A stretch of 64,000 nucleotides of DNA, from contig PSPG01000008.1 of NCBI GenBank assembly GCA_003193925.1, positions 62,001 to 126,000 on the forward strand. The letters run 5' to 3'. The notes beneath the pieces were generated by a model. The model saw nothing but the letters and a program-made list of their open reading frames with translations, had not been told where the DNA came from and did no database searches. A program made the position numbers and the translations under genes. This DNA comes from Candidatus Thalassarchaeum betae. Its GTDB lineage: Archaea > Thermoplasmatota > Poseidoniia > Poseidoniales > Thalassarchaeaceae. Below are positions 1 through 64,000 of the stretch, piece after piece. The first letter of the stretch is position 1. Each line of letters opens with the position of its first letter.

Positions 1-46
1 GCGCGTCAGGGCCGAGCCGGCGCGCAAGGGAGAGCCATCATTCCAC

Positions 47-1237
47 ATGACTGAGGAAATGCGCAGGCTCTCCACTCCGTGGTACGTGGCGCTCGCCCGC
101 GCCCGGCGGATCGATTCCTCGGTTCTGCCGGCCGGCGTAATCCTAGACGCTGCGGCCGGATCCGGCCTGCAGTTGGTCGCTTACTCGCGCGAGCTCAAAC
201 GGCCTGCTCTCGGGGTCGAGATGGACGGTAACATAGCGGTCCTGTGCGCGGCTAACATGCACATCAACTCGGACGAGGGCGACCTCCAGCGCTCGATGGA
301 TCGTGTCATCATAGGTGACGGGTCGGATGCTGAGGGTGCCATCACGGAGTACTGGAACAGCCTCCGCGAGGCTGGAACCCGGGCGCATCCACCGATTGCG
401 ATGCTCCACCTCGACCCCGCGCGCCCGCCCGATGCCCAAGCCCATGATGTGGACGAGATGCAGCCTGCCATCGGACCCGTGCTGAGCTCATGGGGCAAAC
501 ACTTGCAGAGCGGCCCGAGAGGACCGGCGGTGCTGCTCGATCTGTCACCGCGCCTCGGGGAGGAGCAGCAGGGCATAATCGATGCCATCGTCGAGGTCAC
601 TTTCCCCGGAGTTAGTCGTACTTGGGAATGGCTCAGCCAAGGAGGAGGGAGAGTCGACCGGCTCTCGCTGTGGGTCGGGTCCCTGTCCTCAAAGAAGAGT
701 CGTCGCTGCGTCAGGATGGGTACGAAGAACGTGCTCGCCACGATAGAGGGTGCTCCCGCGGGGTCCGAGGTAGTACAGATGAACACTCCCCCGCCCTTCG
801 GCGCTTGGATGACTATCGTCGATCCGGCCCTCGTTCACAGTGGTCTGCAGGAGGCCTGGCTGAAGCGCGCCCTGCGAGAGGGCGGCGGCCACTCATGGCT
901 ACGACTCGAGGGGCGACGCCCACTACTGATTCACACCGACCCCCTCAACGGCTCGGATGACGTCGGTGGATTCGTCGTTGCGAGCGGTGAGATAGTGCAG
1001 CACAGGCTCAGGCCGCCCGAGCTCCACACCATCGATCAGACCGCTGCCTCTGCGGCGAGAAACGGCATCGGCAAGGTCACTCTGCGCTGCAGCTTGGATC
1101 CTGACATCCATCCGACGCTGCAACGCAGGCTGGACAGGGAGCTGAAGGAAGTCGACGGCGCGAGGGGGTTCATGGTCGACATCGATCTCGAGCGCGGCTC
1201 CGGAAGCCACAAGCTGTACGTAGTCTGTAAGGGATAA
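47..1237 (+). CDS. THUMP-like class I SAM-dependent methyltransferase
   Basis: Predicted SAM-dependent methyltransferase of unknown substrate, probably RNA-directed. Near residues 30-60 it has a Rossmann motif I (LDAAAGSGLQ) followed by the acidic motif II strand (GVEMD). An aspartate-containing DPAR segment (LHLDPARPP) sits where catalytic DPPR/DPAR loops lie in this group. The C-terminal third contains a stretch like the THUMP-like domain (FGAWMTIVDPALVHSGLQ). The pattern of DPAR followed by a LDLSPRL strand matches the THUMP-like methyltransferase family, as recalled. It stands alone before the ribosomal operon. It begins at the first ATG after the window edge, so an upstream partner cannot be excluded. 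Confidence 0.7.
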   Translation: MTEEMRRLSTPWYVALARARRIDSSVLPAGVILDAAAGSGLQLVAYSRELKRPALGVEMDGNIAVLCAANMHINSDEGDLQRSMDRVIIGDGSDAEGAITEYWNSLREAGTRAHPPIAMLHLDPARPPDAQAHDVDEMQPAIGPVLSSWGKHLQSGPRGPAVLLDLSPRLGEEQQGIIDAIVEVTFPGVSRTWEWLSQGGGRVDRLSLWVGSLSSKKSRRCVRMGTKNVLATIEGAPAGSEVVQMNTPPPFGAWMTIVDPALVHSGLQEAWLKRALREGGGHSWLRLEGRRPLLIHTDPLNGSDDVGGFVVASGEIVQHRLRPPELHTIDQTAASAARNGIGKVTLRCSLDPDIHPTLQRRLDRELKEVDGARGFMVDIDLERGSGSHKLYVVCKG

Positions 1238-1253
1238 TCCCGGCGCTTCCGGG

Positions 1254-1268
1254 CGCCCCGTAGGGGCG
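1254..1268. other. GC hairpin between methyltransferase and rps13
   Basis: A perfect inverted repeat CGCCCC-GTA-GGGGCG lies 17 bases after the methyltransferase stop and just ahead of the TATA-like box of the ribosomal operon. It could be a transcript-end structure for the upstream gene; function is inference. Confidence 0.4.
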
Positions 1269-1277
1269 TCCAATCGG

Positions 1278-1286
1278 TTCAAATAG
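1278..1286 (+). promoter_or_regulatory. TATA-like box of the rps13-rps4-rps11-rpoD operon
   Basis: The AT-rich run TTCAAATAG is the only such stretch in the 115-base GC-rich gap before rps13. It lies about 70 bases before the ATG, so transcription from it would leave a leader of about 45 bases. The assignment is by position and composition only. Confidence 0.4.
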
Positions 1287-1352
1287 GGAAGGCAGGTCGC
1301 CGAGATGCCCAATGGGCCACCGGGTAACCGGTGAACACGGGGGAACCGTACA

Positions 1353-1814
1353 ATGCCGAAAGAAGCGGAACTTGGAGATGACTTCTCCTACATTCTCCGT
1401 ATGGCTAACAGTGACATCGACGGGCTGAGGCCAATCACCATCGGCCTAACATCCATCAAGGGCGTGGGAATGCGCACTTCCCAGCAGATCTGTCGCTTGG
1501 CTGGAATCGATGGGAAGACGCTGGGCGGTCATCTCTCCGACGATGAGCAGGACAACCTGCGAAGTGCGATCGACGACTACGCCACCACCGTGCCGTGGTG
1601 GCTCGTCAATCGGCAGCGTGACCTTGGAACCAACGAGGATGCTCACATCGTCGCGATGGAGGTCAAGATGACCCGCGACGACGACATATCCCGAATGGCC
1701 GGGATCAAGGCCTACAGGGGAATGAGGCACAGGAGCGGCCACAAGGTCCGCGGACAGCGCCTCAGATCGAATGGTCGCAAGGGATCATCACTCGGTGTCG
1801 AGAGGAAGAAGTGA
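1353..1814 (+). CDS. rps13: 30S ribosomal protein S13 (uS13)
   Basis: Small-subunit head protein that contacts the P-site tRNA and forms intersubunit bridges. Recognised from the N-terminal strand and helix-two-turn-helix segment (GLTSIKGVGMRTSQQIC) and the basic C-terminal tail (GMRHRSGHKVRGQRLRSNGR). At 153 residues it has the archaeal/eukaryotic length with the internal extension. It is the first gene of the archaeal order S13-S4-S11-RpoD and is followed after 11 bases by rps4. The chosen start leaves a short acidic N-terminal extension (MPKEAELGDD) before the conserved domain. Confidence 0.97.
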   Translation: MPKEAELGDDFSYILRMANSDIDGLRPITIGLTSIKGVGMRTSQQICRLAGIDGKTLGGHLSDDEQDNLRSAIDDYATTVPWWLVNRQRDLGTNEDAHIVAMEVKMTRDDDISRMAGIKAYRGMRHRSGHKVRGQRLRSNGRKGSSLGVERKK

Positions 1815-1825
1815 GGTGCTGAAGC

Positions 1826-2506
1826 ATGGGACACCCTAAGTTCGCCAGACCAAAGACCCGCGCTCCGACTCATCCTTGGAAACAGGCTCGCATCGACGAG
1901 GAGCACGCCCTGAAGGACAAGTACGGGCTGAAGAAGGTCGGTGGCATGAAGGAGATCTGGCGAGAGAAGTCAGCTCTCCGCCGACACAGGAACCAAGCGA
2001 TGAAGCTCATCGGGAGGGTCGACATCACCGAGGCGCACTTCACCCGCGAGAAGGATGACCTAGTGGCCTCGTTGTGCCGAAAGGGGCTGCTCGCTGGGGG
2101 TGCTGGAATCGACGAAGTCCTGCAGATAACAGTCGAGCACATGCTCTCTCGGAGGATGCAGTCCGTCGTCTTCTACAAGGGACTGGTCCCTTCGATGAGG
2201 GCTGCTAGGAACCTGATAGTGCACGGTCACATCTCCATCGGCAAGCAGAGGATGACTGTTCCCGGTTATCACATCTTGAGGCACGAGGAGGACCTGCTCC
2301 AGTACTCGTCCAACTCTCCATTCGCTGACCCAGAGCACCCATTCCGCAAGGACATGGAAGAATTGAGGCTCACCATGGTCGCCGACGTAGATGAAGAAGA
2401 AGTCGAGCCTCTCCGCGAAGCGACTGAGGAGTTCGTCGAGGAGATCAAGTCCAAGGAGGCCGAGTTACCTAGCGTCGAGGACACCATTCCGAAGGAGGAT
2501 GACTGA
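1826..2506 (+). CDS. rps4: 30S ribosomal protein S4 (uS4)
   Basis: Primary 16S rRNA-binding protein of the small-subunit body. The archaeal N-terminus is plain (MGHPKFARPKTRAPTHPWKQ), and an S4 RNA-binding domain follows in the middle (VFYKGLVPSMRAARNLIVHGHISI). The last 50 or so residues form an acidic tail (EEEVEPLREATEEFVEEI) longer than the typical archaeal S4 ending. Its stop overlaps the next start in a TGATG junction, which implies translational coupling to rps11. Confidence 0.97.
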   Translation: MGHPKFARPKTRAPTHPWKQARIDEEHALKDKYGLKKVGGMKEIWREKSALRRHRNQAMKLIGRVDITEAHFTREKDDLVASLCRKGLLAGGAGIDEVLQITVEHMLSRRMQSVVFYKGLVPSMRAARNLIVHGHISIGKQRMTVPGYHILRHEEDLLQYSSNSPFADPEHPFRKDMEELRLTMVADVDEEEVEPLREATEEFVEEIKSKEAELPSVEDTIPKEDD

Positions 2507-2886
2507 TGTCACGCAAGGCGATTCTGCACATATTCACCACTCACAACAACGTGCTGATCACCGCGACTGACCTGACCGGCGCCGAGACCATCTGCAAGGT
2601 CTCCGGCGGCATGGTGACCAAGGGCGGAAGCGATTCAGGCAGCGGGTTCGCATCCACTAGGGCGGCCGAGAGGATCGCCGAGATGCTCGCCGAGAAGGGT
2701 TTCGACCAAGTCATCGTGAAGTACCGCGGCGCTGGGGGCAACCGCTCCCACAGCGCGCCCGGGGCGACCGCCGCAATCCGGGCTCTCACCCGAGCCGGAG
2801 TGACAATAACCCGAATCGAGGACGTGACCCCAATTGCGACCGACGGGACGAAGGGCAAGGGAGGGCGCAGAGGGCGCCGAGTGTGA
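2506..2886 (+). CDS. rps11: 30S ribosomal protein S11 (uS11)
   Basis: Small-subunit platform protein near the E site and the anti-Shine-Dalgarno end of 16S rRNA. Diagnostic segments are HIFTTHNNVLITATDLTGAE near the start, KGGSDSGSGFASTRAAE in the middle and the basic ending KGGRRGRRV. The length of 126 residues is normal for archaea. It starts inside the TGATG overlap with rps4 and is followed nine bases later by rpoD, the conserved archaeal gene order. Confidence 0.97.
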   Translation: MSRKAILHIFTTHNNVLITATDLTGAETICKVSGGMVTKGGSDSGSGFASTRAAERIAEMLAEKGFDQVIVKYRGAGGNRSHSAPGATAAIRALTRAGVTITRIEDVTPIATDGTKGKGGRRGRRV

Positions 2887-2895
2887 GGTGAAATC

Positions 2896-3783
2896 ATGGT
2901 GAAGACGAAGATCATCGAAGAGAGCGACGAGAAAATCAGGATTCTGCTTACGGACACGGACCGAGCGTTCGTCAATTCGATTCGCCGCTCGCTGATCTCA
3001 GACACCCCGAAGATGGCGATAGACACCGTTCGATTCGAGATGGCTACCATCGAAATGGACGACGAAGTATGGGAGACGAACGGGCCTCTGCCCGACGAAA
3101 TGATCGCACAGAGGCTGGCCATGCTGCCCATACCGACCCGACATGACGAGTTCTACTTCCAGGACAGTTGCCCGAACTGCTCCGAACTAGTGGTCGAGGA
3201 CCGCGGCTGCCCGCTCTGCACGATGCTGTTCACATGCAAGACCTTCGGAACAGAAGAGGGCAGGATGGTCACCGCTGGAGACATGAACTTCCTCGGTGAA
3301 GACGACCTGAGCATTCCCGAGAAGTACCGCAGCATACCGATCACCAAGCTGTTCCGTGGCCAGATGATCGAGTTCTACGCGACTGCGGTCATGGGCCGCG
3401 GTCGAGACCATGCAAAGTGGTCTCCCGTCTGCGGAATCACATTCACCCCGAGATACGTCGGCGTCATCAACATCAAGACGAGGTCAAAGATGCTGTGGAA
3501 CCTCAACTTGAGCATCACCGCCAAGGACTTCGACAGCAACGGTCGTCTGGAGGACCTCGACAAGGTCGCTCAGCTGATTGAGGACCTACACCACGTCGGC
3601 GCTGGTACCGAGGAGTCGAGGGAGTTCAAGGACGCGGTCGTGGTGGAGGAGGTCCCGGGCGAGTTCATCCTGTCATTCGAGACGGATGGCTCGATAACCG
3701 CCAGAGTCGCCTTCGAGAAGGCCATCGAGGAGCTCTCAGGCCGCTTCGGAAAGATCGAGGAAGACCTCGCGGCGGTTCTCTGA
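2896..3783 (+). CDS. rpoD: DNA-directed RNA polymerase subunit D
   Basis: Archaeal equivalent of bacterial alpha and eukaryotic Rpb3; it pairs with subunit L to nucleate polymerase assembly. The N-terminal dimerisation half (FVNSIRRSLISDTPKMAID) is clear. An inserted cysteine domain near residues 90-115 carries CPNC, CPLC and one further cysteine, the place where archaeal D subunits hold a zinc or iron-sulfur site. Length is 295 residues. It closes the ribosomal operon. A GGTGA sequence stands just before the ATG. Confidence 0.96.
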   Translation: MVKTKIIEESDEKIRILLTDTDRAFVNSIRRSLISDTPKMAIDTVRFEMATIEMDDEVWETNGPLPDEMIAQRLAMLPIPTRHDEFYFQDSCPNCSELVVEDRGCPLCTMLFTCKTFGTEEGRMVTAGDMNFLGEDDLSIPEKYRSIPITKLFRGQMIEFYATAVMGRGRDHAKWSPVCGITFTPRYVGVINIKTRSKMLWNLNLSITAKDFDSNGRLEDLDKVAQLIEDLHHVGAGTEESREFKDAVVVEEVPGEFILSFETDGSITARVAFEKAIEELSGRFGKIEEDLAAVL

Positions 3784-3824
3784 GCCGGACGAGGATTCTT
3801 GGCTGGAACGCTGGATGAGGCACC

Positions 3825-4802
3825 ATGCCCACGTTTCTTGGTCGGGGAGAGTGCGGCGGCCACGTCACCCTTCTGTTCACGGTGAGCGACCAGTCTGACG
3901 ACCCCGTGGAGCAGGGCAGCCTGGGTGCAGGGCTCTGCGTCGAAGACGGGGTCGAGGCGATTGCACGAGGCGAGGAAGGGGGTCCCGGACTCTCCGTCAG
4001 GTTCGTTGACGCTGAAGCCGACCCTACGCTATACGAGGATGTCCTCGGGCTGCTGGTCGAGGAAGTACCCGAGGTCGGCGATGTCTCCTGGGAGATCAAC
4101 GTGAGACTGGCTCTGCCAACCTCTCAGGGGTTCGGAATGTCTGGCTCAGGCGCCATAGCCGCGGCCATGGCTTTCCAGAGAGCCATGGGACTGCCGCACG
4201 AAGAGAGTCTCAGGCGCTGTTACTCGGTCGCGCACAGGGTCGAGCGAGCGCGCTCGACCGGGCTCGGTGATGTCACGGCCCTCGCGGCCGGTGGGGTCGA
4301 ACGCAGGCTCGTTGCTGGCGCGCCGTACCACGGCGCCCTTCTGGAGAATGGCCCTGGGCGCGCCGAGGGCTGGACCTGCAATACTCCAGTCGTCCTCGCT
4401 TGGCGCCCGGACGCTGGCAAACACACATCTGGCTACATCGATAATGCTCAGTGGAAGAAATCCATCAGCGAGGCTGGTGCCAAGCAGATGGAGAGACTCT
4501 CCCTGGGGGAATGGGACCAGAGCCGCTGGTTGGGGCTGATGGATGCGGCGCATGCCTTCGCTGAGGACAGCGGGCTGCTGAAAGACGCCTCGCGCACCGA
4601 GTTGCTTTCCACCGCCAGCGAGGTCATCGAAGTCAGCGGGATGAGGGATGAAGCGAGCGCTCTGCTATGCATGCTGGGAGAGAGCGTGGCGGTAGTTCCG
4701 ACCGATCCCGAAGATGAGGATTCAGGGCTCAGTGCGTTGGTTCCAGAGTTGGAGCAAGCCGGTCTGGAGTCGATCATGACCAGAGTCGGCGAACTCTCAT
4801 GA
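3825..4802 (+). CDS. Pantoate kinase (GHMP family)
   Basis: Phosphorylates pantoate in the archaeal CoA pathway, upstream of 4-phosphopantoate-beta-alanine ligase, which is also in this window (54305-55090). The GHMP phosphate-binding loop is visible near residues 94-112 (LPTSQGFGMSGSGAIAAAM). The next conserved helix and substrate region (RSTGLGDVTALAAGG) matches archaeal pantoate kinase rather than homoserine or mevalonate kinase. The gene lies 41 bases after rpoD and could be cotranscribed. Its stop directly abuts the stop of the convergent nuclease gene. Confidence 0.85.
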   Translation: MPTFLGRGECGGHVTLLFTVSDQSDDPVEQGSLGAGLCVEDGVEAIARGEEGGPGLSVRFVDAEADPTLYEDVLGLLVEEVPEVGDVSWEINVRLALPTSQGFGMSGSGAIAAAMAFQRAMGLPHEESLRRCYSVAHRVERARSTGLGDVTALAAGGVERRLVAGAPYHGALLENGPGRAEGWTCNTPVVLAWRPDAGKHTSGYIDNAQWKKSISEAGAKQMERLSLGEWDQSRWLGLMDAAHAFAEDSGLLKDASRTELLSTASEVIEVSGMRDEASALLCMLGESVAVVPTDPEDEDSGLSALVPELEQAGLESIMTRVGELS

Positions 4803-5891
4803 GCCGTATCTGGCATTCTCGTGGAAGTCTTTCAGAGGCTTTAGGTCCAACGGACTCGCGTCGAGCTGAATAGCCCCCTTGAGCTTCAGCCCGCCACAGA
4901 ATCCATGACGGTAGACTATGGCGCCCTGACCGTACTCGGCGACGTACCTGTTGATCTGCTTCTGGGTCTTCTTCTTGGGGAACTTGAGATCGGCACCAAA
5001 GAAGTGCTTGGCATCGATCCACGCACAAGGGATGCCGTTGATTCTCACGTAGTCCAGAAGGAGCAGGTCGGGCGTGATGATGGCTCTGCCCTCGCTCACC
5101 TTCTGCTCTGCCAGAAGATCCTCCTGACGACGGAACCTCACTCCGACGGAGGAGAAGTAATCGCACAGGACGTCCTCGAAGACCTCGGCGGCGTTCTGGG
5201 TCTCTGTCTGGTTCACCGAGCTCACCCTGTCTACTGACTCTGCGAGCTCGAACTGTTCGCGGTCGCGCTTGTTCAGTCTCGAGGGATTCTTGTTGAGCGT
5301 CTCCTTGATCCTATTCTTCGTCCATCCCCTCCCAGTAAGGACGGCTCGGAAGGTGTTGACGGGTGGTGCGTCAAAGCGCTTGGAGAGGGCGATGACGCTC
5401 TCGCCTGCGTTGTAACGCCGGCTGAGCTCGTTCGCTCGGCGCATCAGGCTAGAATGCGAGTAGACGCTCTTCTCCTGATTCAAGGCACTGCGCAGCGACA
5501 GGGCCTGCTCGATGGTTATCGGCAGGTCGTCTAGTTTGGAGGCGATCTCCTGGACCCTCTCCTCGGGAAGGAAGCCGAACTCCCCTGGTATGCATGCGAT
5601 TTTACCGGCCTTGCGTTGTACTTCCTTGGAGACCGGGTTGATCCGCCACCGGAGATCAATCCTCCGAGGGGGCGGGTCGATCTCCTTCGGGATACCCATC
5701 GGTCGGGGCTTAGCGGAGAAGCGAGCGAGCGCACGCTCGACCTCTTCGGATACAGTCGCCGTACTCGGCTCCTCGGGAGGACGGACGCCGCTCCCGGAGC
5801 GCCGGCGGCGTCGGCGGCGCCGTCGCTGCCGATTGCCACTCTTCTCCTCACTCAACGAGCCACCCCAGCCGAAGGAACCCCATGAACCCAC
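4797..5891 (-). CDS. CDIN1/C15orf41-type TPD-motif PD-(D/E)XK nuclease homologue
   Basis: Resembles human CDIN1, a Holliday-junction-resolvase-like nuclease family defined by a TPD motif. In the 364-residue version TPDLLLLDYV is near residue 273, followed by a WIDAK strand near 291-295 that corresponds to WIESK in the human protein. After that comes YGQGAIVYRHGFCGGL, matching GPGLVIYWYGFIQEL. An upstream helical region resembles the helix-turn-helix part of CDIN1. I chose a GTG at 5891 because the track start (6044) would overlap the upstream gene by over 130 bases. The N-terminus has a run of about nine arginines, perhaps for nucleic-acid contact. It is third in a leuS-DCC-nuclease minus-strand run. 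The family alignment is from memory. Confidence 0.72.
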   Translation of the reverse strand: MGSWGSFGWGGSLSEEKSGNRQRRRRRRRRRSGSGVRPPEEPSTATVSEEVERALARFSAKPRPMGIPKEIDPPPRRIDLRWRINPVSKEVQRKAGKIACIPGEFGFLPEERVQEIASKLDDLPITIEQALSLRSALNQEKSVYSHSSLMRRANELSRRYNAGESVIALSKRFDAPPVNTFRAVLTGRGWTKNRIKETLNKNPSRLNKRDREQFELAESVDRVSSVNQTETQNAAEVFEDVLCDYFSSVGVRFRRQEDLLAEQKVSEGRAIITPDLLLLDYVRINGIPCAWIDAKHFFGADLKFPKKKTQKQINRYVAEYGQGAIVYRHGFCGGLKLKGAIQLDASPLDLKPLKDFHENARYGS

Positions 5892-5908
5892 CGAATATGC
5901 AGGTAGAG

Positions 5909-6241
5909 TCAGCGCCCGCTCGCGTAGACGTCGTAGCACAGGTCTCTGATCGGTCCCGGAATCAGCCACATCGCTGCAGCGAGGAGCCACGGGAATCCCA
6001 TTCTGAGCGCGATTCGGGATACTGCGGCGCTCTTTGCATACCACTCCCCATCCTCGGTGATGATGAACACAGAATCCACCCCCATCAGCTTGGCCGGTCT
6101 GGAGTCCATCAGTGAACGGCCTTCCTCAGTCTGCTGGCCAAGCGTTCTGAGCCTCGCGCTGCGATTGCGTCGCTCGACGAAGCGAGCCCAGCGGCTGCAC
6201 TTACCACAGGCGTCGTCGTAGAGCACGGTGGCCTGCGTCAT
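5909..6241 (-). CDS. DCC family thiol-disulfide oxidoreductase-like protein (DUF393)
   Basis: Small DCC-family protein named for the N-terminal YDDACGKCSRWARFV motif, a CxxC-type site at the start of a thioredoxin-like fold. At 110 residues it has the usual family length. The C-terminal half has the typical hydrophobic helix (WLLAAAMWLIPGPIRDLCYDVYA). The molecular role of the family is poorly defined. It starts eight bases after the leuS stop and ends 17 bases before the proposed nuclease start, so the three genes probably form one transcript. Confidence 0.78.
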   Translation of the reverse strand: MTQATVLYDDACGKCSRWARFVERRNRSARLRTLGQQTEEGRSLMDSRPAKLMGVDSVFIITEDGEWYAKSAAVSRIALRMGFPWLLAAAMWLIPGPIRDLCYDVYASGR

Positions 6242-6249
6242 CGGCTCAC

Positions 6250-9105
6250 CTACAGGAAAGCGATGCCGGGCTCCAACGGGAACGCGACACGGGCCTTACC
6301 CGCCACATCCTCACCATCTCCTACCGAGTATGCCTCGACCGAGTCGACGTCCAGCGCGGCGGCGAGGAAGCCGGCGTTAGCAGCGAGGATCCCGGCTTCG
6401 TCGAGGCCGCTGGAGATCAGCGTCCTCTCGCCATCAGACCAAGTGTGAATGCGGCCGCGCTTCTTCTTGCTGCCTGTCGTCATGGCCATCCAAGTCTGGA
6501 AAATCTCGCCTCGCAATGCCTCATTCTTGAATATCTCGAGGGACTGCAGGTGCGCCTGTCCCTGAGCCTTGAAGTCGAAGCCTTCCGAGTCGAGTCGGAT
6601 CGCGTCTTGAGCGAGCTCGGCCTTCCATGCGACTGCAGTCTGGATGACGACCCGACTGATTTCACCCTCTGTGTGGCGCTCGGCTAGGCCGCGCAGGTTG
6701 CGCGCGCTGTCGATTACGTTGCGCAGGTAGGTCTCGCGAGCGAGGACAGCGGTGTCGCCTACGGACTCACCGGCGTCGGGCAACACCAGCGTAGCCAGCA
6801 GACCCTCGCCGCCAGTCATCTGCCAGAACTCCTCGGCTACATGGGGAGTCGCCGGAGAGAGCATGGGTATCCATCCCTTCAGGAAGGCACTGGCAGTGGC
6901 TCGGTCGCAACCTCCTCGATGCCGATACCAGTTCCAATCTGAGAGCATCTCGAAGTGGCTCACCATCACTCCCTCACGAAGGCTGACGTTGCCCATCGCC
7001 TCACGCCACGCGCGTTGATTAGCGCGCAGTCTAGCGTTCAGCCAGTCGTCCATAGGACCCGGCGAGTCGTCCATGGAGAGCGCCGAGTCGACGGCGTCGA
7101 TAATCACGTGCATCTGTCGATGGTTCGCCTCCAGAGCGCTGTCAGACCAGTCCATGCCCGCCTCAGGGTTGGCTCCGAACAGAATGAACAGACGAATCGT
7201 GTCGGCGCCGTAGCGTCCGAGCATATCCCCCGGGCTGATTGTGTTGCCAAGCGACTTGCCCATCTTGGCGGAGCGTGTGCCTAGAGGCTTGCCGCAGGTC
7301 GGGCAGTCACCGCCGAAGTTGTCGACGTGATACTCGGCGTTGCAGTCGGCGCAGAAGGGCGCGGGAGCGTTCAGCATCCCCTGGCAGATCAGTCGGCCGA
7401 AGGGCTCGCCGACCGCGTTCATCCCGGCGTCGCGGGTCGCCTTGGTGAAGAAGCGGGCGTAGAGGAGGTGCATGACAGCGTGCTCGATGCCGCCGATGTA
7501 CAGATCAACGCCGTCGTCCATCCAGTAGTCGACTGTCTCGCGGTCGAAGGGCGCGGCGTCGTTGCTCGCGTCACAGAAGCGCATGAAGTACCACGAGGAG
7601 TCGTAGAACGTGTCCATCGTGTCCGTCTCGCGCTTGGCAGCGCCTTCGCACGAGGGGCATGTGGTGTTGACGAAGGCATCGTGAGATGCCAGAGGGTTGC
7701 CGCTCTGCTCCTCGCTGAAGGTCACGTCGAGCGGTAACTCGACTGGCAAATCGGCCGCTGGCACGGGCACGATGCCGCAGGCCTCGCAGTGAATCATCGG
7801 AATCGGCGTGCCCCAGAAGCGCTGGCGGCTCAACAGCCAGTCCTTGAGCCGGTACTCGATCGTGCCGTAGCCTGAGCCGTGGCCCTCAAGCGCGGCTATC
7901 ACAGCATCCTTGGCCTCGTCGCCGGCCAACCCATCGAAGGCATCACGACCGGAGTTGACCATTGGGCCGTAGCCCTCGAAGGCCCCGCTGAGCGCGGCAT
8001 CTGGGTCGTCGCCGGCTCGCTCAAGCAGCACACGCCTGATCTCGATGTCGTACCTCTCGGCGAAGTCGTAGTCGCGCTGGTCGTGCCCCGGCACGGCCAT
8101 CACAGCGCCGGTGCCATAGGAGGCGACGACGAAGTTGCCGGCGTAGATGGGCACCTCCTCGCCGTTCAGCGGGTTGATCGCGTGGCGGCCGAGGAAGACG
8201 CCCTTCTTCTCCTTCAGCATGTTGATGCGCTCGAACTCGGACATGCGCGCGCACTCGTCGCGAAGTTTGCTCCAGTCAGCCTCCCACTCGGTTCCCGCGC
8301 ACAGCTCCTCGCACAGCGGGTGCTCGGGCGAGAGGGTGACGAAGGTCACTCCGAAGATGGTGTCAGGCCGGGTGGTGAAGGTGCCGATGACGGCCTCAGA
8401 GCCGGCCACCGGGAAGTCGATGTGGGCGCCGTGGGAGCGGCCGATCCAGTTGCGCTGCATCGCCTTGACGTTCTCCGGGAAGGCGATGTTGTCGAGTTCG
8501 TCGAGCAACTCGTCGGAGTACTCGGTCATGCGCAGAAACCACTGCGCCATGTCCCTCTGCACGACCTCGAGGCCGCAGCGCCAGCAGCGGTTGTTCTTGA
8601 CCTGCTCGTTGGCGAGCACGGTGTCGCAGTCCACGCACCAGTTGACCGGTGCCATCCTGCGCTCGACCAGCCCGCGCTCGTTGAGCATCAGGAACATTCG
8701 CTGGTTCCAGTGGTAGTAGTCGACATCCGAGGTCGCGAGGAAGCGCCGCCAGTCGTACGAGTAACCCATCCGCTCCTGGTCGGCGCGGATGCTGGCGATG
8801 TTGCGGTGAGTCACCGTGTGCGGGTGCCCGCCCTCCTTCTTCGCCGCGTTCTCGGCGGGCATCCCGAACGAGTCGTAGCCCATTGGGTAGAGCACGTTGC
8901 TCCCCATTAGCCGGTGGAAGCGCGCCATGGCGTCGCCGATCGAGTAGTTCCGTACATGACCCATGTGCATGCTTCCGGAGGGGTAGGGGAACATCTCGAG
9001 GCAGTAGAACTTCGGTTTGGAGGAGTCGACTTCGACTTCGAAGGCACCAGCATCCGCCCACGCCTTCTGCCAGCGGGCCTCTACCTCTTGCGCGTCGTAT
9101 GCCAT
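6250..9105 (-). CDS. leuS: Leucyl-tRNA synthetase, bacterial-type
   Basis: Charges tRNA-Leu with leucine. The class I HIGH signature reads HMGH at residues 47-50 (FPYPSGSMHMGHVRNYSIGD). Zinc-type cysteine pairs are present (CVDC/CWRC and CADC/CPTC), and the editing CP1 domain contains the TTRPDTIFG motif. The second signature is KMGKS near residue 615 instead of KMSKS. The whole layout, including FGMPAENAAKKEGGHP, follows the bacterial/organellar LeuRS rather than the archaeal/eukaryotic form. That suggests horizontal acquisition, though no tree could be run. Length is 951 residues, with a C-terminal anticodon-binding and terminal domain. Confidence 0.95.
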   Translation of the reverse strand: MAYDAQEVEARWQKAWADAGAFEVEVDSSKPKFYCLEMFPYPSGSMHMGHVRNYSIGDAMARFHRLMGSNVLYPMGYDSFGMPAENAAKKEGGHPHTVTHRNIASIRADQERMGYSYDWRRFLATSDVDYYHWNQRMFLMLNERGLVERRMAPVNWCVDCDTVLANEQVKNNRCWRCGLEVVQRDMAQWFLRMTEYSDELLDELDNIAFPENVKAMQRNWIGRSHGAHIDFPVAGSEAVIGTFTTRPDTIFGVTFVTLSPEHPLCEELCAGTEWEADWSKLRDECARMSEFERINMLKEKKGVFLGRHAINPLNGEEVPIYAGNFVVASYGTGAVMAVPGHDQRDYDFAERYDIEIRRVLLERAGDDPDAALSGAFEGYGPMVNSGRDAFDGLAGDEAKDAVIAALEGHGSGYGTIEYRLKDWLLSRQRFWGTPIPMIHCEACGIVPVPAADLPVELPLDVTFSEEQSGNPLASHDAFVNTTCPSCEGAAKRETDTMDTFYDSSWYFMRFCDASNDAAPFDRETVDYWMDDGVDLYIGGIEHAVMHLLYARFFTKATRDAGMNAVGEPFGRLICQGMLNAPAPFCADCNAEYHVDNFGGDCPTCGKPLGTRSAKMGKSLGNTISPGDMLGRYGADTIRLFILFGANPEAGMDWSDSALEANHRQMHVIIDAVDSALSMDDSPGPMDDWLNARLRANQRAWREAMGNVSLREGVMVSHFEMLSDWNWYRHRGGCDRATASAFLKGWIPMLSPATPHVAEEFWQMTGGEGLLATLVLPDAGESVGDTAVLARETYLRNVIDSARNLRGLAERHTEGEISRVVIQTAVAWKAELAQDAIRLDSEGFDFKAQGQAHLQSLEIFKNEALRGEIFQTWMAMTTGSKKKRGRIHTWSDGERTLISSGLDEAGILAANAGFLAAALDVDSVEAYSVGDGEDVAGKARVAFPLEPGIAFL

Positions 9106-9129
9106 TTCCTCACTCCCATCGGGCTTCGA

Positions 9130-9178
9130 GGGGAGCCATCAGGCTCCCCGCAGAAGCAGTAGAACGGGCGCGAGCCCG
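9130..9178. other. Two tandem hairpins in the leuS/MBL divergent region
   Basis: Two perfect inverted repeats lie 25-73 bases upstream of leuS. The first is GGGGAGCC-ATCA-GGCTCCCC at 9130-9149. The second is CGGGC-GCGA-GCCCG at 9165-9178, which has a GNRA-type loop when read on the plus strand. They sit in the 196-base gap between leuS and the divergent MBL gene, so they could belong to either leader. No function is assigned. Confidence 0.45.
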
Positions 9179-9301
9179 CCTAGCAGGGTATGTGAAGCGG
9201 GCTTTCGTGCCACGCCCCGCGACTCGGAGGCCACGCTTTGAAGCCTGCCCTGAGAGGGAGTGGCCGCCACACCTATGCGGCGTGGTCCGGTGGGTTGGGC
9301 G

Positions 9302-10054
9302 ATGCTGGAGGACGGGGAGTTCGATGTGGCTGTCGCAGATGACGGCATCGAGGTCTGGGTCACCCAGATGGGCGGCTACATGAACATGAACACCGCATTC
9401 ATCGACAGGGCTGCCGGAATAGTCGCTATAGTCGACCCGTTCGATGCCAAGCGCTGGGTCGCGGCTCTGGCCGAGGAGGGGCTCTCGCCCACGCACCTGC
9501 TCTACACCCACACACATCGCGACCACACCGCCGGATACTCGATGATGCTCAACCTAGTCCCGGACGTCGAGGTCTGGGGGCACGAGGAGGCGCGGGTGCC
9601 GAGCCTGCTCAGCCATGTCGTATTCAAGAAGGTCGATTTCACCCACACCTGGGACAGCGAGCCGGACACCACCGTGGAGTGGTCTGCCGGATTGATCAGG
9701 CTCGGGGTCACGCATTCGCCCGGCCACGCCCCCGGCCACGTCACCTTCCACGGTCACGGAGTCTACCACGCCGGAGACCTACTGTTCACAGCGCACTCCG
9801 GGCGCGTCGACCTGCCCGGCAGCGACCCGCGTGCGCAGTGGAGGAGCGTGCTGTACGCGCGCGAGCTTCTCAGGGGATTGCCCGGTGACTGGAGGCTGAT
9901 CCCCGGGCACCGCTATGAGTGGATAGACGGCTCAACTCCTGACTGGGTAAGCCTCGAGCAGGCACTGGCGCACAACTTCTCGTTGAACTCGCCGGCGCTT
10001 GAGGCGTTCGAGCGACTGCCATGGCAGAGTTTCGATGATGATGTCAGCGCATGA
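9302..10054 (+). CDS. MBL-fold metallohydrolase (glyoxalase II-like)
   Basis: Metallo-beta-lactamase fold hydrolase. The dinuclear metal motif HxHxDH appears as THTHRDHTAG, followed by the downstream histidine strand HSPGHAPGHVTFH, the bridging aspartate segment YHAGDLLF, and a final PGHRYEW histidine. This order fits hydroxyacylglutathione-hydrolase-like and general MBL hydrolases; the substrate is unknown. I prefer ATG 9302 (MLEDGEFDVAV) over the track start 9260 because the earlier 14 residues are not conserved-looking. The gene stands alone before the 2-oxoacid oxidoreductase operon. Confidence 0.8.
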   Translation: MLEDGEFDVAVADDGIEVWVTQMGGYMNMNTAFIDRAAGIVAIVDPFDAKRWVAALAEEGLSPTHLLYTHTHRDHTAGYSMMLNLVPDVEVWGHEEARVPSLLSHVVFKKVDFTHTWDSEPDTTVEWSAGLIRLGVTHSPGHAPGHVTFHGHGVYHAGDLLFTAHSGRVDLPGSDPRAQWRSVLYARELLRGLPGDWRLIPGHRYEWIDGSTPDWVSLEQALAHNFSLNSPALEAFERLPWQSFDDDVSA

Positions 10055-10133
10055 GGTCGTGCCGGGAAACTGAGTCACCGGCTCATTCCCTCACTGCATC
10101 TTATTCGCGGGCGCAGGAGAGGGAGGAGGAACC

Positions 10134-10143
10134 GATATAATAG
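10134..10143 (+). promoter_or_regulatory. TATA-like box of the 2-oxoacid oxidoreductase operon
   Basis: GATATAATAG is an isolated AT-rich box about 65-75 bases before the GTG start at 10208, preceded by a purine-rich segment that could be a BRE. It would give a leader of about 40 bases. Confidence 0.45.
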
Positions 10144-10207
10144 CAGGTCCTGTCGGCCGAACCCCTACAGGGCAGGGGTAGTAGCAGCATGAACAGGCGC
10201 TTGGTGG

Positions 10208-11143
10208 GTGAGTAATGTGGGTTCTTTCGATTACGTAATCAGCATCGGCGGCGCGGCTGGACAGGGCATTGCGACTCCTGGGAACATCCTCGCTCGCCTG
10301 TTTGCTCGCCGGGGCATCCACATGTACGCCTACAACGCCTACCAATCCATCATCCGTGGTGGCCACTCCTTCCTCACCGTCCGTTGCAGTGACCGCGAGA
10401 TCCGCACCCATGGCGATGTCATCGACCTGATAATCTGCCTCAATCAGGACACGATGGACCGACACCTCGAGCACCTCGGCCCTGGCACCTCGGTCATCTT
10501 CAACAGCGACACAATCAAACCTGGAGAGGCGACCGAAGGAGTTCAGCTCTGCCCGATGGCTGTTGGCGAACTTGCTGGAAAGGGCTCCAACAAACTGATC
10601 CAGAACACGGTTTCGATTGCTGTCGCATGCCAGCTCCTAGGAGTCGAGTTCTCAGCCCTTGAAGACGTACTCGACTTCCAGTTCTCGGCCAAGGGCGAGG
10701 AACTGGTGGCGGAGAACGTGCGCGTGGCAAAGGCGGCGTACGAACACTCGGCGGCCAACTTCCAGCCTGCAGCGCAGCAGGCGCCACAGCCAAGTGCGCC
10801 TCTCGCCGTGTGGGCGGGCAATCAGGCCTTCGCCATGGCGTCGGCCAGTGCCGGTGTCAAGTTCTACTGCGCCTATCCGATGAGTCCCTCGACCGGCATC
10901 CTGCACTGGATGGCGGCCAACGCCCGTGAACTCGGCATCATGGTGCGTCAGGTCGAAGACGAGATCAGCGTCATCTGCATGACTGTGGGGGCGGCCCACG
11001 CCGGCTGTCGTTCGATGTGCGCCACCTCAGGTGGTGGATTCGCGTTGATGACTGAAGGGATAGGTGCAGCCGCCATGATGGGTCGTCAACGTGCAGCGTG
11101 CCGGCCCCTCCACCGGGGTGCCCACGAAGACCGAGCAGGGTGA
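10208..11143 (+). CDS. korA: 2-oxoacid:ferredoxin oxidoreductase fused gamma-alpha subunit, 5' part (frameshifted)
   Basis: N-terminal part of the gamma-alpha subunit of a CoA-acylating 2-oxoacid oxidoreductase, which passes electrons to ferredoxin. Residues 1 to about 185 are the gamma domain (ISIGGAAGQGI, then NAYQSIIRGGHS). The alpha pyrimidine-binding domain begins near residue 205 (KFYCAYPMSPSTGI). Family sequence runs to GGGFALMTEGIGAAAMM near 11080, after which this frame turns to unrelated residues and stops. The remainder of the same protein continues in another frame from 11082. The start codon is GTG. A start-to-end homologue would be about 590 residues. Confidence 0.85.
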   Translation: MSNVGSFDYVISIGGAAGQGIATPGNILARLFARRGIHMYAYNAYQSIIRGGHSFLTVRCSDREIRTHGDVIDLIICLNQDTMDRHLEHLGPGTSVIFNSDTIKPGEATEGVQLCPMAVGELAGKGSNKLIQNTVSIAVACQLLGVEFSALEDVLDFQFSAKGEELVAENVRVAKAAYEHSAANFQPAAQQAPQPSAPLAVWAGNQAFAMASASAGVKFYCAYPMSPSTGILHWMAANARELGIMVRQVEDEISVICMTVGAAHAGCRSMCATSGGGFALMTEGIGAAAMMGRQRAACRPLHRGAHEDRAG

Positions 11144-11981
11144 CCTGTGGCAGGTGCTCGGCGCCAGTCAGGGCGACTTCCCGAAACTCATCCTCGCACC
11201 AAGCAATCCTCTCGACGCCTTCCAGACGATTCCCGAGGTGTTCAACCTCGCCGACAAGTACCAGTTGCCGGCAATCATCGTCTCCGACCTGCTGATATCC
11301 GACGAGACTTCGACCATCGACCCGAAACTGCTCGACATGCATCCGGTCATCGACCGAGGTGAGCTCATCACCGAGGCTGGAGAGGAGGCTGGAAACTACG
11401 AGCGTTACAAGTTCACCGACAGCGGCATCTCGCCCCGTGCCCTCCCAGGGATCCCCGGCTACGAGCATATCGTGTCCACCGACGAGCACATGCCCGACGG
11501 CGTGCTCATCAGCGATGAGTTCACCCACCCGCACAAGCGCCGGGCGATGGTGGAGAAGAGACAGAGCAAGATGGATGGTCTGCTGGCTGAACTGGCTCCT
11601 CCGGCAATCGTCGGCCCCGCTGATGCTGAGGTAACTCTCGTCGGCTGGGGCTCTACCGCCGGCGTCATCCAAGAGGCCATCGAACAACTGGCGGCGGCCG
11701 GCGTGGTCGCCAATCATCTGCACTTCAAGTGGCTGGTCCCGTTCCACGCTGACGAGGCGAACGAGCTGCTGTCATCCTGCAAGCACACCATCATAGTCGA
11801 GAACAACTACACCGGGCTCTTCCATCGGTACCTGCGCAGCGAGACAGGTTTCACAGTGGATGGGCACATCCGCAAGTATGACGGTGAGCCGTTCAAGCCG
11901 CATCACATCACGGCCGCCGTTCAAGACCAACTGGCGGGTGGAGAGGCGTTGTCGGTGCCGTATGAGGAAATAATAGTCTGA
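11091..11981 (+). CDS. korA: 2-oxoacid:ferredoxin oxidoreductase gamma-alpha subunit, 3' part (frameshifted)
   Basis: Continuation of the alpha subunit. The frame opens with VNVQRAGPSTGVPTKTEQGDLW, the conserved segment that should directly follow the GFALM region of the 5' part. It goes on through the alpha central domain to a C-terminal Rossmann-like domain (EVTLVGWGSTAGVIQEAI). The ATG at 11091 given by the track is internal to a conserved stretch and is not a natural start. The two parts are therefore one gene broken by a deletion of about 14 bases (inferred from family consensus) near 11080. korB follows 11 bases after the stop. Confidence 0.85.
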   Translation: MQRAGPSTGVPTKTEQGDLWQVLGASQGDFPKLILAPSNPLDAFQTIPEVFNLADKYQLPAIIVSDLLISDETSTIDPKLLDMHPVIDRGELITEAGEEAGNYERYKFTDSGISPRALPGIPGYEHIVSTDEHMPDGVLISDEFTHPHKRRAMVEKRQSKMDGLLAELAPPAIVGPADAEVTLVGWGSTAGVIQEAIEQLAAAGVVANHLHFKWLVPFHADEANELLSSCKHTIIVENNYTGLFHRYLRSETGFTVDGHIRKYDGEPFKPHHITAAVQDQLAGGEALSVPYEEIIV

Positions 11982-11992
11982 GGGGTGAGTGA

Positions 11993-12886
11993 ATGAGCGA
12001 TACGAATGTGCAAATCAGCTTGAAACCAAAGGACTTCAAGGGCAAGGTGGACCCTGATTGGTGCCCCGGCTGCGGCGACTTCGGCGTGCTGAGCGGTCTC
12101 CAGCGAGCGGTCTGTGAACTCGGTCTGCAACCGCATGAGATCCTCACCATCAGCGGCATCGGATGCTCATCGAACTTCCCCGGCTTCTTCAACTCGTACG
12201 GGATGCACACGCTGCACGGGCGGGCGCTGCCGCACGCGAGCGGGGCGAAGCTAGCGAACCACGAGATGAATGTCATAGTGACCGGAGGAGATGGAGACGG
12301 CTACGGCATCGGGGGGAATCACTTCACCCATACCAGCCGGCGTAACCTCGACATCCTGTACATCGTGATGAACAATCAGATCTACGGACTAACGACCGGT
12401 CAGATCTCGCCCACCAGCGAGGTCGGCATGAAGACCAAGAGCACCCCGTTCGGCAGCGTCGAGTTGCCAATCAACCCCATCGCGAGTGCGATTACGGCGG
12501 GAGCGACGTGGGTCGCGAGAGGCTACACTGGCAACATCAAGCAACTGACTCGATTGATTGTCGAGGGTATCCAGCACAAGGGATTCGCCCTACTCGACGT
12601 GTTCAGCCCATGTGTGACGTTCAACAAGGTCAACACCTACCAGTTCTTCCGGCCACGGGTGCAGCCACTGGAGGACATCGAGCATGATCCGAGCGACTGG
12701 AAGGCGGGTATCGAGAAGGCGATGCTTTGGGGGGATGTAATTCACACCGGCGTCTTCTTCGAGACCAAAACCAGGCTCACCCTGGGAGAACAGGAACCGG
12801 TACTCGACGAAGGCGGGCCGCTCGCCTTCCGCGAGCTCGGCCTCAGCAGTGAACAGACCGAACGCATCATCGCCCGCATGATGTGA
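11993..12886 (+). CDS. korB: 2-oxoacid:ferredoxin oxidoreductase beta subunit
   Basis: Thiamine-diphosphate-binding beta subunit. WCPGCGDFG near residue 25 and GCSS provide cysteines for the iron-sulfur cluster, and the ThDP/Mg motif GDGDGYGIGGNHF...NN is present (TGGDGDGYGIGG, VMNNQIYGLTTGQ). It ends with LDVFSPCVTFN, typical of KorB-type proteins. With the fused gamma-alpha subunit this makes the two-component KorAB-like enzyme. 2-oxoglutarate is the likely substrate, but pyruvate or branched oxoacids cannot be excluded from sequence. It is convergent with the downstream GNAT gene, with ten bases between stops. Confidence 0.9.
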   Translation: MSDTNVQISLKPKDFKGKVDPDWCPGCGDFGVLSGLQRAVCELGLQPHEILTISGIGCSSNFPGFFNSYGMHTLHGRALPHASGAKLANHEMNVIVTGGDGDGYGIGGNHFTHTSRRNLDILYIVMNNQIYGLTTGQISPTSEVGMKTKSTPFGSVELPINPIASAITAGATWVARGYTGNIKQLTRLIVEGIQHKGFALLDVFSPCVTFNKVNTYQFFRPRVQPLEDIEHDPSDWKAGIEKAMLWGDVIHTGVFFETKTRLTLGEQEPVLDEGGPLAFRELGLSSEQTERIIARMM

Positions 12887-12896
12887 TTCGACGAAG

Positions 12897-13490
12897 CTAG
12901 CTGTTCTTCGACGGCCCTCTGTCCGGGCCTACAACAATGGTATGACACTGGTGAAGGGTTCGAACTCCTGCGACGGTGATGGCCGAGTCTCCATCTACGC
13001 AGCGCTCGCCTCCCCAGTCGCGGACCGTTCGCATCACCGTGCTTCGACCAGCATGGTTGTGGGGGTCGACCTTGAGCTCGACGCAGAGCTCCTCTGCTTC
13101 GCCCAGCCAGAGCAGCGAGGCGTCTATGGCCTTGCGTGCCAAGCCGTGCTGCTGCTCGGAGCTGCGGACCCAGTAGCCTAGGTTCCAGATTGCCTTGCCG
13201 GAGCGCGTCACGCGGTCGAATCCGACCAGTCCAAGAAGAGCTCCGTCCCAAGGTCGAATCATCAACCAATGATGTAGCATCCCGGTCCGTCCCATTCGCT
13301 CGGTCTCGGCGAGGAAGTCCACTATCTGGGAGTCGAAGGGCCGGTCCGGGTTAATCCAAGGCATCGCCCTGCTGACCTCGGGCCAAGTCTCCTCGAAGGC
13401 CTCCATCATCTCCGGGCCGTACTCGCTCGTCGCAGGCCTCAGCACCAGCCTGTCATCGACCCGAATAGTGGCCGTCGCACGCCTCAGCAC
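12897..13490 (-). CDS. GNAT family N-acetyltransferase (RimJ/RimL-like)
   Basis: Acyl-CoA-dependent N-acetyltransferase, probably of the RimJ/RimL/ribosomal-protein type. The N-terminus RVDDRLVLRPATSEYGPEM is the usual opening strand. WNLGYWVRSSEQQHGLARKAID is the acetyl-CoA pyrophosphate-binding motif A with the Q/R-x-x-G-x-A form. At 197 residues it is typical. The protein or small-molecule acceptor cannot be read from sequence. It is convergent with korB and separated by 43 bases from the next minus-strand gene. Confidence 0.8.
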   Translation of the reverse strand: MLRRATATIRVDDRLVLRPATSEYGPEMMEAFEETWPEVSRAMPWINPDRPFDSQIVDFLAETERMGRTGMLHHWLMIRPWDGALLGLVGFDRVTRSGKAIWNLGYWVRSSEQQHGLARKAIDASLLWLGEAEELCVELKVDPHNHAGRSTVMRTVRDWGGERCVDGDSAITVAGVRTLHQCHTIVVGPDRGPSKNS

Positions 13491-13533
13491 GGAGTTTCGG
13501 CAGCGGTCCTATCGCATCAGGGCTACGGATCCA

Positions 13534-14730
13534 TCAAGGTCGCAACTTCGCCTTCGCCGTCGCCACATTCGGGTCGCTGGGCAGCTCTTTCTGGGCCGAT
13601 TTCAAAAGAGCGTCCACCGCATTCGAGCGGCCTATCCTCTGCAGCAGGGCTCCCACGGGGTAGACCAGCTTGGGGCGGTCGCCGAGATGGGGGCCGACTT
13701 CGTCGATGATGACGGTGGACTGCGCGATGTCCCTGGAGCGGGCCGCCTCCATCGCCGCTTTCACCCGAAGAGCGACCTTGCGATCAGACCACATGTCCTG
13801 CTGAGCCCATGGCCAGTAGTTGTCGGGCTCAGGAGCCTTGGCACTGATGGGCGGAATAACCGGGGGCGGTGGGATGGGCATCGGCTCCTGGTCCTCGTCG
13901 ACTTCTGGAGGGGATGGTGGGGCCGGGGGCATCAGCGGTGGTGGAAGATCAGTCGGAGGCGGTGGTATCTCGACCTCGCCTGGAGCCTCTTCCGGCTCGG
14001 CCTCTAGCAGGGTTATCAAATCGGACTTATTGAGTTTGGAGAAGCCTGTCAGTCCGCGCTCCCTCGCCATCTTCTTCAGAGTGTCCACGGTCATGTTCGA
14101 AAGGCCGGAATCGGCCTCGGGCTCCACCTCTGGCTCGGGCTCCGGTGCCGGCTCAGACCCTTGGACCTCAGCCATCTCGCCGTTCGTGTCCGGAATCTCA
14201 CTGGCCGAGATGACCTCGACGGTCTCAGGTGCGTCGGCGGTGGGCTGAACGAGTTCTATCTGCTGCGTCTGAATCGCCTCAATCGGTTCCGGTTCGATCT
14301 CCGGGACCTCGAACTTAGTAACGAACTCGGGAGCGTCCCCGGGCTTGAGCTCGTACTCCACATCCTCCTCGTCCGATGGCTCTGGGTGGTCGACGGTCAT
14401 GGCGAAGGACGGCTTCTGATTCGTCAGCACCACGTCGTCCTTGCCGTACTGCTTGACTTCAATCGTCATATCGTCCATGGTGAATGAGGCCTTCGACCAA
14501 TCGATAATCTCGTCGCTGTCGTCCTCCTCCATCTGCTCAAGGAGCTCGTCGAAGAGGTCGGTGGCGACCTCATCATCGATAGTCGATTCCTGCTGGTGAG
14601 AGGCTTTCTGCAGTTGGTAGGAGCAACGAGAGCAACTCTCGGTGCCCTCGGGGTTCCTCTGCTGGCACAACGGGCATTCGACACCCACCTCCTCCTGCTT
14701 TCGCCAGGCTTTGAATCGGTCGAACACCAT
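13534..14730 (-). CDS. Zinc-ribbon protein with SAP/Rho-N-like helix pair and proline-rich linker
   Basis: Function unknown. Residues 17-40 form a zinc ribbon (CPLCQQRNPEGTESCSRC). A long acidic low-complexity region follows, with repeated Glu-Pro. Near residues 210-245 there is a helix-extended-helix segment like SAP or Rho N-terminal domains (TVDTLKKMARERGLTGFSKL), then a Pro-rich linker (IPPPPTDLPPPLMPPAPP) and a helical C-terminus resembling a TPR-like pair. The composition suggests a flexible scaffold that could bind nucleic acid through the SAP-like segment; that is inference. It is divergent from the helicase gene, with an AT-rich box between. Confidence 0.6.
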   Translation of the reverse strand: MVFDRFKAWRKQEEVGVECPLCQQRNPEGTESCSRCSYQLQKASHQQESTIDDEVATDLFDELLEQMEEDDSDEIIDWSKASFTMDDMTIEVKQYGKDDVVLTNQKPSFAMTVDHPEPSDEEDVEYELKPGDAPEFVTKFEVPEIEPEPIEAIQTQQIELVQPTADAPETVEVISASEIPDTNGEMAEVQGSEPAPEPEPEVEPEADSGLSNMTVDTLKKMARERGLTGFSKLNKSDLITLLEAEPEEAPGEVEIPPPPTDLPPPLMPPAPPSPPEVDEDQEPMPIPPPPVIPPISAKAPEPDNYWPWAQQDMWSDRKVALRVKAAMEAARSRDIAQSTVIIDEVGPHLGDRPKLVYPVGALLQRIGRSNAVDALLKSAQKELPSDPNVATAKAKLRP

Positions 14731-14770
14731 TCAGTCCCCTCCTAGATGCCCGTCCTCGTCGAAAGTCTCC

Positions 14771-14780
14771 GTATAATATT
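14771..14780. promoter_or_regulatory. TATA-like box in the zinc-ribbon/helicase divergent region
   Basis: GTATAATATT is the only AT-rich run in the 136-base gap. It is about 40 bases upstream of the minus-strand zinc-ribbon gene and 87 upstream of the plus-strand helicase. Read on the minus strand it is AATATTATAC, a reasonable archaeal TATA box for the zinc-ribbon gene. Confidence 0.4.
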
Positions 14781-14866
14781 CACCCGGTGTTGGTCGCCCG
14801 CCGTCTAGGACGGCGGCGGCCGTGATAGAGGGAATCGTGATGTGATGGCACGTTCGTCGGCTGTGC

Positions 14867-16792
14867 ATGGCAGACGACCCTGGGGAGTTGCCGGCGCGCT
14901 TCAATCGCAGTCAGGATCATCACGAGGCCTATCTGAATCTGATTGGGTGGGAGTTGGAAGACGAGCTGGCAGCGACGGAGAAGCGGCTTCGCGAATGGCC
15001 CGATGGCAGGCTCGCAGCAAACGGGATTGCGCTGTTCGACTTGGTCGCGAAGACTGACGGCTGGCTGTTCGGGCAGCGCATCGTGAAGCTGGTGAGGCGT
15101 GATCGGCAGGCCTTCGGGATGCATCGCTTCAGGCAGGGCGACATCGTGATGCTCAGCCGTCGCAACCCGCTTTCCGAGAAGCCGGTCGAGGCGATTGTCA
15201 GCAATCGGACGCGTTTCTTCATTCGCATCGTCCTGCCCGAGGCCCCCACCGGCCTACGTAGGGACACCTGGAGGATGGACAGAGGCGCCAACAGGGTGGC
15301 GCACGACAGGATGCGCGATGCTCTGAACTCAATCTTCGAGGAGGATGGCGGTGCTCCGATGCGCGACCTCCTGCTCGGCTTGGTCCACGACCCCGTCGGT
15401 ACGGCCTCGCTGGCCCCTCACCTAGGGGTCGCACGCTCCAGACCGACCTCTCTGGCCTCCGATCTCAACAAGGCCCAGAGGGAGGCCGCCCAAGCCGCTC
15501 TGGAACAGCGTCTCACTCTGATCCAGGGTCCGCCGGGAACCGGGAAGACCCATACCGGCGTGCGCATCCTCGAGACTTGGGCCAAGCAGGACCTTGGAAC
15601 CATTCTCGCGGTCGCCGACTCCAACGTCGCGGTCGACAACCTGCTCGAGGGTCTGCTCTCCCTCAATATCCGCGCCGTGCGTCTCGGACAGCCCGTCAAG
15701 GTCAGAGAGAGCCTCAGAGAAGCCACGATGGATGCCCAGATGGAGGAGCATCCCCTGCATCGCGACCTCGACCACTGGCTCAAGTCAAACGAGAAACTCG
15801 ATCGCCGAGTCAAGGGGATGAAGGGCAAGGAAAAGGGGCTGGCGCACCGCGATCTGAGGCGCGGTTGGAAGGAGGTTCGCCGGATCGAGGCGCAGATGCG
15901 GGATGACATCCTAGACCGTGCTCAGGTGCTGTGCTGCACCTGCATTGGCTCGGGACACCAAATACTGGACGGGCGCAGGTTCTCCCGCGTCCTCATCGAC
16001 GAGGCCACGCAAGCCACCGAACCTGCCGCTCTGGTTCCTCTGGTGCGCGGCGCACGCCAGATTGTCCTGATCGGGGACCATCGCCAACTGCCACCGACAG
16101 TCATCTCACAGCGCGCCGAGAACGGTGGTCTGAACCGCTCCCTGTTCGAGCGGATAACTGAGATGGGCATCGAGCCGCTGCTGCTGCGAACCCAGTACAG
16201 AATGCACCCGGCGATCTCCTGCTTTCCCAACGAGCGCTTCTATGGGGGTCTGCTGGAGGACGGGGTCGCAGCAGAGGACAGGGCGACACCTGCCGGTCTG
16301 CTTTGGCCCGACTGGGAGCAGCCGATCGCCTTCCTCCCACTCAAAGGCGGCGAAGTGACAGCACCTGACGGCGCATCTAAGGAGAATCCGGCCGAGGCGG
16401 TGTGGATAGCGCGCCTGCTCGAGGGGCTCTTGGACGCAGGCGAGCTGCAGCAGGAGGACATCGGAATCATCACGCCGTACGCGGGGCAGGTCAGGGCGAT
16501 CCGCGACAGCGTCCCGGAGAAGTACGACGGGGTCGAGGTCCACACCGTCGACGGCTACCAGGGACGCGAGAAGGAAGTCATCCTATTCTCCTGCGTGCGC
16601 TCCAACAGCGATGGCAACGTCGGCTTCCTCGCCGACTCGCGGCGGCTCAACGTCGCGCTGACCCGCGCCAAGCGTGGATTGATCGTGGTCGGGGACCCCG
16701 GAACGCTGCGCTACGACGAGGATTGGGCAGCGTGGCTAGAACACGTGCGAAGTCGCAACCTTGAGGCGTGGCACTTGCTCGGAATGGCCTGA
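14867..16792 (+). CDS. Superfamily 1B helicase of the UPF1/SMUBP2 (IGHMBP2) type
   Basis: ATP-dependent 5'-3' DNA/RNA helicase by family. Walker A is GPPGTGKTHTG near residue 221, the DEAD-like Walker B reads LIDEATQATEPAAL near 375, and motif III is GDHRQLPPTV. Motif IV/V regions follow (QYRMHPAIS, VHTVDGYQGREKEVI), then motif VI (LNVALTRAKRGLIVVGD). The N-terminal about 190 residues match the oligonucleotide-binding stalk region of the family. Length 641 is near that of SMUBP2-like archaeal proteins. The RDD protein gene begins nine bases downstream. Confidence 0.92.
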   Translation: MADDPGELPARFNRSQDHHEAYLNLIGWELEDELAATEKRLREWPDGRLAANGIALFDLVAKTDGWLFGQRIVKLVRRDRQAFGMHRFRQGDIVMLSRRNPLSEKPVEAIVSNRTRFFIRIVLPEAPTGLRRDTWRMDRGANRVAHDRMRDALNSIFEEDGGAPMRDLLLGLVHDPVGTASLAPHLGVARSRPTSLASDLNKAQREAAQAALEQRLTLIQGPPGTGKTHTGVRILETWAKQDLGTILAVADSNVAVDNLLEGLLSLNIRAVRLGQPVKVRESLREATMDAQMEEHPLHRDLDHWLKSNEKLDRRVKGMKGKEKGLAHRDLRRGWKEVRRIEAQMRDDILDRAQVLCCTCIGSGHQILDGRRFSRVLIDEATQATEPAALVPLVRGARQIVLIGDHRQLPPTVISQRAENGGLNRSLFERITEMGIEPLLLRTQYRMHPAISCFPNERFYGGLLEDGVAAEDRATPAGLLWPDWEQPIAFLPLKGGEVTAPDGASKENPAEAVWIARLLEGLLDAGELQQEDIGIITPYAGQVRAIRDSVPEKYDGVEVHTVDGYQGREKEVILFSCVRSNSDGNVGFLADSRRLNVALTRAKRGLIVVGDPGTLRYDEDWAAWLEHVRSRNLEAWHLLGMA

Positions 16793-16801
16793 GAGGTACG
16801 C

Positions 16802-17380
16802 ATGACTGACCACGACTCGCCTATTCAATTGAACCTGAGTGGTGGCACTCTGGCCAAGCAGATTGTCTCTGCCGGGGACGGCGGACACTGGCCGATCCCC
16901 GACGGCACGATACTGGCTTCCGGAGTCAGGAGGCTGGCTGCCTTCGCAGTGGACGTCGTGATTGTGACGACCATCCTGATGGTCGTGACCAGAAGGCAGG
17001 TCATAAACGCCTGGAACATCGACCTCTGGACTTCTCCGGACTTCCATTACGCCCTCGCCCACGCCTCGGTCGTACTGATTGCCCACTGGCTGTACTGGAG
17101 GGTCACCGGACTGAGCTTCTCACGTTCGCTCGGACAACGCATGTTCGGCATCGCGGTGATTGCCGAGGACGGCTCGGGCATGACGAGCCAGATGTGGGAC
17201 CGGAGGGCGCTGCGCAAGCTGCTCTACCTCCTGCCGGTCCTGAACCTCTACTTCGGAGCGTACGACCTAGCGAGGATCTCACAGCGCCACACGCACCAGT
17301 CGAACATCGACCTGCACGTGGGCTCCATCGTTGCGCATGCAGACTCGCTGCCGCCGGCGAGCAGGCGCCACATAAGGTAG
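16802..17380 (+). CDS. RDD family membrane protein
   Basis: Integral membrane protein with an RDD domain. The Arg-Asp signature is visible as GVRRLAAFAVDVVIVTTIL near residue 42, the second membrane segment is ALAHASVVLIAHWLYWRV, and the family SxGQRMFGI stretch follows (SRSLGQRMFGIAVIAED). The N-terminal about 35 residues are soluble. Members have been proposed to act in ion exchange, but no specific role can be given here. It lies nine bases after the helicase gene and eight bases before the Sua5-like gene. Confidence 0.8.
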   Translation: MTDHDSPIQLNLSGGTLAKQIVSAGDGGHWPIPDGTILASGVRRLAAFAVDVVIVTTILMVVTRRQVINAWNIDLWTSPDFHYALAHASVVLIAHWLYWRVTGLSFSRSLGQRMFGIAVIAEDGSGMTSQMWDRRALRKLLYLLPVLNLYFGAYDLARISQRHTHQSNIDLHVGSIVAHADSLPPASRRHIR

Positions 17381-17388
17381 GTGAGGAG

Positions 17389-17991
17389 ATGCTGGATGCA
17401 GTGGAGTGCGCGCTTTCAGGCGGGTGCATCGTCTACCCTACCACGACCCAGCCGGCGCTGGGCTGCCTGCCCGAGCCGGCTGCGCTCGACGGGCTGTACG
17501 AGCTGAAGCAGCGGCCTGCTGACATGCCTGTCAGCATTGGCGTGGCAAGCCTCGAACAGGCCGCCGCGCTGGTCGAGGTGCCAGACGACGTGCGCGACTT
17601 CCTCGCAGCCTTTCCAGAGGGCTCCCTGACCGTGGTTCTGCGAGCCCACGAGACTCTGGACGCGCGACTCGGGGGCGATAACGTGGCAATCCGAGTCGTC
17701 GCTCACCCGGTGGCCAAGGAGCTGCTCGCAATCACCGGCCCGCTCACGGCGAGCAGTGCCAACAGGAGCGGTGAGGAGCCAGTCTCCGACTGCGACGAGG
17801 CAACGCGCCTCCTATCAGCCACCGGAGAGGGGGTATCGAGCGTGTCCGGTGTGTGTCCCGGAGGGGCACCCAGTACATTGATAGCGTGGTATTCGGTCTG
17901 TGGTTCAACCCAGTTGAGTGATACCGAGGTATTGAGAGAGGGAGTAGTTAGCACTGAGGAGATTCTCACATGGTTGAGGAAGGAGACCTGA
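17389..17991 (+). CDS. Sua5/YrdC/YwlC-family L-threonylcarbamoyladenylate synthase-like protein
   Basis: Predicted to make threonylcarbamoyl-AMP for the tRNA t6A37 modification; the KEOPS subunit Pcc1 is also in this window. The KxR/SxN-type family pattern begins IVYPTTTQPALGCLPEPAAL, with the TNP-type positions altered, and continues with LYELKQRPADMPVSIGV. The later PLTASSANRSGEEP segment is the conserved SANxSG motif. It is a short 200-residue YrdC-only form without the Sua5 C-terminal domain. The start at 17389 is preceded by GGTGAGGAG; the longer track ORF overlaps the RDD gene. It overlaps map by 22 bases. Confidence 0.82.
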   Translation: MLDAVECALSGGCIVYPTTTQPALGCLPEPAALDGLYELKQRPADMPVSIGVASLEQAAALVEVPDDVRDFLAAFPEGSLTVVLRAHETLDARLGGDNVAIRVVAHPVAKELLAITGPLTASSANRSGEEPVSDCDEATRLLSATGEGVSSVSGVCPGGAPSTLIAWYSVCGSTQLSDTEVLREGVVSTEEILTWLRKET

Positions 17992-18983
17992 AGCAGTGGC
18001 GAGATGCCGGCCGCGTCGCTCGCAGGACCATCGAGGGAATCAAGGGCGAGATCACAGCCGGCAAGTCCTGGGACGAGGTCATCGACTCCGCGGAGCGCTT
18101 CATCAAGCGTCACGGAGGGCACGCCGCCTTCCCCGTAACCATCTCCGTCAATGAGATGGCTGCGCACTACACCACCAACACCGAGCTCGAGCCTCCTGAG
18201 GGGTTGGAGGGGGAGATGGTCTTTCAGAAGGGGGATCTCGTCAAATTCGACGTCGGCGTCCACATCAAGGGCGCCATCGCCGACAACGCGCTCACCGTAG
18301 AAGTGGGCGGTGGCGGCAAACACACCGATCAAATCCGCGCTGCCGAGGAGGCTCGTGACGCTGCCATCGAGAAGATGCACCCCGGAACCCCTTGGCACGA
18401 GATAGGGGCTGCCGCCGAGCAGGTGTCCAAGGATGCAGGCTTCGAGCCGATACGGAACCTCTGCGGGCACCAGCTCGAGCGCTGGAACCTGCACGCTGGA
18501 ACCTCAATCCCATCGTACTCGTGTGGAGCGAAGAACCCCGGTTTCAAGGGCGACGTGGAGGTCGGCGGGATCTATGCAGTCGAGCCATTCAACACTACGG
18601 GAAAGTCCGGTATGGTGGAGAATGTCCCTCCTGTCGGCTCCTCCAACATCCTGAGGGTCACTGGCGATGTCAAGATTCGCAAGGCCCTAGCCAAGGGCAA
18701 ACTCAAGCCACTCGGCGCGACCATGGCTCGTTACATAGAAGAGAGGTATAACACGCTCCCGTTCGCCGAGCGTTGGGCCTACCCCCTGTTGGTGAAGCCG
18801 TTCCCCGGCGAGGAAAAGGAGTCGTTGCGCCGCAAGTGGAATGCCCTGGTCAAGAAACTGATCTCGATCAGGTTCGCAGAGGTCTATGCGGCGCTGCGTG
18901 ACGCCGATGGCGGCAACGTCGGACAGTTCGAGCACACGGTGCTCGTTACCGAAGGCGGACCAGAGGTTCTTACTATCCAATGA
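17970..18983 (+). CDS. map: Methionine aminopeptidase, type II
   Basis: Removes N-terminal methionine from nascent proteins. Five metal ligands are visible in order: D in FDVGVHIKGAIADNAL (two aspartates), H in CGHQLERWNLHAG, E in YAVEPF and E in GQFEHTVLV. The roughly 60-residue helical insertion near residues 225-290 (YNTLPFAERWAYPLL) marks type II rather than type I. Length 337 is slightly longer than most archaeal MetAP2. It overlaps the Sua5-like gene by 22 bases, implying coupled expression. The 171-base gap after it holds most of direct repeat A. Confidence 0.95.
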   Translation: MVEEGDLKQWRDAGRVARRTIEGIKGEITAGKSWDEVIDSAERFIKRHGGHAAFPVTISVNEMAAHYTTNTELEPPEGLEGEMVFQKGDLVKFDVGVHIKGAIADNALTVEVGGGGKHTDQIRAAEEARDAAIEKMHPGTPWHEIGAAAEQVSKDAGFEPIRNLCGHQLERWNLHAGTSIPSYSCGAKNPGFKGDVEVGGIYAVEPFNTTGKSGMVENVPPVGSSNILRVTGDVKIRKALAKGKLKPLGATMARYIEERYNTLPFAERWAYPLLVKPFPGEEKESLRRKWNALVKKLISIRFAEVYAALRDADGGNVGQFEHTVLVTEGGPEVLTIQ

Positions 18984-19042
18984 TAGGCTCTCAATACAGC
19001 GTTTCTTGGTCCTAATGACTGAAATCTCGCAACGATTATCAA

Positions 19043-19265
19043 GCGCCGGCTCCAATGAGCGACTGTACAGGGACGACAGGTTCTCGCTGAGTGCATCCCA
19101 TCCCCTCGCTTTTATCTCTCGCCCTGTACACCTGAATCGGGTGGCTGCAAGGCTATGCTAAGTCCTGTTTCGGTATCTCTAGCCGGTAAAAGTTCCATTC
19201 GCATCACCACCATCACGGGGCGTGGAACCCGTAGACGAGTGGACCGTGGCGAACTCAAGGACCTC
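19043..19265. repeat. Direct repeat copy A (pair with 20350-20573)
   Basis: Colinear with copy B at a constant offset of 1307 bases for the first 207 bases, with about 20 mismatches (roughly 90% identity by eye) and no indel. It includes the shared block GTGCATCCCATCCCCTCGCT and the GTG start with the first codons of the SAP gene. Near 19250 copy A lacks one C relative to copy B. It therefore looks like a duplicated promoter plus gene start. Confidence 0.88.
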
Positions 19266-19457
19266 GATCTCGTCGTGGCAGTCAGCATCGGCTTCCTGAC
19301 CTTGCCGACATGGGCCGGGGTGCTGGGTGGAATCGGAACCTCGGAAGCCCTCGCCAGCTTGCCGCTGAGCATGATACCGACGTTCGCGGTTCCAATCTAC
19401 TTCATCTTCCACCTGATCACGCTGCGACGACTGCGAAAATGGCCTGCTCACCGATGA
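19155..19457 (+). CDS. Small membrane protein with a duplicated, frameshifted leader
   Basis: The 100-residue frame ends in two hydrophobic segments (LVVAVSIGFLTLPTWAGVL and LSMIPTFAVPIYFIFHLITL) and a basic tail. Its first 35 residues are translated repeat A. If the single base missing relative to copy B near 19250 is restored, a GTG at 19222 reads MEPVDEWTVAELKDLDLVV, joining the leader of the neighbouring SAP protein to the membrane segments. As given, the GTG frame stops after about 25 residues. This is either a decayed gene, a sequencing error, or a gene using the ATG at 19155. Function unknown. Confidence 0.45.
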   Translation: MLSPVSVSLAGKSSIRITTITGRGTRRRVDRGELKDLDLVVAVSIGFLTLPTWAGVLGGIGTSEALASLPLSMIPTFAVPIYFIFHLITLRRLRKWPAHR

Positions 19458-19482
19458 CTGGACAGCGTTCGATGATCTCTGA

Positions 19483-20301
19483 TTAGTCGTCACGCGACCT
19501 AGAACGGCTCCACGAAGATGCCAGCGCTAGAGTGCCCAACCCAGACAACAGCCCGAATCCGGGTAGCGCCCCGACTCCGGGAAGCATCCCATCTTCCTCA
19601 GGCTCCTCATCTTCGACGATTTCGGGAGCGTCCACGATTGGGAACCGAATCTGAGATCGCATCCCATCTTGGTTGTTCGCGTAATACAGCCGGAAGGAAC
19701 CTCCGCATTTCAGCACCTGCAAAGGCCCACTGCACGGAGTCCCCGATGAATCCCAACCCACCTTGGAAATCTCAAACCTGATCCCCGGCTCATCGCCGCT
19801 TCGGTTCCACCTGGTCATGTTTGAATCGACGTCGAGCTCCCAAGTGATTTGCTCGTCCTCGTCTGTCACTAGATCCGGGAACGCCTTGCGAGCAACTTCC
19901 ACATCACCTTTCATCAGGGTGATGTTGAAGTCCTCGTCTGCGTCGTCTTCGGCTTCCGCGTGATCCACCCTGAGACCGAATTCGATCAATATCTTCCCCG
20001 TGGGGTTCAGGAACACGTCCTCATCGAAGGTGTACTTCATCTGGCAGGTGATGTCGACCTCCAGACGTTGACTGTCACTTCCGTCAACCTCCTCCCCATA
20101 CCCGTCATCTGCAGCTCCTGCTGAGCCCTCGGCATCGAAATTCTGCCAGCAGTCGGATATGTCGTCATTCCCCCAGAAGTACAACATATTATTGCTTGGA
20201 GAGGGTTGCTCGGGACCCACGATCTGGGCCGATACCGGAGCAGCGGCCGTTGAAGAGCCCAGCAGCATGACGAGAAGCACGGCGACGATCCTCCTTATCA
20301 T
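19483..20301 (-). CDS. Secreted or surface-anchored protein with C-terminal hydrophobic-Arg tail
   Basis: No recognised domain. I place the start at 20301, where MIRRIVAVLLVMLLGSSTAAAPVSAQ gives a clean signal peptide; the longer track ORF runs into repeat B. The mature part (about 200 residues) is acidic, has four or more cysteines (DCWQNF, ITCQMK, TPCSG, LKCGG) and looks beta-rich. The end, acidic linker then LPGFGLLSGLGTLALASSW and RSRSR, resembles archaeal C-terminal sorting tails (PGF-CTERM style: short motif, hydrophobic helix, basic end). It lies between the two copies of the direct repeat, so copy B is its upstream region. Confidence 0.6.
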   Translation of the reverse strand: MIRRIVAVLLVMLLGSSTAAAPVSAQIVGPEQPSPSNNMLYFWGNDDISDCWQNFDAEGSAGAADDGYGEEVDGSDSQRLEVDITCQMKYTFDEDVFLNPTGKILIEFGLRVDHAEAEDDADEDFNITLMKGDVEVARKAFPDLVTDEDEQITWELDVDSNMTRWNRSGDEPGIRFEISKVGWDSSGTPCSGPLQVLKCGGSFRLYYANNQDGMRSQIRFPIVDAPEIVEDEEPEEDGMLPGVGALPGFGLLSGLGTLALASSWSRSRSRDD

Positions 20302-20349
20302 CAGAAACCGCACGAGAATCGCGCCGTTTGAGGTTATCCCATCTCGTCT

Positions 20350-20573
20350 GCGCCGACTCCGATGAGCAACTGTACAAGGACGACAGGTTCTCGCTGAGTG
20401 CATCCCATCCCCTCGCTTTTTTCTCTCGCCCTGTACACCCGAATAAGGCGGTTGCGAGGCTATGCAAAGTCCCGTTTCCGTATTTCTAACCGACAAAAGT
20501 TCCATTCGTATCACCACCATCCCGGGGCGTGGAACCCGTAGACGAGTGGACCGTGGCCGAACTCAAGGCCGAA
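20350..20573. repeat. Direct repeat copy B (pair with 19043-19265)
   Basis: Second copy of the roughly 220-base duplication. It contains the divergent intergenic region between the secreted-protein gene (minus) and the SAP membrane protein (plus) and runs past the SAP GTG start at 20529. Its reading frame is intact here, so copy B is probably the original and copy A the derivative. Confidence 0.88.
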
Positions 20574-21392
20574 CTCAAGGAACTCGGGCTCTCAAACAGT
20601 GGGAACAAGCAGGAGTTGTACGACCGCCTGGTCGAATACGAGGAGGGTGAGGACTGGGACGAGGATGAATCGGGCTTCGACGCCTCTGATCTGGCTCGCT
20701 CTTTCGCTGGTGCCATGGTGAGGAACAGAGTCGCCATAGGGGCGGTCTCCGCGGTAGTTATCCTAGTCGTCGCAGTGGCATTCGCCGGCCCGATGCTGCT
20801 CGACCTGTTCCGGCAGGAGGGGGCGAGCGAGCCGGAGGTGTACGTCTGGGAGTTCACGGTAGAGGAGAGGAACGTTACCGATGTCAAGAGTTACTTCATC
20901 AACGATGACACCACCGAGAGTGTGGTGGTCACGGTTCCGCTTACGAGGAACCTCTCTAGCATATACATCGGGGCCTACTGGCGGGAGTCTGACGAGCAGC
21001 CCGGGGGGATCATAGGCTGTGACGAGGTGACTATGGAGGTGTTTACCACCGATGTGAACAAGACGAACCTCTACTCTCTATCCAATACCGATGCCGCTAG
21101 TTCGGACTGCGATGCCGATGGAACCGAGCCATGGGACCACATATGGTACCAGTATGACCTCGAGCTTCCCAATATCACCGGTTTCGAGGGCACCGAGGAG
21201 GAGGCGCTTGCGATCTGGGATACCTACACGGGAATAGGGACCGGTGCGTGGCTCATCGATATCAGCGTGGACACTTACACCCTCTGGGGTCCAGTCTGTG
21301 ACTGCGAGGATGGCGAGGACGTCAGGCTGACCGTTTCCTACATCGAGTACGATGTCAATATGGCGAAGGCGCAGCCCTCGACCGATGGGTAG
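20529..21392 (+). CDS. Membrane-anchored SAP-domain protein with exported C-terminal domain
   Basis: Starts at GTG. Residues 5-40 form a SAP motif (DEWTVAELKAELKELGLS, then NKQELYDRLVEY), normally a DNA-binding helix pair. An acidic linker leads to one membrane helix near residues 58-84 (NRVAIGAVSAVVILVVAVAF). The remaining about 200 residues are probably outside the cell, with Cys pairs (CDEVTM, CDADG, CDCEDG). The SAP end would face the cytoplasm, so the protein could tether DNA to the membrane; that is inference. Its promoter and first codons are duplicated 1.3 kb upstream. Confidence 0.65.
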   Translation: MEPVDEWTVAELKAELKELGLSNSGNKQELYDRLVEYEEGEDWDEDESGFDASDLARSFAGAMVRNRVAIGAVSAVVILVVAVAFAGPMLLDLFRQEGASEPEVYVWEFTVEERNVTDVKSYFINDDTTESVVVTVPLTRNLSSIYIGAYWRESDEQPGGIIGCDEVTMEVFTTDVNKTNLYSLSNTDAASSDCDADGTEPWDHIWYQYDLELPNITGFEGTEEEALAIWDTYTGIGTGAWLIDISVDTYTLWGPVCDCEDGEDVRLTVSYIEYDVNMAKAQPSTDG

Positions 21393-22310
21393 TCACTCTG
21401 ATTCGACCGTGCTCGCAGAGCCATACAGAGTCACGGTGACTATAGCCACCAGAACAAGGAAGACTCCGATGGCCTGGTTCTGCGAGTGGCCTTCCTGATG
21501 CAATATGAAATAACCCCAGATGAGCGTCAAAACAGGCTGCAGGAGGATGGCGAAGGAAGTGTGTGCTGCTGGTAGACGCGGTAGAGCGTGGGCGATGGCC
21601 AGCCAACCGGCTACCTGACAAAGCAGTGCGAGCAGGATGAGCCAGCCGTGACCGGGCCAGATCGGCTGCAATTCTAGCGGTTCTATGGCCACGCTACTAA
21701 GTGGGAGCAAGCCGAGTACGAGCAGCCCGAGGGCGGCGCCTACCGTGGCGTCCAATTGCACAGAAGATGATGGTGCCAGTTCCCTGTTCGAGTATCGGAA
21801 CAGGATGAGGAATGAGGAGTAGAAGAACGCAGCCATCATCCCGAATACGACGCCTTTGACGGGGTCTTCGCCGTATGGCTCTGGATCGGCGAAGCCCGAA
21901 ATCAGCGCCAATCCGATGATGACTACGGGAAGAGACAGCAGAATGGCCGGATTCGGCTTCTCTCCGAACAGCTTCCAAGATGCCAGGGTCACTATGATGA
22001 CCTGTGAGTTGCCAATCAGCGTGGCGATGCCGATGCCGATGAAAATCATCGAACTATGATACGAAAGCATATCGGGTGCGAGTATCAGTCCAGCGCCGAA
22101 GGCTGTCCATCGTGTGCGTGAGGAGCGCGTGTCGGCCTTGCGGACGAGATAAGCTAGCAATGCAAGCGCTGGGAGCGCGTACAGCATCCGGAAGAACGCC
22201 CCGGTAGATGGATTGGTGTCCGAGTAGACGTAGAACACGGGGGAGAACGAGATAGCCACAGCGCCAGCCAGCGCTATCAGCATGGTTCGACGGTCCGAGT
22301 CGGCCGACAT
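21393..22310 (-). CDS. EamA/DMT-superfamily transporter
   Basis: Ten predicted membrane helices in two EamA halves. The first half begins LIALAGAVAISFSPVFYVY and carries the family stretch RMLYALPALALLAYLV. The second half begins VKGVVFGMMAAFFYSSFLIL and ends ILLQPVLTLIWGYFILHQE, the usual repeat signature of drug/metabolite exporters. Substrate unknown. The stop abuts the stop of the SAP protein on the other strand, and the gene follows ten bases after the CGFS glutaredoxin on the same strand. Confidence 0.85.
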   Translation of the reverse strand: MSADSDRRTMLIALAGAVAISFSPVFYVYSDTNPSTGAFFRMLYALPALALLAYLVRKADTRSSRTRWTAFGAGLILAPDMLSYHSSMIFIGIGIATLIGNSQVIIVTLASWKLFGEKPNPAILLSLPVVIIGLALISGFADPEPYGEDPVKGVVFGMMAAFFYSSFLILFRYSNRELAPSSSVQLDATVGAALGLLVLGLLPLSSVAIEPLELQPIWPGHGWLILLALLCQVAGWLAIAHALPRLPAAHTSFAILLQPVLTLIWGYFILHQEGHSQNQAIGVFLVLVAIVTVTLYGSASTVESE

Positions 22311-22320
22311 AGCCGGCCAC

Positions 22321-22650
22321 CTACTCTGATTCGCCGTCCACGAGCATCTGCTGGAGCTCGCCGCTCTCGTACATCTCCAGAGCTATGTCAGAGCCTCCGA
22401 TGAGCTCGCCGTGAACGAATATCTGGGGCATTGTGGGGAAGTCCGACCACGCGCAAACCGAGGGGATTGCTCGGTGGTCGGAGAGTATGTCGACGGTGAC
22501 GAACGGCTGTCCGAGCTGCTGCAGCACCTTCGAGGCGCGGTTGGAGAACCCGCACTGCGGCTCCTCCGGCGTCCCCTTCATGAAGAGTACCAGCCTGTTG
22601 TTGTCGACTATCTCTTGCAACTCCTCCGGGGACCAGTTGAATTCTGCCAC
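22321..22650 (-). CDS. Monothiol CGFS glutaredoxin (Grx4/GrxD type)
   Basis: Iron-sulfur cluster carrier. The monothiol active site is explicit (VLFMKGTPEEPQCGFSNRAS), followed by the glutathione-binding TMPQIFVHGELIGGSDI segment. I chose GTG at 22650 (MAEFNWSPEEL) because the track start at 22710 lies inside bolA; GGGGTGAT precedes it. CGFS glutaredoxins bridge a 2Fe-2S cluster with BolA proteins, and bolA is directly upstream, four bases before this start. The pair therefore most likely works together in Fe-S trafficking or iron sensing. Confidence 0.9.
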   Translation of the reverse strand: MAEFNWSPEELQEIVDNNRLVLFMKGTPEEPQCGFSNRASKVLQQLGQPFVTVDILSDHRAIPSVCAWSDFPTMPQIFVHGELIGGSDIALEMYESGELQQMLVDGESE

Positions 22651-22654
22651 ATCA

Positions 22655-22978
22655 TCACCCCTTGTCCGGCCTGCGGATGTGCACCCCAAAGAACTCCACT
22701 TCTTCACCATGAGGGTCGAAAGCGGTGTCCCCGCTCTCTCCAGCCTGCTCCGGGGTCATGCACTTCAGATCCAGCGCATGCACGATGTTCTGCGCGATGT
22801 GGGGCTTGAAGTGGTTCAGGATCGGTCGCTGCCTCTGCAGCGGCCGCACACCCTGGTAACTCTCCGAAATCACCCTGACATGGAAGTGGTCGCCACTGCC
22901 ATGTAGGTCGGATGCCTCGACCTCGGCGTCGGGAACGACCTTTCGGACCTCCTCGACCATCCACTGCTCTGTGACCAT
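22655..22978 (-). CDS. BolA family protein
   Basis: BolA-type partner of CGFS glutaredoxins. The family core is visible: EVRKVVPDAEVEASDLHGSGDHFHVRVISESYQG, then the helix RPILNHFKPHIAQNIVHALDLKCMTPEQ. It has the HFHV histidine and an extra cysteine in the final helix. Length 107 is normal. It is the first gene of the bolA-grx pair on the minus strand, with the EamA transporter following, so the three may be one transcript. Confidence 0.88.
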   Translation of the reverse strand: MVTEQWMVEEVRKVVPDAEVEASDLHGSGDHFHVRVISESYQGVRPLQRQRPILNHFKPHIAQNIVHALDLKCMTPEQAGESGDTAFDPHGEEVEFFGVHIRRPDKG

Positions 22979-23020
22979 CGAGACTCCCCTCGGGGCTGAG
23001 TGCTTTGAATGCTCTCGGCG

Positions 23021-23701
23021 CTACTCGTCGAGAGCGGCGGTGATGGCAGCGAGGTTCTCGGCTATCGTGCCGCGGTCGTTGATGAGTCCTGATCCCACGA
23101 CCGCGATGTCAATTCCCCACTCTGCAATCATTGCGGCGTTGTGGTCCTTCACGCCACCATCTATCATCAGCTTGGTAGCGCGCCCGCCGGCTGCAGACTG
23201 AGCATCGATGGCTGCGCGGAAGGCGCGCACCTTGTCCTCGACCTCAGGCATGAACTGCTGTCCGCCCTTGCCCGGGACAATAGACATCACCAGAACGAGG
23301 TCCAAGTCCTGTAGGAAGGGGAAGACATCCTCGGCTGGAGTGTCGGGGTTCAGCACGCAGCCGGCCTGCACTCCGGCGTCGTGCAGATTCTCGATTAGCG
23401 CGGGAAAGTCTCCTACGGCCTCAATGTGGGCGATTACCATGTCCACACCGGCGTCGACGTACTGGTCCCAGGTCTCCTCAGCGTTTGTGATCATCAGATG
23501 GCAGTCGATGGTGACCTCGGAGCCGAGTCGGTCGCGTACAGAGCGTATCAGAGCGGGGCCGAACGTGATTGTCCGGTTGACGACCCAGTTGCCGTCCATG
23601 ACGTCCATATGGATCCAGTCTATGCCCGCGGCAATCGCTTCCTCCAGCGTCTCGCCGAGCCTCGAGAAGTCGGCTGTGAGGATGCTCGGCGTGACTTCCA
23701 C
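23021..23701 (-). CDS. rpe: Ribulose-phosphate 3-epimerase
   Basis: Interconverts ribulose 5-phosphate and xylulose 5-phosphate in the pentose phosphate route. TIM-barrel family signatures: TPSILTADFSRLGE at the first strand, IDWIHMDVMDGNWVVNRTITFG with the metal-binding His/Asp, CHLMI, and the late MIDGGVKDHNAA and VVGSGLI phosphate-binding strands. I use GTG 23701 (MEVTPSIL), which matches the usual family N-terminus; the track uses TTG 23731, adding ten residues, and cannot be excluded. It is divergent from the thioredoxin gene. Confidence 0.92.
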   Translation of the reverse strand: MEVTPSILTADFSRLGETLEEAIAAGIDWIHMDVMDGNWVVNRTITFGPALIRSVRDRLGSEVTIDCHLMITNAEETWDQYVDAGVDMVIAHIEAVGDFPALIENLHDAGVQAGCVLNPDTPAEDVFPFLQDLDLVLVMSIVPGKGGQQFMPEVEDKVRAFRAAIDAQSAAGGRATKLMIDGGVKDHNAAMIAEWGIDIAVVGSGLINDRGTIAENLAAITAALDE

Positions 23702-23810
23702 GGGCCGTCGGGGGTGGCTTTCGGTTCTCAATCCCTCGGCAGGGGATTGTGCCTGCTAGAGACACAAATTGATAGGATGCGGATGCGGCGACGGTCCCAC
23801 AGGTGAGCGA

Positions 23811-24128
23811 ATGGGGAAAGTTGTCGAGGCGAGTGACGCTGATTTCGACATGGTGACTAACAGTGACGAGTGGGTCCTAGTGGACTTCTGGGCGCCTTGG
23901 TGCGGTCCGTGCAAGATGATTGCGCCGGTGCTTGAGCAGATCGCCGGAGAACGTGAAATCACCATAGCCAAGGTCAACACCGATGTCAATCAGCTCTCAC
24001 CCGGGAAATACGGCGTCCGAGGTATACCGAACCTCATTCTGTTCCGCAACGGCCAACTCGTCGATCGGATGACCGGGGCCATGCCGAAGCTCGGGATGGA
24101 CGACTGGCTCGACCGGCACATGGCCTAG
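23811..24128 (+). CDS. trxA: Thioredoxin
   Basis: Dithiol-disulfide reductant. The active site WCGPC is in VLVDFWAPWCGPCKMIAPVL, and the cis-proline loop GVRGIPNLILFRNGQ follows. At 105 residues from ATG 23811 it is the standard single-domain length; the track start at 23769 adds an unconserved Cys-rich extension. Its stop overlaps the stop of the convergent wHTH-NTPase gene by three to four bases. Confidence 0.94.
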   Translation: MGKVVEASDADFDMVTNSDEWVLVDFWAPWCGPCKMIAPVLEQIAGEREITIAKVNTDVNQLSPGKYGVRGIPNLILFRNGQLVDRMTGAMPKLGMDDWLDRHMA

Positions 24129-25669
24129 TCGACTGCCTCGCGCAGCCTCCGTGCTCGCTCCTCGTGCGGCGCGCCGACTTCCCTCAGCAGTCGGGCGCGC
24201 AGCGCCTCGTGCAGCCACATACCATCGCTGAGCTCCAGCATCAGGCCGCGTTCGAGCAGGTCTGCTGGCGGAGGGCCATCGGCGCCTGCAGCAGCCGCTA
24301 AGGTGGCCCATGGGACAGGGCGCTCTGCGACCGCGAGCAGGGCGAGCATCTCCCGTCGGTCGCCGGGCAGCACGTCGAGTATCTCCTCGTCGAGGAAGCG
24401 CAGCCAGTCCTCGTGCAGGGTCTGGCCGTACATCTCGAGCAGTTCGACGGCCAGCGGGTGCCCACCGGTGGCGCGATGGATTTCCTCTGCGGGCGCTTCG
24501 CTCGGCAAGTCGAGCGAAGCGAGCCACGCGGAGATCTCCTCGAGAGTCAGGCCCGAGAGGGAGAGTTCGGACACGCGTCCTCGCGTGTGCACATCGCGCC
24601 TGTCGTAGAAGGCGAGATTGGTGCGAGAAATCAGAAGCAGTCGCATCGGAGAAGCCTCAGCGATTTGTAGCAGCGCGCCGAACAGGTGCGCCCCGTCGGA
24701 GCCGATGTTGTGGACGTCGTCAAGTATCACCAGCAGTTCCTCCGAGGTGCCACCGCAGCGTCCATCCTCATCGAGCAGGTGAGCAATCAGGCGGCGACGA
24801 TACTGATCGAGGTCGAGTCGGGCGCCGGGCTTGAGAGGGAGGGCCTCAAGGATGCTGTATGGGTCCTCGGAGTCGTCATCAGGGCCGATGCCGAGCCTGT
24901 GCAGCAGGCTCGTGGCGATACCCAGCGGAGAGTCCCATGGCTGGCACGGGTAGTACATCACGTCAAGCTCTGGCTTGTCTCCAAGCAGCCCCTCGAGCCA
25001 GAAGGAGGCCAACGTGGTCTTACCGCACCCAGCGATGCCGGACAGCACGAACATGGGCGTGGCCGAGGAGTGCCAGTCGTCCAGCCTCAGCTTCTCTGCA
25101 GACCTGCCGTGAACAGTGCGCGTCTCGGGCAGGCGCGTGTGGTAGGTGGAGTGGGCGCCCGCCAGCAGGGAGAGAGATCCAGGGGAGGGTGCGTCGTCGG
25201 GCTTGACGATGGCCCCGAAGCGGATGTCGCCGAAGTTCAGCACGCCCTCGTGCTGAGCGTGCATCAGGACCTGTAGCAGCGTCAATCCGGTCTGCAGCCG
25301 CGCTGCGGCCTCGTCGGCACGAACCTCCAGCAACTTGCCGTCGTGGCTGCGCAGGAGGATCTGGGTTGAGCGGAGGTCCGCAATGCGCTCGCGCGCCTCC
25401 GCGCGCCCCTCCTCGGTGAGTTGCCACGTCTTCTGGCGGCGCTCGTCCCCCCGGACAGTGCGAGTGTGCTCGGTGACCCAGTCGTTGGACATCAGCTCGC
25501 GCATCGAGCGAGACACGTTGGGCGGGTGCAGAGCGCATATCTCCGCGATTCCGGGACGAGTCATCTCGTAGGTCACGAGGTAGTGGTCCGCTTGGTGGTC
25601 CTGCTCCCACAGATGCAGCAGAATGCGGTCCGAGACGGGTACGGAGACCCGAGCGTCATTGCGCACCAT
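24125..25669 (-). CDS. Winged-helix protein fused to a STAND-type P-loop NTPase
   Basis: Probable signal-responsive regulator. Residues 10-95 form a winged helix like MarR/ArsR types (TRPGIAEICALHPPNVSRSM as recognition region, then WQLTEEGRAEAR). The ATPase has Walker A GIAGCGKTTLASFW near residue 215, Walker B ELLVILDDVHN near 310, and an arginine sensor strand (RLLLISRTN). A helical domain with GGHPLAVELLEMYGQ, the GxP motif of NB-ARC/STAND proteins, follows, then a second winged-helix-like end. No ligand-sensing repeats are attached. Neighbours do not reveal its targets. Confidence 0.72.
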   Translation of the reverse strand: MVRNDARVSVPVSDRILLHLWEQDHQADHYLVTYEMTRPGIAEICALHPPNVSRSMRELMSNDWVTEHTRTVRGDERRQKTWQLTEEGRAEARERIADLRSTQILLRSHDGKLLEVRADEAAARLQTGLTLLQVLMHAQHEGVLNFGDIRFGAIVKPDDAPSPGSLSLLAGAHSTYHTRLPETRTVHGRSAEKLRLDDWHSSATPMFVLSGIAGCGKTTLASFWLEGLLGDKPELDVMYYPCQPWDSPLGIATSLLHRLGIGPDDDSEDPYSILEALPLKPGARLDLDQYRRRLIAHLLDEDGRCGGTSEELLVILDDVHNIGSDGAHLFGALLQIAEASPMRLLLISRTNLAFYDRRDVHTRGRVSELSLSGLTLEEISAWLASLDLPSEAPAEEIHRATGGHPLAVELLEMYGQTLHEDWLRFLDEEILDVLPGDRREMLALLAVAERPVPWATLAAAAGADGPPPADLLERGLMLELSDGMWLHEALRARLLREVGAPHEERARRLREAVD

Positions 25670-25749
25670 GGGCCGGTGCGACCGCCCCGGCGCGCATCAA
25701 GCGTTCGTAGGGCTGCGCGCCCGGTTGAGATGGCTTTGGTCATATTCAA

Positions 25750-26655
25750 GTGAAAACGGCCTCAGCGCCCCACGTGGACGAATCCACACGAGCGAGGCTG
25801 CTCGAGCTGCAGCGCATGGAGGCGACCGAGGCGGAGGTGTACCGACGCCTCGCCAAGATGCAGCCCGACCCCGTCAACCAGTCAATACTCAACGGCATAG
25901 CGCTCGAGGAGGAGAGGCACGAGGCGGTCATCGCCAAGATGACCGGTGAGGAGGTCAAGGCGGACGGACTGCGGGTGATGAAGCAGGTCGTTCTGGCTAA
26001 GCTGTTCGGATTCACCTTCTCTGTCAAGTTGATGGAGGGGACCGAGCACGATGCTGCTGCCGAGTACCGCGAACTGGGCCTCTACGACATCGCGGAGGAG
26101 GAGGAGGCTCACGAGCAGAATATGATCGACATGCTAGATGAGGAGCGTCTGCGCTACTCGGGAAGCGTGGTGCTGGGGATGTCAGACGCGCTGATCGAGC
26201 TGACGGGGGCCCTCGCCGGCCTCACCTTCGCCTTGCAGAGCCTGCAGCTGGTCGCGCTCGCGGGGCTGGTCACTGGTATCGCTGCCGCGTTCAGCATGGG
26301 GGCTTCGGAGTACCTGTCGTCTCGCGCGGAGAAGAAGGCGGAGTCTGCGATCAAGGCCGCGTTCTTCACCTGGCTGTCATATCTCGTGACCGTGTTCCTT
26401 CTGGTCGGCCCGTATTTGGTCTTCCAAGTCGACAGTCCTGACTTCCATGGCTTAGAACCTCACGTTCAGGCTCTTATGTGCACCTTCGCGATAGGGCTCC
26501 TGATAGTCGCTGTGTTCAACATCTACGTGTCCGTGGTCGAGGAGGTCTCGTTCAGGAGCCGCTTCCTCGAGATGACTGGCATCCTCGGTGTGGTCAGTCT
26601 GATATCGTACGGCATCGGAATAGCCCTCAGAGGCATGCTCGGAATCGAAATCTGA
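25750..26655 (+). CDS. Ferritin-like domain fused to VIT1/CCC1 membrane transporter
   Basis: Probable iron (or manganese) handling membrane protein, like the MbfA-type iron exporters. Residues 10-140 are a rubrerythrin/ferritin-like four-helix bundle with Glu/His pairs (ALEEERHEAVI and AEEEEAHEQNMIDML). The VIT1/CCC1 part follows with GMSDALIELTGALAGLTFAL and FSMGASEYLSSRAEKKAE, the family transport motifs, and about five membrane helices. It starts with GTG at 25750, right after an AT-rich run (CATATTCAA). It stands alone between divergent and downstream genes. Confidence 0.86.
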   Translation: MKTASAPHVDESTRARLLELQRMEATEAEVYRRLAKMQPDPVNQSILNGIALEEERHEAVIAKMTGEEVKADGLRVMKQVVLAKLFGFTFSVKLMEGTEHDAAAEYRELGLYDIAEEEEAHEQNMIDMLDEERLRYSGSVVLGMSDALIELTGALAGLTFALQSLQLVALAGLVTGIAAAFSMGASEYLSSRAEKKAESAIKAAFFTWLSYLVTVFLLVGPYLVFQVDSPDFHGLEPHVQALMCTFAIGLLIVAVFNIYVSVVEEVSFRSRFLEMTGILGVVSLISYGIGIALRGMLGIEI

Positions 26656-26706
26656 GTAGGAATCAGCCTCCGCAACCTATGTGTCTGAGACCGCTCTCGC
26701 GAACCC

Positions 26707-28209
26707 ATGAGTGCTTACGACGAGTTGCTGGAGCGACTGAAGGACATCGATATGATCGGCCAGATTGGCGGCCTCTTGGGCTGGGACCAAGAGGTCCTGA
26801 TGCCGCCCAAGGCCGCCGCACTGCGCGCCGAGCAGCTGGCTTGGGCCTCCAAGGCAGGTCACATGCGACTGACCGACCCCCGAATCGGGGAGCTGCTCGA
26901 GGAGCTCGAGGCTAGCGAGGAGCTGGACGATGTCCAAGCGGCCAACATCAGGCTCGCTCGCGAGTCGTATGACAAGGCCACCAAGCTGCCGACCGAGTTC
27001 GTCGCCGAGATGGCCAAGCACCGCTCCGAGTCACTGGTATCATGGACCGAGGCTCGGGCGAAGGACGACTTCTCAATCTTCCGCGATAATCTCGCCAAGT
27101 CAATCGACCTCGCCCGCCAGAAAGCGGACTACCTAGGCTTTGACGAGTTGCGCTACGACGCGCTGCTAGATATCTACGAGACTGGGCTGACCGTGGCTAG
27201 GCTCGACCCGCTGTTCGCAGGATTGCGAGACAGCGTCGCGCCCCTGATCAAAGCCGTAGTAGAGAGCGAAAACCGCCCCGACATGTCGTGGGTAGAGGGG
27301 AACTCCTGGGCTCAGTCCGGACAGGAGGCGCTCAGTCAAGGGGTGACCGAGGCCATCGGATTCGACTTCGACGCCGGCCGCCGGGACGTCTCGACCCACC
27401 CGTTCTGCGGCGGGACGAACCCGGACGACGTGCGCTGGACGACTCGCTACAGCGAGTCCGACCCGTTCGGCTCACTGTACGGCTCGATGCACGAGACAGG
27501 TCACGGGACCTATGAGCAGGGGCGCCGGCGCGACCTTGACTTCCAGCCCGCCGGCGAGGCCAATGGATTGGGCGTCCATGAGAGCCAGAGCAGGATGTGG
27601 GAGAACCAAGTGGGTCGCTCAAGGGAGTTCTGCGAGTGGGTCCTGCCGCTGTGGCAGCAGCACTTCCCCGAGAACATGGAGGGTGTCAGCGCCAAGGCGC
27701 TGTGGCAGGCCGTCAACCTCGTCGAGCCGAGCCTGATACGGGTCGAGGCCGACGAGGCCACCTACAACCTCCACATCATGATCCGCTACGAGATCGAGAA
27801 GAGGCTAATCGCCGGTGACCTCGAGGTCGACGACCTGCCGGACGCCTGGGACGACATGTACGAGAAGTTCCTCGGTATCCGCGCACCCAACCGCGCCCTC
27901 GGCGTGCTGCAGGACATCCACTGGTCCATGGGGGCCTTCGGCTACTTCCCCACCTACACTCTGGGCAATTTGTACGCCGCGCAACTGCTGGCCGCCGCGC
28001 GCGAGGACCTGCCCGAGCACGACGAGCAGATCAGGCGCGGTGAGTTCGCACCACTGCTCGCTTGGATGCGCGAGCACGTGCACCAACGCGGCAGCATACT
28101 CGAGCCAGCCGACCTCATCGAGGAGGCGACCGGCTCGCCGCCCTCCCCCGACGCTTTCGTCGAGTATCTGCAAGACAAAGTCGAGCGGCTCTATGGCGTC
28201 ACTGCCTGA
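26707..28209 (+). CDS. Carboxypeptidase, M32 (thermostable carboxypeptidase Taq) family
   Basis: Zinc (or cobalt) metallocarboxypeptidase. The HExxH active site is HETGHGTYEQG in the context LYGSMHETGHG near residue 262, and the third ligand region ESQSRMWENQVGRS follows about 30 residues later. The N-terminal helices (GGLLGWDQEVLMPPKAAALRAEQ) and the mid motif FDAGRRDVSTHPFCGGTNPDDVR are characteristic. Length 500 is standard. Acts in the cytoplasm on peptide C-termini. The beta-propeller gene starts 50 bases downstream. Confidence 0.94.
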   Translation: MSAYDELLERLKDIDMIGQIGGLLGWDQEVLMPPKAAALRAEQLAWASKAGHMRLTDPRIGELLEELEASEELDDVQAANIRLARESYDKATKLPTEFVAEMAKHRSESLVSWTEARAKDDFSIFRDNLAKSIDLARQKADYLGFDELRYDALLDIYETGLTVARLDPLFAGLRDSVAPLIKAVVESENRPDMSWVEGNSWAQSGQEALSQGVTEAIGFDFDAGRRDVSTHPFCGGTNPDDVRWTTRYSESDPFGSLYGSMHETGHGTYEQGRRRDLDFQPAGEANGLGVHESQSRMWENQVGRSREFCEWVLPLWQQHFPENMEGVSAKALWQAVNLVEPSLIRVEADEATYNLHIMIRYEIEKRLIAGDLEVDDLPDAWDDMYEKFLGIRAPNRALGVLQDIHWSMGAFGYFPTYTLGNLYAAQLLAAAREDLPEHDEQIRRGEFAPLLAWMREHVHQRGSILEPADLIEEATGSPPSPDAFVEYLQDKVERLYGVTA

Positions 28210-28259
28210 GCGACTTGCCTACGCGAAAGCCCGATAGCGGAGCATCGGGGTGTGGAGCC

Positions 28260-29348
28260 ATGGGCGGCCATACCTTGGAGGGGCTCGCATCGCTGGTGCG
28301 CAACCTCGGCAGCGCCTGCACCTTGCTGCGCATTGCCGACGACGACCTGCTGGCTGGCTCGCAAGAAGGAGAGCTGATATGCTGGTCAGTCGAATCCGGC
28401 ACCGAGCGCTGGAGGGTCGAGGTCGACGGGCCATTGTCCGACCTCGCCATCGACGGCGGTCGTGTCTACGCCTCGGCCTCAGCCAGCCTGCACGCGATTG
28501 ACCTGGATACTGGCGAGATTCTCTGGAGTCGGGGGCTCGAGGGGGCGAGCGACTACGTCCAAGCATGGGACGGCAGCGTCTGGGCTGTGTCCTCGGTCTA
28601 TGAGATCGAGGTTTCCGACTACACCGAGTCGACTGTCTGGAGATTCGACGGAATGGGGGAGCTGCAGGAGCGCTGGACTGTGCCTGAACGCGCTTGGCAC
28701 TTCGGACTGCACGAAGACGGGGGCGTCCTGCTCGGTCTCGGCAGACCCCGCTGCGGGTTCCTGAGAATCCGAAGCGGTGAGGAGCCTGAGCATCACCAGA
28801 TCGAGGGTGACAGCCCCGTCACAGTCGGAGCCTGCGGTTCGAGCGGTCGGTTCCTGATTGGCCACTCCGACGGAAGCGTCAGTACGATCGTCGGCTCCGA
28901 CGCGAAGACCGCAGGCGAGGGGTCGTCGCCGGTTCGTGCCATCACCGGCCACGGCGACGATTGGATCGCCGGTCAGGAATCGGGCCAAGTCGTCTCGAGC
29001 CGGGGTTGGACCACGACGGCGGCCGGCTCGGTGGACTCGCTCTCGATGGGGCCCTCGACATCCGAGGGCGAAGCCGTCTGGGTATCCTCGTGGAAAGGAG
29101 ACGGGGTGAGAATATCGGTCCTCGACCCAGACGGCGGCGGCTCCCTGCTGGAGTTCGACCACGGCCATAGGACAAGGCACATCCAAGCGAGCGCAGGTAA
29201 AGTCGTCCTAGGGGACTCCAGGGGGCGAATTCACCTGATCGAGGCAGGGGTCCTTACAAGGCGCGTGAAGGAATCGCCCGTGCCTGCCTCTGACGATGAG
29301 AATCGGGAGCGCCTGATGGAGCGTCTGAGGCAGCTTCGCGGCTCTTGA
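28260..29348 (+). CDS. PQQ/WD-like beta-propeller protein
   Basis: Function unknown. From ATG 28260 the protein is a run of four-stranded repeats of the PQQ-like type, such as LLAGSQEGELICWSVESGTERWRVEVDG and DLDTGEILWSRGLEGAS, with about seven blades. There is no signal peptide, so it is probably cytoplasmic. A short charged helical end (DDENRERLMERLRQLRGS) closes it. The longer track ORF (28062) overlaps the carboxypeptidase and is not used. It is the last protein gene before the 1-kb repeat region. Confidence 0.6.
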   Translation: MGGHTLEGLASLVRNLGSACTLLRIADDDLLAGSQEGELICWSVESGTERWRVEVDGPLSDLAIDGGRVYASASASLHAIDLDTGEILWSRGLEGASDYVQAWDGSVWAVSSVYEIEVSDYTESTVWRFDGMGELQERWTVPERAWHFGLHEDGGVLLGLGRPRCGFLRIRSGEEPEHHQIEGDSPVTVGACGSSGRFLIGHSDGSVSTIVGSDAKTAGEGSSPVRAITGHGDDWIAGQESGQVVSSRGWTTTAAGSVDSLSMGPSTSEGEAVWVSSWKGDGVRISVLDPDGGGSLLEFDHGHRTRHIQASAGKVVLGDSRGRIHLIEAGVLTRRVKESPVPASDDENRERLMERLRQLRGS

Positions 29349-29369
29349 ATTCAATAGAAATTAACAGTT

Positions 29370-29430
29370 GGGTACCCCTGTTTCCGGTGGACTGCGGGTC
29401 TGTTTGAAAAGGTTTAAGTGGGTACACCTG
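29370..29430 (+). promoter_or_regulatory. Tandem promoter-like units before the repeat region
   Basis: Two similar units 50 bases apart: GGGTACCCCTG at 29370-29380, preceded by AATTAACAGTT, and GGGTACACCTG at 29420-29430, preceded by GGTTTAAGT (29411-29419). The TTTAAG run after GAAAAG is the best TATA/BRE-like match and would place transcription start near 29440-29445. This would produce a plus-strand RNA through the repeat region. Confidence 0.4.
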
Positions 29431-29465
29431 CCCTGTCATCTTTGCCGCTTCTTTGGAGTGGTGTG

Positions 29466-29518
29466 GGGGCGCTTCGGCGCGACCCGCGGGCCACAGAACG
29501 AAGCCCCGAGAAAGGGGC
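29466..29518 (+). ncRNA. 5' hairpins of a candidate structured RNA
   Basis: GGGGCGC-TTCG-GCGC forms a stem with the very stable UUCG tetraloop (core 29469-29480), extendable by GGG with CCC at 29483-29485. A second stem GCCCC-GAGAAA-GGGGC covers 29503-29518. Both are perfect in the core and lie just downstream of the promoter-like boxes. UUCG loops are common in structural RNAs, so this supports, but does not prove, a noncoding transcript. Confidence 0.4.
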
Positions 29519-29605
29519 GGCGGAACCCGGGATCTGGAAAGAGAACGGGGAAGAGTCGGAACGCCTGTAGGCGGGAAGACGGCGGGAGAGCCGAAGCGGA
29601 CGAGA

Positions 29606-30175
29606 GTGGAGAGAACCGGAGAGAACTGGACGAAAGGAAGGGGGAGGAAGGGGAAAGGAAGCTGGAGGAAGCGGAGGGGGAAGCTGAGGAAAACGTAACC
29701 GAACTGGAGAGAACTGGACGCAAGGAAGGGGAAGGAAGGGGAAAACACAACCGAGGCAGAGGAACCATCCCGAAGAGATACGCGCGGAAGGGGGAGGAGA
29801 CGAACCTGGAGGCGGCGTGGAGAACGAAGTGGAGAGACCGACGGGAACCGGACGCAAGGAAGGGGAAGAACGGGAAGGAAGCGGAGGAGGAACACGAGTG
29901 AACGAGGGCGGAGAGATCCGTGGAGGAAGCTGTATCGGACCGTGGAGAGAACCGGAGAGAACTGGACGCAAGGAAGGGGGAGGAAGGGGAAGGAAGCGGA
30001 GAACGCGAAGGGGGGGGAAACGCCCTTGGAGAGAGAAGATGAGCGAAGTGGAGAGAACCGGAGAGAACTGGACGCAAGGAAGGGGGAGGAAGGGGAAGGA
30101 AGCGGAGCGCGACGAAGTGGAGAGAACCGGAGAGAACTGGACGCAAGGAAGGGGGAGGAAGGGGAAGGAAGCGGA
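29606..30175 (+). repeat. Irregular array of 59-nt purine-rich repeats (three identical, three degenerate)
   Basis: Identical 59-base copies occupy 29942-30000, 30048-30106 and 30117-30175, each starting GTGGAGAGAACCGGAGAGAA and ending GGAAGCGGA. Degenerate copies lie near 29606-29665, 29704-29745 and 29829-29886. Gaps between the identical copies are 47 and 10 bases, so this is not a CRISPR. Spacing breaks the reading frame between the first and second identical copies, which argues against a repeat protein. Each unit has the internal near-duplicate GGAGAGAAC(C/T)GGA. Confidence 0.9.
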
Positions 30176-30193
30176 GGAGTCTACCCGGGGAAG

Positions 30194-30257
30194 CCCGGGC
30201 CTTAGGGCCCGGGGGACACCCGGACCCTGCGGAGTATGCAGGGGGGGAAGCTCCCCC
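30194..30257 (+). other. Cluster of GC-rich hairpins closing the repeat region
   Basis: Three inverted repeats follow the last 59-base unit. CCCGGGCC-TTAG-GGCCCGGG is at 30194-30213, CCCTGC-GGAGTAT-GCAGGG at 30225-30243 and GGGGGA-AGC-TCCCCC at 30243-30257. The last two share bases and may alternate. They could be the 3' structured end of a plus-strand RNA. Confidence 0.6.
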
Positions 30258-30334
30258 ATGTGCGGAACCCCCTGCTGCTCCCACCTGTACCGCCAAGTAC
30301 GTCATCGGCCCACCTTGTCAGCGTTACAATCATT

Positions 30335-30353
30335 GCGGAGCGTTTCGCTCCGC
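30335..30353 (-). terminator. Perfect hairpin downstream of fumarase
   Basis: GCGGAGCG-TTT-CGCTCCGC is a perfect eight-base-pair stem with a three-base loop, 35 bases after the fumarase stop on the minus strand. It may end or protect the fumarase transcript or mark the boundary with the convergent repeat-region transcript. There is no strong U-tract, so termination is tentative. Confidence 0.4.
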
Positions 30354-30387
30354 TTGAGACGGTTTCGGAAGGCTGAGAAAATCACCG

Positions 30388-31989
<1,602 letters not shown>

Positions 31990-32010
31990 ATTTCGCAGCG
32001 CGTTAATTGG

Positions 32011-32021
32011 TTATTAATAAA
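32011..32021 (-). promoter_or_regulatory. TATA-like palindrome upstream of RHH-fumarase
   Basis: TTATTAATAAA, containing the perfect palindrome TTATTAATAA, lies 22-32 bases before the fumarase ATG in an AT-rich patch (also GTTAATTGG) unlike the surrounding GC-rich DNA. The distance suits a TATA box for a leaderless transcript. The palindrome is also the kind of site a dimeric ribbon-helix-helix domain could bind. Confidence 0.5.
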
Positions 32022-32079
32022 GTCAGGCTGTCGAGTCGCAGTGCATCGTATTGTTTGATGACTATTCACGATATGGCAG

Positions 32080-32565
32080 CTAGATTCGCTCGACACTGAC
32101 GATTTGCTGTGGGTCATAGGGCCGGTCACCTGGCTTGATGTCGCAATTCTCGATTCGGTACACGTTCTCCATACCCTCGATGACCTCTCCGAAGACTGCG
32201 TGGTTGCCATCGAGCCACGGTGTGGGCACGGTGGTGAGGAAGAACTGCGAGCCGCCGGTGTTGCGGCCCGCGTTGGCCATCGAGAACAGCCCGGGACGGT
32301 CGTGTCGCTTGGCGAGGGCTGAGGGCTCGCACGGAATCTTCCACCCAGGCCCCCCAGTACCAGCGGCTCGGCTGTCCGGGTCCCTCGAGCGCGGGCAGCC
32401 TCCTTGGATCATGAAATCCTTGATGACGCGGTGGAAGTGCTGGCCATTGTAGAACCCGGCATCGACGAGCTTGAGGAAGTTCCCCGTGGTCTCCGGGCAG
32501 TCCTCGGTGTACAGTGCGATCAGTATCTCTCCGGCGCTGGTTGTCATCTTGACTACAGTAGGCAT
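32080..32565 (-). CDS. Cyclophilin-type peptidyl-prolyl cis-trans isomerase
   Basis: Accelerates proline isomerisation during folding. Cyclophilin signatures: NFLKLVDAGFYNGQHFHRVIKDFMIQGGCP with the catalytic Arg in FHRVI, then GLFSMANAGRNTGGSQFFLTT and WLDGNHAVFGEVIEGM. I start at ATG 32565 (MPTVVKMTTSAGEI); the track start at 32643 adds unconserved residues overlapping the divergent gene. No signal peptide, so cytoplasmic. Length is 161 residues. Confidence 0.93.
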   Translation of the reverse strand: MPTVVKMTTSAGEILIALYTEDCPETTGNFLKLVDAGFYNGQHFHRVIKDFMIQGGCPRSRDPDSRAAGTGGPGWKIPCEPSALAKRHDRPGLFSMANAGRNTGGSQFFLTTVPTPWLDGNHAVFGEVIEGMENVYRIENCDIKPGDRPYDPQQIVSVERI

Positions 32566-32644
32566 GGACTCGGGAACGCTCACAGGCACAAGAGCATATG
32601 TGTGTCGCCCTAACCCTAATGATGGTGTCCGGAACTGGCCCAAT

Positions 32645-33814
32645 GTGAGTACCCTTAGCGACTACGACTGCCCCAAGTGCTCGACGAAACTCAGGGTGGA
32701 GTCAGCCGAGGAAGTAGATGGCGTCGACTTGCTGGTCTGCATCAAGTGCTGGGGCCTCGCAGTACAGGCCAAGACGATGCAAGGAATCGTTCCTGACGAA
32801 GTACGGGAGAAAATCGAGAACGCGGGGTTCAAGCACCCAGAGGGGCGCAGCTGCCCGGTTTGCCCCTCTACGATGATGGAAATAGCAGTGCCCAAACCAT
32901 TCGGATCAGAGGACCGAGCGAGCGAGCACGATGTGAAGATAGACATCTGCGGGGACTGCGCCACCATCTGGTTCGATGCAGGCGAGCTCGACACCCTGAA
33001 CGGCATCAAGCCGAAGCTGCGTAAGGTGGAGATGGAGGATAGCGCTGACAAGATAACGGCGGTTGTCGACGACTCGAGTTCCTCAGTGAAGTCGAGGAGG
33101 GTCGCGGGGATTTTCCTAGCATCACTCGGGTTGATGTTGCTGGGTGCAGGTTCGGGTGCCTGCTGGTCCATCACATCACTTCTGGTGATCCTGGGAGGCG
33201 GGATCCTTGCCATTACCGTGGCCCCGGAGACCGGACTTGAGAAGGGGGCCTGCAGCCGCTGCGGCCTCGAGGACGAGACGATTGGTTGGACTTGCCAGAG
33301 GGCGGGGTGCGAGGCTCCCATCTGCACCACATGCAGGTCGGCGGGTCAAGATCCGGCCGCGCAATACGTGAAGACCCTAGGTGGCGGTGCGTTGATGGTG
33401 GCGGGAGTCGTGCTTGGTATCGGTCTCCTCGTCGTCACTGAAGGGGCTGTGGCTGAAGGATTCCTCCCGGCAGCAGCCGGTTACGAATTGATTTCAGACG
33501 ATGAGGAGGAAGGTCTGCTAGTCTGCAAGGAATGCAAAAAGGAGATGGGTGCCCTTCAGTTCGCCGATTCCGATGCTCGCACAGAAAGAAAGGAATGGAC
33601 TGAGAAGGAAAAGAAGACGGCGGCAGGGGGGCCTTGGGATGTTGTCGATTCTTTCGCCGAGGGGGTGAAGGATGCGGAGTCAAAGAGTGCTCAGCGCGAA
33701 GAGTACCTGAAATCGCAGACCCACTGCCTACACATTGACGGGAAGACTGTCAAAAGGTGCCGCAGGATGGTTTTTCGCAAGTCAGGCTACTGCTACAGAC
33801 ACCAACGGGAGTGA
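32645..33814 (+). CDS. Zinc-ribbon membrane protein with C-terminal C-x-C-YCxxH motif (paralogue 1)
   Basis: Function unknown. From GTG 32645 there is an N-terminal zinc ribbon (YDCPKCSTKLRV with CIKCWG), then a TFIIB-like zinc ribbon (CPVCPSTMMEI with CGDCATIWFDAGEL). A membrane pair follows (IFLASLGLMLLGAGSGACW, LLVILGGGILAITV), then a B-box-like cysteine cluster (CSRCGLEDETIGWTC with CEAPICTTC) and another hydrophobic segment. It ends with CLHIDGKTVKRCRRMVFRKS and GYCYRHQ, a small Cys-Cys-Cys-His unit shared with the next gene. Four bases separate the two genes, so they are cotranscribed. Confidence 0.65.
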   Translation: MSTLSDYDCPKCSTKLRVESAEEVDGVDLLVCIKCWGLAVQAKTMQGIVPDEVREKIENAGFKHPEGRSCPVCPSTMMEIAVPKPFGSEDRASEHDVKIDICGDCATIWFDAGELDTLNGIKPKLRKVEMEDSADKITAVVDDSSSSVKSRRVAGIFLASLGLMLLGAGSGACWSITSLLVILGGGILAITVAPETGLEKGACSRCGLEDETIGWTCQRAGCEAPICTTCRSAGQDPAAQYVKTLGGGALMVAGVVLGIGLLVVTEGAVAEGFLPAAAGYELISDDEEEGLLVCKECKKEMGALQFADSDARTERKEWTEKEKKTAAGGPWDVVDSFAEGVKDAESKSAQREEYLKSQTHCLHIDGKTVKRCRRMVFRKSGYCYRHQRE

Positions 33815-33818
33815 TTGA

Positions 33819-34700
33819 ATGGCAAAGTGCAAGGGCATAGATGAGAATGGAGAGGTTTGTGGGCGCCCCGCCATGTACAATTCCGATTACTGCAAGAATC
33901 ACAGGACTCAGGACCCAACTGTGAGTATCTGCATGGGCAAGAACCCCGCTGGCAAACCCTGCTCTAGGATGGCGTTGGAGGGCCTTCTATTCTGCAGGCA
34001 GCACAGGACCCAGATAGCTGATATCGAAAAGCTCCAATGCCCCCGGGGATGCGGTCTGCTCAGTTACAGATGGGTAGACAACAAAGGCGGGTACTATGTT
34101 TGCAAAGAATGCAGGGGTGCAGTGCTAGATTCAAAGGCGATGGAGACTAGGCTTTCGAAGCACGTTGAGGGTCTAAACGAGCTTCTTGAGAGTGGTGAGG
34201 AGTGCTCTCTGAAGTGCCCTAATTGCGAGGGTGTGATGCTAGAGTTCAGGGTTGCCTACGTAATCGAAAGAGGTGGTGGTGGAGGCATGCACTTAGGCGG
34301 TGGCGGTGGTGGTGGTGCAATAATTGCCGGTATCGTTGTACTCGCCATAGTTGCAGCAGCTGCTGAAGCCTCAAAGAGGAAGTCCAAAGGTGAATATGAG
34401 CAGAATATAGGAGAAACCATGGTAGTCGATGGGTGTCGAGAGTGTGGGACATTCTGGTTCGATGGTGACGAATTGGGCATTGCACGAAACTCGTTAATCG
34501 AGGGCGCGAGTGCAGCGCATGTAGCCCGGATACAAGCAAATATTGCCGAGAAGAAGGCGTCCAAAGAGAGAATTCGATCGGCGGCTGGAACGGAGAATTG
34601 CATGCATGTTGAGAAGCGTGGGATGCCCCCGGCTTTGAAGAAGTGTAGAAGGGTCACTTATCGCGGCACTGAATACTGCTACATGCACCAGCCGGAGTGA
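33819..34700 (+). CDS. Zinc-motif membrane protein with three CxxxC-YCxxH units (paralogue 2)
   Basis: Function unknown. The N-terminus has two tandem small zinc units (CKGIDENGEVCGRPA...YCKNH and CMGKNPAGKPCSRMA...FCRQH) and the C-terminus a third (CMHVEKRGM...KKCRRVTYR...YCYMH). Between them are two TFIIB-like zinc ribbons (CPRGCG/CKEC and CPNCEG/CRECGTFWFDGDEL) around a glycine-rich stretch (GGGGGMHLGGGGGGG) and one membrane helix (AIIAGIVVLAIVAAAA). Base composition is visibly more AT-rich than its neighbours. The small unit resembles the DUF5763-type motif seen in viral and bacterial proteins, by recall. Confidence 0.65.
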   Translation: MAKCKGIDENGEVCGRPAMYNSDYCKNHRTQDPTVSICMGKNPAGKPCSRMALEGLLFCRQHRTQIADIEKLQCPRGCGLLSYRWVDNKGGYYVCKECRGAVLDSKAMETRLSKHVEGLNELLESGEECSLKCPNCEGVMLEFRVAYVIERGGGGGMHLGGGGGGGAIIAGIVVLAIVAAAAEASKRKSKGEYEQNIGETMVVDGCRECGTFWFDGDELGIARNSLIEGASAAHVARIQANIAEKKASKERIRSAAGTENCMHVEKRGMPPALKKCRRVTYRGTEYCYMHQPE

Positions 34701-35099
34701 TCAGGCGACCATGGAGCCGGGCAGTACGCCTTCGGGCAGCTCGAGCAGGCGCACCGTGCCGTCGGGGTCGATCGCACCGAGCACGAGGAACTGCGAGACG
34801 AAGCCGCTTGGCAGGGTCTTGTCGCCGAGGTTGAGCGCGCCCACCACAGTGCGGCCCATCAGCTGGGCGCGCGAGTAGTTGGTTATCTGGGCCGAGCTCC
34901 ACAATTTCCCCATCACCGGCCCGAAGTCGACGTGGAACTTGTACGACGGCTTGCGCATCTCGGGGAACTCCTCGACCTCGATGACCACTCCCGCACGCAG
35001 GTCCAGCTCGAAGTACGCTGCCGCGCCCACGTACTCCTTCCTGTCGATCTTCTCGGGGTGGTAGGGCTCGCCAGTGGGGTCGATCTCGTGCTGGCTCAC
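34701..35099 (-). CDS. CsaA-like tRNA-binding domain protein
   Basis: Single EMAP-II/tRNA-binding OB-fold protein like bacterial CsaA and the MetRS C-terminal domain. Core segments FELDLRAGVVIEVEEFPEMRKPSYKFHVDFG and SSAQITNYSRAQLMGRTVVGALNLGDK match CsaA closely. At 132 residues it has about 20 extra N-terminal residues. CsaA has been described as an export-related chaperone that binds tRNA; the archaeal role is unknown. Its start abuts the pyrE stop, so the two are coupled. Confidence 0.85.
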   Translation of the reverse strand: MSQHEIDPTGEPYHPEKIDRKEYVGAAAYFELDLRAGVVIEVEEFPEMRKPSYKFHVDFGPVMGKLWSSAQITNYSRAQLMGRTVVGALNLGDKTLPSGFVSQFLVLGAIDPDGTVRLLELPEGVLPGSMVA

Positions 35100-35687
35100 T
35101 CACTCACCCGCCACGTCCGACCTCAGCAGCAGCGGCCTGAGCTCGATGCCGGCCTCGGCGAAGGCCTGCGCCCCGCCCTCCTCGCGGTCGAGTATGGTGA
35201 TGCAGGCCGCGACCTCGCAACCCATCTCGGTGAGTCTGGCAGCAGCCTGCAGCGCCGAGTTGCCGGTAGTGGTGACGTCCTCGAGCAGCACCACCCTGTC
35301 GCCGGCAGCGAGGCTCGAGCCCTCGATTCCCGGCGGGTTGCCGGTCTTGCGCCCGCCGCGCCCCTTGGGCTCCTTTCGTACTAGGAATCCTCGCAGGCTC
35401 GAGCCTATGCGAGCCTTGGCGATGGCGATGCCTGTGAGTGGCACCGCGCCGAGTTCGAGGCCACCGACCGCATCCACGCCACCGATATCGTCGATCTCGG
35501 CGTGGATGAGCACGCCCAGCAGGTGGGCAGAGTCGGGGTCCATCATGACCGGCTTCATGTCGAAGAAGTGGGCGCTCTGACGGCCGCTGGCGAGAGTGAA
35601 CGGCTCATCGGGGGAATGCAGATAGGCCAAGTCACGGACCTTGCCGACGAGCCTCGACCTCGCTTCATCCGCAGTGGTTGACGCCAT
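35100..35687 (-). CDS. pyrE: Orotate phosphoribosyltransferase
   Basis: Makes OMP from orotate and PRPP in pyrimidine synthesis. FTLASGRQSAHFFDMKPVM is the orotate-binding opening, FLVRKEPKGRGGRKT the flexible catalytic loop, and VVLLEDVTTTGNSALQA the PRPP-binding motif. Length 195 is normal. It is first in a two-gene minus-strand run with the CsaA-like gene and divergent from the polymerase gene, 137 bases away. Confidence 0.95.
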   Translation of the reverse strand: MASTTADEARSRLVGKVRDLAYLHSPDEPFTLASGRQSAHFFDMKPVMMDPDSAHLLGVLIHAEIDDIGGVDAVGGLELGAVPLTGIAIAKARIGSSLRGFLVRKEPKGRGGRKTGNPPGIEGSSLAAGDRVVLLEDVTTTGNSALQAAARLTEMGCEVAACITILDREEGGAQAFAEAGIELRPLLLRSDVAGE

Positions 35688-35824
35688 CTTCCTCCTTCAC
35701 TTCGGCTCAGTGGGGGTCGGATGAAGGTTCGCACTGCGAACAGCCCGATTGGCAGTCATTACGGTGAATGTTCTTGGACGGCCTCTTTCAGTGTCAGGAT
35801 GCTCGACAGCGGAGCGTGTGCGAG

Positions 35825-38800
35825 ATGGGCGGAGATAAGCGGCAGATGGCGGTATACGACGAGGCTCGCCTTAGCGCTGAGCGCGAGGCTTACCAGAGCT
35901 GGTTGGACCGGCGCGCCGAAGAGGTCTACCGGATTGCTGCGGCGGCTAAGGCCAAGGGCCTTGACTTCTCGGACGAGATCGAGATTCCTCGCGCCGCTGA
36001 CCTAGCCAGTCGCACTCAGAAGCTGCTCGAGGCAGATTACCTGCATGGACTGAACATAGAGGACGACCTGCGCAACCTGCTCAATACCTCCGAGCGCGAG
36101 GACGCGGCGATCGAGATCGCCCTCGATGTCGCAAGGAGGATGCACGCGAAGACCAGCGATATCGAGAAGGCCATCGACTCGGGTCTGAGGGTCGGCCTCG
36201 CGGTGCTGACCGAGGCGGTGCTGGTAGCACCGCTCGAAGGCATCGGCGGAGTCCGAATCATGAACAACGCCGACGGCTCGGAGTTCCTCTCGATCGACTA
36301 CGCCGGACCGATCCGAGCGGCCGGCGGGACCGCCCAGGCGCTCGGCGTGCTGATCGGCGACATGATCCGCACGGAGCTAGGCATCGGCAGGTACGTTCCC
36401 ACGACTCCAGAGGTAGAGCGAGTCAAGGAGGAGTTCGGCCTCTACAGGGTCAGTCTGCAGTACAAGCCACCTCCCGAGGAGATCGAAGTCATCGTGAGGG
36501 CCTGCCCCGTGATGATCAACGGCGAGGAGACCGAGCGCCTGGAGTGCGCGGGCTACAAGGAGGTCCGCAACATCATCAACTCGAACGGCTCGCCGCGAAC
36601 CAGGATACGCGGCGGCGTCTTGCTGGTAATCGGCGAGGGGCTGTGCCTCAAGGCACCGAAGATCCTCAGGCACACCGAGAGGCTCGATGTACCCGGCTGG
36701 GACTTCGTAGCCCAGTTCGTCGGCAAGGGCAAGGGCAACGACGAAGGCGAAGATGGGCTCAAGAAGAGGGAGATTTCCAAGGTCACCCGCTACATGGAGG
36801 ACATCATCGCCGGCAGGCCCGTCTTCGGCGAGCCGGGAGAGCCGGGCGGGTTCAGACTGAGGTACGGCAGGAGCCGCGCCTCTGGGCTGGCCGCAGCAGG
36901 AGTGAACCCGGTCTCGATGGAAGCCCTAGGGGGATTCCTGTCGGTTGGCACTCAGATGAAGGTCGAGAGACCGGGCAAGGCCTGCGCGGTGACGCCCTGC
37001 ATCGACATCGACGGGCCAACTGTGCTGCTTGAGGACGGGACCTTCCAGAGGATCTTCACCATCGAGGAGTGGCGCGAGTGCTCGCACAGGGTGCTCAGCA
37101 TCTGGGACTCGGGTGAGATCCTCTCCGGCTTCGGCGAGTTCCTCGAGAATAACAAGGACCTCGTTCCATCGGCCTACAACCGTGACTGGTGGGCGGCCGA
37201 CCTAGCCGACGCGCTGGACCACCCTGAGAAGGTCGACAGATTCGCCGAGCTGCTCGGAGCCAGCCGGGAGAGCCTGCCCCCCGGCATCCCGTTCAACGGT
37301 GCCATAGAGAGAGGCGGGGAGAGCGCGCTCGAGCGCAACTGGCGGCGGCGTGACTGGTACCTGTGCCTGCGCGACATGGAGCTGGACTGGGAGCAGGCGC
37401 GTGCGCTGGCTCAGGAGTTCGGGACCGCCGTCCCGACGCCGTGGAACCTGTGGTGGTCCGACATGCCGATATCATTCGCGCCCGCTGTCATCGAGGCACT
37501 GGTAGCCTCTACTGTCGAAGAGGGGAGGGTCCGTCTGCACGGAGCCGCCCGGGATTGGGCTCCTGAGACCCACATCGAGGACATCGGCCTGCCGGCACCT
37601 TCGACGGGAGTGTGGCCGCGCTGGACCGAGGTCCACAGCCATGGCATCCTCAAGTCAGCCCTGATGACTCTGGGCGTCGAGCACCACCACGAAGGCGAGG
37701 ACATGGTGATCCCCACCCACTGGGAGGGCTTGGTAGAGGGACTCGGTCTGGAGTTCCATGACAACGCAATCCGCGTCGCCACCGAGGCTGGCCCGCACAT
37801 CGAGGACAGAGTGAGTAGGATTCGAGCGGCCACCGACGTAATCGCTCAGGAGAAGGCTCGTCAGGAGGAGTTGGAGGGGCGCCGCGCTGTGGTCAGGATG
37901 AAGACCGAGACCGCCGCCAGGCAGGAAGGACTCGGCATCCAGGAGACCGAAGCGGCTGGGAGAGAGGCCGTGGAGGAGATCGAGGACCCTGGTCCGGACG
38001 ACCCCGCAGCCCTGCGGGCTGCACTCACACTGATAGACGAACACAGCGTCGAGCGCTCGCTGTGGCTGGCAAGACGGCTGTCCGACCTGCGTTGGGAGGA
38101 CTCCGCGCCGTGCAGAGTCGGGTCCCGGATGGGCAGGCCCGAGAAGGCCGGTGCCCGTCAGATGAAGCCGTTGGTGCACGCTCTGTACCCCATCGGGGAG
38201 AACGGTGGGCCCCAGCGTCTGCTGGGACAGGCCGCCAGCAAGGGGATAATCCGCGTCGATATGGGGCCAAGAATCTGCGACAAGTGCGGAAGGGACTCGC
38301 CGCACCTCAGGTGCCACAACCGTCTGACTGCAGGTGAGGCCGTAGAGTGCGGAGGCAGGACGCGAGTGAAGAAGCGTCGCGGTGGCCACATGAGGCGCAG
38401 ATTGGGCCTGCGTACGAGCGTCCCGCTCGCTGAGATTATCGAAGTCAAGAGGCGCGCGCTCGGGCTGGACAGGATACCCGTCAGGATCAAGGCTGTCAAA
38501 GGACTGATCTCCATCGGACAGACGCCCGAACCGATAGAGAAGGGGATCCTGCGCGCCAAGCACGGTATCTCGGTGTTCCGCGACGGGACCTCGCGCTACG
38601 ACATGAGCGATGTCCCGATGACTCACTTCAGACCGAGCGAGATAGGGACCCCCTGGAAGACGCTGCTCGATCTGGGCTACAAGCACGACATCTTCGGAGA
38701 GGAGCTATCCTCAGACGAGCAACTGCTGGAGCTGCTACCCCAGGACTTCGTCCCATCGATCGCTGCGAAAGGGCAACTGCTCGCCGTCTGTGGCTTCGTC

Positions 38801-39799
38801 GACGACCTGCTGGTTCGTTTCTATGGGATGCAGGCATTCTACGAGGTCGGCGACGAGAGGGATCTAATCGGCCACCTCGCGATTGGTCTCTCGCCCCACA
38901 CATCTGGAGGGGTGCTCTGCAGAATCATCGGGTGGACCACTGCCTCCGCTGGCTACGCCCACCCTCTGTTCCACGCCGCCAAGCGCCGCAACTGCGACGG
39001 CGACGAGGACGGTCTGATGATGCTGCTCGACGGTCTGCTCAACTTCTCCAAGTCAATCCTGCCCGCGGGGCGCGGCGGCCAGATGGACGCCCCGCTGGTT
39101 CTCAGCACACGAATCAATCCGAAGGAGATCGACAAGGAGGCGCTCAACGTCGACTGCTCATGGGCCTACACGCGCGCCTTCTATGAGGCGACCAAGTCAC
39201 AGCCGCACCCCAGCGAGGTCGAGCCCTTGGTCGACCTAGTCGCCGACCGAGTCGGCTCGGTCGGCGAGATACGTGGTTACGGCTGGACGCACGACTCGGG
39301 CCGGCTGGACGCCGGCCCGGTGAACTCGGCCTACAAAACGCTCGAGACAATGGAGGACAAGATGCTGGCGCAGTTGGCGCTAGGCCAGCAACTCAGAGCG
39401 GTCAGCGTGCAGCGCGTGGCCTCACAGGTCATCGAATCGCACTTCCTCCCCGACCTGCGCGGTAACCTGATGGCTTTCACGAGACAGAAGGTGCGCTGCG
39501 TGAAGTGCGCCCACTCCTATCGGAGGATCCCACTGGCGGGCAAGTGCATACAGAACCTCGCGACATCCGGGGGGCTGTCCGGGGCGAGGGGTGACGAGAG
39601 TACTCTGTGCGGGGGCAATGTCGTTCTGACGGTCTCCGAAGGAGCCGTTCGCAAATACATCAAAATCACCCGCGAGGTCATCGAGAAATACGGCGTCGAC
39701 ACCTACACCAAGCAACGTGTGGAGTGGATGACCGACAGCGCCGACTCGCTGTTCAACGACGACACGGTCACCGTGATGACCCTGAACGACTTCGTCTAG
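35825..39799 (+). CDS. polC: DNA polymerase D large (catalytic) subunit DP2
   Basis: Catalytic subunit of the archaeal replicative polymerase D. The N-terminal region has GSEFLSIDYAGPIRAAGGTAQALGVLIGD. The catalytic Asp motif is RRNCDGDEDGLMMLLDGLLN near residue 1055, followed by RGGQMDAPLVLSTRINPKEID. Zinc fingers are CDKCGRDSPHLRC with a later CGG near 815, and CVKCAHSYRR...CIQN...CGG near the C-terminus. Length is about 1325 residues with no intein-like insertion. The start is ATG 35825 (MGGDKRQMAVYDE) or 35846; the track start at 35768 is too far upstream. The small subunit DP1 is not in this window. Confidence 0.96.
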   Translation: MGGDKRQMAVYDEARLSAEREAYQSWLDRRAEEVYRIAAAAKAKGLDFSDEIEIPRAADLASRTQKLLEADYLHGLNIEDDLRNLLNTSEREDAAIEIALDVARRMHAKTSDIEKAIDSGLRVGLAVLTEAVLVAPLEGIGGVRIMNNADGSEFLSIDYAGPIRAAGGTAQALGVLIGDMIRTELGIGRYVPTTPEVERVKEEFGLYRVSLQYKPPPEEIEVIVRACPVMINGEETERLECAGYKEVRNIINSNGSPRTRIRGGVLLVIGEGLCLKAPKILRHTERLDVPGWDFVAQFVGKGKGNDEGEDGLKKREISKVTRYMEDIIAGRPVFGEPGEPGGFRLRYGRSRASGLAAAGVNPVSMEALGGFLSVGTQMKVERPGKACAVTPCIDIDGPTVLLEDGTFQRIFTIEEWRECSHRVLSIWDSGEILSGFGEFLENNKDLVPSAYNRDWWAADLADALDHPEKVDRFAELLGASRESLPPGIPFNGAIERGGESALERNWRRRDWYLCLRDMELDWEQARALAQEFGTAVPTPWNLWWSDMPISFAPAVIEALVASTVEEGRVRLHGAARDWAPETHIEDIGLPAPSTGVWPRWTEVHSHGILKSALMTLGVEHHHEGEDMVIPTHWEGLVEGLGLEFHDNAIRVATEAGPHIEDRVSRIRAATDVIAQEKARQEELEGRRAVVRMKTETAARQEGLGIQETEAAGREAVEEIEDPGPDDPAALRAALTLIDEHSVERSLWLARRLSDLRWEDSAPCRVGSRMGRPEKAGARQMKPLVHALYPIGENGGPQRLLGQAASKGIIRVDMGPRICDKCGRDSPHLRCHNRLTAGEAVECGGRTRVKKRRGGHMRRRLGLRTSVPLAEIIEVKRRALGLDRIPVRIKAVKGLISIGQTPEPIEKGILRAKHGISVFRDGTSRYDMSDVPMTHFRPSEIGTPWKTLLDLGYKHDIFGEELSSDEQLLELLPQDFVPSIAAKGQLLAVCGFVDDLLVRFYGMQAFYEVGDERDLIGHLAIGLSPHTSGGVLCRIIGWTTASAGYAHPLFHAAKRRNCDGDEDGLMMLLDGLLNFSKSILPAGRGGQMDAPLVLSTRINPKEIDKEALNVDCSWAYTRAFYEATKSQPHPSEVEPLVDLVADRVGSVGEIRGYGWTHDSGRLDAGPVNSAYKTLETMEDKMLAQLALGQQLRAVSVQRVASQVIESHFLPDLRGNLMAFTRQKVRCVKCAHSYRRIPLAGKCIQNLATSGGLSGARGDESTLCGGNVVLTVSEGAVRKYIKITREVIEKYGVDTYTKQRVEWMTDSADSLFNDDTVTVMTLNDFV

Positions 39800-40554
39800 T
39801 ATTCCAGATCCAAGGTCCCTAGGACCTTGTCCATCCACTGCAGCTTAGCCAACTTGTTCTCCGCGTCAGTGGCGCCCGACCACCGCCCGACCGCGTCAGA
39901 CCTCGTCCCAAGCATGGTAATCGACGCCGCAGGGACCCCCAGCGAGCGGACGAAACAAGCTGCACGGTCGCCGTCGGTGAAACCCCCTGGATTGTGCATG
40001 CCGGGAATCTCGCCCGGGGTCTGATGAGTCAGCACCAGTGGCGAGGGGGTTGAAGTCGAGGCTGCGAGTTCCAGCAGCGAGCCCCACTCGGGCACATTGT
40101 CGCCGTGAGCGTGCAGAATCACCGGTATTCCGCGCTTGACCGCGGCCGTGGTGCCGTCGCCGCCATCGCCGTCGCTGACGATGCAGGCCAAGCGTGACCA
40201 AGCGCGCTCTGCCGTCGAGTCGGGTAGCGTGGAGAGGACTCCCGCCGCGCCGTCGGCTGCGACCAGCAGCGCTGGGCGCTCAAGGACGCTAAGCAGGTCC
40301 TCGGCCTCCACCGCCGCTCCGAGAATCGCGACCTCGGCCTCCCTGAGGACGAGTCTGCGCCGCAGATTGGCCACAGAGGCCGCGCGCCGTGGCCGCGACC
40401 ATGCCTCGACGAACGACTCCTCGACCGTCGCGAGCAGGGCCTCGGCGCTGCTCGCATCGGCGTCCAGCGCCCAACCGAAGTGGACGCGGACATCTGATTG
40501 GATGGCCACTAACGCGGCATCGACCGGAAGCAGGTCGGTCGGCCTGTCTATCAT
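39796..40554 (-). CDS. mptE: Archaeal 6-hydroxymethyl-7,8-dihydropterin pyrophosphokinase (MptE-type)
   Basis: Predicted to pyrophosphorylate 6-hydroxymethyl-dihydropterin for folate or pterin cofactors. Family signatures are VAADGAAGVLSTL, the HAHGDNVPEWG motif and HNPGGFTDGDRAACFVRSLGV. The metal-binding DLDG motif of the family appears here as VSDGDGGDG, a change at the second position. I start at ATG 40554, giving 252 residues; the longer track ORF overlaps the divergent primase promoter. It is convergent with polC, overlapping its stop by a few bases. Confidence 0.8.
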   Translation of the reverse strand: MIDRPTDLLPVDAALVAIQSDVRVHFGWALDADASSAEALLATVEESFVEAWSRPRRAASVANLRRRLVLREAEVAILGAAVEAEDLLSVLERPALLVAADGAAGVLSTLPDSTAERAWSRLACIVSDGDGGDGTTAAVKRGIPVILHAHGDNVPEWGSLLELAASTSTPSPLVLTHQTPGEIPGMHNPGGFTDGDRAACFVRSLGVPAASITMLGTRSDAVGRWSGATDAENKLAKLQWMDKVLGTLDLEY

Positions 40555-40618
40555 GCGCTCGCTCCAGTGGAAGGACTCGGTGAGTGTTGAAGAACCCTCG
40601 CGGTCCACTGTGCTACCC

Positions 40619-41791
40619 ATGCCGATGCCTCTAGCGCTGCCGGACATCGAGGACGAGGTCCTGCTGGCTCGCTACCCCTTCCTGCCTCAAGGCCGCGAAC
40701 ACATGCGCCAAGTTCTGGAGAGCAACGGAATCACCGTCGAGGACCTCATCGAGGCGCCTTGGCTGGAGGACGTCCGAACCCGAGGCAGGCTGCGTCTGCT
40801 CGAGAGCGTGATGCACAAGGACGGCGCCGACATAGCGACCACCGTCGACCTCTCGACCGAAGTCGGCCGGATGACCGAGGTCCTGTCGTTCCTGCACGCC
40901 ATGCTCGTGGTGTGCGCCTCGTTCAACGAGAGGCTGCTGGCGCGCTGGATCGAGGGCGAGGCGACACGGGCTGACCAGCTGTTCGGCATGGACTCGGGCA
41001 ACTTCGAGCTTCTTGCGCGCTCGTACTTCTCCGACATTAGGGAGCAGAGGAACGGCAGAGGGGACGATTCCGTGTTCTGGATACCGATGGCGGACTTCAT
41101 CGAGCTGTGCCCTCGGATCTCCGGCACTTACTGGCACTTGGCGAACAGGCCGGTGAGGGGAGGCTGGGTGTGTATGAGCCCAGGCGCAGGGGAGAACAGC
41201 AGACAGCGTACTGCGAGGCTGCTGAAGGAGAGGATCCGCGAGAACCTCAGCGAATCCTGCGTCGAGCGCATGGACAAGATGAGCGAGGAGTTCGCCGCCC
41301 TGTTCGCAGATCCCGTCGAGCGCATCACCGGCCTGCTGTCTGAGCGCGTCGAAGCCGAGATGCCGATGACTGCCGCGGTGCGCGAGGACTGGCCGCCGTG
41401 CTTCGAGTCCGCCATCTCCGAGCTGAATCAGGGAGTCAATGTGAATCACGTCGGACGGGTCTTCCTCGCGGCCTTCTCGAGGGCCATCGGCATGTCTCAG
41501 GAGCAAGCCTGCTCGTTCTTCGACAACGCTCCCGACTACAGCGCGGACACGACCTCCTACCAAGTGAACCAGATCTACGAGCGGGGCTACACTCCGCACG
41601 GCTGCGCCGCGCTGAAGACGGGAGCGAGGTGTCCCGTCCAGCCCGGTGACGACAGGCTGTGCGACCAAGAGTGGATGACGCATCCACTGAAGTACCTCAG
41701 GGTGAAGCAGCGCAGCCGGTATCGGGAGGGCTCGCGACCCGAGGAGGAGCCTGAAGTCGAGTCGGACGAGCCCAAGGCGGCCAATTCTTGA
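40619..41791 (+). CDS. priL: DNA primase large subunit PriL
   Basis: Iron-sulfur subunit of archaeal primase that positions PriS for RNA primer synthesis. N-terminal helical part: RYPFLPQGREHMRQVLESNG. The C-terminal Fe-S domain has DWPPCFESAISELNQGVNVNH near residue 259 and later cysteines in GCAALKTGARCPV and DRLCDQEWMTHPLKYLR, giving the four ligands. From ATG 40619 it has 390 residues; the 551-residue track ORF reads backwards through mptE. Divergent from mptE and close to polC, so this is a replication cluster. Confidence 0.93.
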   Translation: MPMPLALPDIEDEVLLARYPFLPQGREHMRQVLESNGITVEDLIEAPWLEDVRTRGRLRLLESVMHKDGADIATTVDLSTEVGRMTEVLSFLHAMLVVCASFNERLLARWIEGEATRADQLFGMDSGNFELLARSYFSDIREQRNGRGDDSVFWIPMADFIELCPRISGTYWHLANRPVRGGWVCMSPGAGENSRQRTARLLKERIRENLSESCVERMDKMSEEFAALFADPVERITGLLSERVEAEMPMTAAVREDWPPCFESAISELNQGVNVNHVGRVFLAAFSRAIGMSQEQACSFFDNAPDYSADTTSYQVNQIYERGYTPHGCAALKTGARCPVQPGDDRLCDQEWMTHPLKYLRVKQRSRYREGSRPEEEPEVESDEPKAANS

Positions 41792-41834
41792 TATGGGCCT
41801 GCATCCTATCGCGGTTCACATCGGATGAATAGGC

Positions 41835-43007
41835 ATGGTGAGAACTCTCGTACTCACGGTTGACAGGGACAACGACCTCGGGGTCAAAGCCGGCATCCGC
41901 GGTCCGGTCATCGGTCGCAAGGCCACTTTGACAGCGGCCTTGCGTCTGGGCATCGCGGATCCCGAGGAGTCGGACACCAACGCGATCCTGGGGGCTCTGC
42001 GCCACCACGACAGGCTGGTCGAGAACGCGCAGGGCAACGATGAGATCGAAATCGCCCTGCTGACCGGCGATGTAAGGGTCGGGCCGCGCAGCGACCGGGC
42101 CATCGCGATGCAACTGGACGAGATTATCCAGGAGTTCCAGCCCGACTCGGCCGTGCTGGTCACCGACGGGGCCGACGACGAGGCTTCGCTTCCGATCATC
42201 ACCTCAAGGGTGCGGGTCGACCACGTCGAGAAGATCATCGTAAGGCAGTCGAAGGGCATCGAGAGCACGTACTACTATGTCGCCAAGGCGATTGACGACC
42301 CGCGTTGGCGGGCCAAACTGCTCGTTCCGGTGGCCGTCTTCCTGATGATCATCGGCCTCGGCCTGATCATCCCCGGAGGCGGGGCGCTGATCGGCGCCAT
42401 GCCGCTGTTCATCGGTATCTGGCTCCTAGCCAAGGGGCTTGGCTGGGAGCAGCAGCTGGAGCGCCTGATGATCGACATGAGGGACAGTGCGACCGGGGGG
42501 ATATGGTCGTCCCTGCTGTGGGGGCTGTCCATCGTCTCCGTGCTGCTGGCGGTACTCACAGCGTACCAGGTGTTCACTGCCTCGAGCACCGAAATCGACG
42601 CCTACGTCGCTTGGCTGGCCCTCGCTGATTTCAACGTGGACGCAGTGAACAGCGATCTCACGGTATGGGCCATCGCAGTCAACGAGGCTCTGACGTGGAT
42701 CGTCGTCTCGGCGTTCTCCTTCGCCCTGTCCCTGGGTGTGCTGCGCTGGAAGGAGGGGAGCTTCACCGGACGCAGCCTGTTGCTGCTCGGGCTGGGCATT
42801 GTGGTCTACACCTTCGCCAAGGCGACCTTGGTGGTCATCCTCATCGAGATGGGGGGCGCCGACTACAGCCTCGACTACCAGAGCGTCTCCGACACCTGGG
42901 GGATGCCTGTGTTCACAATCATCCTGTACTACCTGCTGAGGACCGCAGTGCAGTCCGTCACGGAGGAAGAGGGCGTCAGCGGGGAGAACAGGTTCTGGGG
43001 CGTCTGA
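41835..43007 (+). CDS. DUF373 family membrane protein
   Basis: Archaeal integral membrane protein of unknown function. The soluble N-terminal half has the family opening RTLVLTVDRDNDLGVKAGI plus GPVIGRKATLTAALRLGI and DPEESDTNAILGAL. From residue 155 there are about six membrane helices, for example VPVAVFLMIIGLGLIIPGGG and SLLLLGLGIVVYTFAKATL. It follows priL after 43 bases and precedes a convergent small zinc protein. The conserved acidic N-terminus could bind metal or nucleotide, which is a guess. Confidence 0.85.
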   Translation: MVRTLVLTVDRDNDLGVKAGIRGPVIGRKATLTAALRLGIADPEESDTNAILGALRHHDRLVENAQGNDEIEIALLTGDVRVGPRSDRAIAMQLDEIIQEFQPDSAVLVTDGADDEASLPIITSRVRVDHVEKIIVRQSKGIESTYYYVAKAIDDPRWRAKLLVPVAVFLMIIGLGLIIPGGGALIGAMPLFIGIWLLAKGLGWEQQLERLMIDMRDSATGGIWSSLLWGLSIVSVLLAVLTAYQVFTASSTEIDAYVAWLALADFNVDAVNSDLTVWAIAVNEALTWIVVSAFSFALSLGVLRWKEGSFTGRSLLLLGLGIVVYTFAKATLVVILIEMGGADYSLDYQSVSDTWGMPVFTIILYYLLRTAVQSVTEEEGVSGENRFWGV

Positions 43008-43424
43008 TCACGACTCGAATGTCGTGTCCATCATGCATGCGGGGCACGTCACCCTGATTGGGCGGGTGTCGGGGATGCCCAGCGCGGAGTTGCAGTGAGG
43101 GCAGACTATGGCCTGTGTGGCCCTCTCCTGACGTGCCTTGCCGGTGTGGCTGGGGTCGTACCTGAATCGGTATTTGTGCGAGTCCTCGATGAAGTCGGGG
43201 CTGCCTTCCTTCTTCTTGTTCGGCTCCTTGAACTTGGACTCTCGTTTAGGGGCGGCGGCGGGTTGATTCTGATTGAAGCCACCGCTCTGGAAGTTCTCTA
43301 TCTCGGCTTCGATCCCCTCGACGGTCATCCCCAAATCACGGGCGGCCTTGTCCACGGCGAGCTTGCGCTCGTAGTCGGACAGACCGATGAAATGCTGGAG
43401 GATGGTCGCGGGAATCTTCGCCAT
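43008..43424 (-). CDS. Small zinc-ribbon protein, function unknown
   Basis: 138 residues from ATG 43424 (MAKIPATILQHFIGLSDYE); the track extension to 43799 reads antisense through nreA. The N-terminal 50 residues are helical, the middle is a charged Pro/Lys linker (PAAAPKRESKFKEPNKKK), and the C-terminus is a zinc ribbon (VCPHCNSALGIPDTRPIRV, then CPACMMDTTF). It is divergent from nreA by about 100 bases and ends directly against the DUF373 stop. No specific function is offered. Confidence 0.6.
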   Translation of the reverse strand: MAKIPATILQHFIGLSDYERKLAVDKAARDLGMTVEGIEAEIENFQSGGFNQNQPAAAPKRESKFKEPNKKKEGSPDFIEDSHKYRFRYDPSHTGKARQERATQAIVCPHCNSALGIPDTRPIRVTCPACMMDTTFES

Positions 43425-43528
43425 GCGCTCGCTCCGTTCGACCCGAGATATCCTACCTCTTTGAATATCAACCCGTTCCCGTTCGCAGAGCAGTATCGCT
43501 AAGAGCGTTCGATTGCGATTGCCCCCCG

Positions 43529-44758
43529 ATGTTCCCGGAATGCATCGAGTGTCGCGGCACTCGAGGAATGTGCGGAATCTCCCCCTGTCCCCTGCTCGCT
43601 GACATCCGGGGCAGGTTGCCGGCGGCCGCGACGAGTTCGGTGAGCGAGTTGGTCGGCCCGAGCCCGCCCTCGCTGTTCGTAGGGAGGTACGGTTATCCCA
43701 AGGTGCGGACCGGCCCCAGCGCCGCATGGCTGGCTGACGAGGATGCGGATGCCGCCCCGCTGGTGAGCGGCGACCCAGCCGACCTCTTCGGAAGGCCACT
43801 GGAGGAGGTCGCTGCTCGTCACGCCAACCTAATCACCGGTGGGAGCGCGATGTCGGTGGAGAGCCCACGCTCGCCCGACGCCATGCTAGAGACGACGCAG
43901 CAGATAGCCATGGCCGAGAGCAGCGTCGACATCGAGCTGGACTTCGCCAAGCCCATCATGGTGGGCATGAATCCGACGTTCGACAGCATGAGCACCCCCC
44001 TAGGACCCTCAGGCGAGGTCCTACGGGCTGAGGTGGTGGGCCATGTCAGCATTCCGAGGAAGGTCGATGCGGTGGCCAACGAGGACGACCTGCTTGCTGT
44101 CGATGCCATGGATGAGCTGACAGAGGCCTCGATCGGCGAGGCTCAGATTTCCCGCCTGCTCTCCTCGGGCTTGCTGGGTCGCGAAGGCAGCAGGAAACTA
44201 GTGCCGACAAGATGGAGCATCACAGCCACCGACGACATGCTCAGCAAGCGGCTGTGGGAGAGAGTCAGGGAGCACCCTTCCCTAGACAAGGTGCTGGTCT
44301 ACGAGGCGACTTATCTCGACAACATCTTCCACATCATCCTCACTCCCGGGCTCTGGGCCTTCCACATGCTCGAGGCATGGACGCGGGGCTCGGTATGGAC
44401 TGGGACTGGCAAGGTGCTGGGAGACTGGGAGGACCTCAAGCCGCGCAGCGAGTATGCGCACAGGATCACCGGAGCCTACTACTCTGCTAGACTGGGAGTG
44501 CTGGAGCAGATGGACTCGATGAGGCGCTCCGGCGCCTGCTTGCTCTGGCGAGACATCGGACCGGGCTACTGGGCGCCTGTCGGGGTCTGGCTGATCCGCG
44601 AGACCGTTCGCGAGGCGATGAAGCAGGCCCCGAAGCAGTTCGATTCCCTCAAGCAGGCCGTCGACTACGTTGCCCCGAGGGTCTCGGCTCCTGACGACCT
44701 GCGCAACAGCTGGTTCGTGAAGAGGAGTCGGCAGACCACGCTGGACTCGTTCGAGTGA
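43529..44758 (+). CDS. nreA: NreA-type archaeal DNA repair protein with PIP box
   Basis: Member of the archaeal Nre family linked to DNA damage tolerance together with PCNA. N-terminal zinc-type cysteines (CIECRGTRGMCGISPC) are followed by SPPSLFVGRYGYPKVRTGP, the Nre N-terminal signature. The middle carries EVVGHVSIPRKVDAVA, and the C-terminal half matches the second Nre domain (GAYYSARLGVLEQMDSM, then GPGYWAPVGVWLIRE). The last residues QTTLDSFE form a PCNA-interacting motif. Its place beside primase and PolD subunits fits a replisome-linked role. Confidence 0.9.
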   Translation: MFPECIECRGTRGMCGISPCPLLADIRGRLPAAATSSVSELVGPSPPSLFVGRYGYPKVRTGPSAAWLADEDADAAPLVSGDPADLFGRPLEEVAARHANLITGGSAMSVESPRSPDAMLETTQQIAMAESSVDIELDFAKPIMVGMNPTFDSMSTPLGPSGEVLRAEVVGHVSIPRKVDAVANEDDLLAVDAMDELTEASIGEAQISRLLSSGLLGREGSRKLVPTRWSITATDDMLSKRLWERVREHPSLDKVLVYEATYLDNIFHIILTPGLWAFHMLEAWTRGSVWTGTGKVLGDWEDLKPRSEYAHRITGAYYSARLGVLEQMDSMRRSGACLLWRDIGPGYWAPVGVWLIRETVREAMKQAPKQFDSLKQAVDYVAPRVSAPDDLRNSWFVKRSRQTTLDSFE

Positions 44759-45403
44759 TCAGCGCGACTTCTTGAGGAAGCCGCCGACGATCTCGCTCTC
44801 GGCCTTGACCAACTGCTCGGCCACAGTCGACTTGGACAGACCCAACTTGGAGGCGAGCCCCCTGATTGAAATCTTCTTTGGGACCTCGTACCAACCGTGC
44901 CGGTGAGCGATCTTGATGATTCTGTACTGCTGCAGGGTCGGGCCCTTCTGGACTATTCCCTCTGAATCCTTGGCCTTGGTGATGCGATCGACGGGTATCG
45001 CCCTCCTGAGCGCATTGAGGAAGGACACCAAGGAGGCCTGTCGGCCGGCGACCTGGATGATCAGCCCGCTCGATGTGATATTGCTCCCAGCGAGCAGAGT
45101 AAGGTCGCGAGAATGGAAGAACCGTCCGAGGAAGTCAGAATCGAAGTCGAGGATCACCAAGTGGTGGGTCAGATAGTCCGTGCTCCACTCTTCGATGATC
45201 TCCACGACTGTGATTCCTCCGACGCTGAAGCCTGGCGAAGGGCACCCTGCATCGGTGGTTATGCACTCGCACATCACGCGTAGGTTTCCGTCTACCTGGT
45301 CCAGTACTCCGCGGTAGTCCCAACTCACCGCTTGGAGGGCTGCTCGCGCCCTCGGGTCATGCACGATAGAGGGAATCGCGCACTCGACCCTGACGGCTCT
45401 CAT
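44759..45403 (-). CDS. HTH-10 (bacterio-opsin activator type) transcription regulator
   Basis: Probable transcription regulator. The C-terminal 55 residues are the HTH-10/Bat-like domain (LQQYRIIKIAHRHGWYEVPKKISIRGLASKLGLSKSTVAEQ is the family pattern; recognition helix SKLGLSKSTVAEQLVKAE). The N-terminal about 150 residues are an uncharacterised alpha/beta sensor with cysteines (MCECITTDAGCPSPGF). It is convergent with nreA and is preceded (minus strand) by an AT-rich TATA-like box. The giant surface-protein gene lies upstream on the same strand. Confidence 0.83.
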   Translation of the reverse strand: MRAVRVECAIPSIVHDPRARAALQAVSWDYRGVLDQVDGNLRVMCECITTDAGCPSPGFSVGGITVVEIIEEWSTDYLTHHLVILDFDSDFLGRFFHSRDLTLLAGSNITSSGLIIQVAGRQASLVSFLNALRRAIPVDRITKAKDSEGIVQKGPTLQQYRIIKIAHRHGWYEVPKKISIRGLASKLGLSKSTVAEQLVKAESEIVGGFLKKSR

Positions 45404-45437
45404 AGGAGGTCCTCAGAGAATCGAGTCTCACCCGAGG

Positions 45438-45450
45438 TTATGAAAATACT
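45438..45450 (-). promoter_or_regulatory. TATA-like box of the HTH-10 regulator gene
   Basis: AAGTATTTTCATAA on the minus strand is the only AT-rich run in the 67-base gap, 35-47 bases before the regulator ATG. The position suits a TATA box with a short leader. Confidence 0.45.
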
Positions 45451-45470
45451 TCATTGCTGCTCGTCTCGGC

Positions 45471-48400
45471 TCAATTTCTCCCTCTGCGCACCTTCTCCTC
45501 GTTCCTCACGATGGCCCTTGCCACCTCCGGTGAGTAACCGAGGTCGGACAGGTCTCGCACTTCCTTCTCGGGTGTATTCAGAGCGTGGGATGAGCCCGAG
45601 CGCATCGATTCCTCGACAGACCGGGTTTGGTCTGCGAGCTCGTACCGTCCTCGTCCTCTCTGGGAGGACAGGACCATTCCTGCTAGCAGCAGGACCGTCA
45701 GGCTGCCGATGATCAACGTCATGAAGGCGTTGCTGCGCAGCGTGTGTAGTATCCTGCCGGAGACGTGGTCGTCCTCTATCGAGTCCATGCAGCCGTCGCC
45801 GTCGATGTCGTTGTCCGAGTTGGAGTTCCAGTTGATTAGGCCCAGTGGGCAGCTGTCCTCGGAGTCCGGCACCCCGTCGCCGTCGTCGTCCCAGTCCTCG
45901 GTCTCGTCGTCGCAGCCGTCCCTGTCGTAGTCCGAGTTCACCGTCATGCTGTTCGGGCACTGGTCATCGGCGTCGAGGACGTTGTCGCCGTCGTCGTCCC
46001 AGTCCTCGGTCTCGTCGTCGCAGCCGTCCCTGTCGAAGTCGGTGATGAGAGTCGATACCCAATCCGAGGTTGGGTCGCCCTCGCAGTTGTCGAAGGCCGA
46101 CTCGATGCCGTCGTTGTCGAGGTCGTTGTCCTCGGTGTAGTCGTCGCAGCCGTCGCCGTCGAGGTCGGTGTGGGACTCGGCTGTTAGCACGCTGCGCACG
46201 CAGCTGTCCTCGAAGTCGGAATAGCCGTCACCGTCGTCGTCGCTGTCCTCGTTGGCGTCGTTGCAGCCGTCGGAGTCCCAGTCGTTGAGCGGGGTCGAGA
46301 TCCAACCGAGCATGCCCCTCGGGCACTCATCGAACTCGCCCAGCACGCCATCGTTGTCGATGTCCATGTCCTCGGCGACGTCGTGGCATCCGTCTGAGTC
46401 GTAGTCGCTCGACGGATCGGAGAACCACAGGGTCATGCCCAGCGGGCAGAGGTCGTCGGCGTCGGTGACGCCGTCGTTGTCGTCGTCCTCGTCCTCCTGG
46501 AGGTCGTGGCAGCCGTCGCCGTCGTGGTCGAAGATGGTGCTGCTCCACCCCACGACGCCCACGGGGCAGTCGTCCTCGGCGTCGGGGTACGGGTCGTTGT
46601 CGTCGTTGTCGTCCTCGTCGGCGTCGCGACAGCCGTCGCCGTCGTGGTCCTCGGCGAAGGAGCCCCAGTACTGCGCGCCGTTAGGACACAGGTCGAGGTA
46701 GTTCTCGACGCCGTCGCCGTCGGTGTCCGGGTCCTCGTGGAGGTCGTCGCACCCGTCAGCGTCCAGATCGACGTGCTCACCCATGTAGCCGGACGGGCAT
46801 GAGTCATAGGCGTCGGGATAAGCATCGTTGTCGTCGTTGAGGTCCTCGGAGGCGTCTCTGCAGCCGTCGCCGTCGTGGTCGGTGTCGATGTCCGAGGTCC
46901 AGCCGGTCTCGCCGAACTGGCAGTCGTCCTCGTCGTCGGTGACGCCGTCGCCGTCATCGTCGTTCCAGTCGGCCTCGTTGACGAGGTTGACCAAGATGGT
47001 CTTGCTAGTCGTAGCCTCGGCCTTGGTGGAGGAAGTCACGGTGACGGTCAGGTGGAACGTCTGGTCATCGTTGACCTCCTGCAGGCTCGGAGCGCGCAGG
47101 AACAGGTCGAGGTCGCTCGTGGTACCCTCGATCAGGGTCGTGGTAGACTGGTACGACTTCGAGAAGCCGACGTCGACGAACCAGTCATCCGGGGCGCCAT
47201 GCGCATCTGTGATCACGATGTCACTGCCACCCGATACCCTGATTCCGCGGAGCATCATCTCCACGTTGGTGGACTCGCCGGGCCCTAGGGTGATCTCGTC
47301 TGGCTGGGCGGGGGCCAACTCGATGACCATGTTGTAGACGTTCTCGGACCACATGCAGACGTCCCACCTGTCCGCTGAGGACGAGGTCTCGGAGCAGTCG
47401 GGCGTGGTCCAGATGATCTCCCTGTCGGGCCAGTCGAAGTTGACGATTGGCTGGGAGCTGCTGTCGAGACCGGTTCCGAAGACGCCCATCAGGTTGTCAG
47501 TGCTGGTGGCGATGATGCGGGTGTTGATGACCCCATAGGCCTGCTCGAGGGTCCGACCCAGTGGCATCTCGCCGTCTTCCAACTGCGGCGACACGATGCG
47601 GGTCCAGCGCAACTCGACCCTGCTGTTCTCGTCACCGGTACCCGACATCGACTCGAACCAGGTGATATGGATCGAGCCGTCGTTGTCGAAGTCGACCCGG
47701 GGGTTGGAGCCCCAAGTCATGTCGGAGCCTATTACAGCTGAATCAGTTACCACTGCGACTTGACTCATTTCTAGGCCATCAGCCTCGCCGTCGAGTGCAC
47801 CAGCGCGGTCGAGGTCAATCTGCATGTAGTGCAACTGCGACGGGCCGACCTTGCTGGGAATCGTAGAGCGACCATCTACCCAGACGACGTGGATATTGCC
47901 ATCATCGTCCACGTTGACATCTGGGCTGGAACTCCAACCGTGGCCATTGGTAAGGCGCGTGTCGTTGACCAGCACGAAGTGGCCTATTGTCCCCCAACCA
48001 CTGCCGTCTTCCTGCCAGACGTAGTCAAGCGCGGGTCCGATGTCCTCCACATACTGGCCGGTGTCTGGATCAATTGACGTGGCTGAATCGCCAGGCCTCC
48101 AGGTTGTACGCGGGTTGTTGAGAAGTGAATATGGATTTAGTACGGTGAGGAATGTTTCTGTCGAGCCGGTGCCAGAGGTGAGAGCGATGATCGACTGAAC
48201 CAGCGCCTGCATCTCCTCGGTGTAGTTAGCGAGCGGGACGACGACATCATCGATCCAGACAGCGTCGCTGCCTGCGCTGACGCTGCCGTCCTTGACGTAG
48301 GCCCACTTCAGAGTGTGCTGGCCGAGTGAGACCGGAGTGGAGAAGTTGCCACTCTGCGAGCCTGACCACTGGGCGATCTGAGCGCCGTCGATGGAGAAGG

Positions 48401-50633
48401 TCAGGAAGTCGTAGTTCGCCTCCGACGAGACGTTGTAGGCGAAGGTGACGGTGCCGTTGGAAAGCACCCCGGTGAACTCCAGATTGGTGTTGTCGCCGTC
48501 GGAAATATCTCCGGATCTGGCCGAGTACGCACCTGAGATGGGGGTCGAGGGGGGATTGGACGAAGAGACGTACGAGTAGTCAGCCGATACCGAGGTTCCT
48601 CCGTCGCCGTAGGTGTCATTCAGGTAAATTGTGTAATTCCCTGCGCCGGTGAAACTTACCAGAACCCCATTGTAGTAATTGTAGACAGTGCTGCTATTGA
48701 ATGAAGCAACTGTTCCATCGGGTAGAATGACATCCATGCTGAATTCGGATGCCCAGTTGTCCACGGTTACCGTCAGGTCGGCTGTGACCCCGGCGGGTTG
48801 CGTGTAGTTGCACGACACAGAGTAGAACGACGGGTTGTTTGTGGTCCCCCCGATATCGCACAGGTTGGCTTGAGAGTAGACGTTGCCGTTGTTGGCCGCT
48901 TCCACGTACCACATCGAGGTCCCGGACACGCCCCAGCCGTTGGTCAGGTAGCCCGACTCGAAGTCGCCCTCGAAGTTAGCCATGTTGTCGGTCGGGTAGA
49001 GGAACATGTCGCCTTCCGCATCTGTGGTGTTGACCGCGGAGTCGTCACAGGTTCTGTCCTGTATCCCCGTGGTGTTGGAAGCGCACTGAGCGAGATCCAT
49101 CATGTGAGAGCGGACGTGTGTGTCATTTGCCCATATCGTGCTCGCGCCGTAGGAGGTGGTGCCAGCCACCGGGATGGGGATGATGCCGGCGCTGACGCAG
49201 GCATCGTGGGCCTCGCTGATGCTCTGGTAATCGTTTGCCTCCTGAGCCTGATAGCCGTTGCCCGAGCCGCCGTACGGGCCCTCGTCTGAGACCGGGATGA
49301 CCAGTTTGGTGGCGTTGGGATTCCACTTGTGGTCAGCGGCCGTGGCCGGGTTGCCCGGGGTCATGCCCGAGTTGTCCCGCCAAGACAGGCATGCCCAGGT
49401 CGAGCCGGGGCCCCACATCTCGCTGTTGTAACCCCAATCTGGCGGGATGGTGAGTGAGGAGTTGTTGTACATGACAGCGTCCAGGGTGCGGATTCCCCCC
49501 GTCGTGTCAGATGAGTTCTGTCCGAGGTACGAGGTTCTGGGTCCCTCAGAGCCGCTGCCACCGATTATGTAGCCATCTTCGCAGTTCTTGTGCGTAGCAG
49601 CGTGGGACATCTGCCCGCTGATGGCGTAAAGAGTCTCGAGAACGGTGATGCTGGCCTGCTCGAGCAGCGGCTTGACTCCCTGGAAGTACTCGCCGCTGGT
49701 CAGGTTGCCACCGTAGAACACAGCGCAGATATCCTCCCACTCCGCGGTCATCGAGCCGGAGGAGTCGAGCAGCGCGACGTACTCGACGAGGCTGCCTCGC
49801 GTGTCCTCCCAGACCACGATGACGGTGTTGTTGGCTCCCATCGATATTGCCGGGTTGCCCTTGAACCCGAGTGCCGGTGTGATGATCGAGTTGTTGATCT
49901 GGACGGAGAAGTTCCCCGACGAGTCGTATGTCAGCATCGTGTAGTAAATCAGCGGGGTGCCGAAGTACAGCCCCTGCGAGTCGTAGGTGTCGACCCAGAC
50001 CACGTGAGCCCCGTCGTAGGAGTCGATGGCGATGTCGGGGTCGTCGCGCACTCCGGTGCCGTCTGCGACGGTGTAGGAGACCAGCGTCATGTTGGCGATG
50101 TCGCCGGAATCGCCGTCCCGGTCGTCCAAAGCGGGGTCGATAAGGGTGTACAGGATCTCGAGGTCGGTTATCGCCCAGACGATGTGAGCCCGGTTGTTAG
50201 AGTCGACCACCAGAGACGGGCTGGAGATGGCTGAGGAGCTGTTGGAGCCGATCAGGGTGTTGGATATCAGCACGGCATCGACGCCAGTGGTGGCTATCAG
50301 AGCGTACTGGAGAAGCGGCTGGGAGCCGTTCTCGATCCACACCAGATGGACTCTGCTCTGGTTGTCCATGACGCCTGTGACCTCGACCGGGTTCGATGTG
50401 TTGAGGCTCGACATCAGCGTCTGCGTGGAGCTGTCGTTCAGCGTGTTGTTGGCCGTGTCGTGCCGACTCTCGACTGGTTCGAGGAAGGAGGGGTCGGTCG
50501 ACATCGAGGGCGCGAACACAGAGGCTACCATCAGGAAGGACAGGAAGAGCGTCAGATGCGTCTTCCGGGTATTCTCGTTTCTAACACGCCTCAGCGGCGG
50601 GCAATCATATGTTGGGGCGGGCTGTCGAACCAT
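45471..50633 (-). CDS. Giant membrane-anchored surface protein with thrombospondin type 3 repeats
   Basis: 1720 residues. The N-terminus has a basic region and signal-like helix (HLTLFLSFLMVASVFAPSMS). Then come propeller-like repeats (HLVWIENGSQPLLQYALI, HVVWVDTYDSQGLYF), a vWA-like segment with strands KLVIPVSDEGPYGG and ACVSAGIIPIPVAGTTS, and beta-sandwich domains. About ten Ca-binding TSP3-like units follow from roughly 1225 to 1618 (pattern DHDGDGCRDADEDDNDDNDP with CPxG). A membrane helix (MTLIIGSLTVLLLAGMVL) and a 60-residue cytoplasmic tail end it. Likely a calcium-stiffened adhesin or degradation-linked surface protein; substrate unknown. Many Asn-Ser/Thr sites suggest glycosylation. 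Confidence 0.85.
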   Translation of the reverse strand: MVRQPAPTYDCPPLRRVRNENTRKTHLTLFLSFLMVASVFAPSMSTDPSFLEPVESRHDTANNTLNDSSTQTLMSSLNTSNPVEVTGVMDNQSRVHLVWIENGSQPLLQYALIATTGVDAVLISNTLIGSNSSSAISSPSLVVDSNNRAHIVWAITDLEILYTLIDPALDDRDGDSGDIANMTLVSYTVADGTGVRDDPDIAIDSYDGAHVVWVDTYDSQGLYFGTPLIYYTMLTYDSSGNFSVQINNSIITPALGFKGNPAISMGANNTVIVVWEDTRGSLVEYVALLDSSGSMTAEWEDICAVFYGGNLTSGEYFQGVKPLLEQASITVLETLYAISGQMSHAATHKNCEDGYIIGGSGSEGPRTSYLGQNSSDTTGGIRTLDAVMYNNSSLTIPPDWGYNSEMWGPGSTWACLSWRDNSGMTPGNPATAADHKWNPNATKLVIPVSDEGPYGGSGNGYQAQEANDYQSISEAHDACVSAGIIPIPVAGTTSYGASTIWANDTHVRSHMMDLAQCASNTTGIQDRTCDDSAVNTTDAEGDMFLYPTDNMANFEGDFESGYLTNGWGVSGTSMWYVEAANNGNVYSQANLCDIGGTTNNPSFYSVSCNYTQPAGVTADLTVTVDNWASEFSMDVILPDGTVASFNSSTVYNYYNGVLVSFTGAGNYTIYLNDTYGDGGTSVSADYSYVSSSNPPSTPISGAYSARSGDISDGDNTNLEFTGVLSNGTVTFAYNVSSEANYDFLTFSIDGAQIAQWSGSQSGNFSTPVSLGQHTLKWAYVKDGSVSAGSDAVWIDDVVVPLANYTEEMQALVQSIIALTSGTGSTETFLTVLNPYSLLNNPRTTWRPGDSATSIDPDTGQYVEDIGPALDYVWQEDGSGWGTIGHFVLVNDTRLTNGHGWSSSPDVNVDDDGNIHVVWVDGRSTIPSKVGPSQLHYMQIDLDRAGALDGEADGLEMSQVAVVTDSAVIGSDMTWGSNPRVDFDNDGSIHITWFESMSGTGDENSRVELRWTRIVSPQLEDGEMPLGRTLEQAYGVINTRIIATSTDNLMGVFGTGLDSSSQPIVNFDWPDREIIWTTPDCSETSSSADRWDVCMWSENVYNMVIELAPAQPDEITLGPGESTNVEMMLRGIRVSGGSDIVITDAHGAPDDWFVDVGFSKSYQSTTTLIEGTTSDLDLFLRAPSLQEVNDDQTFHLTVTVTSSTKAEATTSKTILVNLVNEADWNDDDGDGVTDDEDDCQFGETGWTSDIDTDHDGDGCRDASEDLNDDNDAYPDAYDSCPSGYMGEHVDLDADGCDDLHEDPDTDGDGVENYLDLCPNGAQYWGSFAEDHDGDGCRDADEDDNDDNDPYPDAEDDCPVGVVGWSSTIFDHDGDGCHDLQEDEDDDNDGVTDADDLCPLGMTLWFSDPSSDYDSDGCHDVAEDMDIDNDGVLGEFDECPRGMLGWISTPLNDWDSDGCNDANEDSDDDGDGYSDFEDSCVRSVLTAESHTDLDGDGCDDYTEDNDLDNDGIESAFDNCEGDPTSDWVSTLITDFDRDGCDDETEDWDDDGDNVLDADDQCPNSMTVNSDYDRDGCDDETEDWDDDGDGVPDSEDSCPLGLINWNSNSDNDIDGDGCMDSIEDDHVSGRILHTLRSNAFMTLIIGSLTVLLLAGMVLSSQRGRGRYELADQTRSVEESMRSGSSHALNTPEKEVRDLSDLGYSPEVARAIVRNEEKVRRGRN

Positions 50634-50708
50634 GCTTGGCCAAAGCCAGGCATACCCATAGTAGGGTCGCCGGACAGGTCCGCTAAAGCCCGATTCCAGC
50701 GTTTTTCG

Positions 50709-51944
50709 TCAGGAGAGGAGGGCATCGATGCGCTCATCGTGGATGCGCTCCCAGGAGAAGTGCCCATCGTCGGTCGGGGGGCGCGCGAAGTGACCCCCTG
50801 TGGCCGTGGCTAGGAAGATGGGGCGCTTCAGGTCGAGGTCCGCGACAATCGCTGCCGGACGGAAGTCAAAGACTTCCGAGACTCGGGCCTTCAACTCGAT
50901 GTCGCTGAGCTTGCCGGTCCCGATAGTGTCCACTCGCAGGCTGACGGGATTGGCCTCACCGATCACGTAGGCCACCTGGATCTCACAGTGCTCGGCCAAG
51001 CCTGCCGCGACCACGTGCTTGGCCGCCCAGCGCGCGCAGTAGGCCGCTGAGCGGTCGACCTTGCTCGCGTCCTTGCCGCTGAACGCGCCGCCACCGTGCC
51101 TGCACATGCCGCCGTACGCGTCGACGACTATCTTGCGTCCGGTGATACCGGCGTCCGAGTACGGGCCACCCGGGTCGGCGAAGCGGCCGGTGCCGTTGAC
51201 TACCAGCCTGTAGCCGTGCTGCAGCCAGCGCGCGGGAATCGCATGCTCGACCACGTGCTCGCGCACCTGCGCGGTGACGAACTCACGCTCGGCTTCCTCG
51301 GAGTCGTCGAAGCGCTCCTTGAGGGCTGCATCGTGCTGTACTGCGACAACCACGGTCCTGACGCAGTTGGGCGCGCCGTCCTCGTACTCCACTGTGACCA
51401 TGCTCTTGCCGTCGGGGCGCATCCAAGGAATCTCGCCACTGCGCTGGATGATGTCCAAGCGGCGGGTGATCCGCTGTGCCAGAGCCGCGGCGACGGGGAA
51501 GTATCGGTCACGCAGCTCGTCGTCCTGCTCGGTCTCTGTGCAGGCATAGCCGAACATCATGCCTTGGTCGCCCGCGCCCTGTGAGTCCGGGTCGCCGCCA
51601 TCGACGCCCTGGCTGATGTCCGGCGACTGGGTGGTGATGTGCAGTTGGACATCGCAGAGCTCGATTGAGGTGGCGTCCATGCCGATGGCGTGGTCGTTGT
51701 AACCGATGTCGGCGGCGGTCTGGCGCGCGATGGCCTCGTAGTCCGGCGCATCGCCGTCCAGGCTGACCTCTCCAGCGAGGATGATGACGGAGCCATCGGC
51801 TCTGCCCTTCACGAGCGTCTCCACGGCCACGCGAGCGTTTGGGTCGACTGTCAGACAGGCATCGACAATCGCGTCCGAGATGGAGTCGCATATCTTGTCA
51901 GGGTGGCCGGAGGCCACCGACTCGGAGGTGAACATGGCCGCCAT
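50709..51944 (-). CDS. metK: S-adenosylmethionine synthetase, bacterial-type MetK
   Basis: Makes SAM from methionine and ATP. Signatures: FTSESVASGHPDKICDSISDA, the GAGDQGMMFGYACTET motif, and GGGAFSGKDASKVDRSAAY with the P-loop-like lysines. These belong to the bacterial/eukaryotic MAT family; many archaea instead use a divergent archaeal MAT. A bacterial origin is therefore suggested, without a tree. Length 411 is slightly longer than the usual 385-395. It is divergent from pcc1 with under 70 bases between. Confidence 0.95.
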   Translation of the reverse strand: MAAMFTSESVASGHPDKICDSISDAIVDACLTVDPNARVAVETLVKGRADGSVIILAGEVSLDGDAPDYEAIARQTAADIGYNDHAIGMDATSIELCDVQLHITTQSPDISQGVDGGDPDSQGAGDQGMMFGYACTETEQDDELRDRYFPVAAALAQRITRRLDIIQRSGEIPWMRPDGKSMVTVEYEDGAPNCVRTVVVAVQHDAALKERFDDSEEAEREFVTAQVREHVVEHAIPARWLQHGYRLVVNGTGRFADPGGPYSDAGITGRKIVVDAYGGMCRHGGGAFSGKDASKVDRSAAYCARWAAKHVVAAGLAEHCEIQVAYVIGEANPVSLRVDTIGTGKLSDIELKARVSEVFDFRPAAIVADLDLKRPIFLATATGGHFARPPTDDGHFSWERIHDERIDALLS

Positions 51945-52012
51945 GGTCCCGCATGCGGACCATTCCCCTTGATGAGTTTTCGGAGATTGGCAACCGCAGT
52001 AGCGAAAGCGCG

Positions 52013-52276
52013 ATGCGTCGTCCGAGTCTCATGGGCAGGGTCGAGGCGGAGATTGTCTGGACTGGCTCCAGAGCGCGTGCAGAGGCCCTGTTGGCGGCCG
52101 TGGCGCCCGATGACCCCGAGTCATTCGACGCCGAGATCGTCGATGTCGGAGGAAGTTCGGAATTGCGGATTCGTGTCATTGGCGAGAAGCTCAAGACGGT
52201 GCGCTCGACGGTGGACGACCTCTTGGCGTGCCTCGCTGCAGCAGAGTCGGGTCTCGACGTCATCGACGGGGCTTGA
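52013..52276 (+). CDS. pcc1: KEOPS complex subunit Pcc1
   Basis: Small dimerisation subunit of KEOPS, which transfers threonylcarbamoyl to tRNA A37 using the product of Sua5 (17389-17991). The fold pattern fits: VEAEIVWTGSRARAEALLAAVAPDDP, then ELRIRVIGEKLKTVRSTVDDLLACLAAAE. I start at ATG 52013 (MRRPSLMGRVEAE), giving 87 residues; ATG 52031 is also possible, and 51953 in the track would leave almost no promoter space beside metK. It overlaps the convergent flavoprotein stop by 17 bases. Confidence 0.78.
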   Translation: MRRPSLMGRVEAEIVWTGSRARAEALLAAVAPDDPESFDAEIVDVGGSSELRIRVIGEKLKTVRSTVDDLLACLAAAESGLDVIDGA

Positions 52277-53291
52277 GGGCCTTGGCCACGGCCCTCGCGG
52301 AATCCACCGCGGCATCACTCAGATGGTGCTCCGACTCGACATGACAGCCGGCCAGTCCTATGCCGTTCTCGAGGAACATGGTGCCGCCGACCCGTTCGCT
52401 GCGCGAGCATGGATGGAGCATTATTGAGGTCGTAGAACGACGCGCTGCGGCCATCCCTCGCCACCCTGAGCAGCGCGAGTCGAGGAACTCCTTGATGCCC
52501 TCGAGCGCGGCGTCCCCATCACCCTTGAGGCAGACTGCGTGCAGGATGGTGCACTCCGAAGCCTCAGCGCCCTCGGGTACCCTGTCATCGGCTGTCACAT
52601 CGATGGCGATGATGCCGCTCTCAGCCTCGAACAGGCCGGAGTAGGGTCGCATCGGCCTGCCCTCGAGCGCTACGTCCAGCGCGGCGACTCGATGCTCGTT
52701 GCACTCCCAGAGCGGCGATGCGTCGAGGCCGGCGGACTCGAGCAGCCTCGCGCTCTCGGCGGGTGGGACCGCGAGGATGACCGCATCGCACTCGACATCG
52801 TTGTCCGCGATGCGAACGGAGCGGACTCGCCTGTCCGCTCCGAGGAGGATAGACTCGGCGCTCTTTCCGGTATCGAACATCACATCGAGCTGGTTCGCGC
52901 CGACGATCAGTCGGCCGACCAGGCTCGACCAGCCGCCTCGCGGTATCACCAGTTGGCCCGGCCTGCGTACCTCCTCTGAGCCCAGAGACATTGTGGCGAG
53001 TGCGGTCATGGCGCTCTTGCCGTCGCCGCCGATCTCCAGCATCCCATCCTGCGGCCACTTGGATCCGAGTACACGTGGTGCGCGGAGTTTCCTCAGCAGC
53101 TGGTTCAGGGGGCCCTTGCGCCTCAGGAGATGGAGACCGGGGTCAAGGAGCCACTCCCCGGAGTCGCGCAGCCTGACACGGCCGCCCAAAGTGTCCCTCG
53201 ACTCGACTAGCAGCACAGTGGCTCCGTCGGCCGCCAGTTGGACCGCTGCTGCCAATCCCGCGACTCCGCCGCCGATGACAACGCTGCGCAT
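52260..53291 (-). CDS. FAD-dependent oxidoreductase (amine oxidase/phytoene desaturase-like)
   Basis: Flavoprotein with an N-terminal dinucleotide-binding fold (VVIGGGVAGLAAAVQLAADG) and the following LLVESRDTLGGRVRLRDSG, the GG-doublet region of amine oxidase/desaturase relatives. The middle has a substrate-domain strand DPGLHLLRRKGPLN. The C-terminus has the FAD-binding pattern MFLENGIGLAGCHVESEHHLSDAAVDSARAVA. At 343 residues it is shorter than carotenoid desaturases, so the substrate is open. It is divergent from nadC by 29 bases. Confidence 0.82.
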   Translation of the reverse strand: MRSVVIGGGVAGLAAAVQLAADGATVLLVESRDTLGGRVRLRDSGEWLLDPGLHLLRRKGPLNQLLRKLRAPRVLGSKWPQDGMLEIGGDGKSAMTALATMSLGSEEVRRPGQLVIPRGGWSSLVGRLIVGANQLDVMFDTGKSAESILLGADRRVRSVRIADNDVECDAVILAVPPAESARLLESAGLDASPLWECNEHRVAALDVALEGRPMRPYSGLFEAESGIIAIDVTADDRVPEGAEASECTILHAVCLKGDGDAALEGIKEFLDSRCSGWRGMAAARRSTTSIMLHPCSRSERVGGTMFLENGIGLAGCHVESEHHLSDAAVDSARAVAKALKPRR

Positions 53292-53320
53292 CTGCCGGTT
53301 TCAGGGGGGAGGATGGTAAA

Positions 53321-54304
53321 ATGTCGTTTCGGACCATTGAAGGCGGGGTTGTGACACGTCATGGCGTGGCCACACTGCCTCACGACCGCTCCACCCTCCT
53401 CTGGTCGGAGGATGGCCCAACCCCGCTCTTCCTCGATTCAATCGACAGGTGGGTCGATGCAATGGTAGCCGACGAGCACGGCGGGGGCGATGGGCCCGAC
53501 GGGCTCGTCGAGGCCAGGGTCGTGGCGAAGGCTTCGGGCGTCCTGTGCGGCCGCCCGGTGGCCGAGCGCTTGCTTGCAAGGCACCTCTCAGGGTGCTCGG
53601 CAGAGTGGGGGGCCAGCGAGGGTGGCCCTGTGGAGGAGGGTCGGACGGTACTGGTCCTGCACGGGCCGGCCAATGAGATTCTCCGAATTGAGCGGACCCT
53701 GCTCAATCTCTTGGGAAGGCTGTCCGGAATCGCCTCAAACACGACTCAGTGGGCCGAATCAGCCGGCTCGATGTGCATCGCAGCCACTCGCAAGACCGAA
53801 TGGGGGCTGCTCGACAAGTGGGCCATTCACATCGGCGGAGGGCTGACCCACAGGCTCGACCGCAGCGATGCATTGATGCTCAAGGAGAACGACATCGCGG
53901 CTGAGATGGGCGAAGGCGAGAGCGAGCTCGCAGCGATGAGACGAATGGTCTCCTCGGTAGACATGAAGCAGCATGCCGGGTTCACCGTGGTCGAGGTTCG
54001 CAGCGTCGAGCAGGCTGTCGCCGCAGCAGCCGCCTGGGACGCCTCGCAGCGCGCACGGGGAGGCGACGAGCGAGTCGTGCTGCTACTCGACAACATGGGC
54101 TCTGAGGGCGCTTCTGATGCAGGCACTGCCCTGAGCGAGCGCGGCTTGCGCCAGCGCTGCGTGCTGGAGGGCTCGGGCGGAGTGAGCCTCGACTCACTGG
54201 GTGATTGGGCTGCCAGCGGCGTCGATCTGGTGTCCTCGAGCGCTTTGAACCGCGGCGTGGAACCACTCGACCTGTCTATGCTGATTGGCGCCGGAGGAGA
54301 TTGA
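53321..54304 (+). CDS. nadC: Nicotinate-nucleotide pyrophosphorylase (carboxylating)
   Basis: Converts quinolinate and PRPP to nicotinate mononucleotide in NAD synthesis. Family segments: ILRIERTLLNLLGRLSGIAS, then ATRKTEWGLLDKWAIHIGGG and HRLDRSDALMLKENDIA with the catalytic Lys. Late strands VVLLLDNMGSEGASDAGTA and LEGSGGVSLDSLGDWAASGVDLVSS complete the barrel. The usual TRKTTPG loop reads TRKTEWG. Its TGA abuts the ATG of the next gene (CoA pathway), so the two are translationally coupled. Confidence 0.93.
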   Translation: MSFRTIEGGVVTRHGVATLPHDRSTLLWSEDGPTPLFLDSIDRWVDAMVADEHGGGDGPDGLVEARVVAKASGVLCGRPVAERLLARHLSGCSAEWGASEGGPVEEGRTVLVLHGPANEILRIERTLLNLLGRLSGIASNTTQWAESAGSMCIAATRKTEWGLLDKWAIHIGGGLTHRLDRSDALMLKENDIAAEMGEGESELAAMRRMVSSVDMKQHAGFTVVEVRSVEQAVAAAAAWDASQRARGGDERVVLLLDNMGSEGASDAGTALSERGLRQRCVLEGSGGVSLDSLGDWAASGVDLVSSSALNRGVEPLDLSMLIGAGGD

Positions 54305-55090
54305 ATGGGCGAGATACCTGAGAGCCACCCTCGACGCTCCTCGCTGCTGGCGAGGCAGAAGCTGGTCGACGCCGCAGCCGAGGGGCTGCTGGCGGACTCA
54401 GCGATGATAGCCCACGGCCGCGGCGAGGCTTTCGACTATCTGCTGGGCGAGCAGACCTCGGACTCGGCCAGAAGCGCGATTCGCGAGGCGTCGGCCAGAC
54501 TGCTGACCGCCGAACGACCTGTCATCTCGGTCAACGGTAACACAGTGGTGCTTGCTGGCGAGGACCTGATCCGCGTCGCAGCCGTCGTCGGCTGCCCAAT
54601 TGAGGTGAACCTGTACTACCGCACTCCCGAGAGGATCGCCAGACTGCTGACGAGGCTGGCGGAGCAGCGTGCCTCGGTCGCAGGTGGGCCGGCCCCTGAC
54701 GGCTGGTCCGAGGACTGGGCGAAGGCTGTCAGCTCGGTCGCCCTGCTGGGTGATGGGGCGGATGGCAGCATCGAGGGGCTGGAGGGGGCTCGGGCTATAT
54801 GCTGCACAAACGGCATCGGCAGTGCCGACATCGTACTGGTGCCACTCGAGGACGGAGATAGGTGCGAGGCGCTCGTCGAGATGGGCAAGCAGGTCGTGGT
54901 CATCGACCTCAACCCTCTTTCGCGCACATCGAGGATGGCCACGGTCACCATCGTGGACGAGGTTACGAGAGCCGCGACTGCTTTGGTTGATGAGGTCGTC
55001 TCGGGGCATGCGGCGCAGGGCGACTGGGACAATCGAGCCGCCTTGAGCGAAGCTCTCGACATCATCGCAGGTGCTTCCGCGGGTGAATGA
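54305..55090 (+). CDS. 4-phosphopantoate-beta-alanine ligase (archaeal phosphopantothenate synthetase)
   Basis: Second archaeal-specific CoA step after pantoate kinase, joining 4-phosphopantoate and beta-alanine. Signatures: IPESHPRRSSLLARQKLVDAA, AMIAHGRGEAFDYLLGEQT, ERPVISVNGNTVVL and PIEVNLYYRTPERI. Length 261 is normal. It starts directly at the nadC stop. The pantoate kinase gene lies 50 kb away in this window, so the two steps are not clustered. Convergent with the dehydrogenase gene, with stops adjacent. Confidence 0.92.
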   Translation: MGEIPESHPRRSSLLARQKLVDAAAEGLLADSAMIAHGRGEAFDYLLGEQTSDSARSAIREASARLLTAERPVISVNGNTVVLAGEDLIRVAAVVGCPIEVNLYYRTPERIARLLTRLAEQRASVAGGPAPDGWSEDWAKAVSSVALLGDGADGSIEGLEGARAICCTNGIGSADIVLVPLEDGDRCEALVEMGKQVVVIDLNPLSRTSRMATVTIVDEVTRAATALVDEVVSGHAAQGDWDNRAALSEALDIIAGASAGE

Positions 55091-56281
55091 TCAAGCAGAT
55101 GCGAACTTCTCTGCGAGGAGGACGGCGCATCGCTCGGCGATGGCCTGGCCGACCTCAGAGGTGGATGCCGTTCCTCCAAGGTCGTAGGTCACAGCGCCAC
55201 CGTCTGCGAGATGATTGGCTATCGCCTTCTCGAGGATGTCGGCGCACATTATCGCATCAGCGTCTCCATGTCGAACTCCGAGGCTGTCGAACATCAAATG
55301 GACCGAGGAGATGGCTGCAATTGGGTTGACCTTGTTCATACCGGCGTACTTGGGAGACGAGCCGTGAACCGGCTCGAACAGCATGTGCTCATCACCGATA
55401 TTGGCGCTGGCTGCCATTCCCATCCCGCCCTGCAGGACGGAGGCTAGGTCGGTGGCGATATCACCGAACATGTTCGGCAGGACTACGACGTCTAGGTCCT
55501 CGGGGTCGCGAACTAACCACATGGTGAACGCGTCGATATAGGCCTCATTGGACTCGATGTCCTCATACTGCTCCGATACCTCGTTGAAGACCTTCCTGAA
55601 CAGGCGGCATCCCCGCAGGACGTTGCTCTTATCCACACAGGTCACCTTCTGCGGAATGCCCATGCGAGACTTGCGCCGCTTGGCGATTTCGAAAGCGAAT
55701 CTGATGACGCGCTCGCTGCCGGCACGCGATATCGGCCTCGGGTCCCATGACACCTCTCCGTCGAGGCCGGGAAAACCGTCAATCATAATCGGGTCGTCCT
55801 TGGCACCGACCGCGCGTTGGGCCGAGCGTCGCAGAAGGCTGTGGTAGAGGCCTTCCGTGTTCTCGCGGACGAACACCATGTCGACAAGGTCGGGGTCCCA
55901 CACGTTGGTGTGGACGCCGTGCACCTTGTGCTGGACGCCATCGTAGAGTTTGACCGGCCTGATGTTGGCGTACAGGTCCAGTCCGGAGCGCAGCCCCAGT
56001 ATGACCTGTCCACCGGCCAAGTCACCGTTACTGAGCCGGGCGCCGGGCCATCCGATGGCACCAAGGAGAATCGCGTCGGAGTTGTCCCTGCAGTGCTCGA
56101 AGGATCCCTCGGGCCACTCCTCGCCGGTCTCAAGGAAGTACTGTCCACCGCACGGAATCTCCGTGATGTCGAAAGACAACGGGCTGTGCTCCTCGAATAC
56201 CTCGATGATGCGTCTGGCCTCGGCAATGACCTCGCGACCAGTGCCATCGCCGGGCAGGACAGTCAGGCGGTACTTGCTCAC
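55091..56281 (-). CDS. leuB: Isopropylmalate/isocitrate dehydrogenase family protein
   Basis: NAD(P)-dependent beta-decarboxylating dehydrogenase. LTVLPGDGTGREVIAEARRI opens the family fold, LGLRSGLDLYANIRPVKLYDG holds substrate arginines, VFVRENTEGLYHS the variable substrate loop, CVDKSNVLRGCRLFRKVF and LPNMFGDIATDLASVLQGGMG the metal site, and EPVHGSSPKYAGMNKVNPIAA the nucleotide site. 3-isopropylmalate dehydrogenase is my first choice, but homoisocitrate, isocitrate and tartrate relatives share these motifs. Length 396 is somewhat long for LeuB. No leucine genes are adjacent. Confidence 0.82.
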   Translation of the reverse strand: MSKYRLTVLPGDGTGREVIAEARRIIEVFEEHSPLSFDITEIPCGGQYFLETGEEWPEGSFEHCRDNSDAILLGAIGWPGARLSNGDLAGGQVILGLRSGLDLYANIRPVKLYDGVQHKVHGVHTNVWDPDLVDMVFVRENTEGLYHSLLRRSAQRAVGAKDDPIMIDGFPGLDGEVSWDPRPISRAGSERVIRFAFEIAKRRKSRMGIPQKVTCVDKSNVLRGCRLFRKVFNEVSEQYEDIESNEAYIDAFTMWLVRDPEDLDVVVLPNMFGDIATDLASVLQGGMGMAASANIGDEHMLFEPVHGSSPKYAGMNKVNPIAAISSVHLMFDSLGVRHGDADAIMCADILEKAIANHLADGGAVTYDLGGTASTSEVGQAIAERCAVLLAEKFASA

Positions 56282-56343
56282 GGTTGGGGCACTTGCTTTT
56301 CATTCATCAACCCAACCCCCGATTTCCCTCTGGTTCTGGATGA

Positions 56344-56355
56344 CATAATTGATAG
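56344..56355 (+). promoter_or_regulatory. TATA-like box of the methyltransferase cassette
   Basis: CATAATTGATAG is an AT-rich box centred 30 bases before the ATG at 56380, the spacing expected for a leaderless archaeal transcript. Confidence 0.45.
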
Positions 56356-56379
56356 ACGGTCAACACGAACCAACGTCCC

Positions 56380-56982
56380 ATGGACCGTACGCCCGATGAC
56401 GGAAGTGGTAGCCCACGAATAGACGTCAGAGCCTTGCCTGACTCAGTTGCGAGGCTGTGGGAGACCATGCTCAGGCTCGACCCCTCCTGGGACCTCGCCG
56501 ATTGGCTGGACGAGCGAGCTAACGAGGAGCTTGAACTCGTCGACGGGCACTTGGGTCGAGAACGCCTGAGGCTGGAGCAGCGGCTGCATCGCATCGAGAC
56601 TCTGGTCAAGCGCCTGAGGCGGCAGAGGGAGGTCGCCGAGCGAGCCACTTGGACCGACCCCCATCAGAGGAATCTCTTCGACGTCTACGAGAAGGAGGGT
56701 GCTGAGGAGGTGGAGGAGGACCTCAATGGCTTCCCTGCAATCGACTTCGGGTCTCTCGGAGCGGAGGACGACCCGTTGCTGGCGATTGTCGCAGAGCACG
56801 TCATCAGCATAATCGAGCGGGCTTGCGCCGAAGGTCCCGAGCCAGTTCACTACGACCTCTTCGTGGATGAGTTGAATCCCATCGGAATTAGGCCAGACGA
56901 GGTTGACGAGGCTGTGGCCTGGCTGCTGCAGAGGAGAGTCGTCATCGAGTTGGGCGAGGACTGCTTTGGGATGGCCTCCTGA
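56380..56982 (+). CDS. Hypothetical coiled-coil protein ahead of the methyltransferase homologue
   Basis: Not recognised. The first half is a long charged helix, probably coiled coil (LELVDGHLGRERLRLEQRLHRIETLVKRLRRQREVA). The second half, after a short linker, looks like a small winged-helix or helical domain (VHYDLFVDELNPIGIRPDEVDEAVAWLLQRRVVIEL). A TATA-like box stands 30 bases before its ATG. It precedes the methyltransferase homologue by 76 bases on the same strand, so the pair may form one unit, perhaps a partner or regulator. Confidence 0.55.
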   Translation: MDRTPDDGSGSPRIDVRALPDSVARLWETMLRLDPSWDLADWLDERANEELELVDGHLGRERLRLEQRLHRIETLVKRLRRQREVAERATWTDPHQRNLFDVYEKEGAEEVEEDLNGFPAIDFGSLGAEDDPLLAIVAEHVISIIERACAEGPEPVHYDLFVDELNPIGIRPDEVDEAVAWLLQRRVVIELGEDCFGMAS

Positions 56983-57058
56983 GTTTCCCGATTCGGGGCT
57001 CCCAACGGACAACCGTTCCCTTCAAAGAAGGGCGTCCTGTCGCGATGGCCGTAGTACC

Positions 57059-59038
57059 ATGGCAAGTGATGCATCGGGATGGTACGCGCGCCTCGATCAC
57101 GAGTGCTCTGACAGGCTCGAGCAGCTCTCTGTGTGGCTCGATTCCTGGGAGGAGGCGATCAGGCACCGGCTGCCGATTGCAGCCACTCTGCCCAGCCACT
57201 GGCCCATCCTGCCTGCCGGGCTCCTCTCCGATCCCGGAGCGGTCCTCGAGCACCTGCTCTCCAGACATGAGGCAGAGCGTGACGGCAGGTCGCCCAGAGG
57301 CGCCCACTCGACCCCGGGAAGGCTCATTGAGTCCATACTCGCGGACGAGTTGAAGAACACCCAGCGCAAGGCGAGGAAGGCTCCGCCTGCGACCTTGTCG
57401 CTAGCTGCCATGCCCCGGGGCTTCTGGGCCTATGCCGAGCGCTTCAACGAGAATGTGGTCGGGGGCTCGGGTGATTCGGAGGAAGTTTCCCAGGATGACG
57501 GAGCGCAGACTCGCTCGGGGATACCCATCCCATTCGCCGACCCTGCGGTCGGAGGTGGCGTCGTCCCATCGCGAGCGATCAGAATCCACGTCCTGCGCAG
57601 CGACGGTTACGATGCCTGCGAGATACGCGAAGACACTCGCAGACTGCTCCAGGGCATGCAGATGGCAGATGCTTCCGAGGCCGCTGTGACATGCACTAGG
57701 AGGAGGCTCCTGCTGGTCTTAGCGCGGGCTGGACTGGTCGATCTCGATGGCGAGGGCGACGAGTCTAGAATCGGGCGCCGCGAGGCTGAGGCGATCCTAG
57801 AGGACGGCGTGCGCTGCGCGGACGTCCTCCGAGGGGAATGGCCGTGGGACGAGGCGCCGCGCCTGCTGGTCAGCAGGCCGCCCTGGCTGCGCATCAAGGA
57901 CCGCTTCCGCGGCCACCCCGAAGGCAGCCAGATGCGCAAGGATCTCTCGAGGGAGTTGCGCGATACGAAGGAGCGCGATGGCAACCTGAGGTTCGCCGCG
58001 CTCAGAGGCAACATCAACCTCTACCGGCTGTTCCTCGAACGCTCGATGCAACTCGTTCGCGAGGGCTGCAGAATCCGCATGGTCGTCCCTGACGCCCTGC
58101 TGCGCGAGAAGAGCAGCATCGCCCTCCGCAAGCTGATGGTCGAGAGGAACGAATGGAGCTCCTCCTGGTCCTTCCCAGAGCCTCAGAGGGTCTTCCCGGG
58201 AGCCTCTCAGGGTGTTCTGGTAGTGGGGGTCACAGTCGGTGGCAGCACCGAGATGATGACTAGCTTCAGCCCTCTCGAAGTCAATGAAATCTCACCCAAT
58301 TCGGGCCTCGACAACAAGGCGCCGTTCCTGGAGTTGGAGCGCGGGCCCTGGTCAGTCTGGACCGACATGTCCTGGGCCGTCCCCAAGATGCCGCGAGACC
58401 CCTACCTGCGGCGAGCCGTGCTCAAGGCTATCGATGAACTCGCCGACCAGCCGCGTCTGGGCGAGGAAGGCAACTGGCTCAACCCCAACGGCAAGCCGAT
58501 TCGGGTGCGGGTCGGGGAAATCGACCAGACGAACTGGTCGTCCAACATCAGCGACTGGAAGATTGGCTCCGGGGGAGTTCCGTTCATCCGAGGTGCGCAC
58601 TTCTGCCTCGAGGACGGTGATGTCAGGATCAACCACCCCGGTTACGACACCGAAATCGAGGATGGGGCGATTGAGCGCTCACAGGCTCTGTGGAACGGGC
58701 CCATCGAGTCGAGGGGTCATTCCCGAGTTGCTTGCCAAGCCATCGTCAACGCCCAGAAGGAGCGCCGCCTCCGCTGGGCGGTCGTCCCACCCGACTGCGT
58801 GCTTGGCAACTCTGTTAATTTCCTAGAGCTCCCAGAGGGGGTCCTCGACAGTTTGGCCGAGGAGCACGGAAGTTTAGACGAGGGACTTCTCTTCGTCGCG
58901 GCCCAACTCAATTCAGAGGCTCTCGACCTCTGGTCGAGGGCTTGGGCTGCTAACAACAACGTGAACAACTACGAAATCGAGAGCCTCCCATTCCCACCTC
59001 CGTCTACCGAAAGCGCCCTGAATTACGCTTTGAGGTAG
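57059..59038 (+). CDS. Type IIG/BREX-like N6-adenine methyltransferase homologue with altered catalytic motif
   Basis: Resembles the methyltransferase plus specificity halves of type IIG/PglX enzymes. Motif I is IPFADPAVGGGVVPSRAI near residue 165. The target-base motif expected as NPPY/W reads LLVSRPPWLRIKDRF, with Arg in place of Asn. The characteristic NINLYRLFLERSMQLVREG followed by RMVVPDALL is intact. The C-terminal 250 residues resemble a TaqI-like target-recognition domain (GGVPFIRGAHFC, WAVVPPDCVLGNSVNF). I start at ATG 57059; the track start overlaps the upstream gene. No nuclease domain or restriction partner is nearby, so it may be inactive or reused. Confidence 0.65.
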   Translation: MASDASGWYARLDHECSDRLEQLSVWLDSWEEAIRHRLPIAATLPSHWPILPAGLLSDPGAVLEHLLSRHEAERDGRSPRGAHSTPGRLIESILADELKNTQRKARKAPPATLSLAAMPRGFWAYAERFNENVVGGSGDSEEVSQDDGAQTRSGIPIPFADPAVGGGVVPSRAIRIHVLRSDGYDACEIREDTRRLLQGMQMADASEAAVTCTRRRLLLVLARAGLVDLDGEGDESRIGRREAEAILEDGVRCADVLRGEWPWDEAPRLLVSRPPWLRIKDRFRGHPEGSQMRKDLSRELRDTKERDGNLRFAALRGNINLYRLFLERSMQLVREGCRIRMVVPDALLREKSSIALRKLMVERNEWSSSWSFPEPQRVFPGASQGVLVVGVTVGGSTEMMTSFSPLEVNEISPNSGLDNKAPFLELERGPWSVWTDMSWAVPKMPRDPYLRRAVLKAIDELADQPRLGEEGNWLNPNGKPIRVRVGEIDQTNWSSNISDWKIGSGGVPFIRGAHFCLEDGDVRINHPGYDTEIEDGAIERSQALWNGPIESRGHSRVACQAIVNAQKERRLRWAVVPPDCVLGNSVNFLELPEGVLDSLAEEHGSLDEGLLFVAAQLNSEALDLWSRAWAANNNVNNYEIESLPFPPPSTESALNYALR

Positions 59039-59185
59039 TGAATCGGGTAGACAGCGTCAATTTGTCGGTAGGATTTTTCCGTATTCCGGATTTATTGATG
59101 CGTCTGCACCAAACAGACTATTATCCGAGCGTGCCGTACGGGGAGCGTTCTATCGCGTTAGCGTTGAATTTAGAGGAAACAAGTT

Positions 59186-59767
59186 ATGGGAGTCCACCCA
59201 AAGATCGGTATCACAGGCCTGCCTAGGTCTGGGAAGTCTGCCGTGCTGGACAAGGTCGTCAGCATGGTCGTCGAGGCGCGTAAGGAGGAATCCCGTGGAC
59301 GCGGAGGAGGCGGTGAGATGAACATCATCGGAGGGATGAGGACTGAGGCGATCATCGAGGACGGTGAGCGAGTCGGGTACGCCTGCGTCGACATCTTCTC
59401 CGGCGACAAGGGCGTGATTGCCCACCGTGAGATAGACTCGCGAACTAGAATCCTCGGCTACGGCATAGACCCCAGCGAGGTGGACAGAGTGGGGGTGCCG
59501 GCCATCCAAAACGCCATCGGCAACTGCGAGATTATGGTCATCGACGAGGTCGGCAAGTTCTCCGTCGAGAGCGAGGCCTTCGTCGCAGTTGTGCGGAAGG
59601 CATTGGATCACGACATACCCACCCTGCTAACACTGCACAAGAAGAGTCGCCACCCTCTGCTGCAGGACATCCGCAGACGGGACGACGGGAGAATCCTGGA
59701 AGTGACCCCTGTTAACCGGGCCCTTCTACCGTACAAGATTCTCAGACTCATCCTAGAGACCTACTGA
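59186..59767 (+). CDS. THEP1-type nucleoside-triphosphatase
   Basis: P-loop NTPase of the THEP1 (DUF265) family. Walker A is GITGLPRSGKSAVLDKV near residues 8-20 and Walker B is EIMVIDEVGKFSVES near 112. The intermediate GMRTEAIIEDGERVGYACVDI and the HKKSRHPLLQDIRRRDDG ending are family-typical. Length 193. It hydrolyses NTPs in vitro in characterised members; the cellular role is unknown. The 147-base gap upstream holds only a shadow ORF. Confidence 0.88.
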   Translation: MGVHPKIGITGLPRSGKSAVLDKVVSMVVEARKEESRGRGGGGEMNIIGGMRTEAIIEDGERVGYACVDIFSGDKGVIAHREIDSRTRILGYGIDPSEVDRVGVPAIQNAIGNCEIMVIDEVGKFSVESEAFVAVVRKALDHDIPTLLTLHKKSRHPLLQDIRRRDDGRILEVTPVNRALLPYKILRLILETY

Positions 59768-59793
59768 CGCCCGCTCTGCGGTCAACTTGATGC

Positions 59794-60192
59794 ATGGGTG
59801 TCCACGCTCGATACTCGATGGACTCACCGGCGAGCCGCGTAGAGAGGGTACTCATCGGTCTTGCCGTACCCCTGTACCTGCTGACCGCTCTGGCCATCGC
59901 CGACGGCAGGATAGTAATCCTGTCCGAATCCAACGTCGACGAGGACTCGTTTGCGTACGTGTTCCCCGCCCTCGCTGTGCTGGCAACGCTGCTCTATACC
60001 TACATCCGAGGTGTGGGCTCACGTCCCCATGGCGATTCCCCTCTCGACAGGTGGTTCAGCCGCGAATCCGAGGACGAGATGCGCGAACGACTGAGGCAGG
60101 AGCAGATGGAAGCCGATGTCTCCAGCATGGGCTCGGCATGGGCGGAGAGGGAGAAGGAGCATCTCGAACGCACGCTCGGCGAGGAAGAGTGA
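59794..60192 (+). CDS. Small membrane protein, function unknown
   Basis: 132 residues with two hydrophobic segments (VLIGLAVPLYLLTALAIA and AYVFPALAVLATLLYTYI) and a charged cytoplasmic tail (SEDEMRERLRQEQMEADV). The start could be ATG 59794 or the internal ATG at residue 9. It lies 26 bases after the THEP1 gene and 50 before gcvH. No family recognised. Confidence 0.5.
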   Translation: MGVHARYSMDSPASRVERVLIGLAVPLYLLTALAIADGRIVILSESNVDEDSFAYVFPALAVLATLLYTYIRGVGSRPHGDSPLDRWFSRESEDEMRERLRQEQMEADVSSMGSAWAEREKEHLERTLGEEE

Positions 60193-60242
60193 GCATCGAA
60201 ACCTTCACTCTCCGAGTGCGTCGTGGGCGAGTTGGGCATACC

Positions 60243-60626
60243 ATGGGCGAAGTTCCGGCGGAGCTGCATTACACCGAGTCGCACGAATGGATCAGGGTCG
60301 TGGCCGACGAGGTCACCGTGGGAATCACTGACTTCGCGCAGAATGCTCTGACAGACGTCGTCTGGGTGGATCTCGCCGAAGTCGGTGCTGCTGTGGATGT
60401 CATGGAGCCATGCGCCAGTGTGGAGTCGGTGAAGTCGGTCAGCGAGATCTACGCTCCAGTCTCGGGGGACATCGTCGATTCCAATATGGAGCTGGAGGAC
60501 GCTCCCGAGCGAATCAACGAGGACCCTTACGGCGATGGCTGGATATTCAGGATGAGCATAGCCGACAGGGCGGATCTCGACGTTCTGCTGGACGCTGCAG
60601 CATATACCGCCTTGATTGGGGAATGA
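60243..60626 (+). CDS. gcvH: Glycine cleavage system H protein
   Basis: Lipoyl carrier of glycine cleavage. ELHYTESHEWIRVVADEVTVGITDFAQ opens the fold, and the lipoylated lysine is in SVESVKSVSEIYAPVSG. NEDPYGDGWIFRMSIA is the conserved C-terminal segment. From ATG 60243 it has 127 residues; the longer track ORF reads through the upstream gene. Stop and the rnhA start overlap (ATGA). No gcvT or gcvP is in this window, so it could also serve lipoate metabolism in general. Confidence 0.94.
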   Translation: MGEVPAELHYTESHEWIRVVADEVTVGITDFAQNALTDVVWVDLAEVGAAVDVMEPCASVESVKSVSEIYAPVSGDIVDSNMELEDAPERINEDPYGDGWIFRMSIADRADLDVLLDAAAYTALIGE

Positions 60627-61168
60627 AGATGACTGCATCCCACCCACTGTACATCTACGTAGATGGCTCCTGTGAGGAGAACAAAAACGTCACCGCCGAC
60701 ACGCCCGCGGGATGGGGATTCTGTGTGATATCAGGTGACAACGGAGTCGGACGAGGCGGCGGGGACGTCGTCTTCGAGAGGAGCGGGGCGGTCGTCACCG
60801 ACGAGGCTTCTGAGGGATACCTCGGAGCCGAAGTCGGCTCGAACAACACGGCCGAGCTGAGCGCCATCGCGCAAGCCATGAGATGGCTTCTGACCGATGG
60901 TGGCAGCCATGCCGTAGTCATCCGCGGAGACTCCCAGTACGCTCTCAACATAGGCTCGGCGGTATGGAGGGCGAAGGCAAACAGGGACCTCGCGCTGTCT
61001 GTTCAGGCCCTATGGGCCGAAGTCTCCTCCCTGCGCTCATTGACACCCGAGCACATCCGCGCGCACCGGGGGCACCGTTGGAACGAGCGCGCCGACCACC
61101 TCGCGTTCCGAGCGATGCAGGGTGAGAACGCGCTGCCCCTGCAATTCTGGAAACCCGGGCGTCGCTGA
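60623..61168 (+). CDS. rnhA: Ribonuclease HI
   Basis: Degrades RNA in RNA:DNA hybrids. The DEDD catalytic set is visible: D in LYIYVDGSCEENKN, E in SNNTAELSAIAQAMR, D in VIRGDSQYALN and D in HRWNERADHLAFRAM, with the conserved His in HIRAHRGHRW. From ATG 60623 it has 181 residues. This is the type 1 enzyme; archaea more commonly carry RNase HII, so it is probably an additional activity. It overlaps gcvH by four bases. Confidence 0.92.
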   Translation: MKMTASHPLYIYVDGSCEENKNVTADTPAGWGFCVISGDNGVGRGGGDVVFERSGAVVTDEASEGYLGAEVGSNNTAELSAIAQAMRWLLTDGGSHAVVIRGDSQYALNIGSAVWRAKANRDLALSVQALWAEVSSLRSLTPEHIRAHRGHRWNERADHLAFRAMQGENALPLQFWKPGRR

Positions 61169-61585
61169 CTACTCCTGATCTGCCAGCGGCCCGATGCTCA
61201 GCATCACGTAGACGGCTTGGAGCACCATCAGCAAGCCGATGAGCGTCAGAACCAGACCCGCGGGGTCGGGCATGTGGTCCTGCAGCGGGTTGCCCGTGAG
61301 CCATGCGAGAGCGATTGTAACGATGCCGACGCCGAGAAGCTTCCTAGACGAGCCCGATGGATCCTTCCAGAGGTCCATCCACGGAATCAGGCCCTTCCGC
61401 TTGAAGGTCACACGATACCAAGCGACGTAGAGCAATGCCAACCCGGTCAGCCCGATTACCCCCAAGGTGAATGATTCCGAGTCCCAGGGACCGGCCGGTG
61501 CGAGGTCGATAAGCAGTGTGTCGAGCATCATCAGCGCGCCCAATACTGCGTGGGGCCGCCATTCGGGCGCCACTTGCTCGGCCAT
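61169..61585 (-). CDS. Membrane protein with about four helices, function unknown
   Basis: From ATG 61585 (MAEQVAPEWRPHAVL) 138 residues. Hydrophobic segments include AVLGALMMLDTLLIDLAPAG, LGVIGLTGLALLYVAWYRV, LLGVGIVTIALAWLTGN and LVLTLIGLLMVLQAVYVML. The track extension to 61891 is antisense to the dehydratase gene and rejected. No family recognised. Its stop abuts the rnhA stop. Confidence 0.6.
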   Translation of the reverse strand: MAEQVAPEWRPHAVLGALMMLDTLLIDLAPAGPWDSESFTLGVIGLTGLALLYVAWYRVTFKRKGLIPWMDLWKDPSGSSRKLLGVGIVTIALAWLTGNPLQDHMPDPAGLVLTLIGLLMVLQAVYVMLSIGPLADQE

Positions 61586-61667
61586 GCTGTCACGAGGCGG
61601 GCCTACGGCTTGAAATCGCCGTAGCGATGATGTCTTCAAGACCACCCCGCAGGCGCTGGTGAGGCAC

Positions 61668-62618
61668 ATGGGGTACGCAATCGGGTTCAGCGACGTGCAG
61701 GCCGCTGCAGAGAGGGTCAGAGGCACCGTCAAGCGGACTGCCGTGGTTTCCTCAGAGGATCTCAACGAGATGGCGGGCCGAGAAGTCCTGCTGAAGTGCG
61801 AGAACCTGCAGCACGTTGGCGCCTTCAAGTTCCGCGGCGCCACGAACGCGGTGAAGATGCTCGGTGAAGAGGCTGAGAACGGTGTCTGCACTCACAGCAG
61901 CGGCAATCATGCCCAGGCACTGGCCCTCGCAGCGAAGCAGAGGGGGATCCCGGCCTACATCGTGATGCCGGAGACCGCTCCCCGGGTCAAGGTGGCTGGA
62001 GTAGAGAGCCATGATGCCGAGATAACCTTCTGCGAACCTACACTTGCAGCGAGGGAAGCGACGGCTGCAGATGTGATTGAGCGGACCAATGCGACTCTGG
62101 TGCACCCCTACGACGACCCGAACGTCATCGCGGGGCAGGGTACGGCCGCGATGGAGCTCTTCGAGCAGGCGGGCCCGGTGGATGCGATGATCGCCCCCGT
62201 GGGCGGTGGTGGACTGATGTCGGGGACTTGCATCACCACGCGGGCTCTGCTCCCGGAGACCAGACTATTCGGGGTCGAGCCGGAGGGGGCGGACGACGCT
62301 GCCCGCTCGCTGGCCGCTGGCGAGTACATCCCCCAAACGGGCCCAGACACCATCTGCGACGGTCTGCTGACCAGTATGGGGCAATTGACCTGGCCGATAC
62401 TGAAGGACCATCTCGAGGACATCATCACGGTCAGCGATGACGAGGTTATCGAGGCCATGCGGCTTCTGCTCAAGCACCTAGGGATGGTAGTCGAGCCCAG
62501 CGGCGCGACGACACTCGCGGCAATACTGAGACCCGAGTTCAGGGCGCTCGAAGGAATCGACAGAGTGGGGCTCATACTATCGGGTGGCAATGTGGACCCA
62601 GGAGCAATCGCCTACTAG
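61668..62618 (+). CDS. PLP-dependent threonine dehydratase/serine racemase family protein
   Basis: Fold type II PLP enzyme. The PLP lysine is in ENLQHVGAFKFRGATNAV. The Asn of SSGNHAQALALAAKQRGIPA binds the cofactor phosphate side, and the GGGGLMSGT loop binds phosphate. A single catalytic domain of about 316 residues without the ACT/regulatory domain suggests a catabolic threonine dehydratase or serine racemase rather than feedback-controlled IlvA. I use ATG 61668; GTG 61659 is an alternative. The Ser in LSGGN near the end fits the family. Confidence 0.88.
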   Translation: MGYAIGFSDVQAAAERVRGTVKRTAVVSSEDLNEMAGREVLLKCENLQHVGAFKFRGATNAVKMLGEEAENGVCTHSSGNHAQALALAAKQRGIPAYIVMPETAPRVKVAGVESHDAEITFCEPTLAAREATAADVIERTNATLVHPYDDPNVIAGQGTAAMELFEQAGPVDAMIAPVGGGGLMSGTCITTRALLPETRLFGVEPEGADDAARSLAAGEYIPQTGPDTICDGLLTSMGQLTWPILKDHLEDIITVSDDEVIEAMRLLLKHLGMVVEPSGATTLAAILRPEFRALEGIDRVGLILSGGNVDPGAIAY

Positions 62619-62639
62619 GGCGGTCGCTGAGACCGAAGA

Positions 62640-62713
62640 TGGAGCACGGGCCGGGATTTGCACCCGGGTCCATGGATCTGCAGTCCATTGCATAGCTGCT
62701 CTGCCACCCGTGC
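62640..62713 (-). tRNA. tRNA-Cys (anticodon GCA), CCA encoded
   Basis: Minus-strand cloverleaf: acceptor GCACGGG/CCCGTGC, D-arm GCAGAGCAGCTATGC, anticodon stem ATGGA/TCCAT with loop CTGCAGA (anticodon GCA), T-stem CCGGG/CCCGG, discriminator U73 typical of tRNA-Cys, and CCA in the genome. No intron. The T-loop reads TGCAAAT, so position 55 is G where nearly all elongator tRNAs have U. It lies between the dehydratase and aminotransferase genes with no integrase nearby. Confidence 0.92.
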
Positions 62714-62822
62714 AGTGACTCTCGACCCCCGAGGGCCCCTTGAAGACTCTTTGGAAGGCGGCGAGGCCACATTCAGGGGACTTGGCGCATAGTTCATCCC
62801 CAGTCAGCCACCCGCCGGCGAT

Positions 62823-63956
62823 ATGCCTGAGATTTCTTCACGCTACGACGGGCTTGGCGTGGGCTTCGCTCCGTATCTGCAGCCCCCAGGGCCCGAAGTC
62901 GTTCGCTGGACCGTGGGCGAGCCCGGCTTCGATGCTCCGAGCGAGGTCATCGAAGCGGCAATCAAGGGGCTCGAGGATGGCAATACGAAGTACACCCGCG
63001 GAGCCGGCTCGATGGAACTGTGCCAAGCCGTGTCCGACTATCTCGCCCGTCATCACAGTATCGAAGTGGCGGCGGATGACGTGGTCATCACGCCGGGCGC
63101 CAAGCAGGCCCTGCTGTATTCGTTCATGATCACGACCATGCCCGGCGACGAGGCCATCCTGCTCGCTCCCTCGTGGGCTTCCTACGAGCCGATGCTCAAC
63201 CTGATTGGGGCGACCCCAGTGAACGTCCCGGTCAGGAAGGACAACTTCCACCCAGACATCGATGCCATTCGGGCGGCGGTCACCGAGAAGACGCGGATGA
63301 TCCTAATCAACTCGCCCTGCAACCCAACGGGGGCTGTGTTCACCCCCGACGAGATCCAGGCGATTGTCGACATAGCCGCCGAGCACGACTTCTGGATAGT
63401 CTCAGACGAGATCTACGCCAGACTGGTGTGGATGGACTACCCGCACGTCTCCCCCTCGACTCTTCCCGGAGGCAAGGAGCGCACGCTGATAGTCAACGGG
63501 TGGTCGAAGTCATGGGCGATGACGGGGATGAGGCTGGGCTTTCTCACGGGACCCCCCAATGCGATGAGAGCGGCCATAAAGACGCAAGCCAACTCAGCCT
63601 CGCACGTTCCCACTTTCATGATGCACGCGGCTGCGGTGGCGCTGGGTTGCGATGACTCGGTCGAGGAATTCAACCGAGAGTACCTGAAGCGACGCGAAAT
63701 CATGACCGACGGGCTGGCGGAACTTCCAGGTCTGAGGGTGGTCGAGCCAGAGGGAGCGTTCTACGTATTCGTCGATATCACCGCTACGGGAATGACCGAC
63801 ATCGAGTTCGCCGACGGCGCTCTCGAGGCCGGTGTCCAGTTGATTCCGACCTCGCTCATCACCGGCGGCGAGGGCTTCGTCAGAATCTCCTACGCCGCCG
63901 ACGAGGAGGCGATTCACGAAGGGCTGCGGCGCTTGCGAGCGTGGCTTGTGGATTAG
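62823..63956 (+). CDS. Class I/II PLP-dependent aminotransferase (aspartate aminotransferase-like)
   Basis: Fold type I transaminase. Segments: WTVGEPGFDAPSEVIEAAI opening, ITPGAKQALLYSFM, INSPCNPTGAVFTPDEI with the cofactor Asn, WIVSDEIYARLVW with Asp/Tyr, and the PLP lysine in VNGWSKSWAMTGMRLGFLTG. The substrate-carboxylate Arg is in EGFVRISYAAD. Length 377 is typical of the AspC-I gamma group. Substrate could be aspartate, alanine or aromatic amino acids. The 109-base gap before it carries tRNA-Cys on the other strand. Confidence 0.9.
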   Translation: MPEISSRYDGLGVGFAPYLQPPGPEVVRWTVGEPGFDAPSEVIEAAIKGLEDGNTKYTRGAGSMELCQAVSDYLARHHSIEVAADDVVITPGAKQALLYSFMITTMPGDEAILLAPSWASYEPMLNLIGATPVNVPVRKDNFHPDIDAIRAAVTEKTRMILINSPCNPTGAVFTPDEIQAIVDIAAEHDFWIVSDEIYARLVWMDYPHVSPSTLPGGKERTLIVNGWSKSWAMTGMRLGFLTGPPNAMRAAIKTQANSASHVPTFMMHAAAVALGCDDSVEEFNREYLKRREIMTDGLAELPGLRVVEPEGAFYVFVDITATGMTDIEFADGALEAGVQLIPTSLITGGEGFVRISYAADEEAIHEGLRRLRAWLVD

Positions 63957-64000
63957 TCACCTTGAAATCGGGAAATAGACGCAGAGGACGCATGAGCGGC

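Follow-up and report, generated by a model that had tools for sequence, protein, structure and literature searches.

The gene on the minus strand at positions 4797 to 5855 of the window, the whole 64,000-nucleotide stretch of Candidatus Thalassarchaeum betae that was analysed (GenBank assembly GCA_003193925.1, contig PSPG01000008.1), encodes a lineage-specific, strongly changed relative of human CDIN1. Its membership of the CDIN1/TPD family is a direct observation, whereas its catalysis and role are what we infer: with a probability of roughly 0.6, this diverged member is a metal-dependent PD-(D/E)XK phosphodiesterase engaged in housekeeping DNA processing or repair, and no stand-in for the Holliday-junction resolvase Hjc. 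CDIN1 is essential in mammals and is mutated in congenital dyserythropoietic anaemia. Since the presumed active site is kept in archaea without a reported Codanin-1, archaeal members can show whether the family cuts nucleic acids, and proteins of the Methanomassiliicoccales type, of Marine Group III or of Methanosarcina should serve that purpose better than those of Poseidoniales.

Gene, start codon and upstream element

The minus-strand open reading frame ending at 4797 is a genuine gene, with close relatives in Marine Group II genomes at 91 to 72% identity across most or all of the protein. Candidatus Thalassarchaeum is the best-named of them, which places the window in Thalassarchaeaceae (Poseidoniales, Marine Group II).

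4797..5855, minus strand: TPD/CDIN1-family gene, 352 amino acids, probable TTG start (PF14811 match and start-codon conservation in relatives)
5799..5825, minus strand: nine consecutive arginine codons (residues 11-19), N-terminal basic tail (codon read-out; basic tract in relatives)
5881..5892, minus strand: conserved 12-base element GGTGGGTTCATG upstream of the TPD gene, present once in this genome

The sequence-only reading had started the gene at a GTG at 5891, but the relatives point to an in-frame TTG at 5855, 36 nt inside that frame. In almost every Thalassarchaeaceae relative a start codon (TTG, once GTG) precedes SEE, SED or SDE, in several of them a stop lies one or two codons further upstream, and the segment in front of the TTG is one base out of register in the window compared with the relatives, so that translation probably begins at 5855. 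The arginine run, described earlier as about nine residues, is exactly nine in a row. Its codons are mixed (CGA, CGG and CGC), indicating that the tract is not a simple nucleotide repeat, and because a basic tract is kept at the same place across Thalassarchaeaceae, and in a weaker yet still basic form in Poseidoniaceae, it belongs to the protein and is no repeat accident.

The element GGTGGGTTCATG stands 27-28 nt in front of the TPD start in Thalassarchaeaceae (counted from its ATG to the TTG), with the same offset wherever positions were compared among same-genus genomes, and this spacing is kept even where the reading frame is broken. It is single-copy for each listed locus, in genome G000 and in 11 of the 12 same-genus genomes searched; a relaxed form with the same spacing could be read by eye in several Poseidoniaceae, and a scan of viral contigs returned scattered matches only. 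The ATG of the element was considered as the plain start in all members and was not retained, being in frame in most relatives and out of frame in the window; as a universal start it was ruled out by the in-frame stops that follow it in about eight loci. Either an operator or a strong ribosome-binding site accompanied by an upstream ATG could explain the element. That the TPD protein itself binds it, in DNA or transcript, as a dedicated site, which would make a self-controlling CDIN1-family enzyme, is a candidate explanation to which we attach very little weight.

Family membership, active site and divergence

Two domains were delimited in the protein.

5232..5462, minus strand: helical HTH-like region, residues 132-208, homologous to the canonical second helical domain (start of the hhalign match; confident part of both AF2 models)
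4878..5255, minus strand: TPD (PD-(D/E)XK-like) domain, residues 201-326 (PF14811 match)

PF14811, the Pfam TPD model of the CDIN1/C15orf41 family, matched 126 residues of the protein with E=1.5e-17, its 64.2 bits lying above the curated cut-off of 27, and hhalign of the Poseidoniales alignment against canonical archaeal TPD proteins gave E=3e-26 over 199 columns, spanning window residues 132-338. By canonical we mean the Methanomassiliicoccales-type families, Marine Group III and Methanosarcina acetivorans, the last on the basis of PF14811. The homology to CDIN1 claimed from the letters of the sequence is borne out by both matches; the novelty of an archaeal homologue is not, as euryarchaeal orthologues of C15orf41, with E about 1e-34 to the human protein, were published in 2020 in a study that reported Codanin-1 in eukaryotes only (PMC7092493).

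Human CDIN1 has been described as two predicted HTH domains followed by a PD-(D/E)XK domain, with D196 as an active-site residue (PMC7261414). Both the nuclease domain and the second helical, HTH-like one fall within the hhalign match, so that the coverage of the human helical domain, on which the sequence-only reading had made its claim depend, was found in part: the second helical domain is aligned, while the first is uncertain, lying outside the match and being placed by MAFFT at residues about 94-131, where conservation is little and the alignment loose. In the two AF2 models confidence was low outside the helical part (pLDDT about 30-40 in the nuclease domain, where the alpha-beta-beta-beta-alpha-beta core of PD-(D/E)XK proteins would lie), as their alignment was restricted to close relatives; Foldseek with these low-confidence models gave no meaningful match, and sequence searches for relatives of solved structure found none.

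The presumed active site can be located in the nuclease domain as follows.

5175..5177, minus strand: Glu227, presumed metal ligand, invariant in human, canonical, Marine Group III and Poseidoniales rows
5067..5069, minus strand: Asp263, presumed metal ligand, invariant, corresponding to human D196 (named in PMC7261414)
5007..5015, minus strand: Asp281-Ala282-Lys283, the (D/E)xK motif, with an E to D exchange specific to Poseidoniales

The TPD, WIDAK and YGQGAIVYRHGF stretches are present as first quoted, and in their line-up with human CDIN1 the columns do align, although the residues differ, the human protein having WIESK and VYWxG. The aspartate and lysine that had been singled out are both conserved. 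E227, D263, D281 and K283, the presumed catalytic residues, are invariant among the aligned Poseidoniales, and a joint alignment across human, canonical, Marine Group III and Poseidoniales sequences leaves E227, T261-P262-D263, W279, K283, G287, Q300, Y304 and several glycines unchanged. In human numbering, E166, D196 and K216 do not vary in any of the 48 aligned rows, and an acid stands at position 214 throughout. The Poseidoniales variant is now defined by its fixed marker changes, namely WIESK to WIDAK (E to D and S to A), D to A after FG, and VYWxG to VYRHG (W to R).

In the proposed mechanism, E227, D263 and D281 would hold metal and K283 would assist catalysis, nucleic acid would be gripped by the arginine tail together with the HTH-like helices, and the protein would have a housekeeping role in the processing or repair of DNA. 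The main rival reading is a catalytically silent scaffold, in which the nuclease fold is kept for binding and does not cut, as may hold for human CDIN1, an obligate partner of Codanin-1. In assays with many DNA and RNA substrates, no nuclease activity was detected for human CDIN1, whether by itself or together with Codanin-1 fragments (PMC7261414), and in work on the CDAN1-CDIN1-ASF1 complex it was found to be stabilised by CDAN1 and mainly bound to it (PMC11911400). The negative assays, the low-confidence models of the nuclease domain and the lack of a solved relative in the sequence searches count against the phosphodiesterase. Nevertheless, the 48-row invariance of the three residues and the constant acid at position 214 speak against a pseudo-nuclease, and since archaea have no reported Codanin-1 (PMC7092493), a constraint from scaffolding Codanin-1 cannot explain why the active site is conserved. 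We consider the scaffold unlikely for the archaeal protein, and prefer the phosphodiesterase.

The Poseidoniales proteins have nonetheless moved far from the rest of the family. PF14811 scores are 130-168 bits for canonical archaeal proteins outside Poseidoniales, 64-82 bits within Poseidoniales and about 64-67 bits for the window protein. An HMM of the canonical family matched human CDIN1 over nearly the whole protein at 142 bits, whereas the Poseidoniales HMM reached 30 bits in the nuclease core only, and identity to human CDIN1 is 20% for the window protein and 27-28% for the canonical archaeal ones. The human sequence of these comparisons is no database record; its length of 281 and its residues 18, 94, 178, 196, 223, 230 and 237 agree with the published numbering, and it was therefore taken as reliable. 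In a maximum-likelihood tree, to be read with long-branch caveats, the Poseidoniales stem measures 4.6 changes per site, and Marine Group III, which belongs to the same class as Poseidoniales, groups with the canonical and human sequences.

Given this long branch and these low scores, the window protein is, as far as sequence comparison can tell, a derived variant and a poor proxy for the ancestor. The suggestion that it could show the ancestral function does not survive its long private branch, its 66.9 bits against the canonical 130-168 and its lower identity to human CDIN1; canonical members (Methanomassiliicoccales, Marine Group III) are clearly nearer to the human protein. The Poseidoniales protein may be an orthologue that has evolved fast, or else an old paralogue by which the canonical gene was displaced. 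Canonical proteins have in common with it the helical HTH-like part followed by the TPD domain and the conserved E, TPD, K, Q, Y and G, but they are about 250-260 residues long, without a basic tail, carry WIESK...FGD and VYWxG in place of WIDAK...FGA and VYRHG, and have a short loop where Poseidoniales have an LLxEQ...GR insertion. Human CDIN1, of the same Pfam family, shares E166, D196 and K216 with the window protein.

Changes of human Y94 and L178 in CDA-I disrupt Codanin-1 binding (PMC13370696). Archaea, too, have mostly hydrophobic or aromatic residues at these two positions, which are aromatic or aliphatic in canonical archaea (mostly Phe; Ile/Val/Leu); the window protein has Ala at position 94. 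Because this character is kept in archaea without a reported Codanin-1, it suggests that the residues changed in CDA-I are old fold or surface residues.

Gene neighbourhood, distribution and possible role

Three neighbouring genes surround the TPD gene in the window.

5909..6241, minus strand: DCC1-like thiol-disulfide oxidoreductase (PF04134), upstream neighbour at a 53-nt gap, possibly co-transcribed
6250..9105, minus strand: leuS, leucyl-tRNA synthetase (bacterial-type TIGR00396 839 bits, TIGR00395 252 bits)
3825..4802, plus strand: GHMP kinase similar to the pantoate kinase of archaea, convergent with the TPD gene at a 6-nt overlap

The leuS-DCC operon put forward earlier is real in its gene order (all three genes on one strand, 8 and 53 nt apart), but adjacency of the DCC gene is limited to Thalassarchaeaceae, in many of which it is the immediate TPD neighbour. 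In each of the 49 Poseidoniales loci in which leuS was seen, it is located upstream of TPD and shares its strand, and the convergent genes downstream of TPD in Poseidoniales are pantoate-kinase-like and RpoD/ribosomal genes. A leuS-DCC-TPD operon is locally plausible and carries little functional information. The leuS product is far better matched by the bacterial than by the archaeal leucyl-tRNA synthetase model, which suggests an old transfer from bacteria.

These neighbours (leuS, ribosomal protein and RNA polymerase genes, pantoate kinase) give no pointer to DNA repair, which counts against the nuclease reading, and the preserved position beside leuS and the S13-S4-S11-RpoD cluster throughout Poseidoniales could, together with the basic tail, indicate an RNA-directed or ribosome-linked nuclease whose arginine tail binds rRNA or mRNA. 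However, this synteny is not common to the canonical TPD genes of other orders, basic tails bind DNA equally well, and the convergent arrangement means that TPD and the ribosomal cluster are not one operon, so that we hold an RNA-directed role to be doubtful. Among canonical members the neighbours vary by order, with a pyridine-nucleotide-disulfide oxidoreductase in family f17, a Cas4-like nuclease in f30, f37 and f38, and an M24 peptidase in Marine Group III; as they differ in this way, function cannot be read from them and the attempt was dropped. In Methanomassiliicoccales-type genomes (L095 and L097-L102), TPD is followed by a putative membrane-protein gene with a Cas4/PDDEXK_1-like nuclease domain (for example L102:8485-9474, plus strand). 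That a nuclease gene of this kind often adjoins TPD in the Methanomassiliicoccales-type relatives is a weak hint at DNA processing.

The gene is core in Poseidoniales (142/146 genomes), and in a set of 61 Methanomassiliicoccales-type genomes (relatives of G278) each of the 48 that are of high quality carries it. An origin from a mobile element was rejected, since searches of phage, plasmid and viral-contig collections for TPD gave no match. One Poseidoniaceae genome encodes an additional TPD-domain protein that has diverged even further and whose N-terminus is acidic (TPDLLLKIP...HWIDAKKQF; L014:1474-2562, minus strand), and a second TPD match is also found in another genome (G090:C82:22400-22798). 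Contig PBEM01000001.1 (L039), labelled as a Chloroflexi bacterium, carries the Poseidoniales TPD neighbourhood, so that its label is probably wrong.

The Holliday-junction resolvase question

A likeness of human CDIN1 to Hjc has been described (Babbs 2013, cited in PMC7261414), and the window protein has the PD-(D/E)XK-type order E, D, (E/D)xK in common with Hjc (PF01870), which, unlike the TPD protein, is without an HTH part. The idea put to the test was that TPD is a Holliday-junction resolvase able to replace Hjc, and Hef/XPF as well. A survey of 243 Thermoplasmatota genomes for TPD, Hjc and XPF/Hef (PF02732) showed that TPD was present in 17 of the 18 non-Poseidoniales genomes without Hjc and ERCC4, the sole exception being an 87% complete Marine Group III genome; this single TPD-less genome compares with a permutation mean of 11.5, kinship being ignored. 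A custom sensitive Hjc profile confirmed the absence of Hjc in the Hjc-less genomes. A search with PF01870 found no Hjc in Methanosarcina acetivorans.

On the other side, those 17 genomes stem from few clades, and RusA was found in each of the 21 genomes tested from the groups that lack Hjc and carry TPD, while RuvC is absent from these genomes. Poseidoniales keep Hjc (63/64), and the window's own genome, from which RusA is absent, has Hjc (L158) as well as TPD; the two genes coexist in Poseidoniales. The resemblance to Hjc resolvases that had been proposed for checking did not appear at the profile level: hhalign gave non-significant probabilities of 1.5% and 0.2%, and Hjc was not among the Pfam matches. 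As RusA accounts for most of the Hjc loss, a TPD resolvase is not needed to explain it; TPD as a substitute for Hjc or Hef was rejected, a resolvase function of this kind being in our judgement highly improbable, and the idea of the CDIN1 family as the missing Holliday resolvase of Hjc-less archaea is thereby removed.

According to one review, all archaea possess Hjc (PMC7776575), and Hjc has been reported as enriched in one of two Methanomassiliicoccales clades only (PMC7883539). Across the 243 Thermoplasmatota genomes, RusA occurs in 23/36 Hjc-less and 3/207 Hjc-bearing ones (Fisher p=5e-20, kinship ignored). A RusA-type resolvase seems to replace the archaeal Hjc, and RusA without Hjc was observed in Marine Group III, in Methanomassiliicoccales-type families f30, f37 and f38, and in other clades (e.g. 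L161, L162, L163, L164 and L165).

Follow-up and report, generated by a model that had tools for sequence, protein, structure and literature searches.

Two adjacent genes, A and B, on the plus strand of the window (the whole stretch of 64,000 nucleotides that was analysed) encode proteins in which TFIIB-type zinc ribbons, hydrophobic segments and small Cys-Cys-Cys-His (CCCH) units are combined. Each of these domains is known individually; as judged by sequence searches, their combination constitutes a family almost restricted to marine group IIb archaea (Thalassarchaeaceae). Comparison with congeneric genomes indicates that the pairing of A and B is not ancestral and that B was relocated within this genome. 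From their hydropathy both proteins are probably attached to the membrane, and the explanation that we regard as about evenly poised is that they belong to a Thalassarchaeaceae family of membrane-attached, cytoplasm-facing zinc adaptors, of which B was moved by recombination. Zinc binding, a membrane topology confined to one side and the adaptor role are what we infer here. The window genome is an assembly of 1.48 Mb that is 92% complete.

Gene A has the following features, all on the plus strand:

32645..33814, plus: gene A, 389 aa, GTG start
32669..32749, plus: zinc ribbon 1, C9-x2-C12 ... C32-x2-C35, all four Cys invariant in the A alignment
32852..32959, plus: zinc ribbon 2, C70-x2-C73 ... 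C102-x2-C105, WFDAGEL; PF13453 match, Cys invariant
33101..33238, plus: hydrophobic pair, residues 153-198, putative membrane hairpin; Kyte-Doolittle 19-residue windows of 1.80 and 2.16
33251..33535, plus: third Cys module, C203, C206, C217, C222, C227, C230 ... C294, C297; all eight Cys invariant in 6 orthologs
33368..33466, plus: hydrophobic insert, residues 242-274, within the third Cys module; Kyte-Doolittle maximum 2.31
33725..33802, plus: CCCH unit C361-C372-C383-H386, invariant in orthologs and homologous to unit 3 of B

The GTG start is backed by the ATG found in orthologs at the same position. Ribbon 2 passes the profile PF13453 (Zn_ribbon_TFIIB) with 23.4 bits against a cut-off of 22, and at relaxed E-values the profile matches all 6 members of the A alignment. 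The hydrophobic insert of the third Cys module lies between C230 and C294 and parts the last Cys pair from the first six; no Pfam family scored above its cut-off for this eight-Cys module, and PF19067 was not detected by profile search at the CCCH unit. Three hydrophobic segments are recognised in A by Kyte-Doolittle hydropathy (residues 153-174, 175-198 and 242-274), which leaves the topology of its C-terminal part uncertain.

Gene B follows A after four bases and has the following features:

33819..34700, plus: gene B, 293 aa, ATG start
33828..33902, plus: CCCH unit 1, C4-C14-C25-H28, PF19067 match
33930..34004, plus: CCCH unit 2, C38-C48-C59-H62, a motif conserved in B orthologs
34038..34112, plus: zinc ribbon 1, C74, C78, C95 and C98; C74, C95 and C98 invariant, C78 in at least 90% of members
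34215..34445, plus: zinc ribbon 2, C133/C136 split from C206/C209; Cys and WFD..E invariant in 20 of 20 members
34272..34316, plus: glycine run GGGGGMHLGGGGGGG, residues 152-166, read from the sequence
34317..34364, plus: hydrophobic segment AIIAGIVVLAIVAAAA, residues 167-182, in the ribbon 2 loop and followed by Lys/Arg; Kyte-Doolittle window 2.39
34599..34688, plus: CCCH unit 3, C261-C276-C287-H290; C276, C287 and H290 invariant, homologous to the A unit

Unit 1 of B passes PF19067 (DUF5763) with 33.8 bits against a cut-off of 26.3, while PF13891 (zf-C3Hc3H), at 26.6 bits, does not reach its cut-off of 27 and is matched at E <= 0.01 by 10 of the 20 members of the B alignment. PF13453 scores 20.5 bits in B, just under the cut-off of 22, and is matched by all 20 members at E <= 0.01. 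The hallmark of this profile, two Cys pairs with a C-terminal CxxWFDxxEL, falls in columns that are invariant in the alignments of both proteins. An earlier reading of the same DNA from its letters alone (the sequence-only reading) had described TFIIB-like ribbons in both genes, as is borne out by these profiles; its count of CCCH units, one in A and three in B, proved exact. Among the ORFs called in the window the CCCH motif is confined to A and B, and three units were reached by 1 of 2000 shuffles of B. The long glycine run that it had noted in B was found at residues 152-166, and most B orthologs are also glycine-rich at this position. One membrane helix had been proposed for each protein; this agrees with the single hydrophobic segment of B (maximum at residues 164-182, Kyte-Doolittle) and disagrees with the three segments of A.

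In third-position composition B was correctly described as the more AT-rich gene. Its GC3 of 0.563, against 0.770 +/- 0.057 for 40 other window genes (z = -3.6), is the lowest of the genes tested and departs from the average in this comparison of codon use with neighbours; A deviates more mildly (z = -1.4). B orthologs in most congeners are likewise AT-richer than their neighbours, so the composition of B is no mark of recent foreign arrival. Between the window copies of A and B and their relatives dN/dS is 0.22-0.33 (about 0.22 for A), indicating purifying selection. Over the pairs tested B shows 0.25-0.41, and two neighbours are lower (0.03 and 0.09); B is thus under purifying selection weaker than that on these two neighbours.

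The C-terminal CCCH units of A and B are homologous (hhalign E 1.8e-12, 36 columns), and by sequence the two proteins are distant relatives that have the ribbon types and this unit in common. They had been taken for tandem paralogs, which is right in that adjacent relatives are concerned. Their divergence is too great for a recent tandem duplication, which was rejected also because they lie apart in those congeners that possess both (G002, G010 and G012). In the window genome PF13453 has one match only, in A, and a genome-wide search with the C-terminal unit retrieves A and B only.

Orthologs of B occur in nine congeners and full-length homologs in genus g9, and A is conserved at its locus in four congeners and also in g11, a genus of the family, with a related contig in g4. 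Matches at E <= 1e-8 were obtained in 50 of 293 genomes of the order, several of the compared genomes being incomplete metagenome assemblies, and the matches listed all belong to f1, the family of the window genome; a search of four sister-family genomes did not find PF13453. Among named relatives, identity is highest to marine group II euryarchaeotes, Candidatus Thalassarchaeum betae among them, and the window genome most likely belongs to Thalassarchaeum. When 84,980 species were scanned, relatives were confirmed in archaeal assemblies, together with one bacterial single-ribbon protein; no relative encoded in the viral contigs was confirmed. Foreign transfer from outside the lineage was accordingly rejected, as neither the genome scan (with one weak bacterial single-ribbon match, L094) nor the viral contigs supplied a donor. 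A third branch of the family, the C type, was also observed (L057, gene at 6649, minus strand; L060, gene at 6814, minus strand). A few bases separate the ends of its genes from a sequence resembling a tRNA 3' end, GTGGCGCCCCGACCGGGATTTGAACCCGGG, on the other strand, an arrangement unlike that of the B site.

Several known systems share parts of this architecture. Among solved structures the nearest is that of ZifS, a small zinc-finger protein from Thermus (TTHA0897, PDB 8yoz; profile E 4.9e-5) and a solved member of PF13453, whose ribbon CPxC...DxCxxCGxxWFDxxEL is also present in the A/B family. The chain of ZifS has 82 residues and a single ribbon, whereas A and B have two tandem ribbons, predicted membrane inserts and CCCH units. 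Other Thalassarchaeaceae (for example L037 and L038) encode PF13453 proteins of about 150-175 aa that share the two-ribbon core, which ends in WFDAGEL or WFDNREI, but unlike A and B these possess neither CCCH units nor a hydrophobic insert in the ribbon loops. The CCCH unit of B is held in common with PF19067 DUF5763, PF13891 zf-C3Hc3H and the N-terminus of haloarchaeal GvpO (NF045806), although PF19067 scores above its cut-off in B while PF13891 and NF045806 score below theirs. To our knowledge, TFIIB-type ribbons and membrane inserts are both missing from the DUF5763, zf-C3Hc3H and GvpO proteins that carry the unit. The literature that was searched contained no publication on DUF5763, zf-TFIIB or ZifS. 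The combination had been called unfamiliar; this stands for the whole proteins, which fall in no characterised family and have a rare architecture restricted to the lineage, and not for two of the component domains, which belong to named families by profile search. If confirmed, the architecture and the membrane mode would be new.

The proposed membrane mode takes the pair of TFIIB-type ribbons as the core of the family, with hydrophobic inserts placed in the loops of its zinc modules: in ribbon 2 in B, in ribbon 1 in the paralogs and in the eight-Cys module in A. Once closed around zinc, the ribbon would keep its loop in place as a membrane anchor, in-plane or re-entrant and comparable to LITAF, all metal sites would stay cytoplasmic, and the CCCH units, of DUF5763 or zf-C3Hc3H type, would be binding modules displayed at the membrane. 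In LITAF domains (PF10601; human LITAF, CDIP1) the Cys pairs flanking a hydrophobic helix form a zinc-ribbon-like fold, with the hydrophobic stretch between the pairs as in B; LITAF is monotopic, and its membrane association requires the zinc-binding residues (PMC5095921, PMC5142333). The same layout, a hydrophobic helix between the Cys pairs of one zinc site, is found by sequence and hydropathy in ribbon 2 of B and the paralogs. Unlike LITAF, the A/B family has tandem ribbons, inserts in different loops and added CCCH units. The PF10601 profile has no match in A or B, and LITAF is therefore an analogy, the claim being one on mechanism and not on membership.

In every B-type member and paralog inspected the Cys pairs of ribbon 2 flank a hydrophobic segment, which ranges from short and amphipathic to 20 residues long, and the site of the B segment is hydrophobic in all B orthologs and paralogs inspected. 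In the paralogs p2 and D the loop of ribbon 1 holds a long hydrophobic, hairpin-like stretch that reads as two helices; such a hairpin means an even number of crossings and would leave both Cys pairs on one side. A single crossing would split the ribbon, yet the ligands are invariant, which favours a LITAF-like, cytoplasm-facing anchor with CCCH modules. The AlphaFold2 model of B, of low confidence (mean pLDDT 55), places strands 139-147 and 199-206 of ribbon 2 around an unresolved loop, and that of A (mean pLDDT 38) is unusable. A fold search against the PDB gave no significant match, and the CCCH unit compared with solved structures gave chance-level matches only.

It is somewhat unlikely, in our estimation, that the segments are instead ordinary transmembrane helices, with B bitopic, its CCCH units on both sides of the membrane and its ribbon 2 degenerate or formed between molecules. 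Hydropathy values of up to 2.4 in B and 3.2 in the ortholog of G004, a Lys-rich C-terminal flank of the expected kind and the three hydrophobic segments of A all agree with such helices, but the invariance of all four Cys and of WFD..E of ribbon 2 in 20 members would be hard to explain if the site could not form. Moreover, the window copy of B is strongly hydrophobic over 16 residues only, and the insert is shorter and amphipathic in some paralogs.

The presence of strong hydrophobic segments at the same loop positions family-wide also bears on a second alternative, which we hold to be unlikely, namely that the proteins are soluble or peripheral regulators binding nucleic acid (DNA, RNA or RNA polymerase) and that the glycine/alanine-rich insert is a mere flexible linker. 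The transcription-related names of PF13453 and zf-C3Hc3H and the closest solved structure, ZifS, would suit this role; the DNA-binding label of zf-C3Hc3H is, in the words of Pfam, only 'potential', and the segments are not accounted for.

If the zinc-clamped topology is right, the one-leaflet anchoring of the eukaryotic endosomal LITAF proteins would also be archaeal, in a new domain setting and in one of the archaeal groups that are common in the surface ocean.

The names of neighbouring genes used below were read from their sequences and not obtained by profile search. At the A locus the order is cyclophilin, A, CsaA, pyrE, polC. The gene is found between the cyclophilin and CsaA-like genes, by pyrE and polC (DNA polymerase D large subunit), in G012, G008, G010, G002 and members of genus g11, while the gap is empty in G005 and G006. 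In G004, G009 and G011 the site is occupied by an unrelated membrane protein of 175 residues (L103 2524-3048, L104 538-1062, L105 535-1059), so that the A-site gap takes different accessory genes; by eye this protein might be guessed to resemble bacterial PH-domain membrane proteins. B-type genes stand at the A site in genomes of g9 (L074, L075 and L077) and in UBA463, UBA121 and UBA438. The usual place of B, in nine congeners, has a hexapeptide-repeat acyltransferase-like gene on one side and a coiled-coil gene on the other; in some cases a second family gene stands there in tandem. In the window genome this site (L095) is without a family gene, and the flanking genes are separated by a few bases.

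The junction between A and B was compared with the B site of congeners:

33812..33821, plus: relocation junction TGA-TTGA-ATG between A and B

At the usual B locus of G005, G007, G012 and G010 the gene is preceded by TGATTGAATG, which is the same at the A/B junction of the window; the TGA in the B-site leader TGA-TTGA-ATG is the stop codon of the hexapeptide-repeat gene. On the other side, A of G012 ends in TGATTAGGCGACC and continues as TGA-TTAGGCGACC into the CsaA gene, and 3' of B in the window the A-site flank resumes as TCAGGCGACC. In the tree, the window B falls together with those of the B site in G005 and G007 (support 0.99) and is thus a moved copy of an ordinary B gene. The A site as the ancestral place of B, considered because of the B-type genes there in g9, was rejected on this grouping. 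An assembly error as the source of the A-B pairing is unlikely, since the donor site is seamlessly closed in the same genome and the donor leader is present at the junction.

B moved from the site between the hexapeptide-repeat and coiled-coil genes to the end of A, probably by recombination through the short similarity of the 3' ends of family genes. Family genes have their last coding bases in common, and the last 27 nt of A of G012 and of the window B are 96% identical, although the similarity of the ends may instead stem from conserved residues and codon bias. The family provides a clear example in nature of one gene that moves between two sites and between congeners, in which the occupied donor sites, the empty site and the newly formed junction can all be seen.

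Exchange among congeners is indicated by the synonymous divergence of B, which conflicts with that of its neighbours. Between G005 and G007 the pS of B is 0.21, that of the neighbours 0.57-0.70, and between G002 and G010 B has 0.16 against 0.36-0.53; for G002 and G012 the relation is reversed (0.61 against 0.29-0.35). Among G008, G010 and G002 the divergence of A is mosaic in a similar way, and some neighbours there share the pattern. The hexapeptide-repeat gene by B (L049 6586-7305 and relatives) was itself seen to be discordant, with a pS of 0.33 between G005 and G010 against 0.54-0.68 for other local genes, so exchange tracts extend past B. The C-terminal 83 nt of paralog p2 of G002 are 90% identical to B of G012, with no match in the remainder, and this identity suggests gene conversion. 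The family genes are accessory and recombining. The suspicion that B might have been transferred thus survives as relocation within the genome and exchange between congeneric species, with no donor outside the lineage. We put forward tentatively, as a possibility less probable than not, that the family came to a LITAF-like clamp independently of LITAF, employs it in several different zinc modules and spreads as single-gene cassettes bounded by the 3' ends of its own genes.

This mobility could also be that of a gene family engaged in host-virus conflict or defence, a role that we find very unlikely. The patchy presence, the alternative occupants of the site, the exchange between congeners and a protein evolution faster than that of neighbours are what such a role would predict, but accessory genes generally act alike. 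PADLOC has no match for A or B, a PHROGs search of both gave nothing convincing, no relative was found in viral contigs, and neither an effector domain nor defence genes alongside were recognised at the loci examined. That A or B is a factor of a ubiquitin-like system, as had been suggested, has a negligible probability: by eye the spacing C-x2-C-x10-C-x4-C-x4-C-x2-C ... C-x2-C of the eight-Cys module of A could form the two-zinc cross-brace of a RING-like ligase, but RING, B-box and ubiquitin-system profiles are unmatched, the module is missing from B, and no ubiquitin-system genes were recognised at the loci examined, where the neighbours are housekeeping genes.

Elsewhere in the window, a purine-skewed region at 29250-30310, between the fumarase gene and the preceding gene, has a GC skew of 0.30 and an AT skew of 0.36. 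It contains six copies of GAACTGGACGCAAGGAAGGGGGAGGAA at a spacing of 69-134 bases, which are found nowhere else in the genome and for which the chance expectation in the window is zero; an 18-base core of the element recurs at the same place in several relatives. We take the element to resemble loosely the archaeal origin recognition boxes, and the region may be a replication origin. Both Cdc6-type genes lie on contigs other than that of this element. The sole tRNA found in the window is a tRNA-Cys (GCA) at 62640-62713 on the minus strand.
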